A DNA stretch of 64,000 nucleotides from a virus. Where the stretch lies: positions 1 to 64,000 of the IMG/VR virus record IMGVR_UViG_3300048436_000037; one strand, written 5' to 3'. The position numbers and the translations under genes were made by a program. A model generated the notes under the pieces. It was given only the letters and a program-made list of their open reading frames with translations. It had not been told where the DNA came from and made no database searches. Positions within the stretch are counted from its first letter, which is position 1; each line of letters begins with the position of its first letter. Positions 1-64,000 of the stretch are shown piece by piece.

Positions 1-23
1 GTGTAAATAAAATATATTCATAG

Positions 24-110
24 TTATTCGTAATGTTTATCTAATAATATCATCGCAACTTCATGGCTTATCATATTTTCGCTGTATAATTTCCAAATTA
101 ACTTACTCAT
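24..110 (-). CDS. small hypothetical protein (28 aa)
   Basis: This short reading frame begins MSKLIWKLYSEN and ends at a TAA. Its ATG overlaps the last 8 nt of the ligase gene, in the coupled style seen throughout this arm. Two bases after its stop another ATG (position 21, MNIFYLH) opens a leftward frame that runs off the window, so the operon continues beyond the edge. No family is recognised. The frame is judged from position and coupling only. Confidence 0.5.
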   Translation of the reverse strand: MSKLIWKLYSENMISHEVAMILLDKHYE

Positions 111-939
111 AATTTCTAATTGCTTTGAATAATGGATGCCTGTAACTGTTAGCTTTTGTTCGTTCGAAATAAGTAAACGTAGCGCGTTGACCTATGTAGT
201 TATCAACATTAAGTAACATATCTGCTAAATCCTTGTAGGTATAACCTTTACCCGGTGGACAACCAAACTCTATACCTTGATCATCTCGCATAAGAAACTT
301 ACCTATTGTGCCTTGTCTTTTGCCTTTACCTTCAACATAACCTACAATAGTAGCTTCAGTATCACTAAAATCTTTAAACTTTTGTAAGTTGTAAGAACGT
401 TTTTGTTCGTAACTTTTATTTAGTCTAAGTATAGAGCCTTCGTAGCCTTGAGCTAAGTGTATGTCATGTAGCATTTTAGCTTCATCATAACTGTCAACAC
501 TAGTATTTCTAATTAATGTTATAGATCTAGCTATTGGTAAGCTTCTTACAAGAAAATCATAACGAACTTGATAGTTAGGAGCTAGAGGAAACGTAACTAT
601 AGTATCATACACGTGGTATTGTACAAGACGTTCTGCTTCTAATCTATGCTCTTCTGTTGGCTTTGTTTTTCTTACTAATGATATGATTTTTTCAAAGTCA
701 TTTTTAAGCTTGTGATTATACAACTCACCGTCTAGTATAGTATCAGGATTTTTTTTGAAGAACTCTACAAGATCTTCTTCGATATGAGCAACATTTTTAA
801 ATTGCTTACCTGTACGTGAAAATGCACCGTGTCTAGTAAAAATACACCGTACACCGTCTAGTTTTGGTTGTAAAAATATTTTCTCGGACCAGTCGATATC
901 TTTCTTACCTACTTTGTATGCGAGCATTGGTTTTATCAT
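103..939 (-). CDS. ATP-dependent DNA ligase
   Basis: This enzyme seals nicks in duplex DNA through a ligase-AMP intermediate and probably joins Okazaki fragments and repair nicks during phage replication. The nucleotidyltransferase motifs are visible in order: motif I QPKLDGVR with the adenylated Lys at residue 26, DGE (motif III) near 70-72, EGSILR (motif IV) near 167, and LQKFKDF (motif V) near 187. At 278 aa it is a minimal viral-type ligase with a nucleotidyltransferase core and a small OB-fold C-terminus, lacking zinc-finger or BRCT extensions. Its start overlaps the end of the preceding 93-aa gene by 4 nt (ATGA), so the two are translationally coupled. The call is confident at family level. 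Confidence 0.93.
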   Translation of the reverse strand: MIKPMLAYKVGKKDIDWSEKIFLQPKLDGVRCIFTRHGAFSRTGKQFKNVAHIEEDLVEFFKKNPDTILDGELYNHKLKNDFEKIISLVRKTKPTEEHRLEAERLVQYHVYDTIVTFPLAPNYQVRYDFLVRSLPIARSITLIRNTSVDSYDEAKMLHDIHLAQGYEGSILRLNKSYEQKRSYNLQKFKDFSDTEATIVGYVEGKGKRQGTIGKFLMRDDQGIEFGCPPGKGYTYKDLADMLLNVDNYIGQRATFTYFERTKANSYRHPLFKAIRNYE

Positions 940-1217
940 AATTTTTCTTTTAAATCTATTATTTTGCTGTTTATTTTACTTGCTAATTTAAAGTCTTGAG
1001 AATCAACGGCTTTGTCTAACTCTCTTTGTAATTCGTCTATCTGCATTTGTATTAACTCTTGCTCAGACATCATACGAATGTTACCAAAGCCGTCTTGCTT
1101 GATATTTTCCATTGATAAATGAAATTCTTGATTCCATTCATCTTGCTTAGCCTCTAAATGATCTATTATAATCTTAGCAGTTAGCTCAGCTATTTTAGTA
1201 ATATCTTTCTCTGTCAT
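936..1217 (-). CDS. hypothetical coiled-coil protein (93 aa)
   Basis: I do not recognise this protein. It is Lys/Glu-rich and predicted mostly helical. The second half (from about residue 50) has heptad-like spacing (MQIDELQREL, then FKLASKINSK), suggesting a short coiled coil. There is no signal peptide or membrane segment. It is coupled at both ends, with a 1-nt TAATG overlap with the upstream KTSC gene and an ATGA overlap with the ligase. Co-transcription with the ligase suggests a replication-time role, which is inference only. Confidence 0.8.
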   Translation of the reverse strand: MTEKDITKIAELTAKIIIDHLEAKQDEWNQEFHLSMENIKQDGFGNIRMMSEQELIQMQIDELQRELDKAVDSQDFKLASKINSKIIDLKEKL

Positions 1218-1447
1218 TAAGCATAGCTGAATTTGTATACAGGTAAAATGTATTTGTTAATAAATTTTCCTTTAGATTCTGAAGTACGTAAGCCTTCGAA
1301 TACGTGGTTAGGAACCTTGGTATAATTATAAGAACTACCATTATTAAATGTTAGTTTTAATCTATAATTTTCATACTCATAAATAGCTGTTGAAATTGCA
1401 GTAGAGTTTACTTGTACAATTTGCTTAGGTAATACTAATTTGTTCAT
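1217..1447 (-). CDS. KTSC-domain protein
   Basis: The 76 residues fit the small KTSC domain: an N-terminal S-x-A-I-x-x-A-x-Y segment (STAISTAIYEYE), a strand with F-x-N-G-x-x-Y-x-Y (FNNGSSYNYTKVP), then VFEGLRTSESKGKF and a closing N-K-Y-I. KTSC domains are found alone in phages and bacteria or attached to nucleic-acid enzymes such as lysyl-tRNA synthetases; their role is unclear. The gene is the first in its operon, about 35 nt downstream of a bipartite promoter-like element at 1482-1513. The family call is good; the function is unknown. Confidence 0.8.
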   Translation of the reverse strand: MNKLVLPKQIVQVNSTAISTAIYEYENYRLKLTFNNGSSYNYTKVPNHVFEGLRTSESKGKFINKYILPVYKFSYA

Positions 1448-1481
1448 AATTTAGTTTAATTTAATTGTTAATATTTAGTTT

Positions 1482-1513
1482 ATTATCCATTAGTGAATAA
1501 ATTTTGTTTGTAA
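1482..1513 (-). promoter_or_regulatory. bipartite early promoter-like element, copy 1
   Basis: Read leftward, TTACAAACAAA starts at 1513 and TGGATAAT starts at 1489, 24 nt apart. The second box ends 35 nt before the ATG of the KTSC gene, and the first box abuts the stop codon of the upstream GP88 gene. Both boxes and their spacing recur five more times in this arm. The promoter role is inferred from position, AT-richness and the TATAAT-like second box. Confidence 0.75.
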
Positions 1514-2119
1514 TTAATGAAATACTAATCCCACTTTATTTGTCTTATTGAACCATCTCGTAGCCATTAGATCCACTGACGAAGCATCAGTATAGCCAGC
1601 AGATATAAGATCGCTGTGACTAGAAAAAATTTTGGTGTGTCTATGTTTCCTTTCATTTATTAAATGTTTTTGTTTCCCTGAATCAGAGAAGATTATATCA
1701 TAATTATTTGGTAATGAAGCTTTTAGGATCATATCTACCATGTTGGTGTAACTGTAAAACCTAACGTTAGGATTGCTTTTAGCAATGTCGATCCACTTTT
1801 TTAGATATGCACGAGAATAATAATCTCCGCTATCATGGACTCTGACGTAATCAGGTTTCTTCTTACGTATTTCAGCGTTCATAGCTTCAACAAATTTGTC
1901 AGTCTTGCTGAGTTGATAACGCTTTTCGAACGCAGGTTTTACGTTACTCCATATATAGGCTCCTTTCTTGGCATAACAGAATTTAACACAACTGTCAGCC
2001 ATGGGGCACGTCAGTTTCCCGCTAGCAGATTTGTAGGCAGGAATACCGAAGTTAAAGACCCGGAGCCCAAGTTCTTTTGATGTTTTTTTAAGTTTAGTAT
2101 TTTGTGTTAATAAGTTCAT
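1514..2119 (-). CDS. GP88-family protein (mycobacteriophage gp88-like)
   Basis: This 201-aa protein has the cysteine pattern typical of the gene-product-88 family found in many phages and plasmids: TCPMADSC followed by VKFCYAKKG near residues 37-53, then RVHDSGDYYS near 93 and YSYTN near 122. The C-x5-C-x3-C-Y-A arrangement recalls a metal or Fe-S site, and GP88 proteins have been compared with radical-SAM-like folds, but no catalytic activity can be read here. The start is the only plausible ATG. Its stop is followed at once by promoter-like copy 1. The family call is firm; the biochemical role is unknown. Confidence 0.8.
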   Translation of the reverse strand: MNLLTQNTKLKKTSKELGLRVFNFGIPAYKSASGKLTCPMADSCVKFCYAKKGAYIWSNVKPAFEKRYQLSKTDKFVEAMNAEIRKKKPDYVRVHDSGDYYSRAYLKKWIDIAKSNPNVRFYSYTNMVDMILKASLPNNYDIIFSDSGKQKHLINERKHRHTKIFSSHSDLISAGYTDASSVDLMATRWFNKTNKVGLVFH

Positions 2120-2126
2120 AATCTAT

Positions 2127-2405
2127 TTAATCTAATAATACCATATAAGCTTCAACGTTATTTTTACGAAACCAGTTCAAAGCTTTTTGAAATTCGTCAA
2201 CTTTTTTAGGTGTTACAGTTTTAGGAGCACGTTCGAAAACCCACTGACAACCCATTATAAAGTCGTATATAGACAACTCTAAACCATTCAGTGTATAGCA
2301 TTGACCGCTAAAAGGATTTTGAACTTCTTCACCTTTATCGTATATCATACCTTTAAACCATTTAGGTATATCTTGTTTTTTAATCTTGTTCTTCATAACC
2401 TTCAT
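2127..2405 (-). CDS. conserved hypothetical protein (92 aa)
   Basis: Not recognised beyond a general likeness to small phage early proteins. It contains WFKGMIYDKGEEV then NPFSGQCYTLNGLELSIYDF, and a C-terminal segment ALNWFRKNN. There are no membrane segments. A second ATG three codons in (MKNKIKKQ) is an alternative start. The annotated start overlaps the end of the upstream 152-aa gene by 26 nt, which is longer than the usual overlap here and slightly favours the internal ATG. Confidence 0.75.
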   Translation of the reverse strand: MKVMKNKIKKQDIPKWFKGMIYDKGEEVQNPFSGQCYTLNGLELSIYDFIMGCQWVFERAPKTVTPKKVDEFQKALNWFRKNNVEAYMVLLD

Positions 2406-2838
2406 CTATTAATTCGTCAATAATTTGTTCTTCTAATCTTTCTGCTTGATACACAAACACTTGCTCGATAGCATAATCTATAAAGTCTGCTGCATCGTCG
2501 TCTACATATACATACTCAGGATAATCTTCATCACCATTACTGCATTGTATAAACTCAGCAAGTCTGTCCGCTATATCAGTATCGTAATAGTATACATCTT
2601 CGCATATACTAATATTTCTAGGGTCATGAGCAGCAATCCATACACTGTAACCATCTGCTGTACTTTCTTCATAAATACTGAAGTCAGCGTCGTTATTAAA
2701 ACCAGTAGTAAACTTAACACCGAAGTGGTTAAGTACTGATTCTTTTGCTAGCTCTTCGTTTTCACTTTGTTTTTCACCGAAACCTTTAGCTTCTAAACGT
2801 TCGTTGATTAATTCGTCTGTAATTTTTTTATTGCTCAT
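2380..2838 (-). CDS. hypothetical acidic protein (152 aa)
   Basis: Unknown. The chain is strongly acidic (runs such as YVDDDAADFIDYA and a tail DELIDEGYEEQD), soluble, and without cysteine pairs or a signal peptide. Acidic small early proteins of phages are often DNA mimics or enzyme inhibitors, but nothing here shows that. It overlaps the upstream gene by 11 nt and the downstream gene by 26 nt in the same leftward operon. Confidence 0.75.
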   Translation of the reverse strand: MSNKKITDELINERLEAKGFGEKQSENEELAKESVLNHFGVKFTTGFNNDADFSIYEESTADGYSVWIAAHDPRNISICEDVYYYDTDIADRLAEFIQCSNGDEDYPEYVYVDDDAADFIDYAIEQVFVYQAERLEEQIIDELIDEGYEEQD

Positions 2839-3079
2839 GTTTTTCTGGTATTAAAATGTTATCACCGTGTTTAAAATCCCAAGTAGATACTCTGTAAAAA
2901 TCAATGTCAGCCCATACATATAACGAGCTAACGTCACATATTTTTAGATCACTGTAAAACGTAGTACTATTTAGAGTTGCTATAATTGACTTAACAGACG
3001 AGCTGTAACGTTTTTCTTGTGAAGCCAATGCTTCTTTGATTTCAGGCTTTAGCCTTTCATAAATTGTTAATCTTGCCAT
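2828..3079 (-). CDS. hypothetical protein (83 aa)
   Basis: Unknown function. It starts MARLTIYERLKPEIKEAL and continues with a basic, helix-prone first half (ASQEKRYSSSVKSI) and an aromatic second half (SLYVWADIDFYRVSTWDF). No motif is recognised. It lies 5 nt from the upstream 112-aa gene and overlaps the downstream acidic gene by 11 nt. Confidence 0.75.
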   Translation of the reverse strand: MARLTIYERLKPEIKEALASQEKRYSSSVKSIIATLNSTTFYSDLKICDVSSLYVWADIDFYRVSTWDFKHGDNILIPEKHEQ

Positions 3080-3084
3080 TTTAT

Positions 3085-3423
3085 TTAGTTTTTAATTGGT
3101 TTATATTCAGTAGTTGCATAGTACTCACTTTCAACTTCATTTTCAAATTCCATTAGTAATTTCGCAAATGCACCATCACCATATAGTTTAACATATAGTT
3201 CTTCGAAGCCATCTGTTTTTACTCCTTTACCGTTTATTACAAATCTTTCAGAAATCTCTGTAATATCGTGGTCATACGCAGGTTTACCATCTTCACCTTC
3301 ATTGATAATTTCTGATACAACACTCCAACAGTCGGCATGTATAGAAAAGAATCCCATGTCTTTGCTAAATTCTGTGTAGACACTACGATCTACATTTACT
3401 TGATTTTTAATTACTTTACTCAT
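3085..3423 (-). CDS. hypothetical protein (112 aa)
   Basis: No family is recognised. The sequence is acidic and globular (DRSVYTEFSKDMGFFSIHAD near the N-terminus, then FENEVESEYYATTEY near the C-terminus), with one cysteine and no membrane segment. It is the first gene after the tRNA-Met gene, so it may be read from a transcript that is processed at the tRNA. Confidence 0.75.
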   Translation of the reverse strand: MSKVIKNQVNVDRSVYTEFSKDMGFFSIHADCWSVVSEIINEGEDGKPAYDHDITEISERFVINGKGVKTDGFEELYVKLYGDGAFAKLLMEFENEVESEYYATTEYKPIKN

Positions 3424-3443
3424 AATATTTAATTTTAAATTAG

Positions 3444-3517
3444 GTGCGCAGGGAGGATTCGAACCTCCGACCTCGAGTTTATGAGACTCGCGAGCTAACC
3501 AGCTGCTCTACCGCGCA
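3444..3517 (-). tRNA. tRNA-Met (anticodon CAT)
   Basis: Read leftward, the 74-nt element folds as a full cloverleaf: acceptor TGCGCGG paired with CTGCGCA (one G-T pair), a D arm beginning GAGC, anticodon stem CGAGT/ACTCG around the loop CTCATAA (anticodon at 3481-3483), and T arm GGAGG-TTCGAAT-CCTCC. CCA is not encoded. CAT could serve elongator Met or, after lysidine modification, Ile-AUA; sequence alone does not separate these. It sits between the 112-aa gene and a second, defective tRNA-like element. Confidence 0.9.
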
Positions 3518-3520
3518 ATA

Positions 3521-3592
3521 GTGGACGTGGCGGGAATCGAACCCGCGATAAATTGCATTAAAACGCATTTTATCTTAGTGTTGTAGTGCATT
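3521..3592 (-). pseudogene. tRNA-like 3' half, possibly a decayed tRNA-Lys(TTT)
   Basis: The leftward strand has a perfect T arm (GCGGG-TTCGATT-CCCGC, 3530-3546) followed by acceptor 3' strand CACGTCC and discriminator A. Upstream is a possible anticodon arm with loop GTTTTAAT, like a Lys loop. No 5' strand GGACGTG and no clear D arm exist; instead the 5' part merges into the spacer after the 86-aa gene. It reads as a tRNA remnant or an attachment-site scar. Confidence 0.5.
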
Positions 3593-3851
3593 ACCTTTTT
3601 TCTTTAAGCCATCTTTTGTATGCGTTTTCTATCTTGGTTCGTTCCATTCCAGAGTACCATTCTATAAAATCAAAAGGTAACGTTCCCTCACTTTCGTTCG
3701 GCACAACAACACTATGTATAAGTAATTGCTTTCTAACCTTATCTAAATTGGCTCGTGCTTCTGTTACATCAGTACCTTCTTGTCCGTGAAAGTAATCTTC
3801 CCAATGTGCTAAAGTATCATCTACTTTTTCTAAATAATCTAATGTTGTCAT
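3591..3851 (-). CDS. hypothetical protein (86 aa)
   Basis: Unknown. It has a helical N-terminal half (MTTLDYLEKVDDTLAHWEDY, then ARANLDKVRKQL) and a basic C-terminus RWLKEKR. It is the last gene (in transcription order) of a group of small genes at 3.6-5.0 kb whose spacers are related to each other but unlike those elsewhere in the arm. Its stop codon adjoins the tRNA-like remnant. Confidence 0.7.
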   Translation of the reverse strand: MTTLDYLEKVDDTLAHWEDYFHGQEGTDVTEARANLDKVRKQLLIHSVVVPNESEGTLPFDFIEWYSGMERTKIENAYKRWLKEKR

Positions 3852-3865
3852 AATCTATTTTGTTT

Positions 3866-3912
3866 AATTCTTAATCCCCGCAACTACTCATACATTTTAA
3901 CGTTAGGTGCAA
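3866..3912 (-). repeat. spacer repeat with CTAAC...TTAAAA...GTATGA core (copy near 3.9 kb)
   Basis: Read leftward after the stop of the 96-aa gene, the spacer has CTAACGTTAAAATGTATGAG. Close relatives follow the 84-aa gene (4547-4572, CTAACTTAAAAGTGTATGA) and the 56-aa gene (4837-4876). These three spacers share the order and spacing of their parts, so they appear to be copies of one element. Function is unknown. Confidence 0.5.
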
Positions 3913-4203
3913 TTAGTACGCACCATTACTAAACCAATATTTCGTTTCACAATCTTCGCAACAATGAACTTCTTCCCAATCCCAATAGCTACCATCCATA
4001 GTAGAACCTTTGCTTTCATTGAAACATTTAGGGTATTGCTCGTTGTTCACTTCATATTGTTCGTCATTATCATTATGCCATTTACCGCAATTCGGGCATT
4101 TGTAATCTTTAACCTTAACTGCACCTAACAATGTATATAAATCATTGCATTTAGGCATTGGTGTAGTTCCGTTCATTTTGTGTTCTAAATCTGTTAAATC
4201 CAT
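3913..4203 (-). CDS. zinc-ribbon-like small protein (96 aa)
   Basis: The protein has two cysteine pairs suited to a single zinc site: YKCPNCGKWH near residue 35 and HCCEDCETKYW near residue 81, with an acidic stretch between them. Zinc ribbons of this size usually bind nucleic acid or another protein; the partner cannot be told. It lies in the atypical segment between two tRNA-like fragments. Family membership beyond zinc ribbon is not recognised. Confidence 0.7.
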   Translation of the reverse strand: MDLTDLEHKMNGTTPMPKCNDLYTLLGAVKVKDYKCPNCGKWHNDNDEQYEVNNEQYPKCFNESKGSTMDGSYWDWEEVHCCEDCETKYWFSNGAY

Positions 4204-4249
4204 AGTTCGTGTTTATTTATTGGTAATGCAACGCTTCATATACTCGTCC

Positions 4250-4279
4250 GTTGGCACACATTAAAACGATGATGCCAAC
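4250..4279 (-). repeat. spacer hairpin GTTGGCA/TGCCAAC
   Basis: GTTGGCA (4250-4256) and TGCCAAC (4273-4279) form a perfect 7-bp stem around 16 nt in the spacer after the 78-aa gene. The spacer also holds CATTAAAACG, repeated in the spacer at about 3556-3565. It could be an RNA hairpin or a recombination-type inverted repeat. No T-run follows in the leftward direction. Confidence 0.5.
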
Positions 4280-4299
4280 AACGTGTATAAAAAATAAAT

Positions 4300-4536
4300 T
4301 TATTCAAGTTCTTTATCCGTTATTGCTTTGTACACGCTCTTTAAGTCTGCCATATCTTTAAGGGTTTTAATATAATACAAACCACCATCAACTTCACAGA
4401 AATGGCATAAATCCCATCTACCTTTAAATCTATTGCTTTTTATTATACTAAATTCCAATCTATCGCAATAACTACCATCGGTTTCTTTTCCGAATGTTTG
4501 CAGTTTATCTAAGTCTTTCTCTGTTATCATATCCAT
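4300..4536 (-). CDS. hypothetical protein (78 aa)
   Basis: Unknown soluble protein. It starts MDMITEKDLDKLQTFGK, and an ATG at codon 3 is an alternative start. Three cysteines (SYCDRLEF, then LCHFCEVDGG) include a C-x2-C pair, so weak metal binding is possible. The C-terminal part LKDMADLKSVYKAI is helical. It is part of the small-gene group between the tRNA-like fragments. Confidence 0.7.
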   Translation of the reverse strand: MDMITEKDLDKLQTFGKETDGSYCDRLEFSIIKSNRFKGRWDLCHFCEVDGGLYYIKTLKDMADLKSVYKAITDKELE

Positions 4537-4563
4537 AAATTTACATTTTCATACACTTTTAAG

Positions 4564-4818
4564 TTAGCCACAATTATTAGCTAAAAAATCATTTACATCG
4601 CTTTCGTCTAATATATCTTGGCTATCTACCATACATTGGTTTACTTCTTCATTGTAAGCTAATAACAGTTCACGTTGTTGGCTAACATTGTGTATATTTA
4701 ATGCCTTACTTATCATTTCCATTGCCATAGTCTGTGATATGGTGGTGTTTAACCAATTATGTTTGTACTTATCACAAACGTCATTGTATATTTGTTTTTG
4801 TTGTTCAGTATATTCCAT
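4564..4818 (-). CDS. hypothetical protein (84 aa)
   Basis: Unknown, mostly helical (MEYTEQQKQIYNDVCDKY, then TISQTMAMEMISKALNI), Gln/Asn-rich and acidic at the C-terminus (DILDESDVNDFLANNCG). No membrane segment. Downstream is a copy of the CTAAC/GTATGA spacer. Confidence 0.7.
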   Translation of the reverse strand: MEYTEQQKQIYNDVCDKYKHNWLNTTISQTMAMEMISKALNIHNVSQQRELLLAYNEEVNQCMVDSQDILDESDVNDFLANNCG

Positions 4819-4868
4819 TTTTATTAATTTTAGTTATTATTCATCGGCACTAATCATACACTTTTAAG

Positions 4869-5039
4869 TTATAAGCCATTAAAAGTGATGGTTGCACAAT
4901 TAAATAGCAAGTGGTAAAACGCCCAGCACATTGAAGCTGCAAGAAGTATACTACCCACACTGTAATTCTCTTTTTTTGTAAGCGGTGTAAGAGTTCTTAT
5001 CACAGCCAATGCAAATACAATAATCATTAATTCGTTCAT
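4869..5039 (-). CDS. small membrane protein (56 aa)
   Basis: This short gene starts MNELMIIVFALAVIRTL and has two likely membrane helices, one at residues 3-15 and one around SILLAASMCWAFYHLLF (30-46), with a basic loop TKKEN between. The frame is flanked by inverted 10-mers: GTTATAAGCC upstream (around 5054-5063) and GGCTTATAAC overlapping its stop. Its role is unknown; a small phage inner-membrane protein for exclusion or lysis control is possible but only speculative. Confidence 0.6.
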   Translation of the reverse strand: MNELMIIVFALAVIRTLTPLTKKENYSVGSILLAASMCWAFYHLLFNCATITFNGL

Positions 5040-5184
5040 TTTTCTAATATTAAACGGCTTATAACAAGGGCTAAAATTAATAGCTCTGTCAAGCCAATTA
5101 CTTAATTGATTAGTTCATTACTTAGGCTACTAATCTTAGCCAAACCGTTAAAAATAACCACCTTCTTGCAATCTAATCCAAGCC

Positions 5185-5530
5185 GGGTTTAGTAACTAGT
5201 GAGGATTCGAACCTCATACCCGTCGGTAGCCATAGTCATTATAGGCTCGTGAAAACGTTTACCTACTTCAGTACTAAACCTGACCTAGTTGCCGGCTATT
5301 GTGTGATCACTAATCGTATCTTTCGCCATCGGTTTTCGTATTTTCTTGAGAGCTATATACCGTAAAACTCTAGTTAGCTATTCGCTTATGTTGTAACTGC
5401 ACGTCATTTACCGGTGTGTACCCTGACTTATGTTACACTAATTAAGCTACTCGTCTAGCAATAAACACATTAGAGGATCTTCGTTAGCTTAACTACTTAA
5501 AATACCGTAGCCGTACTAAGCCCTCCACCG
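5185..5530 (-). ncRNA. structured RNA candidate with tRNA-like 3' end
   Basis: About 340 nt without a coding frame, visibly richer in G+C than its surroundings. On the leftward strand a canonical T arm (TGAGG-TTCGAAT-CCTCA, 5200-5216) is followed by CTAGTTA. Possible 5' acceptor partners are TAACTAG (5370-5376) or CAACTAG near 5285-5291. A wider pairing joins GGGCTTAGTA (5514-5523) with TACTAAACCC (5185-5194), 9 of 10 bases. A variable-arm-like hairpin TACC-GACG-GGTA precedes the T arm. Options are a divergent tmRNA, an interrupted class II tRNA, or another RNA. The identity is open; a structured RNA is the cautious reading. Confidence 0.45.
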
Positions 5531-5540
5531 TGTTTAATTT

Positions 5541-6026
5541 TTATACTTTTTTATACTCTATACCGTTGATTACTATGTAATCTTCGTTTACTTTTGTAAC
5601 ATACTCCCAAGTTGGTCTTGGTTCTATGTCTGTATTTTTTAATAAATACTCTTTTAGAAATACAAGTCTAGTTAACTCGTTGGTAATCAATACTCTTTTG
5701 ACACCTGCATCATACTTATTTACTTTTGTTTTACCATTTTCGTCGATAGTTACCCAATATACTGGAGCTTTTCGCTGTGGATTTAGTTGATAGCAAGACA
5801 TCTCACCGAACCTAGTGCGTATTATTCTACGCACCATACCTGATTTATAAGAAGCAAACTTAGATACATCACCATTGCTTGCTGTTACCTCGAACATAGT
5901 TGTACCGTTTTTTAATTGGGTAGGTGTTGTTACTTCTTTAACTGCTGGATATTCTCTTAAGAATATTGCTTTGTAATCGTCTACTAATCTTTGTTGCTGT
6001 TGTTGATATTGTTCTGCGTAAGTCAT
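5541..6026 (-). CDS. hypothetical protein (161 aa)
   Basis: Unknown. The chosen start (MTYAEQYQQQQQ) lies 1 nt past the stop of the upstream zinc-ribbon gene; a longer frame exists 10 codons earlier but would overlap it. A Gln-rich start is followed by a basic central part (GMVRRIIRTRFGEM) and a C-terminal beta-rich region (DYIVINGIEYKKV). It is the last gene before the structured RNA candidate and may share its transcript. Confidence 0.75.
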   Translation of the reverse strand: MTYAEQYQQQQQRLVDDYKAIFLREYPAVKEVTTPTQLKNGTTMFEVTASNGDVSKFASYKSGMVRRIIRTRFGEMSCYQLNPQRKAPVYWVTIDENGKTKVNKYDAGVKRVLITNELTRLVFLKEYLLKNTDIEPRPTWEYVTKVNEDYIVINGIEYKKV

Positions 6027-6027
6027 A

Positions 6028-6216
6028 TTATCTTCGTCTTTGTGATTTATGTACAAGCGCGCTTAGCTCTTGGCTTACTATTTGAATTGTGTTACCTGTT
6101 TTGTGGTAAGTAATTGGAACATAAGAATGTTTTTTTACTTCAGAACAAGGAGGACATGTTTTATATCCTAAGTTTAATCGATAAGGGTGGACTTCGTCGC
6201 CGCATTTACAGTACAT
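6028..6216 (-). CDS. small zinc-ribbon protein, TraR/DksA-like ribbon
   Basis: The 62-residue chain opens MYCKCGDEVHPYR and has GYKTCPPCSEVKK around residues 17-29, giving four cysteines in the C-x-C/C-x2-C pattern of phage zinc ribbons that resemble the DksA/TraR zinc finger. Such proteins can bind RNA polymerase, but there is no coiled-coil tip here to support a DksA function. It is the first gene after promoter-like copy 2, about 30 nt downstream of the second box. Confidence 0.75.
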   Translation of the reverse strand: MYCKCGDEVHPYRLNLGYKTCPPCSEVKKHSYVPITYHKTGNTIQIVSQELSALVHKSQRRR

Positions 6217-6245
6217 AGTTTATTATTTTTATTTGTTACATATAT

Positions 6246-6277
6246 ATTATCCAGTAGTAATTTTATTTTGTTTGTAA
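6246..6277 (-). promoter_or_regulatory. bipartite early promoter-like element, copy 2
   Basis: Leftward TTACAAACAAA begins at 6277 and TGGATAAT at 6253, again 24 nt apart. The element starts directly after the stop codon of the 67-aa gene and ends 30 nt before the ATG of the zinc-ribbon gene. Confidence 0.75.
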
Positions 6278-6481
6278 TTAATCACACTCGTAATACTTTC
6301 TTTTAATAGACATATACATTTTTTCAACAGCTAAGAACATAACCATATCGTGTAGCTCTTTATAGTCGTCTCCACTTACAGGTTGATCCGCTATTTGCCA
6401 ATCAATGCTGTCTTCCATTAATTCTTTAGTGACGTCAGCAACACCTTGTGCTATTTCGTCTATTTCTTTTATTTTACTCAT
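6278..6481 (-). CDS. hypothetical protein (67 aa)
   Basis: Unknown, acidic and helical (MSKIKEIDEIAQGVADVTKE, then DYKELHDMVMFLAVEKMYM). It overlaps the 42-aa gene upstream by 4 nt (ATGA). No motif is recognised. Confidence 0.75.
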   Translation of the reverse strand: MSKIKEIDEIAQGVADVTKELMEDSIDWQIADQPVSGDDYKELHDMVMFLAVEKMYMSIKRKYYECD

Positions 6482-6606
6482 CTCTTCTGGTTTATTAGTT
6501 CTTCAACTTCACAGAATAACATTTCATCTATATCTGCTCTAGTGTAATACTCTTTGCATAGCTCGTATGCTAAATCCCATGGATTTTTAACTGGTTGATT
6601 GTTCAT
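6478..6606 (-). CDS. small hypothetical protein (42 aa)
   Basis: Starts MNNQPVKNPWDLAYELC and ends VEELINQKR. Its ATG overlaps the stop of the 70-aa gene by 1 nt (TAATG) and its own TGA overlaps the next ATG (ATGA). This double coupling is strong evidence that the frame is translated despite its length. Function unknown. Confidence 0.75.
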   Translation of the reverse strand: MNNQPVKNPWDLAYELCKEYYTRADIDEMLFCEVEELINQKR

Positions 6607-6818
6607 TATAAATATTTTTTAACTCTTTCTTTTATTAATAGTATATCTCTGTCTGTTATATACATAGCTTGCTCGTATTCTAAAGTGTTACTTATAATAC
6701 TGCTAAAATTTTCCCACATCTTTAAATCCATTTGCATAGCAATAGAATCTATATGTTCTTCTGATAAGGTCTGCTTATCTTCTTGTATTTCGTGCCATTT
6801 TTTTACTGAATCACTCAT
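6606..6818 (-). CDS. hypothetical protein (70 aa)
   Basis: Unknown helical protein (MSDSVKKWHEIQEDKQTLSE at the start, DRDILLIKERVKKYL at the end). It is coupled to the following 42-aa gene. No membrane segment or metal site. Confidence 0.75.
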   Translation of the reverse strand: MSDSVKKWHEIQEDKQTLSEEHIDSIAMQMDLKMWENFSSIISNTLEYEQAMYITDRDILLIKERVKKYL

Positions 6819-6824
6819 ATTATA

Positions 6825-6938
6825 TTATTTTATTAATTCTTCTAATTTTTCAATGAAGCCAGGATATTCTGATCTCATATCCTCGCCGTATAGTTCATAC
6901 CATGTATTATCTATTATACTTATATCTTCTTTATGCAT
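6825..6938 (-). CDS. small hypothetical protein (37 aa)
   Basis: Starts MHKEDISIIDNTWYELYG and ends EKLEELIK. Its ATG lies inside the last codons of the 68-aa gene (8-nt overlap) and its stop is 6 nt before the next ATG, so it fills what would otherwise be a gap of over 100 nt in a packed operon. Function unknown. Confidence 0.7.
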   Translation of the reverse strand: MHKEDISIIDNTWYELYGEDMRSEYPGFIEKLEELIK

Positions 6939-7137
6939 CTTGGTATTTTTTAAGTGTCATGTCATTTACTTTATCAATGATCTCATTACCTACCATAGTG
7001 AAGTAACCTTGTGCAAAAATAGATCTTTTCCCGTCAGCCTCAGCTGCTTTAACATCTTCTTCTGCTTGTTCGATAGCGGATTTTAACGCTGTTTGGATGA
7101 AATACTTTTCAAATCCATTAAATTTAGTTTTACTCAT
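6931..7137 (-). CDS. hypothetical protein (68 aa)
   Basis: Unknown. The chain is helical with an Ala/Glu-rich centre (ALKSAIEQAEEDVKAAEADG). It overlaps its upstream neighbour by 1 nt. No motif is recognised. Confidence 0.75.
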   Translation of the reverse strand: MSKTKFNGFEKYFIQTALKSAIEQAEEDVKAAEADGKRSIFAQGYFTMVGNEIIDKVNDMTLKKYQDA

Positions 7138-7403
7138 TACAGTGTCTTTTTTATTATTAATAGTTGTTTTGTGTCAAACTTCTTGTGAGTTTCTTGCCAC
7201 ATACGGTTGTGGGTGAACTTTCTAGCTTTTGCGAAGTTAGATTTCTGACGAGTTGTAATACTATTGTATTCTTTGTCAGTTAGTCCACCACATACACCGT
7301 CTGCTCGAACAGCACGTCTATGCCCGTCTGCTCGTATTTGTTTTTGTAGTTCCGAGTAAGCTAGTAGCTCTTTCATAGTTCTCGGATTAGATATTACGCC
7401 CAT
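7137..7403 (-). CDS. hypothetical basic protein (88 aa)
   Basis: Unknown and strongly basic, with a short repeat-like part IRADGHRRAVRADGVCGG near residues 23-40 and a basic second half (RQKSNFAKARKFTHNRMW). The charge suggests nucleic-acid contact, which is inference. It overlaps the upstream 64-aa gene by 10 nt. Confidence 0.75.
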   Translation of the reverse strand: MGVISNPRTMKELLAYSELQKQIRADGHRRAVRADGVCGGLTDKEYNSITTRQKSNFAKARKFTHNRMWQETHKKFDTKQLLIIKKTL

Positions 7404-7588
7404 GGATTAGTAGATTTTTCAACATAAGTTAAACCTTTGTAGTTGAACCATTGAATAATACCTTCTTGATCTTTATTCTCATCATAGATGAAGGCAAATC
7501 TTTTTGGTAGATTACCTACAGTATAGCCTTTGTAGGTTATACCATTAAGTTTTATTGTACTTGAATTTTGAAATTTAATTGTCTGCAT
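7394..7588 (-). CDS. hypothetical protein (64 aa)
   Basis: Unknown, beta-rich (MQTIKFQNSSTIKLNGITYK) with aromatic residues near the end. It is the first gene behind promoter-like copy 3, whose second box ends 28 nt upstream of this ATG. Confidence 0.75.
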   Translation of the reverse strand: MQTIKFQNSSTIKLNGITYKGYTVGNLPKRFAFIYDENKDQEGIIQWFNYKGLTYVEKSTNPWA

Positions 7589-7615
7589 AGTTTATTATTT
7601 ATTATTTACATTTAT

Positions 7616-7647
7616 ATTATCCAATAGTAATATTATTTTGTTTGTAA
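7616..7647 (-). promoter_or_regulatory. bipartite early promoter-like element, copy 3
   Basis: Leftward TTACAAACAAA starts at 7647 and TGGATAAT at 7623, a 24-nt offset. It lies 3 nt from the stop of the 80-aa gene and directly before the 64-aa gene. Confidence 0.75.
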
Positions 7648-7650
7648 CTT

Positions 7651-7893
7651 TTATTGATTTATAGTTACTTCAACCCAACCTTTTTCGCTATGACCTGAGT
7701 ACACACTTAGACCATCATTTGTTAGTATTTCCTCTAGTTTCTGTGCTGCTCGCCAAAGACTTGGTTCAGGCATCTCGTCATGCTCGTCGTCATACATTAC
7801 TTCACCACGACACTGATAAAACACATCGTTCCAATCATTTTCCACTAGTTCGAAATCCCATCCATTTACTGTAATTCTTTCTGCTAAATCCAT
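7651..7893 (-). CDS. hypothetical acidic protein (80 aa)
   Basis: Unknown. An acidic, Trp-rich small protein (VNGWDFELVENDWNDVFYQ, then MYDDEHDEMPEPSLW). It shares 1 nt with the upstream 61-aa gene (TAATG). No membrane segment. Confidence 0.75.
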   Translation of the reverse strand: MDLAERITVNGWDFELVENDWNDVFYQCRGEVMYDDEHDEMPEPSLWRAAQKLEEILTNDGLSVYSGHSEKGWVEVTINQ

Positions 7894-8078
7894 TAATTTT
7901 TAAATATTATATTAGTTAAATCCTTTATTAAATCTTCTTCTGAATCGTCACCTTCTGGTATACAATCCATTTCTACAAACAACTCGATCTTTTGAATAGT
8001 TTTCTCTTTGCTTAAATAGCAACTTATAAATTTAAAGTAATTTATAGTTTCCTCGTCCCACTTTATTGTATTTTCCAT
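7893..8078 (-). CDS. hypothetical protein (61 aa)
   Basis: Unknown, acidic (MENTIKWDEETINYFKF, later EGDDSEEDLIKDL). It is preceded by the frame-shifted small gene 8080-8179 and promoter-like copy 4. Confidence 0.75.
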   Translation of the reverse strand: MENTIKWDEETINYFKFISCYLSKEKTIQKIELFVEMDCIPEGDDSEEDLIKDLTNIIFKN

Positions 8079-8079
8079 A

Positions 8080-8179
8080 TTATCTTCTTATTGCATAAGA
8101 TGCAGCGGCACCTAACTCTGTTAATACTTTGTTGACTCTTTTTAGTACTAATAGTACTTTGTGTGAAAATTTTATCATT
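8080..8179 (-). pseudogene. small gene with apparent 1-nt frame change
   Basis: An ATG 18 nt after promoter-like copy 4 opens MIKFSHK. It then meets a run of four A (8158-8161). If one A is dropped, the frame continues VLLVLKRVNKVLTELG and ends with a TAA 1 nt before the next ATG, as expected in this operon. As written, the frame instead runs into the next gene as an unlikely Ser/Cys-rich tail. A real frameshift mutation, slippage site or base-calling error are all possible. Confidence 0.45.
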
Positions 8180-8196
8180 GTTATTAGTTTATTATA

Positions 8197-8228
8197 TTAT
8201 CCAATAGTTATTATTATTTGTTTGTAAT
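8197..8228 (-). promoter_or_regulatory. bipartite early promoter-like element, copy 4
   Basis: Leftward TTACAAACAAA starts at 8228 and TGGATAAT at 8204, 24 nt apart. It lies between the 90-aa gene and the frame-shifted small gene. Confidence 0.75.
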
Positions 8229-8230
8229 TC

Positions 8231-8503
8231 TTAATCGCCTGTATACTCGCCTGAGTATGTATTAGAATACCAATCTCTTCGCGCTTCGTGCACTAGATCT
8301 TGTATTTGTAATAGATCTTGTCTTTGATCGATCAAGTAATCTATTTCATCTTGCATATCTTGCTCACTTAGTTTAGTAAACATACTTGTTTCTAAACCAT
8401 CTAGTAAGTTTCTGTCGTTGCAGTGATAATTATCGTACTTGATACCATTCCAAGTCTCGCTTAGTATATAAGTATACTCTATATTTCTGTAAGTTTTAGT
8501 CAT
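8231..8503 (-). CDS. hypothetical protein (90 aa)
   Basis: Unknown. The central part is acidic and helical (TKLSEQDMQDEIDYLIDQRQ), the ends are aromatic (TYRNIEYTYILSETW, WYSNTYSGEYTGD). It overlaps the upstream 45-aa gene by 8 nt. Confidence 0.75.
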   Translation of the reverse strand: MTKTYRNIEYTYILSETWNGIKYDNYHCNDRNLLDGLETSMFTKLSEQDMQDEIDYLIDQRQDLLQIQDLVHEARRDWYSNTYSGEYTGD

Positions 8504-8633
8504 TATTAGTAGATTTATAAAAGTTAATTCTTGTAAGTACTTCGCATTGAGAGATCTTACCTTCCATTTGTAATAGTATATCGCTTGACATATCTATTTT
8601 TTTACCATTAGGGCAAGTTAGTATAAATTGCAT
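8496..8633 (-). CDS. small hypothetical protein (45 aa)
   Basis: Starts MQFILTCPNGKKIDMSSD and ends NFYKSTNND. It overlaps the 90-aa gene start by 8 nt and follows the 39-aa gene closely, so it is well placed as a coupled gene. Two cysteines; no motif recognised. Confidence 0.7.
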   Translation of the reverse strand: MQFILTCPNGKKIDMSSDILLQMEGKISQCEVLTRINFYKSTNND

Positions 8634-8643
8634 ATTATTTAGT

Positions 8644-8763
8644 TTAGTAGAAGTCATAGTATATATCTATTACTTGAGATCTTTGATTGCTAGTTAGTTC
8701 GTTAAAGTCTTTCTTGAAGATTCTTCTTGATATTTTTAGTAAGGTATATGATTTTGTACACAT
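8644..8763 (-). CDS. small hypothetical basic protein (39 aa)
   Basis: Starts MCTKSYTLLKISRRIFKKDF and ends IDIYYDFY. A basic amphipathic first half is followed by a polar tail. It lies between a tRNA-like element and the 45-aa gene. Function unknown. Confidence 0.65.
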   Translation of the reverse strand: MCTKSYTLLKISRRIFKKDFNELTSNQRSQVIDIYYDFY

Positions 8764-8796
8764 AGTTTTATTATTTATTAGTTATTAATTTATTAG

Positions 8797-8872
8797 TAGT
8801 CGTTGGTGGAATCGAACCACCTCACAAAGTAGAGCTCACGTAGTCAAAATGCAGAGTGAAACCGTTACGACT
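8797..8872 (-). tRNA. tRNA-like element of 76 nt with abnormal D and anticodon arms
   Basis: Leftward, AGTCGTA (8866-8872) pairs with AACGACT (8798-8804), 6 of 7 bases, and the T arm GGTGG-TTCGATT-CCACC is perfect. The total of 76 nt is exactly tRNA size. The middle does not form a normal D arm, and the best internal stem is TCAC/GTGA around a 16-nt loop, so no anticodon can be named; a TTTTGAC stretch recalls a Gln loop. It is a divergent or decayed tRNA. Confidence 0.45.
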
Positions 8873-8888
8873 TGTTACTCGGATAGTA

Positions 8889-9116
8889 CTATTTTTCTAG
8901 TACTTCTCGAGCGATCACTGGTACACTAGTTGAAGAAGTGTAAGACTTGTACTTGATGAAGCAAGCCATATTTTCTAGTTTAGACTTCATTACTTCATAC
9001 ACTTTATCGTGATTATAAGTAACTGTTTTACCATTTTTGAAGTTGACAGTGATTAGTTGGTTTTTACCAATTAGTGATTTTCTGATTACAAATCTTTTTG
9101 AAATTAAAGTTGACAT
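8889..9116 (-). CDS. hypothetical protein, paralogue A (75 aa)
   Basis: This protein and the one at 9439-9669 are clear tandem paralogues, sharing RKSLIGKNQ, FKNGK, YNHD, VYEVMK and YKSYTSSTS in the same order. The beta-rich, basic pattern gives no known family. Conservation is strongest in the first 30 residues and the YKSYTSSTS region, which are likely structural or binding parts. Each copy has its own bipartite promoter. The tRNA-like element lies just after this copy's stop. Confidence 0.8.
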   Translation of the reverse strand: MSTLISKRFVIRKSLIGKNQLITVNFKNGKTVTYNHDKVYEVMKSKLENMACFIKYKSYTSSTSVPVIAREVLEK

Positions 9117-9165
9117 AGTTAAAATTATTTAGTTATTATTATTATTATTAGTTTGTTACATTTAT

Positions 9166-9197
9166 ATTATCCAAATGGAATATTATTTTGTTTGTAA
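9166..9197 (-). promoter_or_regulatory. bipartite early promoter-like element, copy 5
   Basis: Leftward TTACAAACAAA starts at 9197 and TGGATAAT at 9173, 24 nt apart, 50 nt before the start of paralogue A. The leader between is very rich in TAA/AAT repeats. Confidence 0.75.
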
Positions 9198-9235
9198 AAG
9201 GTGTATTATTATTTATTAGTAAAAATAGTTAGAGA

Positions 9236-9427
9236 AGTTTTATGCACTATCTCTTATAGTATAACACACTATTATAAGTAAAACTTATAGTTAAATATGG
9301 TGTAGAGTGGAGTCTAGTCTTCCGATCTTATTTCAGGATCAGGCCTGCAATGGAACACACTAAATGTAGTGTTACAAAAAGTGTGACATTAGCTTGTTAG
9401 ATTAATAGAGTAACAGGCTATTGTCAC
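9236..9427. ncRNA. hairpin-rich intergenic region between the paralogues
   Basis: No coding frame is seen in 9200-9438. Three separate inverted repeats are visible: AGTTTTA with TAAAACT enclosing CTTATAGT/ACTAT-TATAAG (9236-9285); ACACTA-AATG-TAGTGT (9357-9372); and a long stem GTGACA...TGTCAC (9383-9427) whose relative lies at 9947-9988. This may be a transcribed RNA, a terminator plus regulator, or part of a replication origin. Confidence 0.45.
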
Positions 9428-9438
9428 AGTTTAGTATA

Positions 9439-9669
9439 TTACTCAGTGATTATTAATTCACGAGTAATAACTGGCATCGATGTGCTACTTGTATATGATT
9501 TATACTTCGCCCAACAGTTCATTGTTTCTAACTTTGGTTTCATTACTTCATACACATCATCGTGATTATACTTAGCGACTTTACCATTTTTGAATGTTAC
9601 TTCAATGATTTGATTCTTTCCGATTAATGATTTGCGAACAACAAATCTTTTTGATTTTAATACTGACAT
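9439..9669 (-). CDS. hypothetical protein, paralogue B (76 aa)
   Basis: Tandem paralogue of the 75-aa protein at 8889-9116. Most residues are identical over the first 30, with VEVxFKNGK-type and YNHDDVYEVMK segments retained and a slightly different C-terminus (TRELIITE). It is the rightmost leftward gene of this arm and follows promoter-like copy 6. Function unknown; duplication suggests dosage or diversification of an early, host-directed product. Confidence 0.8.
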   Translation of the reverse strand: MSVLKSKRFVVRKSLIGKNQIIEVTFKNGKVAKYNHDDVYEVMKPKLETMNCWAKYKSYTSSTSMPVITRELIITE

Positions 9670-9717
9670 AGTTTTAATTTATTTAAGTTATTATTATTAT
9701 TTATTAGTTACATTATT

Positions 9718-9749
9718 ATTATCCAAAATGTAATGTGGTTTGTTTGTAA
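9718..9749 (-). promoter_or_regulatory. bipartite early promoter-like element, copy 6
   Basis: Leftward TTACAAACAAA starts at 9749 and TGGATAAT at 9725, 24 nt apart, 49 nt before paralogue B. It is the most upstream copy, at the edge of the switch region. Confidence 0.75.
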
Positions 9750-10045
9750 TAATATGTGAAATTAGCTGTTGAAATTGTAATGTAATATGTGAATGCATGG
9801 ATGAAAACAACATGATCACGCGTATATATGCAAACGTAAACGTAAAAACATGGGGGACCCGGTAAAATGAAAATGATTTTGAAATTATGTAACATAAGTG
9901 GAAAATAGTGGGTAACCCCATACTCCTATATATCTAACGAAAACTATGACATTAGCCTTATAGAGTATATAGTAAGGGGCTATTGTCACACTATTGTAAA
10001 AAACAGTGGTTTTGTGTGAGTATATACACTATAATAAAAGCAATT
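9750..10045. promoter_or_regulatory. divergent control region between leftward and rightward genes
   Basis: About 300 nt without a convincing gene. It contains short direct repeats (TAATATGTGAA twice, AACGTAAACGTAAA), G/C blocks GGGGGACCC and GGGTAACCCC, the stem-loop at 9947-9988, and a TATAAT at about 10029-10034 a short way before the first rightward ATG. The likely job is control of the rightward late block; a replication origin is an alternative. The leftward frame across 9697-9921 looks like chance. Confidence 0.5.
9947..9988 (+). promoter_or_regulatory. stem-loop related to the one at 9383-9427
   Basis: TGACA (9947-9951) pairs with TGTCA (9984-9988), followed inward by a T-T mismatch, TAGCC/GGCTA and CTTA/TAAG. 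The element at 9383-9427 has the same outer stem, the same T-T mismatch and TAGC/GCTA, but an inner TGTTA/TAACA. The paired change in the inner stem suggests that structure is selected. Confidence 0.55.
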
Positions 10046-10363
10046 ATGGCAAAACCAAAAAAGAAGGGAGGACCTAAGCAGCAGTTATCGCCTACAGGGC
10101 GTGCTAGAAAGGCTGCTAGAGATGTGTGTTATGCTAGAGGATGGGTTTGGAACAAAGAATCTGGTACATGCTCTGAATCTGGTAAAGGAATATCGACAAG
10201 TTCTTTACAAAGAAAGGAGAAAAAGGCAGAGAATCAAAGAATAGGGCAAAATAGTAGCACAGATCTGCACCATGTTGGTGGTGAATTAGGTAAAACCAAA
10301 AGAGTACCAGTTGGTAGCAACAGAGGAGACAGTGGAGATGGTACTAAAAACGACAGAAAATAA
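10046..10363 (+). CDS. small basic virion-region protein (105 aa)
   Basis: First gene of the rightward block. The start MAKPKKKGGPKQQLS is preferred over an ATG 21 codons earlier because it follows the TATAAT-containing leader and has a normal basic start. The Lys/Arg-rich chain carries a conserved-looking C-x11-C part (VCYARGWVWNKESGTC). Small basic cysteine-containing proteins of this type recur at 16806 and 52422 in this window and are common in structural regions of marine phages. Function unknown. Confidence 0.75.
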   Translation: MAKPKKKGGPKQQLSPTGRARKAARDVCYARGWVWNKESGTCSESGKGISTSSLQRKEKKAENQRIGQNSSTDLHHVGGELGKTKRVPVGSNRGDSGDGTKNDRK

Positions 10364-10378
10364 AGATAAAAGACAAGT

Positions 10379-13012
10379 ATGGCAATAATATATACATATC
10401 CTGAGATAAATCAAGTAGAAGGTGAAGACTTATTGCTTATAAGTGATACTAACTTATATAAAAGGCCTACTAGGAGCGTAACAGTAGATGATTTAGCTGC
10501 TTACATAGGTACTGTGGTTGGTGTTGTGCAGAATTTACAGTCTGTGCTTACAGTTGGTAACACTTACGTAAGCCCTGATGGATATGGTACATTTACATTA
10601 AACGATATTACAAATAATGATGGGCAAATAAAGTATGTAAATACAGATGAAGGATGGGGATATCTAATTAGCGCAGAGGAGGGTTTTAATATTACTAATG
10701 GTTCTGGAACTAATTTAATGTCAATTTATTCTTCTGGATTATCAATAAGAAATGGTGCTCATGTAATGAACATTGGCACTAATGCGTTAACTGCAACTAG
10801 GAATGTATACTTTCCAGACGCAAGTGGGACTATTGCATTGACAAGTGATATACCTTCACCGGGCCCAAGTGGATCTGGTACTACTAATTATACGGCTAGA
10901 TGGACAAGCGCTAGTGCTTTAGGTATTGGTACTTTATATGATAACGGAACTAATGTAGGTATTGGGACTACAACTCCAACACAAAAACTCGAAGTTAACG
11001 GTACTATGCTACTTAGCACTTTACCGAACAACAACGGAAGGCTATGTCTAGGTAGTGTCAGTACTAACCTTTTTAGTAATGCCGCGAGTGGTCATTTGTA
11101 TATTTCAACTAACGGTTCTACAAGAATGACTATTCTTAATAATGGTAATGTAGGAATCGGTAACACTAGCCCTAGTGAGAAGCTAGACGTTGAAGGTAAC
11201 GTAAGAGTAGGTGTAAATAATGGTTTCTATATAAACAACCAGAACGTAGGAATAAAAAGAACGTCTAACGATTTAGTGTTAGGAGGTTTTGGGAACGTTA
11301 TAATTAGGTCATCAAGTACCACAGTAGTTAATCAAGCTGAACGTATGAGAATCACTTCAGCAGGAAACATTGGTATCGGGACATCTAGTCCAGCATATAT
11401 ATTAGATGTGGTTTCACCTGGTACAGCAACAGCTAGATTAAAATCCGCAGGAACAGGAGCTATATCTTTAAGATACGAAAACGGAGGTGGTTTTAAGAGC
11501 GCAGCTGTAGTAGATAATAATGGATTATATAGACTAGATGCTACTAATATATCTTTAAATCCAACTAACAACGTAGGTATCGGAACGACTAGTCCGAGTG
11601 AGAAATTACACATAGCAGGTAACATTAAGTTACTAGATAAGTTATCATTTACAGAACACAGCACTAATGATTATTTATCAGCAGAATCCTATGCATTAGT
11701 AGTTTCAGGTGACGATTCTATAAACTTTAGAGTTGGTGGTACTAGTTCATTTAATGTTTACACCACTCAAATCCGTCCTCAATCAACTAATACTGTTGAT
11801 TTAGGGCACACTTCTTTTGGTTGGAAAACTGTAAGGTCAGTTGGTAACATTACGACTTCTGCTGGAGCTGTTGGTATTGGTACTCAATATCCAACTTCTG
11901 CATTAGATGTTATAAGTAACAGTAGCGGCAACGGTATTGACCTAAGGTCTAACTCTGCAAATGCTTATTCTCAGATTAGGTTTTACAATAACGACCATAC
12001 AAGTAATACAGGTTCTATAATTAACTACCACAATAGTGGTTCACCTGACTTTGCTTTTAGACTTTTATCTGGCGCAGGTACGGTTGAAAGAATGCGTATT
12101 ACATCAGTCGGTAACGTAGGTATCGGGACTACTAGTCCTAGCCAGAAATTACACATAGAAGCTTCAGACCCGCGGATAAGAATAGTGGATACTGATGGGA
12201 CTAATTGGGAAAGTGAAGTATTTACTCAAGGAGGTGCACTAAAGCTTCAAGCTAGAAATGGAACAAATTTTGGTAATATTTCTTTCCAAGGAGATAACGG
12301 CACGACTGAGTCCGAGTACGCTAGGTTTAATTCAGTTGGTAATTTTGGTATCGGAACTAATAGTCCTAGTGCTAAGTTAGAAGTTGCTGGCGGCGGGCGT
12401 TTTGAAGTGATGACTGTAAAAGGATCGAACTCTTCTTATTGGCTTTACGATAGAGATTTAAATAACAGAGGGCAAGAATCTTTTAGAATATCAAGAAATG
12501 TAGGGAATCTTTCGTTTTATGATAGAACTTATAACGGAGGTTACGAAGAATTAGAATTTTTGAAATTTAGCCATGGCACGAGTGGGTCTTCTGTTTTAAG
12601 TTTAAAATCCAAAAGTACAATAGATTTTTTAATAAATCAGTCTAATGTAGCTCGTATTAACTCATCTGGTAACGTAGGTATTGGAACGACTAACCCTTTA
12701 TCAAAGTTAAACGTTAACGGTAGTATAAAAATAGAGGGTGAAAACCAGCTTTACTTTGGAAGCTCTGGTTCTGTTCCTTTATGGGAGATAAAAGCGTCGG
12801 GTAGTGATTTAGTTATAAACGACACAGGTAGTAACGTAGGATCTGTACTATTTAACAACGACGAAGGTATTGTTCTACCTAGATTAACAACTACAGAGAT
12901 AAACGCTATATCATTACCTAACACAGGTTTAACAGTATATAACACAACTTTAAATACTTTATGCTTCTACAATGGAAGTAGCTGGCAGAAGGTTAGTCAC
13001 ACAAGCATGTAA
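10379..13012 (+). CDS. tail fibre with GIGTTSP-type repeats (877 aa)
   Basis: A host-recognition fibre protein. Its body holds eight copies of a motif of the form NVGIGTTSPSEKLDVxG at about residues 193, 256, 330, 398, 494, 578, 656 and 763, a hallmark of long trimeric beta-helical fibres of flavobacterial phages and of fibres that use the S74 chaperone. Several repeats are preceded by AERMRITSAGN-like segments. No S74 self-cleaving domain ends this protein; the C-terminus is ...YNGSSWQKVSHTSM, like a small C-terminal trimer tip. The S74 domain is found instead on the internal virion protein at 41263. Adhesion is inferred from the family. Confidence 0.85.
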   Translation: MAIIYTYPEINQVEGEDLLLISDTNLYKRPTRSVTVDDLAAYIGTVVGVVQNLQSVLTVGNTYVSPDGYGTFTLNDITNNDGQIKYVNTDEGWGYLISAEEGFNITNGSGTNLMSIYSSGLSIRNGAHVMNIGTNALTATRNVYFPDASGTIALTSDIPSPGPSGSGTTNYTARWTSASALGIGTLYDNGTNVGIGTTTPTQKLEVNGTMLLSTLPNNNGRLCLGSVSTNLFSNAASGHLYISTNGSTRMTILNNGNVGIGNTSPSEKLDVEGNVRVGVNNGFYINNQNVGIKRTSNDLVLGGFGNVIIRSSSTTVVNQAERMRITSAGNIGIGTSSPAYILDVVSPGTATARLKSAGTGAISLRYENGGGFKSAAVVDNNGLYRLDATNISLNPTNNVGIGTTSPSEKLHIAGNIKLLDKLSFTEHSTNDYLSAESYALVVSGDDSINFRVGGTSSFNVYTTQIRPQSTNTVDLGHTSFGWKTVRSVGNITTSAGAVGIGTQYPTSALDVISNSSGNGIDLRSNSANAYSQIRFYNNDHTSNTGSIINYHNSGSPDFAFRLLSGAGTVERMRITSVGNVGIGTTSPSQKLHIEASDPRIRIVDTDGTNWESEVFTQGGALKLQARNGTNFGNISFQGDNGTTESEYARFNSVGNFGIGTNSPSAKLEVAGGGRFEVMTVKGSNSSYWLYDRDLNNRGQESFRISRNVGNLSFYDRTYNGGYEELEFLKFSHGTSGSSVLSLKSKSTIDFLINQSNVARINSSGNVGIGTTNPLSKLNVNGSIKIEGENQLYFGSSGSVPLWEIKASGSDLVINDTGSNVGSVLFNNDEGIVLPRLTTTEINAISLPNTGLTVYNTTLNTLCFYNGSSWQKVSHTSM

Positions 13013-13037
13013 TAAATAAATAAATAAATAAATAAAT
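13011..13037 (+). repeat. AAAT tetranucleotide tandem repeat
   Basis: About seven tandem AAAT/TAAA units form the leader between the fibre gene stop and the next ATG. Slippage here could change leader length but no codon. Similar AT leaders elsewhere in the window are not this regular. Confidence 0.8.
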
Positions 13038-13038
13038 T

Positions 13039-13401
13039 ATGGTAACTTACGATTGGAATTGTAAAACAGTGGATTGCTATCCAGAACAAAATAGCGAAGC
13101 AGATGTAGTGTACAATGTGCACTGGATTGTAACAGGTGCATCAGATCAATTAGATCCAGAAGGTAACCCTTACTCAGCTACTAATATTGGTACTCAAGTA
13201 TTAGACACGAGTAGTATAACAAACTTTATACCGTTTGACCAGTTAACTAACGATGAGGTAGTTGCTTGGACAAAAGGAGCTATGGGAAGCGAGCAAGTGG
13301 CAGAGATTGAATCAAACATCGAAAAACAAATTCAAGATTTAATAACACCTACTAGTATTACATTAGTGATTGGAGAGCCTGTACCACCTGTTGAAGAATA
13401 A
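13039..13401 (+). CDS. conserved phage protein of fibre region (120 aa)
   Basis: The start MVTYDWNCKTVDCYPE, then DVVYNVHWIVTGAS and a C-terminal VIGEPVPPVEE, resembles a small family found next to fibre genes in cyanophages and other marine phages (MATYTWxF...DVVFNVxYxxTA by memory). Its biochemical role is unknown. The likeness is to a pattern, not a verified match. It lies between the fibre and the chaperonin genes. Confidence 0.7.
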   Translation: MVTYDWNCKTVDCYPEQNSEADVVYNVHWIVTGASDQLDPEGNPYSATNIGTQVLDTSSITNFIPFDQLTNDEVVAWTKGAMGSEQVAEIESNIEKQIQDLITPTSITLVIGEPVPPVEE

Positions 13402-13484
13402 ATAGGTAAAAAAAACGCATAACAGGTAATGATATAGTTATTAGTTATGTAAACAAAATATAATCAAATTTAATTAAATAAACT

Positions 13485-15038
13485 ATGGATGCAATAGTTA
13501 AGAATCTAAACTTCGGAGAGAAGGCTAGAAAAAATGTCTATGAAGGTATAGACAAGTTGACTAAAGCCGTTAGTTCTACACTAGGAGCTAGCGGTAAATG
13601 TGTGATGCTAGAAGATCATACAGGTAGACCCATTATAACAAAGGATGGTGTTACTGTAGCAGAGTCAGTTATATTAAGAGATCCAGTTGAAAATATGGGA
13701 GCTACACTTTTAAAGGAGGCAGCTCGTAAAACCGTAAAAGAAGCTGGAGATGGAACTACAACTGCCACTGTGCTAGCTCACGCTATATTAACAGAAGCTT
13801 ACAAAGTATTAGACAAGACAAATACAAGAAGCTTAAAAGAAGGTATTGATAAATCTGTAGAATCTGTTGTAGAGTATTTAAAAGAAAACTCTGTACAAGT
13901 TACAGATGACATGTTAGATCAAGTAGCTACAATATCTACCAATAACGACCCTGAACTTGGTAAAATAATTGGTGATGCTTTCAGGCTTGTTGATTTGACG
14001 GGTGTAGTAGTAATGGAACCTACCGAGGATAATGAAACTTCTGTAGAACTAGTTGAAGGTGTTGAGTACGACAAAGGACTTGTTAACTCTCATTTTGTCA
14101 CTAGTAAAACTAAAAGAGCAGCAGAGCTTGAAAACGCATTGGTATTAATAGTAGAATCACCAGTTGAGTCTATAAGAAAAATACAAAGTGTTTTAGAGTA
14201 TGTTATAAAGAATAATAAATCTTTATTGATAATAGCTGATTGTGAGCAGAGTGTTATTTCTGCTTTAGCTATGAATAAAGTTAAAGGTAATATAAAAGTA
14301 AATGTTATCAACGCGCCTACATATGGTGTTAGTAAAAAAGATACTTTAAACGACCTAGCCCTTCTTACAGGCGCTACGGTGATAAATGAGGATCTTGGAG
14401 ATGATATGGACCTTATACAACCAGAATATCTAGGAAGTTGCTTAAAAAGCATTACAACAGATCTAGAGACTATAATACAGGTTGAGGACAATAATCCTAA
14501 TGTAGAAAAGTTAATTCAAGATCTTAGAGATCAAATAGAAAATACAAAGAATCCTAACGAGGTAATAAGATTAGAAAGACGACTTGGTCGTATATCTGCA
14601 AAAGTTGCTATTGTTAAAGTTGGGGCAAATTCTGAAATAGAATTAAAAGAAAAACAAGATAGAGTTGAAGACGCTATCTGTGCTACTAAAGCCGCAATCA
14701 AGGAAGGTATTGTTTCAGGTGGTGGTATTGCACTTCTAAATGCCTCGAGTAAAATAAAGGCAAAAACAACTGGGGAAAAAGTTTTATTAAAAGCTATTAG
14801 AGCACCTTTTAAAACAATACTTAGTAATGCTGGTATAGAGAAGTACGATACTCCTAGCGTTGAAGGTGAAGGATTAAATGTGGTTACAGGAAATATGGTA
14901 AATATGATAGACTCAGGTATTATCGATCCTTTACTAGTAACTAAAAGCGCTTTAAGAAACGCGGCTTCTGTAGCATCAACAATAATATCTACTGATTGTG
15001 TAATTAATAACTTGAGGATTGATGATAGCAATAGGTAG
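13485..15038 (+). CDS. groEL: phage GroEL chaperonin (517 aa)
   Basis: An ATP-driven folding chamber subunit. Family features are in order: KDGVTVAE near residue 53, the ATP loop GDGTTTA near 88-94, [12 protein letters not shown] with the catalytic Asp of the equatorial domain, and [12 protein letters not shown] near the C-terminal third. The apical domain is divergent ([20 protein letters not shown]) and the usual GGM-rich tail is missing; the chain ends LRIDDSNR. At 517 aa it is slightly shorter than bacterial GroEL (about 548). It overlaps the GroES gene by 20 nt. It probably folds large virion proteins such as the capsid or fibres. The host origin is ancient, to judge from divergence; codon use matches its phage neighbours. 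Confidence 0.95.
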
Positions 15039-15282
15039 GAATTTAATAATAAATAAACATAAAGTAGGTAGCACCAAAACAAAAGGTGGTTTGTTACTTG
15101 CTGAATCTCAAAGAGAGGATATACGATATATACAGGCTGACGTTGTAAGTGTTGGTAATGAGGTTGAAGGTATTAAAGCTGGAGATCAAATATACTATGA
15201 TAAACACGCTGGTCACGGTATAGAGCATAAGGGTGAGAAATATCACATTATAAGATTTCAAGATGTAGTTGTTGTTTTATGA
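15019..15282 (+). CDS. groES: phage GroES co-chaperonin (87 aa)
   Basis: The lid of the GroEL chamber. Visible features are the start [18 protein letters not shown], a mobile-loop-like TKGGLLLAES, then VKxGD-type EGIKAGDQIYYDKHAGH and the closing EKYHIIRFQDVVVVL. Length is close to bacterial GroES (about 97). It follows groEL, the reverse of the usual bacterial groES-groEL order. An ATG one codon later is also possible. Its 20-nt overlap with groEL suggests coupled synthesis and a dedicated pair. Confidence 0.92.
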   Translation: MMIAIGRNLIINKHKVGSTKTKGGLLLAESQREDIRYIQADVVSVGNEVEGIKAGDQIYYDKHAGHGIEHKGEKYHIIRFQDVVVVL

Positions 15283-15722
15283 AAAGGCTAGAAGCAAGAG
15301 ACATAAAAAATATGAACTTGTTGAAACACTATCGAGTAATAAGACGGTGGGCTTGCAGAAACAACAACATTAATGACGCTGATTTAGAGCTATTAATATA
15401 TCTTGATTGTATGGACCTGTTTTCAAAGTATGACTTTAAAATGGGTGTATACTCTTATAGTTGGGATAATAGGCGTTGGAACAGGCTTTTGAAAGAAGGT
15501 TGGATAACAGTTTGGCGTCATAGAAACAGAAAAGATATAAAGTACAGTATATATAAAGTATCTCTTAAATGTAAACAGCTTATAAACCGAATATATAAAA
15601 TTATGCTTGGTCAAGAAGATATACCTATGAGTAGATCTAATAGTATAGTAACAGGCGAGACGTATACAGACAAGGTTTTAAGAACATCAATAAGAAATAT
15701 TAATAAAGATAAAAGTAGATAA
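15279..15722 (+). CDS. putative winged-helix protein (147 aa)
   Basis: Overlaps groES by 4 nt. The chain is basic, with helices followed by a wing-like part: LELLIYLDCMDLFSKYDF, then WNRLLKEGWITVWRHR and KYSIYKVSLKCKQLINR. This order is like a winged helix-turn-helix (MarR-like) DNA-binding fold. It could be a late regulator or a packaging-related protein. No catalytic residues. The fold is inferred from pattern only. Confidence 0.6.
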   Translation: MKRLEARDIKNMNLLKHYRVIRRWACRNNNINDADLELLIYLDCMDLFSKYDFKMGVYSYSWDNRRWNRLLKEGWITVWRHRNRKDIKYSIYKVSLKCKQLINRIYKIMLGQEDIPMSRSNSIVTGETYTDKVLRTSIRNINKDKSR

Positions 15723-15723
15723 T

Positions 15724-16239
15724 ATGGACACACCATTAGACAAAAAACTCATTGGAGATCAAGACAAACTCCCTGAAGCTTTAAAAGCAAAGATTGAAGC
15801 AGCTCCAGAAAGCCCAGCTAAATTTCTAGGCGGATTATCAGCAGCAGTTGGTAGTTTAGGTGGAAGTTCTGGTGGTGGATCTGGTAGTGGTAATATTTTA
15901 GGTGCCTCAGGTGGTTTTGCAGGTCTTGCAGATATTGCTAGAAGGTTATCTGCAAGAAACAAGCAAAGAAATTTACCAAACGGAGTTGAAAACGGTAGAT
16001 TAGGTCAAATTGCACCTGGCGGTTTGGAAAGTGATTTAAACCCATTGGAGGGACAAAAATTTGAATTAACTCCAGTACAAATGAAAAACGAGGGTTATAT
16101 TCCAGGTAATGAGCGAGGTAGTGCTAAACCATTATTCACAGATAAAACAAAAAAAGTTGCTGACAGTATTTTCGGTAAGCAAGTACCTGGAACTTTTGAT
16201 AGTGCATTAGCAAAGAAAAACTGTAACAAAAAATATTAA
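15724..16239 (+). CDS. hypothetical Gly-rich protein (171 aa)
   Basis: Unknown. It has a glycine/serine-rich flexible stretch (GGLSAAVGSLGGSSGGGSGS, about residues 38-57) between a charged N-terminus and a polar C-terminus (SALAKKNCNKKY). Low complexity and its place between structural genes suggest a minor virion or assembly protein. No signal peptide. Confidence 0.7.
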   Translation: MDTPLDKKLIGDQDKLPEALKAKIEAAPESPAKFLGGLSAAVGSLGGSSGGGSGSGNILGASGGFAGLADIARRLSARNKQRNLPNGVENGRLGQIAPGGLESDLNPLEGQKFELTPVQMKNEGYIPGNERGSAKPLFTDKTKKVADSIFGKQVPGTFDSALAKKNCNKKY

Positions 16240-16240
16240 T

Positions 16241-16441
16241 ATGAAAAACATTAAAAAACTAAAAGTAGATTTAGCTGGTCAAGTAGGTGAAAACGCTATA
16301 TGGGATGGGCCTCTAAGTAAAGAAGGTTTTCCAATGGGTAAAGGATCTAGCTCAGGCTGTAAAGGTATGGAAGTTAGTAAAGCTGACTGTGGATGCGACT
16401 CTGTGAAAGGACCTATCACTTCAAGAGCTAGAGCATATTAA
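16241..16441 (+). CDS. hypothetical protein (66 aa)
   Basis: Unknown. It carries KGSSSGCKGMEVSKADCGCD, a cluster of three cysteines, and a basic end SRARAY. It is 1 nt after the Gly-rich gene and 3 nt before the endolysin gene, so it is part of the same operon. Confidence 0.7.
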   Translation: MKNIKKLKVDLAGQVGENAIWDGPLSKEGFPMGKGSSSGCKGMEVSKADCGCDSVKGPITSRARAY

Positions 16442-16444
16442 TAA

Positions 16445-16804
16445 ATGAAGTTTAAATACTTTACATATGACGAATTTGATTGCCCAAGCCTAAAAGGTAG
16501 TGGTAAAAAAGTGAGTGATGAACTCATAAGCATGCTAGATATTGCTCGTAAAAAATACAGTAAATCAATGACTATAAACTCAGGTTATAGAACACCTGAG
16601 CATAATGAAAAAGTAGGTGGTAAACCTGCTTCATCTCATCTGAAAGGTTTAGCTGTTGATATTGCGTGTAGTAACTCTGTCGATAGATTTAAACTGTATG
16701 ACATACTGAGAGAAGTAGGATTTAAAAGAATAGGTGTTGGTAAAACATTTATTCATGTAGATATTGATAAAGATAAATCACCCGAGGTATTTTGGGTATA
16801 CTAA
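16445..16804 (+). CDS. endolysin, M15-family peptidase
   Basis: A zinc peptidase that cuts peptide cross-bridges of peptidoglycan at lysis. The M15 motifs are clear: SGYRTPEHN near residue 50, SSHLKGLAVDI near 63-73 with the His and Asp zinc ligands, and FIHVDID near 105 with the third ligand. Length (119 aa) fits a bare catalytic domain without a binding module. There is no signal peptide, so it needs the holin (18611) to reach the wall. Confidence 0.92.
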   Translation: MKFKYFTYDEFDCPSLKGSGKKVSDELISMLDIARKKYSKSMTINSGYRTPEHNEKVGGKPASSHLKGLAVDIACSNSVDRFKLYDILREVGFKRIGVGKTFIHVDIDKDKSPEVFWVY

Positions 16805-16805
16805 T

Positions 16806-17087
16806 ATGAAATCACCTTTAAACATAAAAGAAAAAGCTTACGAGAAGCAGAATAGAAAGATGCGCTCAGAATATAAATCTGAAACTGGTAAGACACTAGG
16901 TAAAAGACTAACAAAAGGTACAAGCTCTAGAAGAGTATCATTTGCTTGTAGATTCGCTGGAATGGCTGGAGCTATGAAAAATGCTAAAGGTGAGCCAACT
17001 AAAAAAGCTATGGCTCTTAAAAAATGGGGATTTGGTAGTGTTGAAGCTGCTAGAAACTTTTGTCAAAAAAATAAATCTAAAAAATAA
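16806..17087 (+). CDS. small basic protein (93 aa)
   Basis: The start MKSPLNIKEKAYEK, just after the endolysin stop, is preferred to an upstream ATG that would overlap the endolysin. A basic protein with RRVSFACRFAGMAGAMKNAK, then ALKKWGFGS and NFCQKNK. It resembles a conserved small family in marine phages that has R-x3-F-C-x-R-x-x-G-M, whose function is not known. Possibly DNA- or virion-associated. Confidence 0.75.
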   Translation: MKSPLNIKEKAYEKQNRKMRSEYKSETGKTLGKRLTKGTSSRRVSFACRFAGMAGAMKNAKGEPTKKAMALKKWGFGSVEAARNFCQKNKSKK

Positions 17088-17092
17088 CAACA

Positions 17093-17635
17093 ATGAAAAA
17101 AGGTGTAAAATTCGACTACAAACAAGCGTATAACAAAAACCTAAAACCTAGCGCTAGATTACATTATTTAGAAAATGCTAGACACGATCAAGACAGTCCA
17201 GCTAAGAAATATGATTCTCCAGCTAAAAAAAGCTGTTCTCCAATGAACAAGTACGGATCTCCAATGAAAATGGGTGGTCACGCTATTCACAAGCATATGG
17301 GCGGTAGTGCTTTTCATATGAATGCTAAACCAAGTGATAGCAAAGAAAAAGCGTCTACAGAAAAGAGAGACTTAATGAAATACAATCCAGTTGATGATAA
17401 GGCTGCTAGTATTAAGCCTGTAGAAGTTTCATCTCCTAAAGTCAAAGTGTCTTCAGCTAAACCTACTAAAAAACAAGCACCTAAATCTAAAAGCGTGCAA
17501 AGAAAAGCAGATAGAGTTGAAAAAACAAGAGAAAAAGGAGCAAAAGCACTAGAGTCCGGTAATAAATCAAAAGCCATGAGGCTTAAGCGTAGAGAACAAA
17601 GACTTAAAAAAAGAATAGCTAAAAGATCTAAATAA
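17093..17635 (+). CDS. basic protein with SPAKK-type repeats (180 aa)
   Basis: A Lys/Arg/Ser-rich, probably disordered protein. The N-terminal third has repeated SPAKK, SPAKK, SPMN and SPMK motifs (about residues 40-63), like the SPKK motifs of histone H1 tails that bind the DNA minor groove. A His/Met-rich part (MGGHAIHKHMGG) follows, then a highly basic helix-prone C-terminus. This composition suggests binding to packaged DNA or RNA. No fold is recognised and the DNA-binding idea is inference. Confidence 0.7.
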   Translation: MKKGVKFDYKQAYNKNLKPSARLHYLENARHDQDSPAKKYDSPAKKSCSPMNKYGSPMKMGGHAIHKHMGGSAFHMNAKPSDSKEKASTEKRDLMKYNPVDDKAASIKPVEVSSPKVKVSSAKPTKKQAPKSKSVQRKADRVEKTREKGAKALESGNKSKAMRLKRREQRLKKRIAKRSK

Positions 17636-17676
17636 ACAATAAACAACAGTAGAGATCTGTAATAAAACTCAGCCAA

Positions 17677-17705
17677 ACATTAACATTTAACATTTAACAT
17701 TTAAC
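17677..17705 (+). repeat. short tandem repeat ACATTTAAC
   Basis: Three to four near-identical 9-nt units (ACATTTAAC) lie in the leader just before the 97-aa gene. They could set leader length or RNA structure for a highly made protein. Confidence 0.7.
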
Positions 17706-17716
17706 AAAAAAACATT

Positions 17717-18010
17717 ATGGCAAATTACATTAAAATTAAAGCTGCAGACGTAAATGTAGCTAACTTAACTTCTGATTTATTATTAGGAGAGATTGTATCA
17801 GTAGCACAAGGTTTAGCTAATGGTACTGGAGATGCAAACAAATTTACAGTTTACAACAGTATTGGAAAAAGTTTCTTATTTACTGTAACTGGAAAAGCTA
17901 AAGAATGGGCAGAAGCTGTTCAAAAAGCAATTACCGCTAATCCAGGTGGTATCATGTCAATTGTACAAAACAGTACAGGCGTTAAGATAACTGCATTAAC
18001 TATAGCATAA
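17717..18010 (+). CDS. putative small virion protein (97 aa)
   Basis: Unknown, with codon use like the capsid gene (abundant GCT, GGA), suggesting high expression. The sequence MANYIKIKAADVNVANL followed by FTVYNSIGKSFLFTV is beta-rich and globular. A strong hairpin (18025-18054) follows the stop. A head-decoration or minor structural role is plausible but unproven. Confidence 0.65.
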   Translation: MANYIKIKAADVNVANLTSDLLLGEIVSVAQGLANGTGDANKFTVYNSIGKSFLFTVTGKAKEWAEAVQKAITANPGGIMSIVQNSTGVKITALTIA

Positions 18011-18024
18011 TTACTAAACAATAT

Positions 18025-18060
18025 ATAGCAGGGAGTTTAAAAGCTCCTTGCTATTATATT
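18025..18060 (+). terminator. hairpin terminator after the 97-aa gene
   Basis: ATAGCAGGGAG (18025-18035) pairs with CTCCTTGCTAT (18044-18054): 11 bp with one G-T pair and an 8-nt loop, followed by an AT stretch without a full T-run. It fits a transcription attenuator or mRNA-stabilising stem. Confidence 0.65.
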
Positions 18061-18075
18061 ATAAACTAAAAATTT

Positions 18076-18387
18076 ATGGCATTTAAACTGGACAATCCAC
18101 CTTATTCAAGTAATAATACACCTATATATAGAGTAGATATGGAGGATGGTGTCTTAGGTAAAGCCAATAATAACGGTACTATAATACTTAACAAGAATTT
18201 AAGTGCTGACAAAGAACAAAGTGTTATAAATCACGAAATGGTTCACATCGACCAAATGAAACGTGGTGATTTAGATTATGACAGTAATAATGTTTACTGG
18301 AAGGGTAAGAAATACTCAAGAGCTCAAATGAAAGAAGGAGCTAAGAATTTACCTTGGGAAAAAGAAGCGTATAAAAAAGCAAAATAA
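18076..18387 (+). CDS. HExxH metallopeptidase-like protein (103 aa)
   Basis: The segment INHEMVHIDQMKRGD near residues 55-69 has a canonical HExxH zinc motif, and a downstream acidic PWEKEAY offers a third ligand, as in small gluzincin-type peptidases. Length is short for a free enzyme. Its place beside the endolysin and holin suggests maturation of virion proteins or entry/lysis. It shares the start MAFK with the next gene. Confidence 0.75.
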   Translation: MAFKLDNPPYSSNNTPIYRVDMEDGVLGKANNNGTIILNKNLSADKEQSVINHEMVHIDQMKRGDLDYDSNNVYWKGKKYSRAQMKEGAKNLPWEKEAYKKAK

Positions 18388-18389
18388 TT

Positions 18390-18611
18390 ATGGCATTTAA
18401 AATAAAAAGATTTATATCACCTATAAATAAAACTGATGAACCAAAACCAAAAGCAGCTAAAGATGTAAAGAGTTTTGATGAGCAGTTTGAAACAGTTAAA
18501 GCTAAGTTTCCAAAATCAATGGTAACAAAAGTAAAAAACAAATTAGGTTCGTACACCGTAAGAAAAGGATCTGGGCAGTTTACTTATACCCCAGGAAAAC
18601 CAGCTGATTAA
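18390..18611 (+). CDS. hypothetical basic protein (73 aa)
   Basis: Unknown. It starts MAFKIKRFISPINKTDEPK, similar in its first four residues to the metallopeptidase-like protein, and has a basic core (KAKFPKSMVTKVKNKLGSY). Its stop overlaps the holin ATG by 1 nt, which couples it to the holin. Confidence 0.7.
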   Translation: MAFKIKRFISPINKTDEPKPKAAKDVKSFDEQFETVKAKFPKSMVTKVKNKLGSYTVRKGSGQFTYTPGKPAD

Positions 18612-19018
18612 TGAAAAAGATATTAGAATTTTTCAGTACTAAAGTTTTTAAACAGGTTGGTGATGTAGTTGATGACTTATTCACTAGCGAAGAAGAAAGA
18701 CTTGCTGCTAGAAATAAAATATTTAAAGTACTACAAGATGCTCAACTAGAGCTTCAAAAAATGCAGACTGAAATAATTATAGCCGAAGCTCAAGGTAATT
18801 GGCTACAGAGAAGCTGGAGACCGATACTAATGCTATCATTTGGTTTTATAATTATATATACAAAATTTATATCACAACTATCAACTCAATTAATAACACC
18901 TACATTAGAACCTCAATTTTGGCAATTGCTAGAGATAGGTATTGGTGGTTATGTTATAGGTAGAAGTGGTGAAAAAATCGTGGACAAACTAGGGCCACTA
19001 TTCAATAAAAACAAATAA
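18611..19018 (+). CDS. three-TM holin (gene-transfer-agent type)
   Basis: Forms holes in the inner membrane and releases the endolysin. The sequence has an amphipathic N-terminal helix, a coiled segment (ARNKIFKVLQDAQLELQKMQ), the family-typical GNWLQRSWRPILMLSFGFII near residue 64, one further hydrophobic part (FWQLLEIGIGGYVIGRSGEK), and a charged end. The WLQRSWRP motif and final GGYVxGRSxEK are typical of the GTA_holin_3TM family. The family call is firm. Confidence 0.85.
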   Translation: MKKILEFFSTKVFKQVGDVVDDLFTSEEERLAARNKIFKVLQDAQLELQKMQTEIIIAEAQGNWLQRSWRPILMLSFGFIIIYTKFISQLSTQLITPTLEPQFWQLLEIGIGGYVIGRSGEKIVDKLGPLFNKNK

Positions 19019-19027
19019 AAATAAATA

Positions 19028-19318
19028 ATGGGACAATTTGCTAATCAACCAGACTTTGGTACGTTTGCAGCTAGTGCAACGAAAAGCGATACAATAAGTA
19101 TATCAACTAACTTAAAAAGTTCTTGTCTATACATAGGAACAGGTGGTGATGTAAAAGTAATACTTGCTGGTGTAACAGGGGCTTCTGGATCAGGGCTTCC
19201 AACAGCTAATGAAGCTGTTACTTTTAAGAATGTTCCAGACGGATCATTTTTACCAGTCATTGTAGACTATGTTTTATCTACAGGTACAACTGCATCTGAT
19301 ATAGTAGCTGTAAAATAA
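19028..19318 (+). CDS. small spike-base-like virion protein (96 aa)
   Basis: A beta-rich protein with SSCLYIGTGGDVKVILAG, then EAVTFKNVPDGSFLPV and a STGTTASDIVAVK end. This order matches the small spike-base protein family known from gene-transfer agents and related phages (LYVGxxGDxxVxxxGGxxVxFxNVPxGxxLPVxxxxVxxTGTTA). It lies next to the adhesin gene. Likely a head or tail spike base. Confidence 0.7.
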   Translation: MGQFANQPDFGTFAASATKSDTISISTNLKSSCLYIGTGGDVKVILAGVTGASGSGLPTANEAVTFKNVPDGSFLPVIVDYVLSTGTTASDIVAVK

Positions 19319-19319
19319 T

Positions 19320-19475
19320 ATGGGCGGCCAATCTATAGGGATAGGTATATGGTGGCCTACCCAAACTTCACTTATACCAGGCTTAATAAAAACTTTATGC
19401 GCAAGATCCACATATTGTGAAAATAAGACCTGCACCACAGCTATACTTCAAAAACTAGAAAACTGTAAATCATAA
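19320..19475 (+). CDS. small hypothetical protein (51 aa)
   Basis: Starts MGGQSIGIGIWWPTQTSL and ends QKLENCKS. It begins 1 nt after the stop of the spike-base gene and its TAA overlaps the ATG of the adhesin gene (TAATG). Four cysteines occur in its second half (LCARSTYCENKTC). Gene status rests on this double coupling; function unknown. Confidence 0.7.
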   Translation: MGGQSIGIGIWWPTQTSLIPGLIKTLCARSTYCENKTCTTAILQKLENCKS

Positions 19476-22400
19476 TGAGTAACTTACTGAAAGACGCCTC
19501 AATACTTTTAACTCCTACCGCCTATGACAATGGGCGTATGAATGCTATTAAGCCCTACAAAGATTTAGAAGGACCAGAGCTTGTGACTAACGGTGATTTT
19601 TCACAAGGTACTCAAGATTGGACTTTTAATACCAACGGAAACAATCAATGGAGTGTTCCAGTTAGTGAAAAAGCTTCTTACGCAGGAACTGCAACTGATT
19701 TTATCATAACCAACAATATACTTACTGTTGGTAAAAAGTATCGGGTTTCATTTAATATATTAGATACTAATGGCTCAACAATAAGATTATCTGTAAATTC
19801 AGAAGCTGGAGGTTCTTTTGAAGACTACAATGGTGGGGATGGTTTATATACAACATATTTAACTGCTGGTACTAACTATTTAAGAATTGGTGGTAGTTCA
19901 TCTGGGGCAGCGTTTTCAATAGACAATGTTTCAGTAGTAGAAGATTTAAGTGGTGATTTCCAATTCGAAAGAAATTCTGCAGCGACCCGAGTTAATGCAC
20001 AAGGTTTAGTAGAGAATGTACAGATACTCAGTCCAGAGTTAGTTTCAAATGGTAACTTTTCACAGATAGGTACAGAAGAAGTTTTAAACGGTAACTTTTC
20101 ACAAGAAGGTTCAGAGCTTGTAACAAATGGAGATTTTGCTACTGATAGTGATTGGATAAAAGGCAGTGGAACAACTATAAGTGGAGGTCAAGCTAATTTA
20201 GATGGAAGTTTATCTGGTAGTTTTCAAGACCCATTAAGGCAATCTTCTGTTTTTACAGTAGGTAAAACTTATAAAGTAGAATATACAATTTCTAACTATG
20301 TAAGTGGTGCAGTTACGGTTTTTGGAAATGGTGCAACAGAGGTTTCTGCAAATGGTACTTACACTCAATACATAACTGCAACTATAACAACTTTAAGTTT
20401 TCAAAATAGAGCAGTTCCTATAACTTGCTCAATAGACAACGTTTCAGTTAAAGAAGTCGGACAAAATTGGAGTTTAGATACTGGATGGAGTATTGGAGAG
20501 GATAAAATTATTGCAACAAACGTTAATAGCACTTTTTTAGACCAATTAAACATATTAACTACTGGTAAATCATATAAAATAACATACACAATATTAGATT
20601 ATGTTAGTGGTAGTGTTAGATTTAGAGCAAATTTAGTTAATGGTGCTAACAATTTTGCTAATGGTACATATACAGATTATATTGTATCTGCTGGTACAAA
20701 ATTTGCACTACAAGGATTAAATAACTTCAATGGCTCTATAACAAACATCTCAGTTAAAGAAGTAGGGCAAGATTGGAGTATAGGTACTGGTTGGAGTGTA
20801 GACCAAGCTAATAGTAAGGCAGTAAGTGATACAACTACATCAAATTTAACATCATCAACAACACTAATATCGGGTAGAAAATATAAATTTAAATTAGATT
20901 CAGAAGCAATATCTAGTGGTAGTTATAGTTTTTTAATAAGGTTTAATTCTACGAATACTGACATAGGTGTTATAAATTCAGATGGTTCTCACGAGTTTAC
21001 AGTTGTAGCAGATTCAACAAGTTTTAGATTACAAACATTAAGTGGAGGTTCAACATCTTTTTCTATCACAAACATCTCAGTTAAAGAAATAACAGACGAT
21101 ACAAACATACCTAGAATAAACTACGAAGGGTTTAGTTATCAAGATACTTTAGGAAGTGAGGAAATTGTAAATGGTGATTTTAGTAATGGAAATGCTAATT
21201 GGACAATAGAAAACACTTGGACTATTGGAGATGGTGTAGCAAATGGTAATGGGGCAAATGGTAATACTGAAGAATTAGTACAATCATTAAGTTTTGACTC
21301 TAGCAAAAAATACAAAATTTCTTATCAAATTTTAAACTACGTTAGTGGAAGTGTTAGGTATTCACTTTCTGGTGGAGGTGGATATAACGGTCAAAATAAG
21401 TCTGCAAACGGAACGTATGTTGATATTATAAATACTGGGTCAAGTCATAATCAAATAAAATTCTTTGGTCTTAATTTTAACGGCTCTATAACAAATGTAT
21501 CTGTAAAAGAATATTTTGGTCAAGAAGTAGTGCCAGGTAGTGGTTGTGGGAGTTGGTTATTAGAGCCGCAGAGTACGAATTTGATAACTTATAGTGAGGA
21601 TTTTAGTGATAGTAGTTGGTATAAAGCACAGACAACAACTGAAGCTGTAAATATAGCAATGCCAAATGGTGTAATTAATGGGTATAAATTATTTGCAAAT
21701 ACCTCAAACTCTAGTCATTACCTAGAAGTAACACCTTTTCCAACAGCAACTGCTGGTCAAAATTTTACGTTAAGTTTGTTTATAAAAAGTGCTGGAAGTG
21801 GTTTTATACAAGTTGCTTCTTCAACTGGTTTTAATTCAAGATATCAAAACTTTAATATTTCAACGGGAACAAAAGCAAGTGGAGATATTTCAGATAGTAG
21901 TATTACAGATTTTGGTAATGGATGGTATAGAATTTCAGTAACAGAAACAACAACTGGAACAAATGCAAGATATTTAATTATGCCAATACTTTCAGATGGC
22001 ATAAGAAATCCTCAATTTACTGGAAATGCTGATGAAGATGGTGTTTATATTTGGGGCGCACAGCTAGAACAACAATCCTACGCAACCTCGTACATTCCCA
22101 CTTCGGGAGCTGCAAACACTAGGCTACAAGATATTGCAACCAATAGTGGGAACTCAAGTTTAATAAATAGTACAGAGGGTGTGTCGTATTTTGAAACAAG
22201 CGCTTTTGACGATATTAGTTCTTTAAGACTAATAACACTTAAATCTGCTGATAATAATAATAGAGTTTCAATAGGTTATTCAAATGCTACAGACAATATT
22301 AGGGTTATAGTTAGAGCTAATGGCTCTAATGTAGTTAATCAAAATTTTACTGCTAGTAATTTAACTGATATTAATAAATTTGCTTTTAAATATAAAAGTG

Positions 22401-24136
22401 GAGCAAGTTCTATTTACTTGAATGGTTCAGAAGTTTTAGACTTATCTGCTGGTAATTTTACATTTTCACAAGAATTATCTAAACTTAATTTTGACGGGGG
22501 TAATGGAACTAATCCTTTCTACGGAAAAGCAAAAGCACTAGCAGTTTACAAAGAAGCATTAACAGATGCAAATCTAAGATGTCTTACATATCCAAATCCA
22601 GTTGCAACAACATTTGATTTAGACTTTGATACTATTGCAGAGCAGTTTACTTTTACTAGAGGATCTGAAGCTACGTTCGTAAATGAACAAGGGTTAATTG
22701 AAAGTACAAACACTTTAACTTCAAATTTAGTAATAGATGAAGAGTCTCTTCCATTAACAGGGTGGAGTAGAGATGGAGATGTTTATGCAGCTGTAAATGC
22801 TACAAGTAATGTTGTTTTAAACTACACGTCAGGTTTCAACTTTTCTATAGGTGATTTAGTTGAAGTTTCGTATGAAGTTTTTGATTACGTTTCAGGACAA
22901 CCCAGATTACAATTATCTGGCGGTGGTCAAGCAATATACACTACACCAGTTAGCTCAAACGGTGTTTTTACCGAAACATTGTTACTAATAGGTAATAATA
23001 CAGCAGGCGCTATTATACATAATAATACTAACCCTACTTTAAAAATAAGGAATCTTTCAATTAAGAAAATAATAACTGCAACTAACACACCAAGAATAGA
23101 TTACTCAACTGGTGAAAAAGCATTTTTACTAGAACCTCAGAGTACAAACTTGATACCTTATAGTGAGGACTTTAGTGACGCTTCCTACTCTAAAGCAAGT
23201 GGAGGTTTAGGTTCTGTACCTATTGTAACGTCCAACTACTCAACAAGTCCAAGTGGAGAACAAAATGCAGATAGAATACAATTTGATTTAAACGGAGGCA
23301 CAAGTGGAAGTGATTCTTCTTGGATATTTACCTTTCCAGCATCAGATGTTGATGGAGTAGTTTCTATTTACCTAAAAACAAACGATAATTCAACTAAAGT
23401 TGTTTATTTTAGAAATACATTTGGAACAATAGACAACGTTACTGTCAATGGTAATTGGCAAAGGTATTCTATCACAAACCCTACTACCAGGGGGTTTTAT
23501 CTCGGTTTGAGAGGTAGTCAAGGCAATAGTGATAGTGCTGACTTATCCGTTTGGGGTGCTCAAATAGAAGCTCTCCCTTACGCAACTTCGTATATCCCAA
23601 CATCTGGAGCATCAGCAACTAGAAATCAAGAATTATGTGTAGATGCAACACCGGTTATTAATAGCGAGGAAGGAACATTGTATGCTGAGATAAGTGCTTT
23701 GGCTAATGACGGTACGAATCGCATTATAAGTTTAAACAATGGAACTACTAGTAACTTAGTTAGGTTTTTTTATGGTGTAGAAAGTAACAAGATTATAGCT
23801 AGTGTAAAATCAAATGGTGGAACTACTTTTAGTTATACTTATACTTTAACTGACCCAACTGATTTTATAAAAATAGCTTTAAAATACAAAGAAAATGATT
23901 TTGCTCTGTGGGTAAATGGTACTGAGGTTGCAACAGACACAAGCGGTGCAACACCTGCGAGTGGGGTTTTGGATAGATTAGATTTTTCAAATGCTGGAAA
24001 TACATCAATATTCTTCGGTAACACAAAAGGTTTAAAAGTTTATCCAAAAGCATTAGCAGACGTACAATTAGAAGATTTAACAACAATAACACTAGACACT
24101 ATTTTTGGTTCAACATTTGACATAACATTTAATTAA
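19475..24136 (+). CDS. large modular adhesin / tail fibre (1553 aa)
   Basis: A repeat-built host-binding protein. Six beta-sandwich modules of about 100-130 aa, each starting near ELVTNGDFS or W-x2-GTGW and ending in a form of ITNISVKE, cover the first half and part of the middle; they resemble carbohydrate-binding jelly-roll modules. Two longer blocks follow, each with LLEPQSTNLI, YATSYIPTSGA and a LamG/concanavalin-like part ending with YxKAL. The high similarity of modules at DNA level would permit recombination and change in module number. Probable role: binding surface glycans of the host. Confidence 0.8.
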   Translation: MSNLLKDASILLTPTAYDNGRMNAIKPYKDLEGPELVTNGDFSQGTQDWTFNTNGNNQWSVPVSEKASYAGTATDFIITNNILTVGKKYRVSFNILDTNGSTIRLSVNSEAGGSFEDYNGGDGLYTTYLTAGTNYLRIGGSSSGAAFSIDNVSVVEDLSGDFQFERNSAATRVNAQGLVENVQILSPELVSNGNFSQIGTEEVLNGNFSQEGSELVTNGDFATDSDWIKGSGTTISGGQANLDGSLSGSFQDPLRQSSVFTVGKTYKVEYTISNYVSGAVTVFGNGATEVSANGTYTQYITATITTLSFQNRAVPITCSIDNVSVKEVGQNWSLDTGWSIGEDKIIATNVNSTFLDQLNILTTGKSYKITYTILDYVSGSVRFRANLVNGANNFANGTYTDYIVSAGTKFALQGLNNFNGSITNISVKEVGQDWSIGTGWSVDQANSKAVSDTTTSNLTSSTTLISGRKYKFKLDSEAISSGSYSFLIRFNSTNTDIGVINSDGSHEFTVVADSTSFRLQTLSGGSTSFSITNISVKEITDDTNIPRINYEGFSYQDTLGSEEIVNGDFSNGNANWTIENTWTIGDGVANGNGANGNTEELVQSLSFDSSKKYKISYQILNYVSGSVRYSLSGGGGYNGQNKSANGTYVDIINTGSSHNQIKFFGLNFNGSITNVSVKEYFGQEVVPGSGCGSWLLEPQSTNLITYSEDFSDSSWYKAQTTTEAVNIAMPNGVINGYKLFANTSNSSHYLEVTPFPTATAGQNFTLSLFIKSAGSGFIQVASSTGFNSRYQNFNISTGTKASGDISDSSITDFGNGWYRISVTETTTGTNARYLIMPILSDGIRNPQFTGNADEDGVYIWGAQLEQQSYATSYIPTSGAANTRLQDIATNSGNSSLINSTEGVSYFETSAFDDISSLRLITLKSADNNNRVSIGYSNATDNIRVIVRANGSNVVNQNFTASNLTDINKFAFKYKSGASSIYLNGSEVLDLSAGNFTFSQELSKLNFDGGNGTNPFYGKAKALAVYKEALTDANLRCLTYPNPVATTFDLDFDTIAEQFTFTRGSEATFVNEQGLIESTNTLTSNLVIDEESLPLTGWSRDGDVYAAVNATSNVVLNYTSGFNFSIGDLVEVSYEVFDYVSGQPRLQLSGGGQAIYTTPVSSNGVFTETLLLIGNNTAGAIIHNNTNPTLKIRNLSIKKIITATNTPRIDYSTGEKAFLLEPQSTNLIPYSEDFSDASYSKASGGLGSVPIVTSNYSTSPSGEQNADRIQFDLNGGTSGSDSSWIFTFPASDVDGVVSIYLKTNDNSTKVVYFRNTFGTIDNVTVNGNWQRYSITNPTTRGFYLGLRGSQGNSDSADLSVWGAQIEALPYATSYIPTSGASATRNQELCVDATPVINSEEGTLYAEISALANDGTNRIISLNNGTTSNLVRFFYGVESNKIIASVKSNGGTTFSYTYTLTDPTDFIKIALKYKENDFALWVNGTEVATDTSGATPASGVLDRLDFSNAGNTSIFFGNTKGLKVYPKALADVQLEDLTTITLDTIFGSTFDITFN

Positions 24137-24142
24137 AAAACT

Positions 24143-24580
24143 ATGAGTATAAAAAGCGATGCAATAATTATAAGAGACGAAACAACTAAAGGAGCAAACA
24201 CTGCTACTAGAGTTGGAGGAAACCTTGTATCTATTGCAGATGATTTAATAGCAAAACAGTCTGAGATAGATTTAAATACTGCAAAGGTAGGTATTACAAC
24301 TCAACAGTCTACAGACATTACTACGAACAACGCAAAAGTTGGTATAACTACGCAACAAGCAACTAACATTACTACAAACACCGCTAAAGTTTCTTTTGAT
24401 AGTGCTTCAAGTACAAAGCTAGGAGGAATTGAAGCTGGTGCAGAAGTTAATACTATTAACTCAACAACTACATCAGAGCCAACTGGAAGCGATTTAGTTT
24501 ACAATGTTGTTAGTTTGACGCAAGCAGAATATGACGCAGGAAGTCCAGTAGCAACAACGTTTTACTTAATAGTAGGATAA
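24143..24580 (+). CDS. short fibre-like protein with TAKVGITTQQ repeats (145 aa)
   Basis: Contains tandem repeats NTAKVGITTQQSTDITTN, NNAKVGITTQQATNITTN and NTAKVSFD, a pattern of trimeric coiled or helical fibres, then a small C-terminal head with SLTQAEYDAGS. Probably a fibre or attachment adaptor working with the large adhesin just upstream, 6 nt away. No S74 domain. Confidence 0.7.
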   Translation: MSIKSDAIIIRDETTKGANTATRVGGNLVSIADDLIAKQSEIDLNTAKVGITTQQSTDITTNNAKVGITTQQATNITTNTAKVSFDSASSTKLGGIEAGAEVNTINSTTTSEPTGSDLVYNVVSLTQAEYDAGSPVATTFYLIVG

Positions 24581-24581
24581 T

Positions 24582-24650
24582 ATGGCTATAAAGTTTGGAA
24601 ATGCAGAAGTTCCACCACCACCTGTAGAAGAAGAAGTAATTTCAGAATAA
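24582..24650 (+). CDS. micro-ORF, proline/glutamate tail (22 aa)
   Basis: MAIKFGNAEVPPPPVEEEV plus three residues, starting 1 nt after the fibre gene stop. The PPPPVEEE end recalls the PVPPVEE end of the 120-aa protein at 13039. It is included on position and coupling; it may be untranslated. Confidence 0.4.
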   Translation: MAIKFGNAEVPPPPVEEEVISE

Positions 24651-24694
24651 ATAGTGTAACTATATACAAAAATAGTAATTAAATTTAATCAAAA

Positions 24695-24928
24695 ATGGGA
24701 AAAATTAAAGAAGATCAGTTAAAGAAAGTAGTAAAGCAGCAGAACGAACTAGCTAGTGTGCTAGGTCAAATAGGTGCGTTAGAATCTCAAAAGCACAGCT
24801 TACTTCATGCTATAGCTGATATGAATATCAAAATAGAAGAGTATAAAGCTGAGCTAGAAGAAGAATACGGTAAAATATCTATAGATTTATCAACTGGTGA
24901 GTATACTGAAATAGAAGAAGATGAGTAA
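24695..24928 (+). CDS. coiled-coil protein (77 aa)
   Basis: A single helix with coiled-coil heptads (QLKKVVKQQNELASVLGQIG, then MNIKIEEYKAELEEE) and an acidic tail. Small coiled-coil proteins of this kind are found before the terminase genes of many marine phages, role unknown. It overlaps the next gene by 8 nt. Confidence 0.75.
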   Translation: MGKIKEDQLKKVVKQQNELASVLGQIGALESQKHSLLHAIADMNIKIEEYKAELEEEYGKISIDLSTGEYTEIEEDE

Positions 24929-25148
24929 CATTATAAGAAAGATTAGTATAGGCTCTGATTATAAAAATGATGCAATGCATTACTCTATAGGTCAAGAGGT
25001 TTATGGTGGTCACAAGATAGCTTATATATTACTAGATGAAGAAGATAATTCTTATAACATACATATAAAAAAGAATAATGAGGTATTGCCATGGAAGAAG
25101 TTTAATTCTAATATGGCTATATCTATTGAGTATGATCTTCAGTATTGA
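24921..25148 (+). CDS. hypothetical protein (75 aa)
   Basis: Unknown, beta-rich (MSNIIRKISIGSDYKNDAM, then YGGHKIAYILLDEEDN). It overlaps both neighbours by a few nt. No motif recognised. Confidence 0.7.
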   Translation: MSNIIRKISIGSDYKNDAMHYSIGQEVYGGHKIAYILLDEEDNSYNIHIKKNNEVLPWKKFNSNMAISIEYDLQY

Positions 25149-25753
25149 TGAGAAGTGTATATGACTTTATTGTAGAACCAGTAGGAGAAAGATACGACAA
25201 CGAGTTAAAAATAGGTGATAAGAAATTAGTTTTAAATTCTAAGATAGAAAGTCACAAATTTATAAATAATAAAGCTAAAGTAATATCTGTGCCAATAGCC
25301 TTTAAAACTCCTATAAAAGTGGGTGACCAGGTTATTATTCATCACAATGTATTTAGAAGATACTACAACCAAAAAGGTAAAGAGGTAAATAGCAGTAAGT
25401 ACTTTAAAGAAAATAAATATTTTTGTCAATTAGATCAAATATATTTATATGGTAGAAATAACTCGTGGAAACCTTTTAACAATAGATGCTTTGTAGCACC
25501 TATAATTAATAAGGATCAGTTAGAGCTAAAGAAAGAGAAAAACCATATTGGAATACTAAAATATGGTAATAGTTCCTTAGAAGCTCTTAAAATAAAAAAA
25601 GGAGATGTTATAGGCTTTACACCTAACAGCGAATTTGAATTTGTCGTTAACGATGAATTATTATATTGTATGAAATCAAAAGACATTGTAATTAAATATG
25701 AGCACGAAGAAGACCAAGCTCAGTATAATCCAAGCTGGGCAAAGAGCAGTTGA
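25145..25753 (+). CDS. divergent GroES-fold-like protein (202 aa)
   Basis: Two parts resemble GroES. The first: YDFIVEPVGERYDNE, then AKVISVPIAFKTPIKVGDQV (GroES has DRVIVKxxE..., GEVLAVG..., VKVGD). The second, from about residue 130: HIGILKYG, then LKIKKGDVIGF and ELLYCMKSKDIVIKY, like GroES VKVGDIV...NEEVLIMSESDILAI. So it may be a tandem or expanded GroES. No mobile loop is clear. It lies before the terminase, far from groEL/groES. The fold is my reading of the pattern; a structure prediction would settle it. Confidence 0.5.
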   Translation: MMRSVYDFIVEPVGERYDNELKIGDKKLVLNSKIESHKFINNKAKVISVPIAFKTPIKVGDQVIIHHNVFRRYYNQKGKEVNSSKYFKENKYFCQLDQIYLYGRNNSWKPFNNRCFVAPIINKDQLELKKEKNHIGILKYGNSSLEALKIKKGDVIGFTPNSEFEFVVNDELLYCMKSKDIVIKYEHEEDQAQYNPSWAKSS

Positions 25754-25967
25754 GGAATTAATAAAAGTAGCTAAAGAGCCTATAGTAGATTCAGGTGATG
25801 ATATAACTGCTGATAGATTAAAGAATGCTGCAGCTACAAAAAAACTAGCTATATTTGACGCTTTCGAAATACTAACACGTATCGAAGAAGAAAAAGGTAT
25901 GTTAAATGAAAGCGAGAATACTAAAGAAAAATCTTTTAAAGGTTTTGCAGAAGGGAGGTCTAAATGA
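25698..25967 (+). CDS. putative small terminase subunit (89 aa)
   Basis: A helical acidic/basic protein (KLSIIQAGQRAVEELIKVAK, then ADRLKNAAATKKLAIFDAFE) directly before the large terminase, whose ATG it overlaps by 4 nt. Small terminase subunits are usually in this place and recognise packaging sites. There is no clear helix-turn-helix, so the role is by position. Its start overlaps the upstream gene by 56 nt, an unusually long overlap here. Confidence 0.55.
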   Translation: MSTKKTKLSIIQAGQRAVEELIKVAKEPIVDSGDDITADRLKNAAATKKLAIFDAFEILTRIEEEKGMLNESENTKEKSFKGFAEGRSK

Positions 25968-28192
25968 TGTACGAGCAAACATTAGTAAAAACACTTAATG
26001 ATTACATTAAACCTGGTATTATAAAGAAAAATAACAGGTATAAAAAATGGGATTATGGTTATGATGCTGAGCATGATATAGTTATAATAAGTAAAGATGG
26101 TACGTTAGGTGAAATAATACAGATACAAAATCTAGTCATAGGTCTACCTTTAGAACCTGAGAATATATACAAGCGTTCAAGAAAAAAAGAAGAGCAAAAA
26201 TGGGAGAAGTTAGAGTACCCTAAAGAGCTTTCAAAAATAAAAAGTGTATTTGATTGGGAGAAATACCCTAGCGCATTTAAAGAAAAATGGTATGATTATA
26301 TTGATGAAGAGTTTAAGAGAAGGGAGCAGGGTTTTTGGTTCAAAAACAATGGTAATGGTAATTATATTACTGGTACTCACTATATGTTCTTGCAGTGGTC
26401 CAAGATTGATGTTGGGGCAGCAGACTATAGGGAGTCAAACAGATTATTCTTTATCTTCTGGGAAGCTTGTAAAGCGGATGTACGGTGTTACGGAATGTGT
26501 TATCTTAAGAACAGACGATCAGGTTTCTCTTTCATGGCATCAAGTGAGACGGTTAACCTTGCAACAATATCCACAGATTCAAGATTTGGCATTTTATCAA
26601 AGTCCGGGCAAGACGCCAAAAAGATGTTTACTGATAAGGTCGTACCCATCTCAGTTAATTATCCCTTCTTCTTCAAGCCGATCCAGGACGGTATGGATAG
26701 GCCGAAGACAGAACTTGCGTACAGAGTACCCGCGTCCAAACTTACAAGAAAGAAACTTGATGAGGGTATCGCCTCAGAGGAGAAACAGGGTCTCGACACA
26801 ACGATCGACTGGAAGAACACCGGGGACAACTCGTACGATGGTGAAAAACTAAAGATATTAGTACACGACGAGAGTGGTAAATGGGAGAGGCCAGACAATA
26901 TATTAAATAACTGGAGAGTTACAAAAACTTGTTTACGTTTAGGTAAAAGAATTGTAGGTAAGTGTATGATGGGTAGTACATCAAACGCTTTAGATAAAGG
27001 TGGTGCTAATTTTAAAAAATTATATTATGCTTCAGACGTCAGGGAGAGAAACCGCAACGGGCAGACTAGCTCAGGATTATATAGTCTGTTCATACCTATG
27101 GAATGGAACTACGAAGGATTCATCGACGCTTATGGCTTACCTGTATTCGATACACCGAAAGGAAAAATATTAGATCCAACTGGTGATATAATCACAACAG
27201 GAGTAATAGAGCATTGGGAAAATGAAGTTGATGGTTTAAAAAGCGATCAAGACGGTTTAAACGAATATTATCGACAGTTTCCAAGAACAGAGAAACATGC
27301 ATTTAGAGACGAGGCTAAATTATCTCTATATAACCTTACTAAGATATATGAGCAAATAGATTTTAACGAAGAGGTTAGAAATAAAAGCTTAGTAACAAGA
27401 GGTAGTTTTCAATGGAGAGGTGATGTTAAAGATACTGTGGTTGAATTTAAACCAAACAACAACGGTAGATTTTATATATCTTGGATTCCATCGATGAACT
27501 TACAAAATAACGTTATTGTAAAAAATGGTCTTAAATATCCTGGTAACGAGCACATAGGTGCTTTTGGATGTGATAGCTACGATATATCAGGTACAGTTGA
27601 TAAAAGAGGATCTAATGGATCTCTACACGGTTTAACTAAGTTTAATATGGACAACGCTCCATCTAACATGTTCTTTTTAGAATATATAGCTAGACCACAA
27701 ACAGCGGAGATATTCTTTGAAGATGTTTTAATGGCATTACATTTTTATGGTATGCCAATACTAGCAGAGAATAATAAACCTAGATTACTATATTATTTAA
27801 GAAGAAGAGGTTATAGAAACTTCTCTATAAATAGACCTGATAAAGCATATAACAAGTTATCTGTAACAGAAAAAGAAATTGGTGGAATACCAAACTCTAG
27901 TGAAGATATTAAACAAGCTCACGCAGCTTCTATTGAAACATACATAGAAGATCATGTTGGTTATACTGGAGAAGGTTATGGACAAATGTATTTTCAAAGA
28001 ACATTAGAGGACTGGGCAAGATTCAATATAAATAATAGAACAAAGCACGATGCAACTATAAGTTCTGGACTTGCAGCTATGGCTTGTAATAAAAATAAGT
28101 ATTCACCAGTATACAAAACACAAAGGAGAAAAGTGCAACTATCTTTTAACCGATATGACAACAACGGAAGTATTTCAAAAATAATAAAATAA
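25964..28192 (+). CDS. terL: terminase large subunit (742 aa)
   Basis: ATP-driven packaging motor and nuclease. The ATPase part has a deviant Walker A, LKNRRSGFSFM near residue 180, and Walker B LKILVHDESGKW near 297. The nuclease part has GAFGCDSYDISG near 529 and a late acidic end (NRTKHDATISS), fitting the metal-binding aspartates of an RNase H-like nuclease. Length fits large podovirus terminases. A central stretch (about 26430-26840) is visibly richer in G+C and uses codons rare elsewhere. A second ATG directly follows the first. Confidence 0.92.
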   Translation: MMYEQTLVKTLNDYIKPGIIKKNNRYKKWDYGYDAEHDIVIISKDGTLGEIIQIQNLVIGLPLEPENIYKRSRKKEEQKWEKLEYPKELSKIKSVFDWEKYPSAFKEKWYDYIDEEFKRREQGFWFKNNGNGNYITGTHYMFLQWSKIDVGAADYRESNRLFFIFWEACKADVRCYGMCYLKNRRSGFSFMASSETVNLATISTDSRFGILSKSGQDAKKMFTDKVVPISVNYPFFFKPIQDGMDRPKTELAYRVPASKLTRKKLDEGIASEEKQGLDTTIDWKNTGDNSYDGEKLKILVHDESGKWERPDNILNNWRVTKTCLRLGKRIVGKCMMGSTSNALDKGGANFKKLYYASDVRERNRNGQTSSGLYSLFIPMEWNYEGFIDAYGLPVFDTPKGKILDPTGDIITTGVIEHWENEVDGLKSDQDGLNEYYRQFPRTEKHAFRDEAKLSLYNLTKIYEQIDFNEEVRNKSLVTRGSFQWRGDVKDTVVEFKPNNNGRFYISWIPSMNLQNNVIVKNGLKYPGNEHIGAFGCDSYDISGTVDKRGSNGSLHGLTKFNMDNAPSNMFFLEYIARPQTAEIFFEDVLMALHFYGMPILAENNKPRLLYYLRRRGYRNFSINRPDKAYNKLSVTEKEIGGIPNSSEDIKQAHAASIETYIEDHVGYTGEGYGQMYFQRTLEDWARFNINNRTKHDATISSGLAAMACNKNKYSPVYKTQRRKVQLSFNRYDNNGSISKIIK

Positions 28193-30613
28193 ATGATTTA
28201 TACTAACACAAACAGTTCTTTCCCTAGTCAGGTAGTACCAGACGCAGAAAAGCAAACCTTAGAATATGGTTATGCTGTAGGTAGAGCTATTGAGAATGAA
28301 TGGTTCAAGGGTGATAGAGGTACTAATCTTGGTGGTAGGTTTGCAAGTAATTGGCAATACTTTCACAAGTTAAGATTATACGCTAGAGGAGAGCAAGCTG
28401 TACAGAAGTATAAAGATGAATTATCTATAAACGGTGACTTAAGCTACTTAAACCTAGACTGGAAACCTGTAGCTGTGCTATCTAAGTTTGTTGATATTGT
28501 TGTAAACGGTATGACAGATAAAGGATATGAAATAAAATCATTTGCTTCAGATCCATTTGCTGTAAAAGAAAGAACACAACACGCCTCTGATTTAGCTGAA
28601 GATGCTTTTTCACAAGGTCTTATACAGGAAGCACAACAAAACTTCGGTATTGATTTAAGTAGAACTAATGTACCTGCTGATCAATTACCTAAAAGTAAAG
28701 AAGAGTTAGAGCTACATATGCAGCTTAGTTACAAGCAAGCTATTGAAATAGCAGAAGAAGAGCTTATAAACAATGTATTAGATTATAACAAATACGAAGA
28801 AGTTAAGAAAAGAGTTGCTTACGATTTAGTTGTGTTAGGTGTTGGAGCAAGTAAAACTGACTTCAACTTAGCTAATGGAGTTACTGTTGATTATGTAGAT
28901 CCAGTAAACTTAGTTTATTCATATACTGAAGACCCTAATTTTGAAGATATATATTACGTAGGTGAAGTTAAAAGCGTACCGTTAGAAGAAGTTAAAAAGC
29001 AATTTCCAGACTTAACAGACGAAGATCTTATAGAGATTCAAAGATATCCTGGTGATTCTAGTTATAACAGAAACTTCAACGGTCAAGATAGTAATTACGA
29101 TAATGTACAAGTACTATACTTTGAATACAAAACATACAGCAATCAAGTATTTAAAATAAAACAAACGGATCAAGGTTTAGAAAAAGCTTTAGAAAAAGAC
29201 GATACTTTTGATCCACCGGAAAGCGATAACTTTAACAAGGTAAGTAGATCTATAGAAGTATTATACAGTGGTGCTAAGATATTAGGTTACGAAAAAATGC
29301 TTAGATGGGAGTTGTCAGAAAATATGACAAGACCTTTTAGTGATCAAACTAAAGTTAATATGAATTATACTATATCTGCTCCTAGAATGTACAAGGGTAG
29401 AGTTGAAAGTATAGTTAGTAAAACTATAGGTTTCGCTGATATGATACAGTTGACTCACTTAAAAATACAACAAGTATTAGCGCGTATGGTGCCGGATGGT
29501 GTTTTCGTAGACGTTGATGGATTAGCTGAAGTTGATTTAGGTAATGGAACAAACTACAATCCGCAAGAAGCTCTTAACATGTACTTCCAAACTGGTAGTA
29601 TTGTTGGTAGATCATTAACACAGGACGGTGATCCTAACAGAGCTAAAGTACCTATACAAGAATTACAAACATCGTCAGGTATGAGCAAGATACAAGCGCT
29701 TATACAAACTTATCAATATTATTTGCAGATGATAAGAGATGTCACGGGACTTAACGAAGCTAGAGACGGTAGTCAACCAGCAAAAGATTCTTTAGTTGGT
29801 TTACAGAAGTTAGCGGCTGCTGCATCAAACACGGCAACTAAACATATACTTCAATCGTTAATGTATATCACCGTTAGAATATGTGAGAATATAAGTCTAC
29901 GAGCGGCTGATATGTTGAACTTCCCTTTAACTAAAAATGCTTTGATGAATTCTATAAGTAGCTTCAATGTAGATACATTGGAACAAATAGAAAAGCTAAA
30001 TATGCATGAGTTTGGAATATTCTTAGACCTAGAGCCTGATGAAGAAGAAAAACAAATGCTAGAAAGAAATATACAAATAGCATTACAGTCTGGAGGTATA
30101 GATCTTGAGGATGTTATAGATTTAAGAGAGATATCAAATATCAAGTTAGCAAATCAAATGCTTAAGATAAAACGTAAGCAAAAAATGGAAGCTGACAGAA
30201 AAGCTCAAATGGAGAACATACAGGCTCAAGCTCAAGCAAACGCTGAAGGTGCTGAAAAAGCTGCTATGGCTGAGGTTCAAAAGCAACAAGCATTAGCTCA
30301 AACAACTCTTCAAATAGAACAAGGTAAGTCTCAGTTTGAGATGCAACGTATGCAGACTGAAGCTCAGATTAAGAAAGAGCTTATGGCTGAGGAGTTTAAC
30401 TACAACATACAATTAGCTAAAGCTAGAGCTGATGCTGAAAAAGCAAAAGAAAAAGATATAGAAGATCGTAAAGACGAAAGAACTAGAATACAAGCTACAC
30501 AACAGTCAGAGCTTATAGCACAACGTCAAAACGATGAACTACCTAAGAACTTTGAGTCATCAGGTTTTGACTCACTAGGCGGATTTGGATTAGAACAGTT
30601 CGAACCTAGATAA
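28193..30613 (+). CDS. portal protein (806 aa)
   Basis: The dodecameric ring through which DNA is packed. It follows the terminase without a gap. Portal features: YFHKLRLYARGEQ near residue 54, AYDLVVLGVGASKTDFN near 208, GLNEARDGSQPAKDSLVG near 517-534, the last being typical of crAss-like and related portals, and a long Ala/Glu/Gln-rich coiled C-terminus (about 660-770) with many KAQAQA-type repeats that likely reaches into the capsid. The call is by position and pattern. Confidence 0.88.
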   Translation: MIYTNTNSSFPSQVVPDAEKQTLEYGYAVGRAIENEWFKGDRGTNLGGRFASNWQYFHKLRLYARGEQAVQKYKDELSINGDLSYLNLDWKPVAVLSKFVDIVVNGMTDKGYEIKSFASDPFAVKERTQHASDLAEDAFSQGLIQEAQQNFGIDLSRTNVPADQLPKSKEELELHMQLSYKQAIEIAEEELINNVLDYNKYEEVKKRVAYDLVVLGVGASKTDFNLANGVTVDYVDPVNLVYSYTEDPNFEDIYYVGEVKSVPLEEVKKQFPDLTDEDLIEIQRYPGDSSYNRNFNGQDSNYDNVQVLYFEYKTYSNQVFKIKQTDQGLEKALEKDDTFDPPESDNFNKVSRSIEVLYSGAKILGYEKMLRWELSENMTRPFSDQTKVNMNYTISAPRMYKGRVESIVSKTIGFADMIQLTHLKIQQVLARMVPDGVFVDVDGLAEVDLGNGTNYNPQEALNMYFQTGSIVGRSLTQDGDPNRAKVPIQELQTSSGMSKIQALIQTYQYYLQMIRDVTGLNEARDGSQPAKDSLVGLQKLAAAASNTATKHILQSLMYITVRICENISLRAADMLNFPLTKNALMNSISSFNVDTLEQIEKLNMHEFGIFLDLEPDEEEKQMLERNIQIALQSGGIDLEDVIDLREISNIKLANQMLKIKRKQKMEADRKAQMENIQAQAQANAEGAEKAAMAEVQKQQALAQTTLQIEQGKSQFEMQRMQTEAQIKKELMAEEFNYNIQLAKARADAEKAKEKDIEDRKDERTRIQATQQSELIAQRQNDELPKNFESSGFDSLGGFGLEQFEPR

Positions 30614-30645
30614 ATAAAACTTTATTAATTTTATATTATTATATT

Positions 30646-31845
30646 ATGTCAGAACAAACAGTAAAACAAGAGGGTGAGTTTAAATTAAAAAAGAAAACCA
30701 CTCCAAAGAAACTAGCTTCAACAGAGAACAATGTTACAAAGGTTAGTATTAAAGAACCTTTAGTTGACACAGAACCTGATGTTACAAAGGTTGTAATCAA
30801 AAAAGAAGACGATGCCATTCAAACACAAGCGACAGATGATAGCAATGCTGTTATCAAAAAACCCGAAGACAGTGCAAACGGCGAAGCAGTGGTTAAAGAA
30901 GTACGGGAGTCCGAAGAAGAAATAAACTCACCAATACAGCTAGTAAATGATGATGATGATGATGAAGCTAAAAAAATAACTACCGAATACAAAGAAGCTG
31001 TAAGAGATGAGAAGGTGTTAGGTAAACCTTTACCTGAAAACGTTGAGAAACTAGTTGCTTTTATGGAAGAAACTGGTGGAGATATAAATGACTATGTTAG
31101 ATTAAATGCTGACTATTCAAATATAGATAACGATACCTTATTAAAGGAATATTATAAACAAACAAAACCTTATTTAGAAGGTGATGATATAAATCTATTG
31201 CTAGAAGATTTTTCATATGATGAAGATATCGATGAGCAAAGAGATATACGCAAGAAGAAACTTGCATTTAAAGAAGAAGTTGCAAAAGCTAGGAACTTTT
31301 TGGAGGAAACCAAGAGTAAGTATTACGATGAGATCAAGTTGAGACCAGGCGTAACTCAGGAACAACAAAAAGCAACTGACTTTTTTAACAGATATAACGA
31401 AGAGCAGAAAGCTGGTAAAGCAAAACACTCGGAATTTTTAAAACGTACTAATGAATTACTAACCGACGATTTCAAAGGTTTTGATTTTAATGTTGGTGAA
31501 AGTAAATTTAGGTACAGCGTAAAAAATCCACAAAAGGTAGCAGAAGCACAATCTGATATTTCTAACTTCATTGGGACGTTCCTAAATGATAAAGGAGAGG
31601 TTAAAGATACTAAAGGTTACCACAAAGCTTTATATGCTGCTAGAAACGCTGATACTATAGCACAACATTTTTACGAGCAAGGCAAGGCCGATGCTGTTAG
31701 GGATGTTATGGTTAAATCAAAAAACATTTCAACAGAACCTAGAAAAACTAGTAGTGGTGATGTGTTTATAAATGGTTTAAAAGTTAAAGCTATTTCTGGT
31801 GCTGATTCTTCAAAATTAAAGATAAAAACTAGAAAATTTAACTAA
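30646..31845 (+). CDS. putative scaffolding protein (399 aa)
   Basis: Directly before the capsid gene, where scaffolds are found. Highly charged and low-complexity in the first 110 residues (repeats like NVTKVSIKEP and DVTKVVIKKE, then VNDDDDDEAKK), followed by helical segments (KKLAFKEEVAKARNFLEE) and a basic C-terminus ending KIKTRKFN. This acidic-to-basic layout is normal for scaffolds whose C-terminus binds the shell. No protease motif seen. Confidence 0.65.
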   Translation: MSEQTVKQEGEFKLKKKTTPKKLASTENNVTKVSIKEPLVDTEPDVTKVVIKKEDDAIQTQATDDSNAVIKKPEDSANGEAVVKEVRESEEEINSPIQLVNDDDDDEAKKITTEYKEAVRDEKVLGKPLPENVEKLVAFMEETGGDINDYVRLNADYSNIDNDTLLKEYYKQTKPYLEGDDINLLLEDFSYDEDIDEQRDIRKKKLAFKEEVAKARNFLEETKSKYYDEIKLRPGVTQEQQKATDFFNRYNEEQKAGKAKHSEFLKRTNELLTDDFKGFDFNVGESKFRYSVKNPQKVAEAQSDISNFIGTFLNDKGEVKDTKGYHKALYAARNADTIAQHFYEQGKADAVRDVMVKSKNISTEPRKTSSGDVFINGLKVKAISGADSSKLKIKTRKFN

Positions 31846-31860
31846 CAAAATTAAACAAAA

Positions 31861-33324
31861 ATGAGTTTAAGCCCACAATTTGGTTCATTGAAACCATCTC
31901 AAAAACAAGAAATTTTAGATAGCAATTATCTAAAGTTTAACGACGGTGCTAACGGAACAGACACTTTCGCACAACAATATTTACCAGAGATCTACGAACA
32001 AGAAGTAGAGCGTTACGGAAACAGAACTTTATCTGGATTCTTAAGAATGGTAGGAGCAGAAATGCCAATGACTTCTGATCAAGTAATTTGGTCTGAGCAA
32101 AATAGATTACATATCTCTTATGAAGGATGTACTAGTGGTGTATCAGGAACAACAAGTACAATTACTATTCCTGTTGATTTAACACCAGCTGATCCTAAGG
32201 ATTATGTTGCTAACGTTGTATCTCCTGGAGCTACTATCGTTGCTATGGATTCAACAGGTTTTGAAATTAAAGCTGTTGTAATTTCATCTAACCTAACTAC
32301 TGGAGCTTTAGTTGTAAGTCCTTATACTGCTGCTACTATCGCTGGTTTAGCTACTTCAGGTGTTAAGATATTTGTATTTGGATCTGAATATGGAAAAGGT
32401 TCATCTACACCTAACTCTACTGTAACTGCTGGAGCTGCTGATGGATATGTATCTGTAGATCCTTCTTTCACTCAATTCTCTAACTCACCAATCATCATCA
32501 GAAATAAATACGTTGTAAACGGATCTGATATGGCTCAAATCGGTTGGGTAGAAGTTGCTACTGAAGACGGAACATCTGGATATTTATGGTACTTAAAAGC
32601 TGAGTCTGAAACTAGATTACGTTTTGAAGATTACCTAGAAATGTCTGTAGTAGAAGGTGAAAAAGCATCAGGAACTGGAGCTGGATCAGCTGCTAACGCT
32701 GGATATAAAGGTACTCAAGGTTTATTTGCTGCTATCGAAGATAGAGGTAATGTAAACGTAGGATTCACTGCTTCTGCAGGTCTTGATACTTTTGATGATA
32801 TCTTGAAAAACTTAGATACTCAAGGAGCTATTGAAGAAAACATGTTATTCTTACAAAGACAAACGTCTTTAGATTTTGACGATATGTTAGCTGCAATCTC
32901 TGGAGGTGCTCAAGGTGGTACTGCTTATGGATTATTCGAAAACTCTGAAGAAATGGCATTGAACTTAGGTTTCTCTGGATTCAGAAGAGGTTCTTATGAC
33001 TTCTATAAAACTGACTGGAAATACTTAAACGATGCTTCTACTCGTGGAGCTATGACTGGAACTTCTTCTATCGAAGGTGTATTAGTACCAGCTGGAACTT
33101 CTACGGTTTATGATCAAGTATTAGGTACAAACATCAGACGTCCTTTCTTACACGTAAGATATAGAGCTTCTCAAGCAAATGACAGAAGAATGAAGCAATG
33201 GGTAACTGGTTCTGCCGGTGGAGCTGCTACATCTGATCTAGATGCTATGGAAGTAAACTTCTTATCTGAAAGATGTTTATGTGTACAAGGTGCTAACAAC
33301 TTTGTATTATTCAAAGGAATCTAA
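31861..33324 (+). CDS. major capsid protein (487 aa)
   Basis: The shell subunit, probably HK97 fold. It starts MSLSPQFGSLKPSQKQEIL and includes QYLPEIYEQEVERYGNRTL near residue 40, typical of capsid proteins of this group. Codon use is strongly biased to a few codons (GCT, GGA, TCT, TTA), consistent with very high expression. It sits between the scaffold and a strong terminator hairpin (33346-33372). The lack of a recognised cleavage site means proteolytic maturation cannot be judged. Confidence 0.85.
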   Translation: MSLSPQFGSLKPSQKQEILDSNYLKFNDGANGTDTFAQQYLPEIYEQEVERYGNRTLSGFLRMVGAEMPMTSDQVIWSEQNRLHISYEGCTSGVSGTTSTITIPVDLTPADPKDYVANVVSPGATIVAMDSTGFEIKAVVISSNLTTGALVVSPYTAATIAGLATSGVKIFVFGSEYGKGSSTPNSTVTAGAADGYVSVDPSFTQFSNSPIIIRNKYVVNGSDMAQIGWVEVATEDGTSGYLWYLKAESETRLRFEDYLEMSVVEGEKASGTGAGSAANAGYKGTQGLFAAIEDRGNVNVGFTASAGLDTFDDILKNLDTQGAIEENMLFLQRQTSLDFDDMLAAISGGAQGGTAYGLFENSEEMALNLGFSGFRRGSYDFYKTDWKYLNDASTRGAMTGTSSIEGVLVPAGTSTVYDQVLGTNIRRPFLHVRYRASQANDRRMKQWVTGSAGGAATSDLDAMEVNFLSERCLCVQGANNFVLFKGI

Positions 33325-33345
33325 TTGATTCAACATATGTAATTC

Positions 33346-33379
33346 TTACCCTCGTTGAACTGACGGGGGTAATTATTAC
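33346..33379 (+). terminator. terminator hairpin after the capsid gene
   Basis: TTACCCTCGT (33346-33355) pairs with ACGGGGGTAA (33363-33372): 10 bp with one G-T pair and a 7-nt loop, followed by TTATTACTTTT. It fits an intrinsic terminator that raises capsid mRNA relative to downstream genes. Confidence 0.8.
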
Positions 33380-33408
33380 TTTTAAAAACTATTTAATTAT
33401 ATTATATT

Positions 33409-34239
33409 ATGGCTGCAAAAAAAGCACCAGCAAAGAAAGTTGAGGTTGCTCCTCAGCAAGAAGTAGTAGTAAAAACTGCTACAAGAGTACAACCAGCTAA
33501 ACCAAGCTGGGAAATAAAAGATAGAACATACATATTAAATTCTAATAAATCTCCATTAACATTTACAATACCTAGTAAGCATACTTCTAAACATGCTTTA
33601 CTATACTTTGATAAAGAAAGTGGTGAGCAAAAAGAAATAAGATATGCAACAAACCAACCTTCTCCTTTTGTAAAAGAACAACAAGGTGAAGCTACTTTAG
33701 GTCACATTATATTTAAAGATGGTGCGTTGTTTGTTCCAAAAGAAAAACAAAACCTTCAAAAAGTATTATCTTTATATCACCCTTTAAAAAACAAGTTGTA
33801 CAAAGAACTTGATCAGGTTGAAATAGCAGAAGATGAATTAGATATACTAGAGCTACAGATTGATGCTTTAAATGCTGCTAGAGGTATGGATATAGATCAT
33901 GCTGAAGCAATATTGAGAGTTGAGTTGGGATCTAAGGTATCTACGATGAGTTCTAAGGAGCTAAAAAGAGATTTACTATTATTTGCTAAGATGAGTCCAG
34001 GTTTGTTCCTAGATTTAGCTAATGATGAAAATGTACAATTAAGGAATTTTGCAATACAAGCTGCTGAAGCTAACATCATAAGATTATCAGATGATCAAAG
34101 ATATTTCACTTGGGCTAGTAACGGAAGAAAACTAATGGAAGTTCCTTTTGATGAAAATCCTTATTCAGCATTTGCATACTTCTTAAAAACAGATGAAGGT
34201 GTTGAAATTTATAAATCTATAGATAAAAAGATTAATTAA
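33409..34239 (+). CDS. conserved structural-region protein (276 aa)
   Basis: The N-terminus is a basic, alanine/proline tail (MAAKKAPAKKVEVAPQQ), then IKDRTYILNSNKSPLTFTIP and SKHTSKHALLYFD, features of a family in crAss-like and marine podoviruses next to the capsid gene. The C-terminal half is helical. Possible roles are head completion or decoration; no enzyme motif seen. The basic tail might touch DNA. Confidence 0.6.
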   Translation: MAAKKAPAKKVEVAPQQEVVVKTATRVQPAKPSWEIKDRTYILNSNKSPLTFTIPSKHTSKHALLYFDKESGEQKEIRYATNQPSPFVKEQQGEATLGHIIFKDGALFVPKEKQNLQKVLSLYHPLKNKLYKELDQVEIAEDELDILELQIDALNAARGMDIDHAEAILRVELGSKVSTMSSKELKRDLLLFAKMSPGLFLDLANDENVQLRNFAIQAAEANIIRLSDDQRYFTWASNGRKLMEVPFDENPYSAFAYFLKTDEGVEIYKSIDKKIN

Positions 34240-34254
34240 CAGGTAATAATATAT

Positions 34255-34276
34255 TGGGGCGGGTAAAACCGCTCCA
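34255..34276 (+). promoter_or_regulatory. G/C-rich hairpin between structural genes
   Basis: TGGGGCGG and CCGCTCCA (34255-34262 and 34269-34276) form 8 bp with one G-T pair around a GTAAAA loop, 20 nt before the next ATG. No T-run, so it may be an mRNA stem rather than a terminator. Confidence 0.6.
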
Positions 34277-34295
34277 TATATTTAAATATAAAATA

Positions 34296-35063
34296 ATGGC
34301 AATAAACGTAAATACTGTATATCAAACCGTTTTGTTAATACTAAATAAAGAACAGCGTGGATATATGACACCTGTAGAGTATAACAGAATAGCTACACAA
34401 TCACAACTCGATATATTCGAGCAATACTTTGATGATTTAAATCAGCAATTACGAGTGCCACAAGTCGATCTAGATTACTCAGATAGACAACTAAACATAG
34501 ACGAGAAAATATCTCCGTTTAAAACATTTGGTAATTGTACATATAGTTCTGGAACTTGGCAATTACCCGCAACAGATACCTACTCTAATACTGTACTTTA
34601 TAACGGTCAAGAACCTGGTGCTAACCAAGTTTCATTTTATAAATTAGGTACTGTAACATATAATCCTGCACTTGGATTTCCAGTAGAACTACAAAGATTA
34701 CCTCGTAGTGAATTTTACAATATTGAAAAATCACCACTTACAGCATCAACAAAAGAGTTTCCAACATATCTTTATGAAAACAAAAAACTATACGTTAGAC
34801 CAACTAGTATAAATCAAGCTGGTGATGTAACAGTAGATTTTTTAAGAAAACCTAAAAATATAGTTTGGGCATTTACAGTGGGTGCTCAAGGTCAATATAT
34901 TTTTAATTCTGCAAACTCTCAAAACTTCGAACTTCAAGAGTCAGAACAAACTAGACTTATACTTAAGATATTATTGTATGCTGGTATAATAATAAGAGAT
35001 CCTCAGATAGTTCAAGCAGCTGCTAGCGAAGTTCAACAAAACGAAATAAATCAAAAAAGCTAA
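34296..35063 (+). CDS. head-tail connector / ring protein (255 aa)
   Basis: The start MAINVNTVYQTVLLILNKEQ, after a hairpin leader, is preferred to an ATG 14 codons earlier. The segment KEQRGYMTPVEYNRIATQSQ near 18-37 and IFEQYFDDLNQQLR are typical of ring proteins that sit below the portal in crAss-like and related phages. C-terminal helices end in ASEVQQNEINQKS. Function by position and pattern. Confidence 0.65.
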   Translation: MAINVNTVYQTVLLILNKEQRGYMTPVEYNRIATQSQLDIFEQYFDDLNQQLRVPQVDLDYSDRQLNIDEKISPFKTFGNCTYSSGTWQLPATDTYSNTVLYNGQEPGANQVSFYKLGTVTYNPALGFPVELQRLPRSEFYNIEKSPLTASTKEFPTYLYENKKLYVRPTSINQAGDVTVDFLRKPKNIVWAFTVGAQGQYIFNSANSQNFELQESEQTRLILKILLYAGIIIRDPQIVQAAASEVQQNEINQKS

Positions 35064-35069
35064 TAAAAT

Positions 35070-36296
35070 ATGCCTCTACCAAACGGCGGTTTAATAACCG
35101 AAAACAACAGACAATATTACGAAGGCGCACAGAGTTTTTCAGGTAACGTAGGTGGTACAGCGGGGCAAAGCTTTACTACTACTTTTGATACTGATTTAGT
35201 ATTTTACTCTACTGTAACGACCGATCCGCAGTACGCTTTAAACAATTTTAAAGTTTATGTCAGCCCAACTGGTGTTGGTGGTAGTTTTACAGAGGTTACA
35301 GCTTATACCGTAGTAAATAACACTGTAACCATAACTGGAGCTATACCAACAAATGCTGTTGTTATTATTCAGTTAAAGAGATTGGATGGTGGTGTTTACG
35401 GTAATACACCGTCTGAAAAAGCTTATGGTAATACTACTGAAGATAATTATGGATCTTATGGTTATATTAAACTTAACGACGTAATAAATAATTTTATTGT
35501 TGCATACGTTGGTAATGGCAAATTAATACCAAGCTGCAAAAGAACAGATATTATATTTCACGCTAAAAGAGCTATGCAGGAGTTTAGCTACGATACATTA
35601 AGAAGTATAAATTCTCAAGAATTAACAATACCAAATAACCTTAGTGTTATAATGCCTCAAGATTATGTTAATTATGTTAGCATGTCTTGGTATGACAGTC
35701 AAGGTATTGCTCACAAAATATACCCAACAAAACTAACTACAAATCCATATCAAACACCAGTACAGGATAGCGAAGGTCAACCTACTCAAGATGCTAATAG
35801 TAATAACATCGAAAGTACTTCAGTTGTAGAGGAAAGATGGAAAACTAACTTCTATAAAAATGATCAATCAATTGATGTTGATAACGCTTTAGCTAACGGT
35901 CTTTATGGGAATGGTGTTGGTTATGGTTACGGAGGAATGTACGGATTAGACCCACAATATGCTAACACAAACGGTTGGTTCACTATAAATGATAGAGAAG
36001 GTAAGTTTTCTTTTTCATCTAACTTAGTTGATAAGTTAATAGTACTAGAATATATATCTGATGGTTTATCTTCTAGCTTAGATACTAGATTACCTAAGAT
36101 GGCTGAAGAAGCTATGTATGCTTATATATCGCACGCTATAATATCTACTAGAATAAATCAACCAGAGTACATAGTACAAAGACTTAAAAAAGAAAAGTCT
36201 GCGAAACTTAGAAATGCAAAGATAAGATTATCTAACATAAAGCTTGATGAAATAGTTCAAACAATGAGAGGTAAATCTAAATGGTTAAAACACTAG
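35070..36296 (+). CDS. tail tubular / ring protein with N-terminal Ig-like domain (408 aa)
   Basis: The first 120 residues are beta-rich (FDTDLVFYSTVTTDPQYALN, VTITGAIPTNAVVIIQLKR), like an Ig or fibre-adaptor domain; the rest has GYIKLNDVINNFIVAYVGNG near 139 and VIMPQDYVNYVSMSWYDS near 194, the pattern of gp11-like ring proteins in podoviruses. It lies between the first ring protein and the muzzle-like protein. The family is by pattern. Confidence 0.65.
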   Translation: MPLPNGGLITENNRQYYEGAQSFSGNVGGTAGQSFTTTFDTDLVFYSTVTTDPQYALNNFKVYVSPTGVGGSFTEVTAYTVVNNTVTITGAIPTNAVVIIQLKRLDGGVYGNTPSEKAYGNTTEDNYGSYGYIKLNDVINNFIVAYVGNGKLIPSCKRTDIIFHAKRAMQEFSYDTLRSINSQELTIPNNLSVIMPQDYVNYVSMSWYDSQGIAHKIYPTKLTTNPYQTPVQDSEGQPTQDANSNNIESTSVVEERWKTNFYKNDQSIDVDNALANGLYGNGVGYGYGGMYGLDPQYANTNGWFTINDREGKFSFSSNLVDKLIVLEYISDGLSSSLDTRLPKMAEEAMYAYISHAIISTRINQPEYIVQRLKKEKSAKLRNAKIRLSNIKLDEIVQTMRGKSKWLKH

Positions 36297-36302
36297 AATT
36301 AA

Positions 36303-39300
36303 ATGGCTGAAGTTAAAAATGCTTTCATAAAATCCAAGATGAATAAAGACTTGGATTCTAGACTTATACCTAATGGCGAGTATAGAGATGCTAAGAATAT
36401 ACAAGTTAGTCGATCTCAAGGTGATGATGTTGGAGCTTTAGAAAACATACTTGGTAATGCTGTTACCGTAAACGGTGACTTTGCTACAGATGCTTCAGCT
36501 CCAAACATTGAGTGTATAGGTTATGTTGTAGACGAGTCAACTAGTTTTGTTTATTTATTTTTCACAGATTATACTGATCCTTATGCCGGCGATGTATCTA
36601 ATTACAGTACAACGGCTAAAAACTTTATATACGCCTACAATACATTAAGCAATCAAAGAGTTAAATTACTTGAGGGTGCTTTTTTAAACTTCTCTACAAA
36701 TAGACCTATAATAGGGGTTAACCTGTTAGAAAACCTACTATTTTGGACTGACAATAGAAACCAACCTAGGAAAATAAATGTTGACTTAGCTATTAGTAAT
36801 GGTGTCACTTATTACGATACTGAGGACAAGATATCTGTAGCTAAGTATAATCCATACCAATCACCTGAGCTTATAAGAGAAGTAAGTTCTGGAGTTTATG
36901 AAACTACAATGTATGATGTTGCTAATCAATTTCTTCCAGCAACCGGTACCGCTATGGTAGATGGAGCTGTTGTAAATAGTCCTAATATAACTATAGATGC
37001 TAAAACAGGTTTTATAAACGTTGGAAATACTGTAACAGGTGAAAACATAACAACAGGTACAACTGTATCTAGTTTCAATGTTCAAACCGGTGCACTAGTT
37101 GTTAGCTCAAATCAAACATTAGCTGACAATACTGAGTTATTTTTCGAACAATCAAATCCCTACTATGATGTTAATTTCTCTGGAGATCCACAATATCTAG
37201 AAGATAAGTTTGTTAGATTTAGTTATAGATTTAAGTTTGTAGATGGTGAATACTCTATAATGGCTCCTTTTACGCAGGAGGCTTTTATACCTAAGCAAGA
37301 TGGTTATTTTATGGTGGGTGACGAAAAACAAACCACATTGAGTACTGTTGTTGATTTTATGGAAAATAAAGTTAATAAAATAGATATACAAATACCATTA
37401 CCAGACAATACAACTTCAAACAATCTACAAAGTAAATACCTGATAACTGATATAGATATTTTATATAAAGAATCTGACTCGACGGTTGTTCAAGTTGTTG
37501 AAACTATACCTGTATCAAGTATAACTGGTAATGTTGACACGTATGTTTATTCTTACTTCTCTCAAAAACCGTATAAAACACTACCTAGCGATGAGATAAT
37601 TAGAGTTTACGACAAAGTACCTGTTAAAGCGTTAGGGCAAGAAGTAGCTGGCAATAGAGTTATTTATAGTAACTTCCAAAACAAGCATACTCCACCTAAC
37701 TTTATAGATTACCAAGTTGGAGTAAGTGATAAACTACCAGTGTTAACAACAGGTTCTTCTAAATCTATAGTTGAATATCCAAATCATAACGTAAAAGAAA
37801 ATAGAAATTATCAAATTGGAGTAGTATTATCAGATAAATTTGGTAGACAATCTACAGTTATACTTTCTAATAATACCGATTTCGACACGTCTACAGATGT
37901 GGGTGCAGATACCATATATCTACCTTACAATTCTGTCAATAATTCTATAAGCTTTGCAGGAAATTCTATAAAAACTCAATTTAATACTATAATTAGTGGT
38001 GTTGGAATAGATAAAGATGAAAAAACCGGTACTCCTGGCTTGTATAATAATGACCCAACAAGTGAGAATTATAATCCTCTTGGATGGTATTCCTATAAAA
38101 TAGTCGTGAAGCAAATCGAGCAAGAATACTACAATGTGTACACGGCTGGTGTTATGAAAGGTATACCTTATTACAGCACTACCACAAATCCACAGGTTCC
38201 TCTAGTTGATACCAATGCTTCTTTTGTTACATTATTAAATGACAACATAAATAAAATACCTAGAGACTTAACAGAAGTTGGTCCTCAAGATAAGCAGTTT
38301 AGAAGTTCTGTTAGGTTGTTTGGTAGAGTAGAAAATACAGCAACTTCATTTAGTGATTTTGGTAATAAACAGTACTTACCAGGAAGAAGATCTTTCACTG
38401 TGAATCAAATAGAAGATTTATTTGATAGCTTTGATGTATTGCAGTTTGAAGGTAGCACAGGATCTGTAATTCCAGTTACTGACGCACATAGTCCTTATTA
38501 TGCTTTTTTTAGATCTGAATCAAATCCATTTATAGCTGAATTTGTAACATCTCAAACAACTACTGATCAATTTGGTGTTATCAATACGGAATACAATAAT
38601 AATGGAAGTACATTATATAATAGGTTTGAAAATCTAAATATTTTTGAAACAAAACCAACAGTGTCTAGGTTAGATATATACTGGGAAACATCAACATCTG
38701 GTTTAGTATCAGATTTAAACTCAGCTATAGGTGGTAACGCTCAAGCAAGTCAAATAGTAGACTGGAGTTATAATCATGCTGAAAATAGTAGCCCTGGTGA
38801 TAATATAACTGGTAATTTTAAATTCCAAAGTGCTTTAGGAAATGATTTAACTAATATACATAACGTTACAATGACCGTAACAGATAATTCTGGCTCAGAC
38901 GTAACTTCTAATTTTGTTTTAGTAAGTAACACATCTCCAGTTAATACTTACAAAGTTGTTACTGCTCCAGGTAAATATTTTTATTATGAGCAAAATTCGA
39001 ATTTAAATATTTTTAATTTCGTTTTTGGTATTCAATTAACTCCGTCTAGTATAATAAATTATGTGTCAAAAACAAATCAACCATTAACAAATATAGCACC
39101 ATCAATAACTAATACAGCAAACAACACTATAATGCTGTTTGAGGGAATTAGAAATATACCATTAGAAAATGGAACGCCAACCGGCAAAGCAACAGGTGTT
39201 AATGGATCTTCAGATGCTAATAAAAACAAATTAGGTTTAGTGTTCTCTATATCTTCACAATCAGGTGTTGGTAATTTTGAGATAGATACTACAGACGGAA

Positions 39301-39431
39301 TATCTGTAATAAACACAGATGGTGCAGCTGTAGGTGATGGTAGTTTTATATTAAAACTAGAAGATGGTGGTAGTCCAATAAACCTAATAGACACATTGTC
39401 AGTTAACGTGAACTTTAATGCGGCTAATTAA
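36303..39431 (+). CDS. tail muzzle / stabilisation-like protein, first part (1042 aa)
   Basis: Starts MAEVKNAFIKSKMNKDLDSR, then LIPNGEYRDAKNIQVS, a hallmark start of long tail-tip proteins in crAss-like and marine phages. The body is a beta-propeller-like chain of ...FTDYTDPYAGDV, NLLFWTDNRNQPRKINVD, and KGIPYY. The end (about 930-1042) looks like a cadherin-type Ig domain (NIAPSITNTANN, then DGSFILKLEDGG). In related phages the part encoded by the next gene is often joined to this chain, so the tail tip here may be a two-chain form. Confidence 0.7.
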   Translation: MAEVKNAFIKSKMNKDLDSRLIPNGEYRDAKNIQVSRSQGDDVGALENILGNAVTVNGDFATDASAPNIECIGYVVDESTSFVYLFFTDYTDPYAGDVSNYSTTAKNFIYAYNTLSNQRVKLLEGAFLNFSTNRPIIGVNLLENLLFWTDNRNQPRKINVDLAISNGVTYYDTEDKISVAKYNPYQSPELIREVSSGVYETTMYDVANQFLPATGTAMVDGAVVNSPNITIDAKTGFINVGNTVTGENITTGTTVSSFNVQTGALVVSSNQTLADNTELFFEQSNPYYDVNFSGDPQYLEDKFVRFSYRFKFVDGEYSIMAPFTQEAFIPKQDGYFMVGDEKQTTLSTVVDFMENKVNKIDIQIPLPDNTTSNNLQSKYLITDIDILYKESDSTVVQVVETIPVSSITGNVDTYVYSYFSQKPYKTLPSDEIIRVYDKVPVKALGQEVAGNRVIYSNFQNKHTPPNFIDYQVGVSDKLPVLTTGSSKSIVEYPNHNVKENRNYQIGVVLSDKFGRQSTVILSNNTDFDTSTDVGADTIYLPYNSVNNSISFAGNSIKTQFNTIISGVGIDKDEKTGTPGLYNNDPTSENYNPLGWYSYKIVVKQIEQEYYNVYTAGVMKGIPYYSTTTNPQVPLVDTNASFVTLLNDNINKIPRDLTEVGPQDKQFRSSVRLFGRVENTATSFSDFGNKQYLPGRRSFTVNQIEDLFDSFDVLQFEGSTGSVIPVTDAHSPYYAFFRSESNPFIAEFVTSQTTTDQFGVINTEYNNNGSTLYNRFENLNIFETKPTVSRLDIYWETSTSGLVSDLNSAIGGNAQASQIVDWSYNHAENSSPGDNITGNFKFQSALGNDLTNIHNVTMTVTDNSGSDVTSNFVLVSNTSPVNTYKVVTAPGKYFYYEQNSNLNIFNFVFGIQLTPSSIINYVSKTNQPLTNIAPSITNTANNTIMLFEGIRNIPLENGTPTGKATGVNGSSDANKNKLGLVFSISSQSGVGNFEIDTTDGISVINTDGAAVGDGSFILKLEDGGSPINLIDTLSVNVNFNAAN

Positions 39432-39476
39432 ACAATATGATGGTAATTTATTTAATCAACAAGTAATAATAACATA

Positions 39477-40844
39477 ATGGCAGCAACAGTAGAGGTAAAA
39501 TTCTTTAATTCTTTTCTTCTGAAAAAGACTATAAGTCAGGGTAACGATCCTTTATGGAATGGATCCACGGGTATTCCTAGTGGTACTGCTGGTAGTTTTC
39601 CTGTTGTTGCTTCAGGCACAGATCAAGATAAAAGTTACTATATTGAAGAGGCTAGAATTAGAGGTGGTTACAACAATACAAACGTTTCCTACGGTGTTAG
39701 AGCTTACTTAGTTGAAGACGAACCTAAATCATCTATAAGATTTAACTCATTAATATATTCAGGTATATTCAACTCTAGAACAGGTGTTAACGATACAAAT
39801 GTGTTTAGTGTTGGTCAAGACATAACTAAATCTGTAGATCCTGCTAATGGTAGTATACAAAAACTATACGCTGAAGATACTAACTTAATCTTATTTCAAG
39901 AAAATAAAGTTAGTAGAGCTTTGATAGATAAAGACGCTATATACTCAGCTGAAGGCGGTGGTAGCGTTACTTCATCAAATCTAGTGATAGGACAAATAAT
40001 TCCTTACGCTGGAAACTTTGGTATTAGTAAAAACCCAGAAAGTTTCGCTGTATACGGTTATAGAAAATACTTTACAGATAGAAAAAGAAATACTGTATTA
40101 AGACTATCTATGGACGGTATAACTGAAATATCTAACTACGGTATGGTAGATTATTTTAGAGATGAACTATCTACTTTAGATACAGTTTCTACACCAGGAA
40201 AAGCTATTGGTGCTTGGGATATGTACAATAAACAGTATGTTTTAAGTTTACAAAAACAAAATAGCTACAACACTTTGTCTTTTGATGAAGCTGTACTTGG
40301 TTGGACTAGCTTATTTGATTATGATCCAGAACAAGCTTTTAGTATAAGTGGTAATTATTACTCTATTAAAAACGGTAAAATTTGGCAACACTACTCTCAA
40401 ACTGCTCTTAGAAATAACTTATATGGAACTCAATACAACTCATCTATAGAGTTTGTGTTTAACCCAAACCCTAGTACTTCAAAAGTATTTAAAACTGTTA
40501 ATTATGAGGGTTCTAATGGTTGGGAAGTACCAAGTTTTAACGCTGCTAGAAGTTTTGAGCTTAACGATACATCAAACCCTGTATTGAGTTATGAAGATGG
40601 AGCTTATACAGATCCAACTTACGGAGTTACATTACGTGCTGGATTTGATAAAAAAGAAGGTAAGTACTACGCTAACTTAGTTAACTCAAGTCCAGCTACA
40701 ACTGGAGAAGTTGTTTTTGGCTCAAGTATGACTGGTGTTAAAGGTTATTATTCAACAGTTACAATAAAATCAGATAGTGATAACAGAAGTTTACCACTAG
40801 AATTATTTGCGGTATCGTCAGACTATGTGACATCTGCTTATTAA
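39477..40844 (+). CDS. tail muzzle-like protein, second part (455 aa)
   Basis: Contains NSLIYSGIFNSRTGVNDTN near 88, ANGSIQKLYAEDTNLILFQE near 122-141, PYAGNFGISKNPESFAVYGY near 173 and RKYFTDRKRNTVLRLSMDG. I recall these as the second half of single long tail-tip proteins in related phages. It has its own 45-nt leader with AT-rich ATG context, so it is probably a separate chain that meets the 1042-aa protein in the tail. Confidence 0.7.
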   Translation: MAATVEVKFFNSFLLKKTISQGNDPLWNGSTGIPSGTAGSFPVVASGTDQDKSYYIEEARIRGGYNNTNVSYGVRAYLVEDEPKSSIRFNSLIYSGIFNSRTGVNDTNVFSVGQDITKSVDPANGSIQKLYAEDTNLILFQENKVSRALIDKDAIYSAEGGGSVTSSNLVIGQIIPYAGNFGISKNPESFAVYGYRKYFTDRKRNTVLRLSMDGITEISNYGMVDYFRDELSTLDTVSTPGKAIGAWDMYNKQYVLSLQKQNSYNTLSFDEAVLGWTSLFDYDPEQAFSISGNYYSIKNGKIWQHYSQTALRNNLYGTQYNSSIEFVFNPNPSTSKVFKTVNYEGSNGWEVPSFNAARSFELNDTSNPVLSYEDGAYTDPTYGVTLRAGFDKKEGKYYANLVNSSPATTGEVVFGSSMTGVKGYYSTVTIKSDSDNRSLPLELFAVSSDYVTSAY

Positions 40845-40854
40845 ATAAAATTAA

Positions 40855-41259
40855 ATGCAATTAAATATTAGAAAATTAAAAGAGAGCGACTGGGAAACCT
40901 TATGTTCTTGGTGGGATCAATGGCCTGAATGGCAAAATCCACCTAGAGATTTTTTACCTGACAATGGTAAAGGAGGTTTGATGGTTGAAAAAGACGTGCC
41001 TATTGTGGCAGGTTTCATATATTACACTAACTCTAAAGGAGCTTTATTAGAATGGGTTGTATCTAATCCAGATTATAAAGAAGCTGACAGAAAACAAGCT
41101 ATAGCGCTTTTAATAAACGCAGCTGAAGAAGTTTGTAAAAGTAATGGTGTAAAGTACATGTTCTCTATAGGTAGAAATAAATCATTAATAAATATACATG
41201 AAGAGCTTGGCTGGCATGTAGACAACAAGTCTTCTAAAGAATTAGTAAAAAAAATATAA
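40855..41259 (+). CDS. GNAT-like protein (134 aa)
   Basis: The order MQLNIRKLKESDWETLCSWW, then GGLMVEKDVPIVAGFIYY, LLEWVVSNPDYKEADRKQA and IHEELGWHVDNKS has the length and beta-alpha layout of GNAT acetyltransferases. The acetyl-CoA loop (R/Q-x-x-G-x-G/A) is not clear (DYKEADRKQAI stands there), so catalysis is uncertain. Such proteins occur beside internal virion genes in marine podoviruses. Confidence 0.65.
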   Translation: MQLNIRKLKESDWETLCSWWDQWPEWQNPPRDFLPDNGKGGLMVEKDVPIVAGFIYYTNSKGALLEWVVSNPDYKEADRKQAIALLINAAEEVCKSNGVKYMFSIGRNKSLINIHEELGWHVDNKSSKELVKKI

Positions 41260-41262
41260 ATT

Positions 41263-42237
41263 ATGGGTGTAGTAACAGCTTTAGCCGTTGGAGCGGCGGC
41301 AAATTTAGCGGGTGGAGCGATAGCCGGTGGAGCCGCTGGTAGAGCGGCCAGAAGAGCTAGAGGAGATAAAAAAAGAGCGGAAGCTGAATTAGAGTCTATT
41401 AAAAACTCTAGACAACAAATAACAAATCCATATGCTTCTACAGAAAATCTTAGTGGATTAGCTACTGATCTTAGTAGTCAGTTGTCTAATCCTTTTGAAA
41501 ACCTAGGTGTTGCAACTAAAGCCGCTGAAATACAAATTGAACAAGCTGATATATCTCTAGCTAATACATTAGATACGTTGAGAGCTACAGGTGCTTCCGC
41601 TGGTGGAGCTACAGCACTAGCTCAAGCTGCATTACAAAGTAAACAAGGAGTTGCGGCTAGCATAGAACAACAAGAGGCTCAAAACGAAAAGTTAAAAGCT
41701 CAAGGAGAACAAAACCTTATGAACGCTAAAATGGCTGAGCAACAGAGACTGCAAAGCATCGCCATATCTGAGGGCCAAAGAGTGCAAGCAACTGAAGCTG
41801 CAGGAAAACAGTTTATGTTTCAAGCTCAAGAAAGTAGAACTGAAGCTGATCTTGACAGAGCTGCAGGTCAAATATCACAAGCACAAGCTGCTGAAGCTTC
41901 TGCTAATCAAGCTAAAGCATCAGCTTGGGGTAGCGCTATAGGTGGTGTTGGTAGTATAGTTAGCGCTGGTATTGGAGCTGGTGCTTTTGGTGGCGGAGGT
42001 GGTGCTACCACTACCACTTCTGATCGTAGGTTAAAGGAGAACATAAAATTAATAGGTAAATCAATAAGTGGTTTAAATATATATAGTTTTGAATATATTG
42101 ACAAGTCTTTCAGCAAAGAAACATGGCAGGGTGTTATGTCTGATGAGGTTCCACAAAATGCTGTTGTTAAAAACTTTTCAGGTATATATGACGGTGTAGA
42201 CTACTCTAAAATTGATGTAGAATTTAAACAAGTATAA
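41263..42237 (+). CDS. internal virion protein with C-terminal S74-type chaperone domain (324 aa)
   Basis: The first 230 residues are Ala/Gln/Glu-rich helices (GGAIAGGAAGRAARRARGD, AQAALQSKQGVAASIEQQ), as in internal core or ejection proteins. A Gly hinge (AFGGGGGATTTT) leads to SDRRLKENIKLIGKSISGLN near 257-276, the start signature of S74 intramolecular chaperones, then SFEYIDKS, WQGVMSDEVP and a DYSKIDVEF end. S74 normally cleaves itself after trimerising fibres at SDxRLK, so its place on an internal protein is unusual. Confidence 0.8.
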   Translation: MGVVTALAVGAAANLAGGAIAGGAAGRAARRARGDKKRAEAELESIKNSRQQITNPYASTENLSGLATDLSSQLSNPFENLGVATKAAEIQIEQADISLANTLDTLRATGASAGGATALAQAALQSKQGVAASIEQQEAQNEKLKAQGEQNLMNAKMAEQQRLQSIAISEGQRVQATEAAGKQFMFQAQESRTEADLDRAAGQISQAQAAEASANQAKASAWGSAIGGVGSIVSAGIGAGAFGGGGGATTTTSDRRLKENIKLIGKSISGLNIYSFEYIDKSFSKETWQGVMSDEVPQNAVVKNFSGIYDGVDYSKIDVEFKQV

Positions 42238-42238
42238 C

Positions 42239-43816
42239 ATGAGTTATAGAAATCCACAAATAATAGTAGATAGATCAGCTGAGATATGGGCTCAAAGCGT
42301 TGGTAAAATAGGTGATATTGTTAGCGCTGGCATAACTAAATATAGTGAAGCTAAAAGAATAGCCGCAGAAAAGCAGAAAAAAATAGACGAAGCTAAGAAT
42401 AGGTTTTTAGTAAATACAGAGCTACAGCAAGATAAAGATATATTAAAAATAGTTTCAGATGTAAAAGATACTAGAGTAAGAGATAAGCTCACTAAAATAT
42501 TTCAAGAAAAAGGTGCCGCCGCTATGAATGCTTCAGCTGAATTAGGTATGAATACTAATTTATCTAAACAACAAAGACAACAATATAGAAAAGCCATAAA
42601 TGATTTTCAATCTTACATGGTTAACAGTAAAGACCAAATAAATAACATCTCTACTGGCGCGCAGGAGTTTAACGATTTAACTATAGATCAAGTTGTTTCT
42701 GGTCACGCACCTAGTTCTGGTGATGAATTATCCAACTTAGTAGGTGTCATGGCTGTTAATGGTAAAAAAACTCCAGGTGTTGAAAGCACTGTAAATATCG
42801 CTGCTGATGGTAATAATTCAAATATACTTAAAATAAACTCACGTATAAAAGTTGGGAGTGATGTATACAATAAATTCAAGGAAGCTGACTTATTAGGTGA
42901 TTATGAAGAATCTGATGGGTATATTAATGTAAAGTTTGAAAGAGACTTATCAAAATGGAACGGATCTTTTTTCGAACCTATACCAGCCGAAAGTGATAGA
43001 AATAAAACACTTCAAGAGTCTAATATATTTGACAAAAAAAACCAGTTAACAAAAGAATTTGTTTACCCAAATATAACAACTAGAACTGTAGGTGGTTTTC
43101 AGTATAAAGAGCAAGTTGTAAACAACGCTGCTATTGAAGACAACGTAGCGTATATGGATTTAATAAAATCTCATGCTAAAGGAATAATGTCTTACCCAAT
43201 GAAGCAGCAAAAACAGTTTATTACAGGTAGATTAAAGTGGGATAAAGAAACTGCAGTAACGTATGAGTTAATGCCAGAGGCTCTTAGAGAAACTTTTTTA
43301 GTAGGTCAAATGGTACATAAAAATTTAGAATCACTAGGTACTAAGAGGTTAGCAACATCAGACGATGTAAAAAACTTAGGTATACCTAATCTTAAAGTAG
43401 GTGACCCAATATACACTAAAAACATGGGAAAACCTACAGCTGTAGAAACGCCGGATAAAGAAGGAGAAGAAGAGGATTCAAACTTTAAGATGGATGCTGC
43501 TGAGAGAGCTGTTAATGATCTTTTAGAAGATCCTATATCTTATTTAACAAATATAGGTGGTCCAGACGCTAGTGGAGTTGCTGATAGAAGTTACGATGAA
43601 GAAACTAAAATTCTTGAGTTTTCTATGACAGAAAAAGGTACTGGAAATAAAAAAATGAAAAAGTTTGATTTATCAGATAAATCTCAAGTTAAAAATTTAG
43701 CTAGAACACTATTTAATTTTAGAGGCAATAAGAGTTTAGAGGTTTCTGAAAACATAGACAGTGTAGTTGATAAAATATTTGACTTTAGCGAAACTGGCGA
43801 TTTACCAATTTTTTAA
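42239..43816 (+). CDS. putative internal virion protein (525 aa)
   Basis: Unknown. A helical N-terminal part (SYRNPQIIVDRSAEIWAQSV, KYSEAKRIAAEKQKKIDEAK) is followed by a mixed globular part. It lies between the S74 internal protein and the giant virion protein with 1-nt and 20-nt gaps, so it is likely co-packaged or an ejection-machine component. No enzyme motif seen. Confidence 0.65.
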   Translation: MSYRNPQIIVDRSAEIWAQSVGKIGDIVSAGITKYSEAKRIAAEKQKKIDEAKNRFLVNTELQQDKDILKIVSDVKDTRVRDKLTKIFQEKGAAAMNASAELGMNTNLSKQQRQQYRKAINDFQSYMVNSKDQINNISTGAQEFNDLTIDQVVSGHAPSSGDELSNLVGVMAVNGKKTPGVESTVNIAADGNNSNILKINSRIKVGSDVYNKFKEADLLGDYEESDGYINVKFERDLSKWNGSFFEPIPAESDRNKTLQESNIFDKKNQLTKEFVYPNITTRTVGGFQYKEQVVNNAAIEDNVAYMDLIKSHAKGIMSYPMKQQKQFITGRLKWDKETAVTYELMPEALRETFLVGQMVHKNLESLGTKRLATSDDVKNLGIPNLKVGDPIYTKNMGKPTAVETPDKEGEEEDSNFKMDAAERAVNDLLEDPISYLTNIGGPDASGVADRSYDEETKILEFSMTEKGTGNKKMKKFDLSDKSQVKNLARTLFNFRGNKSLEVSENIDSVVDKIFDFSETGDLPIF

Positions 43817-43836
43817 CAATTAAAATAAAATAAAAT

Positions 43837-46800
43837 ATGTATACTTACGAAGGTGTTTCATATACTATAAATCAAATACAAGAAGCTGCAAAAAAGTCTA
43901 ACATGTCTGTTGATGATTATGTTAAAAAAATAAAAGCAGATACTAAAACAGAACCTACAAAAGAGGTAGAAAGTGCAGGCTTACTTGATTCAACAACTTT
44001 TCAAACGGACGCTGCAACGGGTGCAGGTGTGGTGTCTCAACCAATGACAGCATCACAAGCGGGATATGTAGAAGTAGGAGATACGGGATCACCTTTGGAA
44101 GATACTTCCTCGGAATTACAAGATCCTGATCCAGACAAACCTTTATCTGCTAGCGAGAAAAGAATAGCAACTAGAAAAAAAAGAGAACAAGAAAAGCAGG
44201 ATAGATTAAAAGCTGAAGCAATTTCAGCTGAAAATGTAATAAACGATAGAATAAAAAATATACCAAAAGAAGATATAATAGCTATTCAAGCTAGTGATTA
44301 TTTTGGACCTATAAAAGGTAGAAATGATAGAACAACTGTAAGTAGAACGATGATTGGTCAAATGGGTCCAACCGTGTCATTTGAACCTACTTTTAAGTCA
44401 GATGAAGGTTATACTAAATATTTAAAGCAAACTCTAGGTAACAAATATAATCAATATTTAGATTATAAAGAAACAAACGAAATAATACCTCTTAACGCTA
44501 ACAATGAATCTCAGTTAAAAAATATATACAACGAAGCTGAAACAAAAGCTAAAGATAAGGTATACAACAATAGTTTATTTAATGTTCCAGAGAATGTTCA
44601 GGAGTACATGGTGGCTAGTCCAAAATTTGCTAGTGGAGCAGAAAGCATAGAGGCTCAAAAGTTTTTAGTTAAAGGTCAAGAAGAAACTTTAAGAAAAAAC
44701 ATTGAAAGCTACGAAAAAGCTAAAAAAGAATGGGAGTCTCAAGCTTTACCACTTAATCAAGAGGTTAAAAATCTTAAGACTCAAATAGATAGATTTAAGT
44801 TTTATACCGCTGGTGCAAGTCAAGAACAAGCAGACCAATACAATGAGTTGATACAGACCTATAACGCTAAAATACAGCAGTGGGAAGAAAAAGGCTTCAA
44901 TGAATTACCTGCTTTTTTGAACTCACAATACAAACTAGTAAATTCACAGCAAAAGGATTATTCTAAAATGCGTGAAGACTCTAGGAGAGCTTTAATAGAC
45001 TATGATTTATTTGAAAAAAATCTAAAACAAGATTATAGTGCAAGCGCTAGAGTTGGTAGGGTTTTTGATGAGTTTTTTGTACAGTCTGGTAGAAACTTTA
45101 TAGACTTATATGCTGAGTTATACTTGAAAGGAGCTAGAAAAATAGGTGAATTTTATAAACCTCTCTCCTTCTTAACAAGTCCAGAAAACTCTGCAAAAGT
45201 AGATTCTTTAATAGAGACAATACAGAAAAATAATAAAAACTACAATTTAGGTATGGCTTCTAAAAGAGAAAACATACCTACATCTCCATCTATAGATGAT
45301 ATAGGTAAAGATGGTTTGTCTATATGGGACTGGACATCTATAGCTCTTCAAGATAATTCAGCAACAATAGCCACCACATTTATACCTACAGGCGCTGCAA
45401 TTAAGGGGGCGGCTGGTATATCTAAGGCTGTTAAAGCTAGTAAGGGAATGAAAGAAGCTTTACAAAAACAAAAAGCTTTGTGGTTAGCTGGTAAAAGAAC
45501 TGTTCAAGGAACTTTCTTTGTAGCTGAAACAGGTGGTAAATATGGAGAACTGCAAACAGACGAAGCGTCTAGAGAACAAGAAATAAAGTTTTTATACTCA
45601 AAACTGAATAATACTGAGGACATAAATGAAAAAACTGAAATATACAATAAGATTAATGAGCTTGAAGAGGTAGAAAACTATAGTTTACTTCAAAAAGCCT
45701 TTACATCTTATAGTGCTGGAGCTACAGCTACATTTCTCGAGAGTATAAGTACTTTGAAAATGCTAGAACCGGCTAAAGGTTTATCTAAACAAATAGGTAT
45801 CAATGCAGCTAAAAAAGAATTATACAAACAACCTGTTAGATTTAGTGCTAACTTACTAGGTAAGACTGCAGCAGGTTTAAAATCTTTACCAAAAAACCTT
45901 ACTGGAGAAGTACTGGAAGAGGTAACTACAGAAGTATCTCATAATGCTTTAGATATATTAGTGTTAGGTGAAAACAAATCTATGTTTGAAGGAATTAATA
46001 AAGACTTTCTAGCAAGTACAGCTATGAGTAGTTTTGGTATAATGGCACCTAGATCAGCTGGAAATATATTTAACATCGTAAAAAGTGAATTTAGAACTAA
46101 AAACGAAATATTCAAAAACCAAGAGCTATCTAGAGAGCTTATAGATCTTAATGAGTCAACAACACCAGAAAACTCAAAACAACTTAGAGTTAGAAAAAAA
46201 GAAATATTAAAAGAGCTGGCCCTTAGCGATGCTATTAGTTTGCATAAGTTAAGATACATGACATCAGACCAAATAGAAGAGGTTGCTGATATTAACAGGC
46301 AAATTAGGCAAGTTAATAGTAAATTTACACAACTAGGTGGTTTAGGTGATTTAGGTGAAGCTGAAAACAAACGTGTTAAGAAACAACTAGAAAAAGAGTA
46401 CTTTAACTTAACTACTGCTAGGCAAGAAATTCTAGATGCCAAACAAAGATCTAACACTAAGAAAGCTGCAAATATAAACAAAGCTTTAGGTAATGCTGCT
46501 AGAAACTCTGAAGCAGCTTTTTATTATGGTGTAAATAACTTTTACAATGATTTAACTATGACTCAAATGGGTGATGGTGAATTTGTTTCTATAAAAGGTG
46601 AAATTCAAGATGATGGTAAAATAAAATATGATGACTTAGATAATCAACTAGCCAAGTATAAAAATAAAAACATTAAAAATGAAGAAGGTGAAAGTGTTGA
46701 TGCTTTTGAGTATTTAAAAACAAAAATAGAGCAAGGGGATTTTAACGCTACTACTATTGGAAAAGATATAATAGTAAACCAACCCATAATAGATAGAAAT

Positions 46801-49800
46801 ATAGCTATAGCACCTACTGATACAAGCGCTCAATACGCTGCTGTTGCACCGCTAGAGGAATTATTTCACTTGAGTATAAGTGAAAAAGGTATAAAGTTTG
46901 ACTCTACTGCTAAAAACGCTGTCTTAGAGGCTGAAAAAGTATTAAAAGAAAAAAGAGATCTTGGAGTTATATCTGAGAAAGATTATAACGGTTTAAAAGA
47001 AAGATTTGATCTTTATAGAGATGGTAAGGATTTTGACGCTGAAGAATTTATAGCTCAAATGAATAATGCCATATCTCTAGGTGCTATAAACAGATCAGAT
47101 CTAGAATCAACACCTTCTTTTAAAAAGTTTTTAAATAACGCTATTAGATCTACATTTGGTGATATGTCTTGGATGCTTAGCTTAGAAACATCTGACGATG
47201 TTTTTAATCTTGTTAAAAATTTTCAGACAGACGTATCTAAAGGTGTTACTTTTCAAGCGCCTGAGACGGATGAGTTAAAAGAGTCTAGAGTTTTGTCGCC
47301 AAAAGCTGAATTTCTAAGAGATGAATTAACTAATGAAGAGCTAGTTGCATCTATTAAATCAAAAGCCACCGAGGATACCTTCTCTGTAGCTCAAGCTATT
47401 GTAGAAAAAAACTTTGGGCTTATAAGAGACTCTAATGTTTTAACTTTTGATAAAAGTAATCCAGCTCAAATAAATGCTGTTAAAGAAATACTAGAAGAGC
47501 AGATCTTAGGTGTTTTTGAGGGATCTGGTAGAGGAAAGTATTCAGCTAGAAGAACAGGGTTATTTAACGCTTATGAATCAACGAAGGAGGATGGCGCTAG
47601 TCCAAGTACGTACTTGCTTGGCGTTATAAAGACAAGAAAACCAGAAATAGATATAGCTTTAAAAGAGAGAACTATAAAATCAGAAGGCGATAGTATAGAT
47701 TCCGATCAAGCAAAACAAGTTGTAGATAAATCCACTAAGACTAGTGCTACTGTAGACAAGTTAGCTAAAAAACCTACAGAAACAACTAAATTTAAATCTA
47801 ACTATATATCTCCAGAGTTTAAAGAATCTTTAGATACTAGCAAAAGTGAAAAAGAAGCTATTGAAGACAAGATATCTAGCACTGTAAAAGAATCTTTCAA
47901 GGATAGAAAGGTTAGTAGGTTTAAAGAGACGGGTAAGATACCTCAAAAATTAGCTCAACTTTATGCTGATATGTTTGGTATAAAAACAACTTCTGCTCTT
48001 ATAGAGAAACAAAGAAACCTTCAGAAGCTAGATCAAGAAGGAGCTGTTAGAGCTAGACAGTTTTTAATAGATAATGCAGCTTCAGATTTTGCTAGATTAC
48101 CTAGAAGTAAAGATGACACTGGTAAAGCTACTGGAATATTACAGACCAAAATAGGTAAAGTTTTATATAATAAAGCAGGTGAATTAATCGGTAGCTTAAA
48201 AACATATACAGATATAATTAAAGGTAAAAATATTACACTAGAAGGTTATGATGGTAAGCAGTATGAGTTTAATCAACTTGACAGTGAAGGCAATAAAAAA
48301 CCAATATATAGAGATGCGCAACATATAAAAGCAGCTTTAGATTTTCATATAAGAAATAGAGCCTTAGAGACTTTAATACCTGAACAGGGTAAAAGAATAC
48401 AAGCTGGTGCTAAATTTAGTAAAGCACAGTTATTAAATGTTACGCAGTCTAGAAATATCAACCAAGTTTTAAAATTGTTAGGTATAGACAGTGCTAGTGT
48501 ACCGGACAATATGAGGGCTGAAATACAAGCATCTTTCGAAAACGCAATAAGAGAATATAAACTTACTGAAAATGTTTTTTTAGCAGGAGCATTTGCTTTT
48601 AGTGGGGCAAAATATAAAAGAAAGGCTAACGGTAATGTTTACTACGAATTAACTAATGGAGAAGAGATGATGGGAATACCTAGGACTGACTCCGAAGGTA
48701 ATGTTAAGGTTAATAAAAATAATAAAAAACTTTTCAATCAACCAACAGCGGAGCAAGTTGAAGCTAAATTTGGAAAAGGAGTTAAGCTTTTAGCTGGAAG
48801 AGGTAGGTTGTACTACGGAGTTACTGATCCAGCATATAAAAAAGCTTTATCTGAGGCTAGAAAAAACTCAGAAGGCAAACAGGAGAATAAGGCTAAAAGA
48901 GTAAACGTTAACGCTGTTAATACTGATAAAGGTGTAGCTCAAGCCAAAATAAATATGGAAGTGCTTGATGATGTTGTAAGACAACTAGATAAAGCCGTAA
49001 AAAGCGGTATGCCAAAAGAATTAGCAGCAATGGTAATAGCTCAAGGGTATCAAGCGACTACTGGTCTTATTAAAATAGCAGCGCCATTTAGATATTTTTC
49101 TAAAAACCAACAATACGGTACTTCAGCAAAACAAAAAACAGGCGATAAGTTTAGAGAAGAGCATAATCCTCCAGCATCAGTAGTTGGTGCTTCAATTATC
49201 TATGGTTTAGTAACTAACAATACTAATAAGATAATGGCTGATGTTAAGAAAAACTACTATCAAACAAAACTTTCTAAACTCGATGATCAAAAGCTAGATG
49301 AAGCTAAGTTAGACGCAACCTTGCCGGTGGGTACAACTATAGCAGATAATCCAGCTATTAGATTTATTGAGGCTGGTATAGATCTTAATAGTATTGTTAA
49401 CTATGAGACCGGTGAGACAATGGCTGAAGAGCTTGGTGTGTCTTTAAGTTCTAGTGATATAAATTTAGATAATATAGCTGAGCAGAATAAAGTACTAAAA
49501 GACTTGATATTGGATAAAGGAGAGTATAAAAACCCTCAGAATTATTTAAATAACTTTGTTAAACTATCTTCTAAAACAAGAGCCTCTAAGATAAATAATA
49601 ATAAAACACCATTAAATGTAAAGTTTTCTAAAAATGTAACAAACCAAGAAGCTTTAGATAATTTAGGTAATATAGATAAAGCATTGTCTATAGCTAGAAA
49701 TGCTGATGCTCCAGTTAAAAAGATTAGGGTATTTGACTTTGATGATACACTTGCTACAACCAAAAGTAATGTATTATACACAATGCCTGATGGCAAAACT

Positions 49801-52254
49801 GGATCTCTAACCGCTACTGAGTTTGCTAAAAGAGCTGGTGAAATGGAGGCACAAGGTGCTGAGTGGGATTTTTCAGAGTTTAGTAAAGTTATGAAAGGTG
49901 CTAAAGGACCTTTACTTGATGTTGCTAAATTTATAAATGATGCGAAAGGCGAGAGAGATGTATTTGTTTTAACAGCTAGACCAGCTGATGCCGCTGGCCC
50001 TATAAAAGAGTTTTTAGACAGCATGGGTTTAAATATTCCATTAGAGAACATAACAGGTCTAGGTGATGGTACAGCTCAAGCAAAAGCTAGGTGGATGGTA
50101 GATAAAGCTGCTGAGGGTTATAATGATTTTTACTTTGCTGATGATGCTAGTAAAAATGTTAAAGCCGTTAAAGACGCTCTAAGTGTCTTAGATGTTAAAT
50201 CTAAAGTGCAACAAGCTTACGTTAAATTTAGTAAAGCTAGTAAACTAAGTAAAGACTTCAATGATATAATAGAAAGTGCTACTGGTATTGCTTCTGAAAA
50301 AATATATGGTAGTGCTAAAGCTCAAGTGGCTGGAGCTAGCAGAGGTAAAGTATTTAGAGGTATAGCTTATTCTGCTCAAGACTTTGTAGGTTTACTATAT
50401 GAAACGTTAGGTAAAGGTAAAGTTGGTGATTCTCAAATGGCTTGGTATAAACAGAATTTACTAGATCCTTATGCTAGAGCTATGAACGATTTATCTTCAG
50501 CAAGACTTGCTATGATGAACGATTATAGAGCATTGAAAAAGCAATTAGGTATTGTGCCTAAAAATCTACGTAAAAAAATACCTGGAGAACCTTGGACTAG
50601 AGAGCAAGCTGTTAGAGTTTATGTTTGGAATAAACAAGGAACTGAAGTACCTGGTATAAGTAAAAACGATTTAAGAGATTTAACTAAATATGTAGCCAAA
50701 GACGCTGAGCTACAGGTATTTGCAGATCAATTAATAGCTATACAAAAAGGTGATATGTATGCAGAACCTGGAAAAAGCTGGGTATCTGGTAGTATATCCA
50801 CTGATATGTTAAGAGGTTTAAACACTATAAAAAGAGCTAAATACCTAGAGCAATGGCAAGCAAATGTCGATGCTATATTCAGTAAAGAAAATAAAAATAA
50901 ACTAGAGGCTGCTTATGGTATAAAGTATGTTAAAGCTTTAGAAAACAGTTTAGAGCGTATGAAGACCGGTAGAAATAGATCTTTCTCTGACGATAGTTTA
51001 ACAGGTAGATTCACTGATTGGCTACAAGGTAGTGTCGGTGCTATAATGTTCTTTAACACTAGATCTGCTGTACTTCAAACTTTATCTGCTGTCAACTTTG
51101 TTAACTTTACCGATAATAATCCTTACGCTGCAGCTAAAGCTTTTGCTAATCAAAAACAGTATTGGAAAGACTTTACAACATTAATGAACTCAGACTTCTT
51201 AAAAGAGCGTAGATCTGGTTTACGTATGAATGTGAATGAAGCTGATATAGCAGATATGGCTAAACAAGAAGGACCAAGAGGTGTTATAAACAAACTATTA
51301 CAATTAGGTTTTGCACCTACTCAAATAGCAGATAGTTTTGCTATAGCATCTGGAGGAGCTACCTTTTATAGAAATAGAATAAAGACCTATACTAAACAAG
51401 GTTTAGATCAGGCTCAAGCAGAGGAGAAAGCTTTTCAAGATTTTAGAGAGAATGCTGAAGAGTCTCAACAGTCTTCTAGACCAGATAAGATATCAGCGCA
51501 ACAAGCTGGACCATTAGGTAGATTAATATTAGCGTTTGCTAATACACCTGCTCAGTATGCTAGACTTACTGATAAAGCAATACGTGATCTTAAAAATGGT
51601 AGAGGTGATGCTAAGACTAATATAAGTAAAATAATATACTACACTACAGTTCAAAATATTATATTTAATGCTGTTCAACAGGCTTTATTTGCTATGGCAT
51701 TTGGTGATGAAGAACCTGAAGACGAAAAGAAACAAAAAAAGTATATTGGTATTGCCAATGGTATGGCTGACTCATTACTAAGAGGCACAGGTATTGCGGG
51801 ATCTGTTATATCTGTAGGTAAAAATGCTGTTATAAGAATAATCAACGAGTCTGAAAAGAAAAGGCCTAAGTATGAAAAAGTTGGATATGAGCTAACTAAA
51901 ATATCTCCACCTGTATCAGCTAAGTTATCTCGTATAAATCAAGCTGCTAGAGCTTACGAGTGGAATAAAGAAGAGATGATTACAAAAGGTTTTAGCTTAG
52001 ATAATCCAGCATTTTTAGCTGGTGGTAATGTAGTATCTGCTCTTACAAATATACCTTTAGATAGGGTTGTGAAAAAAGTAAACAACGTAACTAAAGCAAC
52101 AGAAAGTGATATGGAGCTGTGGGAAAGAGTAGCATTGTTTGCTGGTTGGCAAGACTGGGAATTAGGTATAAAAGATGAAAGTAAAAGCATAAAAAAGAAA
52201 AAAACTAAAAGTAAGAAAAAACGATCCGGAGGAATAACATTTGATGAATTTTAA
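43837..52254 (+). CDS. giant polyvalent virion protein with HAD-like domain (2805 aa)
   Basis: The largest gene in the window. Long helical regions with many charged repeats fill residues 1-950. Near 1006 is PLEELFHLSISEKG. A HAD-phosphatase-like domain covers about 1960-2115: VFDFDDTL near 1965 (catalytic DxDxT), VFVLTARPADAAG near 2042 and FYFADDASKN near 2098. The C-terminal region has GRLILAFANTPAQYARLTDK near 2565, like the C-terminal domain of large polyvalent proteins, then a basic tail. Such proteins enter the host with DNA. The HAD part might act on nucleotides or DNA 3' phosphate; partner unknown. Confidence 0.75.
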   Translation: MYTYEGVSYTINQIQEAAKKSNMSVDDYVKKIKADTKTEPTKEVESAGLLDSTTFQTDAATGAGVVSQPMTASQAGYVEVGDTGSPLEDTSSELQDPDPDKPLSASEKRIATRKKREQEKQDRLKAEAISAENVINDRIKNIPKEDIIAIQASDYFGPIKGRNDRTTVSRTMIGQMGPTVSFEPTFKSDEGYTKYLKQTLGNKYNQYLDYKETNEIIPLNANNESQLKNIYNEAETKAKDKVYNNSLFNVPENVQEYMVASPKFASGAESIEAQKFLVKGQEETLRKNIESYEKAKKEWESQALPLNQEVKNLKTQIDRFKFYTAGASQEQADQYNELIQTYNAKIQQWEEKGFNELPAFLNSQYKLVNSQQKDYSKMREDSRRALIDYDLFEKNLKQDYSASARVGRVFDEFFVQSGRNFIDLYAELYLKGARKIGEFYKPLSFLTSPENSAKVDSLIETIQKNNKNYNLGMASKRENIPTSPSIDDIGKDGLSIWDWTSIALQDNSATIATTFIPTGAAIKGAAGISKAVKASKGMKEALQKQKALWLAGKRTVQGTFFVAETGGKYGELQTDEASREQEIKFLYSKLNNTEDINEKTEIYNKINELEEVENYSLLQKAFTSYSAGATATFLESISTLKMLEPAKGLSKQIGINAAKKELYKQPVRFSANLLGKTAAGLKSLPKNLTGEVLEEVTTEVSHNALDILVLGENKSMFEGINKDFLASTAMSSFGIMAPRSAGNIFNIVKSEFRTKNEIFKNQELSRELIDLNESTTPENSKQLRVRKKEILKELALSDAISLHKLRYMTSDQIEEVADINRQIRQVNSKFTQLGGLGDLGEAENKRVKKQLEKEYFNLTTARQEILDAKQRSNTKKAANINKALGNAARNSEAAFYYGVNNFYNDLTMTQMGDGEFVSIKGEIQDDGKIKYDDLDNQLAKYKNKNIKNEEGESVDAFEYLKTKIEQGDFNATTIGKDIIVNQPIIDRNIAIAPTDTSAQYAAVAPLEELFHLSISEKGIKFDSTAKNAVLEAEKVLKEKRDLGVISEKDYNGLKERFDLYRDGKDFDAEEFIAQMNNAISLGAINRSDLESTPSFKKFLNNAIRSTFGDMSWMLSLETSDDVFNLVKNFQTDVSKGVTFQAPETDELKESRVLSPKAEFLRDELTNEELVASIKSKATEDTFSVAQAIVEKNFGLIRDSNVLTFDKSNPAQINAVKEILEEQILGVFEGSGRGKYSARRTGLFNAYESTKEDGASPSTYLLGVIKTRKPEIDIALKERTIKSEGDSIDSDQAKQVVDKSTKTSATVDKLAKKPTETTKFKSNYISPEFKESLDTSKSEKEAIEDKISSTVKESFKDRKVSRFKETGKIPQKLAQLYADMFGIKTTSALIEKQRNLQKLDQEGAVRARQFLIDNAASDFARLPRSKDDTGKATGILQTKIGKVLYNKAGELIGSLKTYTDIIKGKNITLEGYDGKQYEFNQLDSEGNKKPIYRDAQHIKAALDFHIRNRALETLIPEQGKRIQAGAKFSKAQLLNVTQSRNINQVLKLLGIDSASVPDNMRAEIQASFENAIREYKLTENVFLAGAFAFSGAKYKRKANGNVYYELTNGEEMMGIPRTDSEGNVKVNKNNKKLFNQPTAEQVEAKFGKGVKLLAGRGRLYYGVTDPAYKKALSEARKNSEGKQENKAKRVNVNAVNTDKGVAQAKINMEVLDDVVRQLDKAVKSGMPKELAAMVIAQGYQATTGLIKIAAPFRYFSKNQQYGTSAKQKTGDKFREEHNPPASVVGASIIYGLVTNNTNKIMADVKKNYYQTKLSKLDDQKLDEAKLDATLPVGTTIADNPAIRFIEAGIDLNSIVNYETGETMAEELGVSLSSSDINLDNIAEQNKVLKDLILDKGEYKNPQNYLNNFVKLSSKTRASKINNNKTPLNVKFSKNVTNQEALDNLGNIDKALSIARNADAPVKKIRVFDFDDTLATTKSNVLYTMPDGKTGSLTATEFAKRAGEMEAQGAEWDFSEFSKVMKGAKGPLLDVAKFINDAKGERDVFVLTARPADAAGPIKEFLDSMGLNIPLENITGLGDGTAQAKARWMVDKAAEGYNDFYFADDASKNVKAVKDALSVLDVKSKVQQAYVKFSKASKLSKDFNDIIESATGIASEKIYGSAKAQVAGASRGKVFRGIAYSAQDFVGLLYETLGKGKVGDSQMAWYKQNLLDPYARAMNDLSSARLAMMNDYRALKKQLGIVPKNLRKKIPGEPWTREQAVRVYVWNKQGTEVPGISKNDLRDLTKYVAKDAELQVFADQLIAIQKGDMYAEPGKSWVSGSISTDMLRGLNTIKRAKYLEQWQANVDAIFSKENKNKLEAAYGIKYVKALENSLERMKTGRNRSFSDDSLTGRFTDWLQGSVGAIMFFNTRSAVLQTLSAVNFVNFTDNNPYAAAKAFANQKQYWKDFTTLMNSDFLKERRSGLRMNVNEADIADMAKQEGPRGVINKLLQLGFAPTQIADSFAIASGGATFYRNRIKTYTKQGLDQAQAEEKAFQDFRENAEESQQSSRPDKISAQQAGPLGRLILAFANTPAQYARLTDKAIRDLKNGRGDAKTNISKIIYYTTVQNIIFNAVQQALFAMAFGDEEPEDEKKQKKYIGIANGMADSLLRGTGIAGSVISVGKNAVIRIINESEKKRPKYEKVGYELTKISPPVSAKLSRINQAARAYEWNKEEMITKGFSLDNPAFLAGGNVVSALTNIPLDRVVKKVNNVTKATESDMELWERVALFAGWQDWELGIKDESKSIKKKKTKSKKKRSGGITFDEF

Positions 52255-52263
52255 AAATATATT

Positions 52264-52422
52264 ATGAAACAAGAATCACCATTATTAGGAAAAATAAGTG
52301 CAGCTTGTAAATCTGCAGCAAAAAGAAAATTTAAAGTATGGCCATCAGCATATGCTTCAGGTTGGGGAGTAAGATGTACTAAAGCTGGAGGACCAGGTAA
52401 AATTGGTAAAAAGAAAAAGTAA
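52264..52422 (+). CDS. small basic protein (52 aa)
   Basis: Starts MKQESPLLGKISAACKSAAK and ends GPGKIGKKKK, with two cysteines and a high lysine content. It starts 9 nt after the giant gene and its TAA overlaps the next ATG by 1 nt, so it is well supported. Function unknown; similar basic small proteins occur in the structural blocks of marine phages. Confidence 0.7.
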   Translation: MKQESPLLGKISAACKSAAKRKFKVWPSAYASGWGVRCTKAGGPGKIGKKKK

Positions 52423-52697
52423 TGTATACACAAAACTCTCCATTTAGCAAGAAAGGAAAAGTAAAAGGTGGTGGTACTAAAAAAGTATGTCTACCAGCTG
52501 CCAAAGTAAGATCAATGAGTAAGGCAGAAAAAGATAAAGTTGTAGCTGCTAAAAGATCTGCTGCATCTAAAGGTAAGTATAAAAGATCAAGTAAGTCAAA
52601 CGTAAAAGGAGCTAGAAAAAAGGGAGCTACTCTACGTGATTGGTTTGAAAAAGAAAATTGGATAAACGTACAAACAGGAGAAGCATGCGGAAAATAA
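52422..52697 (+). CDS. small basic protein with DWF-x3-NW motif (91 aa)
   Basis: Lys/Arg/Ser-rich chain with GATLRDWFEKENWINVQTGE near 68-87 and a final ACGK. A similar end (DWF-K-x-E-x-W...CG) is common to a small protein family in marine phages. Its charge fits DNA or RNA binding. The next small gene starts inside its last codons. Confidence 0.7.
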   Translation: MYTQNSPFSKKGKVKGGGTKKVCLPAAKVRSMSKAEKDKVVAAKRSAASKGKYKRSSKSNVKGARKKGATLRDWFEKENWINVQTGEACGK

Positions 52698-52762
52698 TTG
52701 ACAAAATACAATCAGCTTGGAATAAGTTGCTTTATAAACTAATGTTCAAAAAGTATAAATAA
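52685..52762 (+). CDS. small amphipathic peptide (25 aa)
   Basis: MRKIIDKIQSAWNKLLYKL, then MFKKYK: a single amphipathic, basic helix. It overlaps the previous gene by 13 nt and is 4 nt before the next ATG. It could be a lysis-related or nucleic-acid-binding peptide. Existence is by position. Confidence 0.55.
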   Translation: MRKIIDKIQSAWNKLLYKLMFKKYK

Positions 52763-52766
52763 AACT

Positions 52767-53045
52767 ATGACTAATATATCAGAAAACACTAAAGTTACTT
52801 TAGACTTAAAAACTATAAGTATAATACTGGTTGGAGCAGTGTCTTTGGCTTCAGTGTATTTTACCCTTCAATCAGATATACAAATTGCAAAAGAATTACC
52901 TAAACCAACTATAGACAGGACAGAGTATGATTTAAAGGATCAATTAATTCGTGAGACTATAATGAACATGAACGAGAAGGTTGATAAAAACAGTAAAAAA
53001 TTAGATAAAATAGATGAAAAACTATTCGAAATAATAAATAAATAA
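52767..53045 (+). CDS. single-TM protein with coiled-coil (92 aa), spanin-like or holin-like
   Basis: One membrane helix, TISIILVGAVSLASVYFTL (about residues 17-35), is followed by an outside coiled-coil region (KDQLIRETIMNMNEKVDKNS). This layout resembles i-spanin-like or phage envelope proteins. No lipobox. The next gene is secreted, which fits an envelope-directed pair. Confidence 0.65.
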   Translation: MTNISENTKVTLDLKTISIILVGAVSLASVYFTLQSDIQIAKELPKPTIDRTEYDLKDQLIRETIMNMNEKVDKNSKKLDKIDEKLFEIINK

Positions 53046-53047
53046 CC

Positions 53048-53368
53048 ATGAAAAATATTTTAATTTTAATTATACTTTTATTTTCTTTAAACTCGTTTTC
53101 GCAAGAACCAACATTGCTTTACATGAACTCAAGCTGGAACGACAAAAACGATTACAAGTATTTAAGCTCAATAAAAAATGTTAAAATCTTGAGAGTTGAT
53201 TATGACTCGCAACCTAAGAAGTTTAAAGATAAAATAAAATCTGTACCAGCAATAATACTGTTTGATAAAAATAAAAAATTAAAAAAAATATGGCAAGCTG
53301 GAATATCAATGAAGTTAATTGTTGATCCAAAAGAAGTTCAGCTAGTGGTAAACAGTTTAATTAAATAG
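53048..53368 (+). CDS. secreted thioredoxin-fold protein without the CxxC (106 aa)
   Basis: A signal peptide (MKNILILIILLFSLNSFSQE; likely cut after Ser/Gln near residue 18-19) leads to a thioredoxin-like core: TLLYMNSSWNDKND (the place of the WCxxC), ILRVDYDSQPKKF and KSVPAIILFDKNKKL with the cis-Pro. The active CxxC is replaced by a non-cysteine stretch, so redox activity is not expected. Last gene of the rightward block, 3 nt after the single-TM gene. Possible roles are binding host envelope proteins or lysis control. Confidence 0.7.
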   Translation: MKNILILIILLFSLNSFSQEPTLLYMNSSWNDKNDYKYLSSIKNVKILRVDYDSQPKKFKDKIKSVPAIILFDKNKKLKKIWQAGISMKLIVDPKEVQLVVNSLIK

Positions 53369-53414
53369 GAACAAATATAATGGGCGTACCATACCCAACG
53401 TTCCTGTAACCAAG

Positions 53415-53444
53415 AAAGGGCCCTCATATCGAGAGCCCTTTTTT
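53415..53444 (+). terminator. bidirectional-type terminator between convergent blocks
   Basis: AAAGGGCCCTC (53415-53425) pairs with GAGAGCCCTTT (53431-53441), 10 of 11 bp, then TTT in the rightward direction. It closes the rightward block. It also has an A-run on the left arm, so it could act on the leftward genes. A smaller hairpin GGAAC/GTTCC (53368-53404) precedes it and encloses a 9-codon ATG frame, MGVPYPTFL. Confidence 0.85.
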
Positions 53445-53463
53445 AATTACGTGTATAGCATAA

Positions 53464-55182
53464 TTATCCGTCACATGCTAGACAATCTTCACTCATAGCT
53501 TGCTGAGCTATATCACCACGTAAAACAGATTCTGTTCTAGTGTAGTATAAAGTTTTAACACCTTTTTTCCAAGCATCAAAATGAACTTTGTTTAACCACT
53601 TAGGTGTAGCTTCAGATGGAAAAGCCAAGTTTAAACTAACTGACTGATCTATATACTGTTGCCTTATACCAGCTTGATTAACTAGCTCTAGTTGATTAAT
53701 CTCTTTAAAAGTTTTAAAAACTTCTTTAACTGGAACGTCATGGCCCATAGTGATATTATCCAAAGCATCGATATCCTGTATGCTACCTCCGTCAGCCAAT
53801 ATTTTATCCCACGTTTCATTTGTATTTAGTTTGTGTTTCTTTAATAGTTTAACTAACGTTGGGTTTTTCCTAATGAAAGTCCCTTTCGCACTTTGCTCCG
53901 TAAAAACATTCGCAGCCCACGGCTCAATACCTGGAGAAACATTGCCACTGAGCTTGCTATTAGAAACAGTAGGAGCAATAGCACGGAGATGAGTATTACG
54001 CATACCGGTACCAACACACCATAAAGGCTCTCCGTAAATTTCAGCCAAATCTCTCGAGGCTCTTTCACTTTCGATTTTAATTTGAGAAAATATTTTCCTA
54101 GTCTCAAACTGAGCAAGTAAACCTTCAAAAGGAATACCTTTTTCTTGGAGATACGTGTGCCATCCAAGGACACCCAACCCAAGCGCTCTTCCTTTTTGAG
54201 CAGAACGAACGGCATTTTCAAAACCTCTAAGTCCTTTTGCTCTTTGAATAAATTCCTCCATAACCCCATCAAGAAACCACGTGGCGTGGTATATAAGGTT
54301 AGTGTCTTTCCACTCTTCATATTTAGCTAAATTTAATGATGACAAACAGCAAACAAAGCTGTGATTCTCATCTGTTGTTAATGTTATTTCAGAACATATA
54401 TTAGTCATATGTACTTTTAATCCGTTGTCTTTATATGCTGCTGGATTTGCTTTGTTAACATTTCCTTTAAACATAATATACGGTTCTCCAGTTGCTTTTC
54501 GTTTTCTAAGTAATTTACTCCATCTAGATCTTGCATCCTTATCTCCTTGTTCAAGCTTACGCATAAACTTGTCACCAACAACTGCGCACTGATGTAGATT
54601 AAGCGATTGTCTATTAACATCTCCTTTAGGTTCCCTGATCTCAAGCCACTCCTCGAAGTCATCATGTTCAATGTTGATATTAACTGAGGCAGCTCCACGA
54701 CGGACACTCCCTTGATTAGTTGCAAGAATTGTTGAGTCATATATCTTGCAGAAAGGTACGACTCCGTCTGATGTTCCATTACCTGTTATTCTAGCGCCAG
54801 CGGGTCTAATTTGATTTACACCAATGCCAACTCCACCGCCGTGCTTAGCGAGTAGCATCATCTCTAAATTTTTCTGTCCTATGTCTTGGATGCTGTCAGC
54901 AACGTCGATACCAAAGCAACTAATAGGAAGGCCCCTATCTGTACCAGTATTGGAAAGCACTGGAGAAGCAAGGCAAAGCCAACCATTCCAAATATAATTA
55001 AAAAACGTTTCAGCCATCTCCGGTTTATATAACCTACGAGCAACTGTTTTAGCGACTCTTTGGTATGCTTCTCTAGGCGTTTCTCCGTCAAGTAAATATC
55101 CCCCGGATATTGTCTTCTTGTATACGTCCGTATTACCCCACGCAGGATAGTCCTCTCCTTTTTTCCATTCATTATTCCACAT
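53464..55182 (-). CDS. nrdA: ribonucleotide reductase large (alpha) subunit
   Basis: Reduces ribonucleotides to deoxyribonucleotides for phage DNA. The start MWNNEWKKGEDYPAWG (55182) is chosen because its ATG shares TAATG with the upstream small gene and gives a normal reductase start; a longer frame 21 codons upstream would overlap that gene. Features: LASPVLSNTG near residue 70 and SCFGIDVADS (active-site Cys), the SVNINIEH and NICSEITL regions, FVCCLSSLNL, then LYYTRTES, and a C-terminal redox tail CLACDG (C-x2-C). At 572 aa it is short; no N-terminal ATP-cone is seen, so the dATP off-switch is likely missing. Confidence 0.93.
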   Translation of the reverse strand: MWNNEWKKGEDYPAWGNTDVYKKTISGGYLLDGETPREAYQRVAKTVARRLYKPEMAETFFNYIWNGWLCLASPVLSNTGTDRGLPISCFGIDVADSIQDIGQKNLEMMLLAKHGGGVGIGVNQIRPAGARITGNGTSDGVVPFCKIYDSTILATNQGSVRRGAASVNINIEHDDFEEWLEIREPKGDVNRQSLNLHQCAVVGDKFMRKLEQGDKDARSRWSKLLRKRKATGEPYIMFKGNVNKANPAAYKDNGLKVHMTNICSEITLTTDENHSFVCCLSSLNLAKYEEWKDTNLIYHATWFLDGVMEEFIQRAKGLRGFENAVRSAQKGRALGLGVLGWHTYLQEKGIPFEGLLAQFETRKIFSQIKIESERASRDLAEIYGEPLWCVGTGMRNTHLRAIAPTVSNSKLSGNVSPGIEPWAANVFTEQSAKGTFIRKNPTLVKLLKKHKLNTNETWDKILADGGSIQDIDALDNITMGHDVPVKEVFKTFKEINQLELVNQAGIRQQYIDQSVSLNLAFPSEATPKWLNKVHFDAWKKGVKTLYYTRTESVLRGDIAQQAMSEDCLACDG

Positions 55183-55346
55183 TATGTTATTAAATGTATT
55201 AACCAGGCAATAAGCCCATTTATATTTAAAGCTACTAGATTCCATTGTTTTCTAGAGCTTGTTTGTATTACTACTAATATAAAACCTATTATATAAAGTT
55301 TAGGTTCTATAGTCCATTGGGCAGCGATCAAAAAACCACTGCCCAT
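55182..55346 (-). CDS. small two-TM protein (54 aa)
   Basis: The start MGSGFLIAAQWTIEP, 10 nt after the stop of the 76-aa gene, is chosen; a longer frame starting 34 codons earlier would overlap most of that gene's end. Two hydrophobic segments (YIIGFILVVIQ and NINGLIAWLIHLI) with RKQWN between them fit a small inner-membrane protein. It is coupled to nrdA by 1 nt. Similar small membrane proteins occur beside RNR genes of marine phages; function unknown. Confidence 0.65.
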   Translation of the reverse strand: MGSGFLIAAQWTIEPKLYIIGFILVVIQTSSRKQWNLVALNINGLIAWLIHLIT

Positions 55347-55356
55347 ATAGCCTGCC

Positions 55357-55587
55357 CTAGTTGCTAGTCTCTTCCAAGGAGTTAGTCGCTTCTGCCTCAC
55401 TAACTTGCTTAGCAGCTTGTTCCTTAACTCTTTCGATTGCTTTATCATATCCAGGCATGTGTTTAATTGTTTCTAATACACCCAAAGCTATTGTAGCTGT
55501 TTGGTTTATTTCTCCTATCATTTTTTGATTGATCAAACCTAAGGTTTCAATCTTGTTTTTCATTTCAATCAGTATCTGTTCTTTCAT
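55357..55587 (-). CDS. hypothetical coiled protein (76 aa)
   Basis: An acidic/basic helical chain (MKEQILIEMKNKIETLGLIN, KAIERVKEQAAKQVSEAEAT). It lies between nrdB and the small two-TM gene in the nrd operon. No family recognised. Confidence 0.7.
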   Translation of the reverse strand: MKEQILIEMKNKIETLGLINQKMIGEINQTATIALGVLETIKHMPGYDKAIERVKEQAAKQVSEAEATNSLEETSN

Positions 55588-55625
55588 ATAATTGTTCTAT
55601 AATTTCATTGTTATTTATTATTTCT

Positions 55626-56594
55626 TTACCACATATCGTCGAAGTCTTCTCCTTCGTTAGCTTTTGAATAATCTGTCGGCCTAATAGCAAAGAAATCAGT
55701 ATGAGTGACGCCCCCGGTAAGATGGTAAAACCAATTAAGATTACTCGCTGCTTTGGTGTCATACGCAAAATAGTTACCCAAGTCGACGTAGCCAAGTTCC
55801 ACAAGTTTTTCATTTGCTCTCTTTTTTATAAAGTGTTTAAGATCATTAGATGATATACCTTCTATATCACCCATTTCAAACATCTTGTCTATATATTTAA
55901 CTTCAAGATTAACCATTGTTTCAGCAGCTTTAATTATGTCTTCTCGACATAAACTAAGTAGTTGATTATCCTCTTCACACATGTGGCGGAATAATTGACA
56001 ACCCATTTTACTGTGCAATGATTCATCTCTTACTGACCATTTCATTTGTTGTCCAATACCTTTTAGTAAATTCCTTAATTGAAAAGAATATAGTACAGCA
56101 AAAGCAGAATAAAGGCTAACCCCTTCAGCGAAAGCAGAAAAAACAGCAAGAGACTTACCAATATTAACTGAACTTTTTCCTTCATAAGCAATAAGATTAT
56201 CGAATCTTTCAGCTGTAGCAGGTTCGTGTAAAAACGCTTCATAATCTTCTAGTTTTAATGTTTCATTTAGATAGCTATAAGCAACTGCGTGTACAGTTTC
56301 TTGTGATCCAAACATCATTGCCATTTGCTGGATTTCGTGTTTAGGAAACCATTTAACAACTTTTTGAGTCCAATAGTCGGACACGGCGCATTCTGTCTGA
56401 GCAAACCCAAGTAAAATGTTTCCGACGAGGTTTTTTTCTTTTTCATTTAGTTTTTCTTTCCAATCTTTAATATCACTTTGCATTGAGATTTCAGTGTGTA
56501 ACCAAAATGCTTGTGCTTGCTTTAACCAACCCTCAGTGTAGTACTCAGGATATTCAAATGGCTTATACGCTACGCGCTCATCAAACAATCCCAC
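55626..56594 (-). CDS. nrdB: ribonucleotide reductase small (beta) subunit
   Basis: Holds the radical-generating metal site. Ligands in order: Glu of QTEC (where Escherichia coli has Asp84), 31 residues before Glu and His of ETVHAVAY; the Tyr of ETVHAVAY is at the place of the radical Tyr122; then Glu of FAEGV and Glu and His of RDESLHSK. So a Tyr radical is possible, with Asp84 replaced by Glu. The start is GTG, 1 nt overlapping the upstream stop. The C-terminal tail (EDFDDMW) would bind NrdA. Confidence 0.93.
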   Translation of the reverse strand: MGLFDERVAYKPFEYPEYYTEGWLKQAQAFWLHTEISMQSDIKDWKEKLNEKEKNLVGNILLGFAQTECAVSDYWTQKVVKWFPKHEIQQMAMMFGSQETVHAVAYSYLNETLKLEDYEAFLHEPATAERFDNLIAYEGKSSVNIGKSLAVFSAFAEGVSLYSAFAVLYSFQLRNLLKGIGQQMKWSVRDESLHSKMGCQLFRHMCEEDNQLLSLCREDIIKAAETMVNLEVKYIDKMFEMGDIEGISSNDLKHFIKKRANEKLVELGYVDLGNYFAYDTKAASNLNWFYHLTGGVTHTDFFAIRPTDYSKANEGEDFDDMW

Positions 56595-56947
56595 TATAAT
56601 GTTACTTCATTTATTTTTTTAACAACTATAGAATCAAATAAATCTACAGGTATGTCAAACTGTTTAGCGGCTATTAGATTAATTGATTGATCACCATTAA
56701 CTTCAATCCATCCTTCCTTGTAAAACTTAGATGATATTATTTCGTTTTTTTCGTTTCTTTTTACAGTAAATACTACTATCTTATGTTGTCTGTTCATTGT
56801 TGGTTTTGTTAAATTTATTAATTGTTCGTTGCTTAACTCTTTGTTTATATATGAATAATCTATCCAAGGAGAAGTTGATTCTCTTGTGTATGTAAAATCA
56901 CCTTCTGTTTTAATGTAATTAGTTTGGTGTGGTGTGTAAAAATCCAT
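56594..56947 (-). CDS. hypothetical protein (117 aa)
   Basis: Unknown. It starts MDFYTPHQTNYIKTEGDF and has a beta-rich part QHKIVVFTVKRNEKNEIISS and a C-terminal DIPVDLFDSIVVKK. It is coupled to nrdB (TAGTG) and 1 nt after the small 50-aa gene. The operon suggests a tie to nucleotide metabolism, which is inference. Confidence 0.75.
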   Translation of the reverse strand: MDFYTPHQTNYIKTEGDFTYTRESTSPWIDYSYINKELSNEQLINLTKPTMNRQHKIVVFTVKRNEKNEIISSKFYKEGWIEVNGDQSINLIAAKQFDIPVDLFDSIVVKKINEVTL

Positions 56948-56948
56948 A

Positions 56949-57101
56949 TTATTTATATACTGTTAATGCTAAGTCTATAAATGGTAGATAAAGTACGTGT
57001 ATATCTCTATCTATATCTTTATATGATCTAAACCCTATTAATATTCCAGTGTAAAAACCTATCTCTAAAGACCAGGCTGATTCGTTTTCATTTTCTTTCA
57101 T
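56949..57101 (-). CDS. small hypothetical protein (50 aa)
   Basis: Starts MKENENESAWSLEIGFYTGI and ends IDLALTVYK. Its ATG overlaps the stop of the 56-aa gene (ATGA) and its TAA is 1 nt before the next ATG, supporting translation. A mildly hydrophobic centre (FYTGILIGF) is too short for a sure membrane helix. Confidence 0.7.
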   Translation of the reverse strand: MKENENESAWSLEIGFYTGILIGFRSYKDIDRDIHVLYLPFIDLALTVYK

Positions 57102-57268
57102 GTGCAGATTATGTTATATCTTTTGTGTAATTGTTCTATATCTATTGATCTTACTTTGCCTTTAGTTTCCCAACTCCATTTAACAAACTTATCAATTTTT
57201 CTTTCAGCATACTTTTGTCTAGCTATTATTTTCTTTTGGAAAGGATTAGCTGTATTGTTCTGTCGCAT
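57098..57268 (-). CDS. small basic protein (56 aa)
   Basis: Starts MRQNNTANPFQKKIIARQ, then RKIDKFVKWSWETKGKVRS. Its start lies inside the end of the endonuclease gene (43-nt overlap in another frame), and its TGA overlaps the next ATG. Basic and helical. Likely real from the exact couplings, function unknown. Confidence 0.65.
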   Translation of the reverse strand: MRQNNTANPFQKKIIARQKYAERKIDKFVKWSWETKGKVRSIDIEQLHKRYNIICT

Positions 57269-57681
57269 TCTTTTTGATTTTGAGGTTTGTACAGTGTAAC
57301 TGTAGGAAACTGATTCATCACTAATCTTTTAAATAACTTCCAACGCATTGGAAACGATTCATTAGCTCTACCTTTGGTTTCAATTATAAAATCATCACCT
57401 ATGAAATCTGGTGTATATTTTATAGGTAAGATACGTTTGCATCCTCTATTTTTATACTCACCTTTTCCATTAGATTGTCTTTCATATACTTCGTTTTCAA
57501 AATGAAAACCACTTAATAGTACAAAAGTCTCTCCTTCGTACTTGGCTTTTATTTTTGCTTTTTTTAACGCCATATACATATAACGTTCTAAGCCCGAAGC
57601 AAAGTTGATCCCATCATAAGTAACTTTTTTACTTACGACAGGACCTCTTTTCTTTTTAAAAGGTCTTTTCCTTTTTATCAT
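57226..57681 (-). CDS. PD-(D/E)XK phage endonuclease (T7 endonuclease I/DUF1064-like)
   Basis: Features in order: a basic start (MIKRKRPFKKKRG), INFASGLERYMYMALKKAKI near 26-45 with the first Glu, IKYTPDFIGDDFIIETKGRA near 87-106 (PD...ExK), and RWKLFKRLV. This is the pattern of phage Holliday-junction-resolving or nicking enzymes. It would resolve branched DNA during replication and packaging. The exact subfamily is not settled. ATGA-type overlap with the upstream gene. Confidence 0.8.
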   Translation of the reverse strand: MIKRKRPFKKKRGPVVSKKVTYDGINFASGLERYMYMALKKAKIKAKYEGETFVLLSGFHFENEVYERQSNGKGEYKNRGCKRILPIKYTPDFIGDDFIIETKGRANESFPMRWKLFKRLVMNQFPTVTLYKPQNQKECDRTIQLILSKRK

Positions 57682-58034
57682 TTCTTACCTGTAACTAATT
57701 CATAGTTAACATCAAGGTCACTTAAACTGTCGTAATGTAAGCCATCATTTCCGTTTTGACCTATAATGTTCATTCTTTTTTCATCTTCATAAGCATAATG
57801 CTTCAACATAAGATCTTCCACTTCATCTGACAAACAGCGTTTAGCTGATTCTATATATAATAAAGCATCCATCAATTCTTCTTGAACATCAACTAAAAAT
57901 CTGTTTAGATCTTTTTTCTGACCCTCTATCTCTTGCATCATTGTAGCTCCGTACTTTTTTTGACCTACCAAACTACGTTCGTCCATCTTTTTAAGTACCT
58001 TTAATACTATCTCGTCCTTTGTTTTTATTTCCAT
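57678..58034 (-). CDS. MazG-like NTP pyrophosphohydrolase-type protein (118 aa)
   Basis: The start MEIKTKDEIVLKVLKKMDER is chosen, 1 nt after the stop of the GIY-YIG/MazG gene. It has GQKKYGATMMQEIEGQKKD, then VDVQEELMDALLYIESAK with a EE-x2-D arrangement like MazG-type all-alpha enzymes, but the second metal pair is not clear. A small nucleotide-cleaning enzyme is a fair guess. Next to the MazG fusion and endonuclease genes. Confidence 0.6.
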   Translation of the reverse strand: MEIKTKDEIVLKVLKKMDERSLVGQKKYGATMMQEIEGQKKDLNRFLVDVQEELMDALLYIESAKRCLSDEVEDLMLKHYAYEDEKRMNIIGQNGNDGLHYDSLSDLDVNYELVTGKK

Positions 58035-58035
58035 A

Positions 58036-58812
58036 TTATAAGCTTTCTTTTTTAACAAACGTTCCATTAACCATTTTACCTTGCCTAGACTTTATAACAT
58101 CATAAGCACTACATATACAGTCTTCTATGTTGTGACCTCTTAGTTTAGCTAAGTTTGTTAATACAACAACCATATCGCCAATAGCATCAATTACTTCAGG
58201 TTCATCATTTTTCAATATAGCTTGAGCTAATTCACCAGCTTCTTCCATAAGTTTAATGTATTGAGTTCTAGAATCACCTGATTTGTATATTCCTTTGTTA
58301 GTGGCCCAAGCTCTAATTAAATCATACACATTTTCTTCGTTACTTTTGTAAAAGGATTTTTCATTTGATGTTTGTTCTATAAACTCATTAGCATATGCCT
58401 TGTTGTATATGTAACACCTGTTTACATTAAACATTGATGTTTTAGCGTTTTTAACAATCCAGTCAATTGTTTGATCATTTAATTTAAATCGGCCATTATT
58501 AGTAAGCCATTTTAAACCTATATTGTCCATTAATTGCCCTTTAAGTTTATTTAAAGGTACTGGAAAAGTTGTTGTTTGTTCTGTTACATTTATATTCATT
58601 TGATTAAATAGTGTTTTATATAGTTTTATATCTACTTTATAGCCATAAGACTTTTGAAGTTCTATTTCCTTGTCAGATATATAATCTATATCATCGCTAG
58701 TAAGTAGAACTTCGTATTCGTCTGGTTTATAACCCTGTTGAAGAGTTACCCGACTATTAAGATCACGTGTTACACCGATCTTTTTACCTGGTATGTGGTA
58801 TAAATAATACAT
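58036..58812 (-). CDS. GIY-YIG-like domain fused to MazG pyrophosphohydrolase (258 aa)
   Basis: The start MYYLYHIPGKKIGVTRDLNS, 4 nt past the stop of the thymidylate-synthase-like gene, is preferred. Residues 1-75 look like a GIY-YIG fold: YLY...KIG, the Arg in LNSR and Glu in SDKEIELQKS. Residues about 165-255 are MazG-like: QYIKLMEEAGELAQAILKND, then EVIDAIGDMVVVLTNLAK (EExxE...ExxD metal sites). MazG enzymes hydrolyse NTPs to NMPs. The GIY-YIG part may be a non-catalytic DNA-binding domain. The two-domain order was not one I recall as common. Confidence 0.7.
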   Translation of the reverse strand: MYYLYHIPGKKIGVTRDLNSRVTLQQGYKPDEYEVLLTSDDIDYISDKEIELQKSYGYKVDIKLYKTLFNQMNINVTEQTTTFPVPLNKLKGQLMDNIGLKWLTNNGRFKLNDQTIDWIVKNAKTSMFNVNRCYIYNKAYANEFIEQTSNEKSFYKSNEENVYDLIRAWATNKGIYKSGDSRTQYIKLMEEAGELAQAILKNDEPEVIDAIGDMVVVLTNLAKLRGHNIEDCICSAYDVIKSRQGKMVNGTFVKKESL

Positions 58813-58816
58813 ATTT

Positions 58817-59458
58817 TTATAGTTTATTTTTATACAAGTGCATGTTGTGTGCGTGGTGGTAATACCAACCTGTCTCAATAGACAGCCCGTCTGCAACCAT
58901 CTCTTGCAATGATGCAAATTGATACTGATCATTACAGAAACCGTACCAGATGTCATTAGAACGCATATAGACAGACATACAAAGCTTTTCGTCTATGATC
59001 GAAAACTGTATAGCATAAGTACACGGTGTGTCTTTGCCATATCTATTATGTTCTTTCGCATCGTATATACTTATAGCAGCATGTCTAGTATCTGGATTAT
59101 CTCTTAGTTTATTGACCACATAACCTAACTGGTTATTTCTTTGCCATTGATAACCATAATTAGAATTAACTTGACCATACTCGTCTGCCATACGTTCCCA
59201 TATCGGCGGTACTTTACCATACAGTTCAGCTAGTTTGTCAACACTAGGATCACCAGATAGATACCAAGACCACTCAGCTGCAGCGTATTTTTTACTCCAC
59301 TTACGCTCAGCGTTTGTTATCGCTTTGTCTGAAGGATTATCTATGTAAAAACCACAGTTGAATATAGCTTTTGTATCACCAAAGTCTATACCTTCTTGTA
59401 GTATTTTGTCTAGCACAGCTTCATAAGCTTCATTAGCATTTTTAAATCTTATCTTCAT
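58817..59458 (-). CDS. thymidylate synthase family, dCMP-type (hydroxymethylase-like)
   Basis: The start MKIRFKNANEAYEAVLDKI is chosen, since it overlaps the upstream gene by only 17 nt; an ATG 10 codons earlier also exists. Family residues: TPCTYAIQF with the catalytic Cys, MRSNDIWYGFCND (Arg, Ser and Asp of the nucleotide site), HAHNMHLY (His, Tyr). Aligned without gaps to RSCDVFLGLPFN of E. coli ThyA, the uracil-specifying Asn177 is Asp here, as in T4 dCMP hydroxymethylase. At 213 aa it is shorter than ThyA (264). So it may make a modified dCMP rather than dTMP. Substrate is inferred. Confidence 0.75.
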   Translation of the reverse strand: MKIRFKNANEAYEAVLDKILQEGIDFGDTKAIFNCGFYIDNPSDKAITNAERKWSKKYAAAEWSWYLSGDPSVDKLAELYGKVPPIWERMADEYGQVNSNYGYQWQRNNQLGYVVNKLRDNPDTRHAAISIYDAKEHNRYGKDTPCTYAIQFSIIDEKLCMSVYMRSNDIWYGFCNDQYQFASLQEMVADGLSIETGWYYHHAHNMHLYKNKL

Positions 59459-59696
59459 ATTTATTTTTATAGTATTTATAGTACTCATACATCTTAATCC
59501 ATATCTCTAGTTTTTTGTAGTCTTTTGGATCTGTGTTTGACTTACCATTATTTAATATCTCTATAGTCCATCTAGCCTCTTTTATAGCTATTGGTGAAAT
59601 GTATATTTTGTTTCTTATACACCATCTCATAGCCTCAGCCTCTTCTTTACTAGGAGTATAGTCACCCATATCCCATTGAGACTTTCTTTTAGCCAT
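59442..59696 (-). CDS. hypothetical protein (84 aa)
   Basis: Unknown. Starts MAKRKSQWDMGDYTPSKEEA and has a helical, aromatic C-terminus (WIKMYEYYKYYKNKYED). It starts 1 nt after the primase-helicase stop. No motif recognised. Confidence 0.75.
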   Translation of the reverse strand: MAKRKSQWDMGDYTPSKEEAEAMRWCIRNKIYISPIAIKEARWTIEILNNGKSNTDPKDYKKLEIWIKMYEYYKYYKNKYEDKI

Positions 59697-61418
59697 TTAT
59701 TCCCAAGGCATTTTATCCGCAGAGACGTCTAAAGGTTCATGAGGTAGAAAACAACCTGATCTTGGCTCCCATTTAAAATGTGCTTCAGCTCCGTTTTCAC
59801 CGAGGTTTTGAAACTTTATTTTAAGTACTTTAGCTTTAACAGTTTTGTTTTCATAATCTCTATGAACTAGTAAACCGTGATAAGAAGCATCGTACCATTC
59901 ACCACCACCTTTAATATTATACATTGTAGGTTCTTCAATCTTACCATCTTTGTCTTTATACATTTTAGTAGGGTGAGCTACTATAAATACAAGTACATCA
60001 AACTTCTTAGCAAATGTTTCTATCTTAGTTAGATATTCCATTGTATAGCGATTAACATCTTCTGTCTTACAGTCTACATCTCTAACTTTATTAAATGGAT
60101 CTATAACTAGGCATTTAATACCCTTACGTTTAACTAGCTCAGCTGCTTTTTTAAGTACTGACTCTAAAGTATAACGTTCCATATCAATGTGAAAGTAGTT
60201 ACTATTACAATGATCTGCTATTTGATTCCATTTATCTCCTCCAATATCTTCTTTCGTTGGCATACCTTGCCAAGTCTTACGCATTAATTTATGAGCGTGT
60301 AGATATGTCGGTACATTCTCTGGAGACGCGAAAGCTGTTTTCCAACCGTAGTTTGCGTTATAGCCAACAACCATTTGATCCACGAAATCTGACTTCCCAG
60401 AAGAAGGTATTCCAGTGACAGTAATAAACTGACCAGTATACGTTGAAAATATATCATCAAAGTTCTGTAAACCAATTTGAAAGCCAGGTTTAAAACCATT
60501 CCTAACAAAGTCAGTGACTTCATCTTCGATATCTCTGAACGTAGTAACGTTTTCAAGAGGTACGGGCCTCGCGCCAGTGATTCTTTCTGTAAGTTTTTCT
60601 TTACCATATTTTTGTAAGTATTCATTTGCATCTTTGCAGTCTTCGAAAGTTGATATAAAACAAACCTCAGATCCTAGCCTTCTAATTAATTCTGTTTGTA
60701 AAGCTTGTCCAGCTTCGTCAGAATCTACAGCTAATATAATCTTTTCTTTGTCTTCAAAGTAATCAATACAACTATCTAAATAATCTAAGTTATTAGTGTT
60801 AAGTGTAGCTCCGTTAGGAACAGATATAGCATTAGTAATGCCAGCTTCATGTAAAGCTAGTACATCCATTTCACCCTCAACTATGACACAATACTCATAA
60901 CCTACAATACTATCTATATTATAAAAGACTTTCTCAGCCCCTTTATACAATTTAAAGTTCTTTCTTCCATCTCGGTATTTAACATTTGTTAATTCACCGC
61001 CCATAAAATAATTGAACTTTATAACATTCTCGGTCTTACCGGTCTGTGGCATCCACTCAGGACCCTCACTGATTTGTAAATCAATAAGAGTCTGAGCTGA
61101 TATACCTCTTGTTCCAAACCATTCTACAACCTTGTCACTTACAAACTCAGGTTTATCTGGATCTGTTTTGACTTCAGGTTTAACATATACTTTTTCAGCT
61201 TTACCTTTACGCTGATAAGTATGTAATTGAAATGATTTGTTACAGTTGTGACAAGTACCGAGACCCCGTTCCCAATCATAAGAAGCACATTTTGCTTTTT
61301 GATTCTTGGGTTTCCTATTGTGAGAGCATAAAGGGCATATACCCTGTTTTTTACCCTCTTCTAGGCCATGCTGATTGAAATTGTCAATCGCAAATCCATT
61401 GATCTCTGTTGTCTGCAT
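59697..61418 (-). CDS. bifunctional DNA primase-helicase (T7 gp4-like, 573 aa)
   Basis: Unwinds DNA and makes primers at the replication fork. Domains: zinc finger with CPLC (28-31), Cys44 and CHNC (56-59); Toprim primase with VEGEMD (about 180-185) and DSDEAG (232-237); RecA-like helicase with Walker A GIPSSGKS (336-343), Walker B LVID (437-440), and IVAHPTK. Length and layout fit the T7 type. No DNA polymerase is in the window; it probably lies beyond the right edge. Confidence 0.95.
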   Translation of the reverse strand: MQTTEINGFAIDNFNQHGLEEGKKQGICPLCSHNRKPKNQKAKCASYDWERGLGTCHNCNKSFQLHTYQRKGKAEKVYVKPEVKTDPDKPEFVSDKVVEWFGTRGISAQTLIDLQISEGPEWMPQTGKTENVIKFNYFMGGELTNVKYRDGRKNFKLYKGAEKVFYNIDSIVGYEYCVIVEGEMDVLALHEAGITNAISVPNGATLNTNNLDYLDSCIDYFEDKEKIILAVDSDEAGQALQTELIRRLGSEVCFISTFEDCKDANEYLQKYGKEKLTERITGARPVPLENVTTFRDIEDEVTDFVRNGFKPGFQIGLQNFDDIFSTYTGQFITVTGIPSSGKSDFVDQMVVGYNANYGWKTAFASPENVPTYLHAHKLMRKTWQGMPTKEDIGGDKWNQIADHCNSNYFHIDMERYTLESVLKKAAELVKRKGIKCLVIDPFNKVRDVDCKTEDVNRYTMEYLTKIETFAKKFDVLVFIVAHPTKMYKDKDGKIEEPTMYNIKGGGEWYDASYHGLLVHRDYENKTVKAKVLKIKFQNLGENGAEAHFKWEPRSGCFLPHEPLDVSADKMPWE

Positions 61419-61435
61419 TTAATTTAATTTAATTG

Positions 61436-61522
61436 TTAATCCCCATCCCTACAATCAGGGCATATATCACAAAAATCGTACTCTTCTTCGGACATGTCTC
61501 TCTCGCAAAATTCGCAATTCAT
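61436..61522 (-). CDS. zinc-ribbon micro-protein (28 aa)
   Basis: MNCEFCERDMSEEEYDFCD, then ICPDCRDGD: five cysteines in C-x2-C, C-x2-C-x2-C form, with acidic residues between. The ATG shares TAATG with the SSB stop, and the gene fills the gap before the primase-helicase. A one-zinc ribbon that might bind the SSB or primase is a guess. Confidence 0.7.
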   Translation of the reverse strand: MNCEFCERDMSEEEYDFCDICPDCRDGD

Positions 61523-61839
61523 TAAAACGGTAAATCATCGTCTTGAGGAGCAAATGAAGGTTGTGGTGCAGCTTGTTGAAGTTGACCATCTCTTGGAGCA
61601 GCGGCAACATTGTCACCATTTGTCCATACAACTTTTACATTACCTAAATAAACTTTTGGAGCTTTAGCCTCACGTTCTTCTTTAGATTGTTCTACTACTA
61701 CAGGGCCTTGATTACCATAATTATCAACCTCATCGTTTATTGTGATTGTAATTGGTAAATAAGATCCTTTTTTTCCCTTGTAGATTTTATCCTTTGGGAT
61801 CTCATTTAAATTAATGTTTGCTTTAATAATACTAGCCAT
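61522..61839 (-). CDS. ssb: single-stranded DNA-binding protein
   Basis: Binds ssDNA at forks and recombination sites. A short beta-rich OB-like core (KGKKGSYLPITITINDEVD) is followed by a flexible Gln/Ala/Pro linker and the C-terminal tip PQDDDLPF, which matches the acidic DDDI/LPF tip by which SSBs recruit partners. At 105 aa the core is small and divergent. It lies with exonuclease and ERF genes. Family by tip, size and location. Confidence 0.8.
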   Translation of the reverse strand: MASIIKANINLNEIPKDKIYKGKKGSYLPITITINDEVDNYGNQGPVVVEQSKEEREAKAPKVYLGNVKVVWTNGDNVAAAPRDGQLQQAAPQPSFAPQDDDLPF

Positions 61840-61856
61840 TTTAATAGTTTTTAAGA

Positions 61857-62597
61857 CTATAAAGTCTTGTTAATAAAAAATTGTTGTGGATCGAAATCCG
61901 GTGTTTCGTAGAACAGTTTGTATTGTTCTACAGCTCTTTGTACTTTATCTAGACCACTTTCATAAAAAGCATCAGAACAATCAAATATACCTATCTGATG
62001 TGTGTTCTTGTCTATAGCTATAAACACTAGGTCATAGCCAAATAGTCTTCGATAAATGTACGCTTGACTGTCGTAGTTGTAGCGGAAAGCTGAGCTTCTA
62101 AATTTTGATATATCACTTGTTGTTTTTAGATCAATAACTAATCTCTCATCGTGATTTACTATATCTGCTTTACCTTTCCACCACATCCCTTCAATCTCTT
62201 TAATTCCAGGTTGCTCGTATTCAACATTGATACCATTGATAAGATCCATACATACTTTATTCTGCTTCATCGTATCGACTAGTAACTCTGTTTTATCTAC
62301 TTCGTGTTGTAATAAACACATTTCACCGCCTGAAATCTCCTTATAAGCCTTTGTATTCCTTGTCGTAGATTCTATTATTTTAAAATTCTTTAGTTTATCT
62401 GGCTCTAATATAGCCGTGTGAAAATAACCACCAACTAAAAAATTAATATTAGTACCTTGACTTTTGTTAAGGGCTAAAGGGTTTTTTAACAATGTAGATA
62501 TATCAGAATTGCTTCTAAACTGCTGGCCAAACTCTCCATAGTAATGCTCGTCAATTTTAAGCTTTTCTAATATATCTTTTTTTGTTAAATCATTCAT
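61857..62597 (-). CDS. RecE-like PD-(D/E)XK exonuclease (DUF3799-like)
   Basis: Chews one strand of dsDNA for recombination. Features: a RSNSDISTLLKNPLALNKSQ start-like segment (typical of exonuclease VIII), WWKGKADIVN with the Asp, LVIDLKTTSDISKFRSSAF (D...LKT) and YDSQAYIYRRLFG with the Gln. At 246 aa it is like a catalytic RecE core. It lies beside the ERF annealing gene and SSB, a normal recombination set. Confidence 0.85.
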   Translation of the reverse strand: MNDLTKKDILEKLKIDEHYYGEFGQQFRSNSDISTLLKNPLALNKSQGTNINFLVGGYFHTAILEPDKLKNFKIIESTTRNTKAYKEISGGEMCLLQHEVDKTELLVDTMKQNKVCMDLINGINVEYEQPGIKEIEGMWWKGKADIVNHDERLVIDLKTTSDISKFRSSAFRYNYDSQAYIYRRLFGYDLVFIAIDKNTHQIGIFDCSDAFYESGLDKVQRAVEQYKLFYETPDFDPQQFFINKTL

Positions 62598-62598
62598 A

Positions 62599-63159
62599 TT
62601 ATAAGGTTGTTAATTTAGTTTCTATCTCTTTGGAGATATTGTATTTAGCTTTTATAGCTGATAACTTACCTCCTTTTTTAATAAACTCCACTGCTTTTGA
62701 ATAAGCTGGATCTTTTTCTGAGGTTAATGTGTTTTTAACTACTTGAGCTACCGGTGCTTTACCGTGTGTGTTAGTAGCATCGCTGTCTGCTGTATCATCA
62801 ATTAGAAATAAATTTCCAAGAGCATACTTTTTTGCATACGAAGATGCACTACCAAATTGCTGAGGTACATTCATACCTTTTTGGTTTAAGTCTATACCAA
62901 CAACAGATGTTGCGTGTATAGCATTATCGCCATCACTAATGATAGCTGTTGATTTCAACAAAGGTAACATATCAGTATGGATATATTCCTCATTAATTCT
63001 TACACTAACTCCTAACTCTAATAGAAAGGGTTTTATTGCTTCTAGAATGTCTTCGGCTGATCTGAAGTTGTATTTGCCGAATGAATTAAATCTACTTTTT
63101 TTCGATTTAAATCTTGTCTGGACAGACGCCAGTTTGTCGTTTAAGGTATTTAATTTCAT
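62599..63159 (-). CDS. ERF-family single-strand annealing protein (186 aa)
   Basis: Pairs complementary DNA strands in phage recombination. The ERF pattern is seen: FGKYNFRSAEDILEAIKPFL near 27-46, then PQQFGSASSYAKKYALGNLF near 100-119 and IDDTADSDATN. It ends with a basic domain. It is 1 nt from the exonuclease gene. Good family confidence. Confidence 0.85.
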   Translation of the reverse strand: MKLNTLNDKLASVQTRFKSKKSRFNSFGKYNFRSAEDILEAIKPFLLELGVSVRINEEYIHTDMLPLLKSTAIISDGDNAIHATSVVGIDLNQKGMNVPQQFGSASSYAKKYALGNLFLIDDTADSDATNTHGKAPVAQVVKNTLTSEKDPAYSKAVEFIKKGGKLSAIKAKYNISKEIETKLTTL

Positions 63160-63223
63160 ATTAATCTATTAAGTATATAATTACATATTAATTTTAGTTT
63201 TTACATTATTTTTTGCACTTAAC

Positions 63224-64000
63224 TTACAGAAAGTCAATCACTTGCGAGCTATCTACGTTAGCTATTAATTTATCTATAGCAGCCTTTTTTAGCTCAGATA
63301 TTCTCACATAATTACTAACTCCAGTTATGTTTAGCTTAACAGCTATTTCTTTAGCTGAATGTTTTTCACAGTCCATACCGTAACTCAATCTTATAACTTC
63401 GTATTCTGTATTGCTTAAGTACTGTTTCATTATACCCATCAAATAAGCATTCATAAGATCTATATTATAAGGAGTTGAGTTGTCTTCTATAGACTGAGCA
63501 AAACTCATTGTATTATCGTCATTTTTGTAAGTATTACTTTTACTTACTTGCTCATTATCTAAAGAAGTAAACATACTTGTTATAAAGATTTTACTTAAAT
63601 CTTCATTGTCTGGATTTTTACGTATTTCATTTAGCTTATGCTCTGGTATTCTCATACCTCCTTTGTTTATATCTATACGTCTACGTATTGCACCTTTAAT
63701 TCGTTTACTTAAAAATGACTTTAAAGTTTTTTCAACATCAGGAGATTGATCTATAACTAACCAGTCTATTTTGTTTACAGCTTTAACCAAAGCTTCATTA
63801 CCTATTTGTATTAAATCATTAATACTAAGTATTCCAGATGCTTGATCACTAGTTGAAAACTTTCTAGCTAGATTTTCTACCAAAGGCATAAACTTAATTA
63901 TAAGTTCATCTTTAGTGTACTCATCGTAAAACTTACCTTCAAGGTTAGCTATAGATGTTTTAACATCTGTCTTATATCTTACGTAATTTTGTACGTTATA
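63224..64000 (-). CDS. RNA polymerase sigma factor (5' end outside the window)
   Basis: Directs RNA polymerase to phage promoters. The frame stays open to the right edge, so the true start is outside; an internal Met at 63889 falls within sigma region 2 (LIIKFMPLVENLARKF reads through it), so it is not the start. Region 2 also has DLIQIGNEALVKAVNKID and KRIKGAIRRRIDIN. Region 4, near the end, has LSNTEYEVIRLSYGM, then SAKEIAVKLNIT with a helix-turn-helix and RISELKKAAIDKL. It may read the six bipartite elements of the left arm, but that is not shown. Confidence 0.88.
   Translation of the reverse strand, partial: YNVQNYVRYKTDVKTSIANLEGKFYDEYTKDELIIKFMPLVENLARKFSTSDQASGILSINDLIQIGNEALVKAVNKIDWLVIDQSPDVEKTLKSFLSKRIKGAIRRRIDINKGGMRIPEHKLNEIRKNPDNEDLSKIFITSMFTSLDNEQVSKSNTYKNDDNTMSFAQSIEDNSTPYNIDLMNAYLMGIMKQYLSNTEYEVIRLSYGMDCEKHSAKEIAVKLNITGVSNYVRISELKKAAIDKLIANVDSSQVIDFL

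Follow-up and report, generated by a model that had tools for sequence, protein, structure and literature searches.

Arrangement of the locus

The stretch of DNA analyzed here (the window; 64,000 nucleotides, positions 1 to 64,000 of IMG/VR record IMGVR_UViG_3300048436_000037) belongs to a podovirus-like phage, the terminase of which is 62% identical to that of MW202828 and 33–45% identical to those of Flavobacterium, Cellulophaga, Maribacter, and Tenacibaculum phages. The window also carries a phage-borne GroEL gene (13485–15038), followed by an 86-aa open reading frame (15022–15282) that resembles a GroES-type co-chaperonin; the annotation of MW202828 likewise includes GroEL and a 10-kD chaperonin.

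Two copies of a short element composed of inverted half-sites are located on the minus strand, at 9384–9426 (copy 1, 43 bp; model R1, E = 1.3e-16) and at 9947–9988 (copy 2, 42 bp; model R1, E = 1.6e-16), the latter in a divergent intergenic region. The position that they occupy, with the leftward early genes on one side and, on the other, the rightward (late) block, the first gene of which lies at 10046–10363 on the plus strand, is termed site A, and both window copies belong to it. In copy 1, the half bearing TTAC is 5′ on the minus strand and is directed at the leftward gene at 8889–9116 (minus), which encodes a 75-aa paralog of a conserved 76-aa early protein; in copy 2, the TTAC half is directed at the gene encoding the 76-aa protein itself (9439–9669, minus). 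The pattern TGACATTAGC-N-GGCTATTGTCA occurs in the window only at these two places, and it was found in none of 100 dinucleotide shuffles. Both copies lie within one tandem duplication of approximately 560 bp that includes the adjoining leftward 75/76-aa gene (repeat families D1, D2, D6, and D7), and they are therefore paralogs rather than independent occurrences. The site is positioned approximately 150–1200 bp upstream of the 76-aa gene in most relatives, and all 97 copies that lie no more than 1200 bp from the early gene point in the direction of transcription. The AlphaFold model of the 76-aa protein has a pLDDT of 92.5, and its fold has no PDB match below an E value of 1.

A conserved early-side motif, TTAGATATATAGG (9925–9937, minus), is located downstream of site A and may represent a promoter or the start of a leader. 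Its distance from site A is variable (mostly 12–18, range 5–40), and no fixed promoter spacing was found downstream of the site. On the late side, the motif TGTGAGTATATA (10016–10027, plus), the group form of which is TGTAAGTATATA, is a candidate divergent late promoter or leader; a motif resembling TGTAAGTATATA was identified on this side of site A in 30 of 49 relatives, compared with 4 of 49 in a reversed control.

Several other features were observed in the same region. The segment GTTANATATAnAGGGG...GCCCC is conserved after site A (L210–L288; window 9900–9937, minus) and is possibly a structured 5′ leader. Ahead of the early genes, a motif of the form GCCTGAY-TGAAAY-RTCGGAAGAGTAGACTCCGTCCTACG is present in the window (9299–9345, minus) and in L023, L222, L229, L231, and L219; its first stem shows compensatory changes (96.9% paired vs. 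91.1% in shuffled sequences) and it has no Rfam match, which makes it a candidate new leader RNA, the second hairpin of which is degenerate in the window copy. A tRNA-like stretch of 75 nt (8798–8872, minus), with the acceptor ends AGTCGT/ACGACT and a T-arm (GGTGGTTCGATTCCACC), was called by neither ARAGORN nor Rfam.

Occurrence of the element in related phages

A pattern search of IMG/VR identified more than 119 stretches, all 41–44 bp in length. The first set of 119 loci was selected by the element itself, and the conservation of the arms is thus given by construction in that set, which was therefore left out of the variation statistics. To obtain relatives without this bias, a 276-aa structural gene and the 76-aa early gene, rather than the element, served as queries; in the scan of these relatives for variants, the reversed control was almost empty up to four mismatches. 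The earlier note on this DNA had proposed a check for the element in related phages, and the relatives do have it: each of the first 37 records gave a match to model R1, with approximately one to six site places per record or genome (the R1 match counts exceed the number of places because the tables list both strands). All of these records are metagenomic and phylogenetically related, and permutation values overstate the evidence because related copies are not independent. The phages that carry the element are uncultivated flavobacterial phages (marine flavophages) and form a large group.

Just five matches to the site came from bacterial genome contigs, most of them MAG contigs, and a host repeat or REP-like element was rejected on this count. 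Searches of named phages by short-query blastn returned only partial, chance-level matches, and literature searches yielded no close description of the site. Within the reach of the tools used here, this real, group-wide regulatory DNA site has no earlier description.

Anatomy of the half-sites

The site consists of two inverted half-sites of approximately 17 bp, TGACANTAGCCYNTTAC, the ends of which are 41–44 bp, or about four helical turns, apart; the arms are best described as inverted DNA half-sites of the form TGACANTAGCCYNTTA. G2, A3, C4, and G9 are invariant in both halves, and T15, A16, and C17 are invariant in one half. In all 83 copies fetched through neighboring genes, C at position 17 (TTAC) is present in exactly one half, and the same is true of TTAC in 142 of 144 copies when those of a second location (site B, below) are included.

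A further difference between the halves concerns positions 5–7, where at least one pair is non-complementary in 142 of 142 oriented copies; position 6 is complementary between the halves in seven copies, compared with 56 expected. The base itself may change, as in L161 and L164, which have a near-identical loop and carry A-A and T-T, respectively, at the mismatch. The constraint for non-complementarity is real. It is conceivable, if on balance doubtful, that strict non-complementarity at positions 5–7, between bases approximately 30 bp apart, is a symmetry-breaking rule with the protein or an extruded DNA hairpin as its reader; if so, it would define a kind of phage operator whose conserved signal is imperfect symmetry rather than a particular base. 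In two degenerate copies at a third location (site C, below), L185 and L188 (CGACGATAGC...), a wobble at position 5 replaces the mismatch at position 6.

A double-stranded DNA site rather than an RNA stem-loop

The earlier note described two stem-loops with common outer arms and a T-T mismatch, one flanking the last leftward gene and the other just before the rightward block; both elements are present and are located relative to the gene blocks as claimed. Their inner stems were also said to differ in a compensating way, but the CTTA/TAAG of copy 2 pairs only in a shifted register with GG omitted, and in register the stem reads C-G, T.G, T.G, A.A. Copy 1 folds far better than expected by chance (z = −7.6), and copy 2 folds slightly better than its shuffles (a weak z of −2.0).

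Paired changes, which homologous sites were expected to reveal, are absent: neither the inner nor the outer pairs covary across 73 aligned relatives. In this alignment, hairpin pairing is 79.4% (79.6% in shuffled sequences) and hairpin covariation is 0.056 (0.061 in shuffled sequences), and in a set of 83 distinct copies, variation in one arm is independent of that in the other at the variable stem positions, position 6 excepted. A conserved RNA stem is rejected because the arms vary independently and because both pairing and covariation equal those of the shuffled sequences. The proposal of a protein-binding RNA or terminator is likewise unsupported, since the arms vary independently and pairs 10–13 are often broken; a structured RNA or intrinsic terminator was discarded as a candidate because base pairs are not kept through compensatory change. 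No Rfam family matched at the gathering threshold, and the weak matches were implausible and mostly to eukaryotic microRNA families. A mobile hairpin of the IS200/IS605 or REP type is also unsupported, given that a conserved folded stem and covariation are absent. Judged from sequence comparison, the element is a double-stranded DNA binding site of 42–43 bp and not an RNA structure. This case illustrates that RNA covariation that appears plausible from two copies can vanish once many unbiased copies are compared.

Sites at the HTH gene and the probable capsid gene

Site B is located just past the end of the window (64718–64759 of the record) and covers the ATG of a gene encoding a helix-turn-helix (HTH) regulator (64103–64723 of the record). 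A sigma-like gene lies downstream of the HTH gene (63224–64009 of the record), and its 3′ part falls within the window (63224–63889, minus). The site lies over the start codon in 79 of 79 HTH orthologs and has the opposite orientation in 77 of them. A single HTH gene was found in every one of the 33 site-bearing records examined (33/33), and sites are present in all 32 HTH-bearing records, of which seven have no detectable 76-aa gene; the sigma-like gene was present in the five site-bearing records tested (5/5). Six named relatives sharing the terminase have no full site, no sigma-like gene, and no full HTH gene, and one of them gives a weak, partial match of 64 residues to the HTH profile. 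Neither of the two genes considered for the switch matched anything among 50,697 named phage records.

The HTH protein comprises 206 aa and its AlphaFold model is confident (pLDDT 88). Its C-terminal HTH aligns with MntR-, TetR-, and sigma-type HTHs with Z values of 5–6, which are common; a whole-protein Foldseek search returned no match below an E value of 0.2, and the C-terminal HTH is the only part that aligns. The N-terminal part, which is helical with strands in the model, is possibly a winged helix.

Site C corresponds to the intergenic gap after a probable capsid gene, which is empty in the window (33325–33408, plus). Of 80 loci, 16 have a copy at this place and 64 have none, the two states differ by a clean insertion of 50 bp, and there is no target duplication. 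In the set that gave the 97 copies near the early gene, the capsid-locus copies point in the direction of transcription in 15 of 15 cases, and one site C lineage (the L015 class) is reversed relative to the downstream gene. Both site B and the site C of the L015 class run against the gene downstream, and hence no single rule of direction applies.

Proposed operator and alternative explanations

These sites are rather likely to be double-stranded DNA operators of a phage-encoded transcription regulator, most plausibly the 206-aa HTH protein, the binding of which we infer from the co-occurrence of its gene with the sites, from its predicted HTH, and from the occasional absence of the 76-aa gene. 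The site is probably an autoregulated early/late operator rather than a covarying RNA stem-loop; the earlier suggestion of a transcription switch thus stands in outline, given that sites separate the early block from the late one in many related phages and also overlap the start of the HTH gene, and fails as an RNA, its place being taken by a double-stranded DNA operator. Each half-site of approximately 17 bp would offer three contacts, GACA (positions 2–5), AGCC (8–11), and TTAC (14–17), which would suit two protomers, each having a pair of DNA-binding domains, and the halves would face each other across 41–44 bp, or approximately four helical turns. Binding at site B would be autoregulatory, in that the protein would obstruct the start region of its own gene; at site A, which is flanked by the late-strand motif and the early leader, binding would move transcription between the leftward (early) and rightward (late) blocks; and at site C, in some phages, it would modulate the gene that follows the capsid gene. 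That the two halves must differ, seen as a T-T mismatch when the site is read as a palindrome, would impose asymmetric binding, as in phi29 p4. The variable distance between site A and the early motif argues against this model, as it is loose for an activator.

The sigma-like protein is the main rival as binder, since its gene also co-occurs with the sites. The site might be a promoter for this factor, with a TTACT...TATA core read in the TTAC direction, as the adjacency of its gene to the HTH gene, its absence from the six named relatives, and the TTAC half running along transcription at sites A and mostly at site C would suggest. This explanation is unlikely: a 42-bp inverted repeat with GACA equally conserved at its two ends is not the form of a sigma promoter, each genome of 60–70 kb has only a few sites, and site B runs opposite to its gene in 77 of 79 cases. 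Somewhat less likely still is that the site acts as a folded single strand, either RNA or an extruded DNA hairpin, with the non-complementary position 6 as the recognition feature. The consistent mismatch at positions 5–7 (142/142) and the rarity of pairing at position 6 (seven vs. 56 expected) agree with such a role, as do the perfectly palindromic versions in IMG/VR, which are at chance level (two and one stretches, of 30–32 and 57 bp) against more than 119 mismatched stretches; however, the remaining variable pairs show independent changes and frequent breaks, and pairing and covariation equal those of shuffles.

There is a slim chance that the binder is the 76-aa early protein or a host factor. 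The 76-aa gene adjoins site A in most relatives, but it is undetected in 7 of 32 site-bearing records, which indicates that its product is not needed and makes it an unlikely binder; the near absence of the site from host genomes counts against a host factor, although one with few sites of its own would be compatible with it. The least probable explanation is a mobile hairpin cassette that inserts in intergenic gaps, with regulation as a secondary effect. The 50-bp presence/absence difference at site C (16 filled, 64 empty, and the window empty) and the variable copy number are in its favor, whereas sites A and B are conserved in position across the group, site C lacks a target duplication, bacterial genomes gave just five matches, and homologous exchange between phages accounts for site C. 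The HTH protein is therefore favored as the binder, because its gene and the sites co-occur, an HTH is predicted, and the 76-aa gene is sometimes absent. It would constitute a candidate master switch, together with its DNA sites, in abundant uncultivated flavobacterial phages in which no regulator has been tested; the short sites, the small two-domain regulator, and the clear rule that the halves differ at position 6 make the proposal testable with synthetic DNA.

Comparison with known systems

In autoregulated phage repressors of the lambda OR/OL type, an operator is located at divergent transcription and an operator acts on the regulator's own gene. The present sites would share this arrangement, with one at divergent transcription and one on the gene of the candidate regulator, and differ in half-site length and regulator family. 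The T4-type PeSL mobile regulatory cassettes, as they are mentioned in PMC4503421, resemble site C in being small intergenic palindromes that are present or absent between related phages; compared with that mention, the site described here has no conserved hairpin stem or terminator, has only putative promoters, and occupies the fixed loci A and B.

The proposed likeness to phi29 p4 concerns the way of working: p4 is a small phage early protein that switches transcription, and its sites, which lie between early (A2b/A2c) and late (A3) promoters, are inverted repeats of imperfect symmetry. An inverted-repeat double-stranded DNA site between early and late transcription units, which characterizes a switch operator of the phi29 p4 type, is likewise found here. 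The p4 consensus, CTTTTT-15 bp-AAAATG with one direct base contact, is different; the features proper to the present system are GACA/AGCC/TTAC half-sites over 41–44 bp and a candidate protein that has a predicted HTH and a start codon inside the site. Asymmetry between the two target halves is functionally required in phi29 p4 (PMC3100819), which is the closest precedent for the difference between the halves of the present site.
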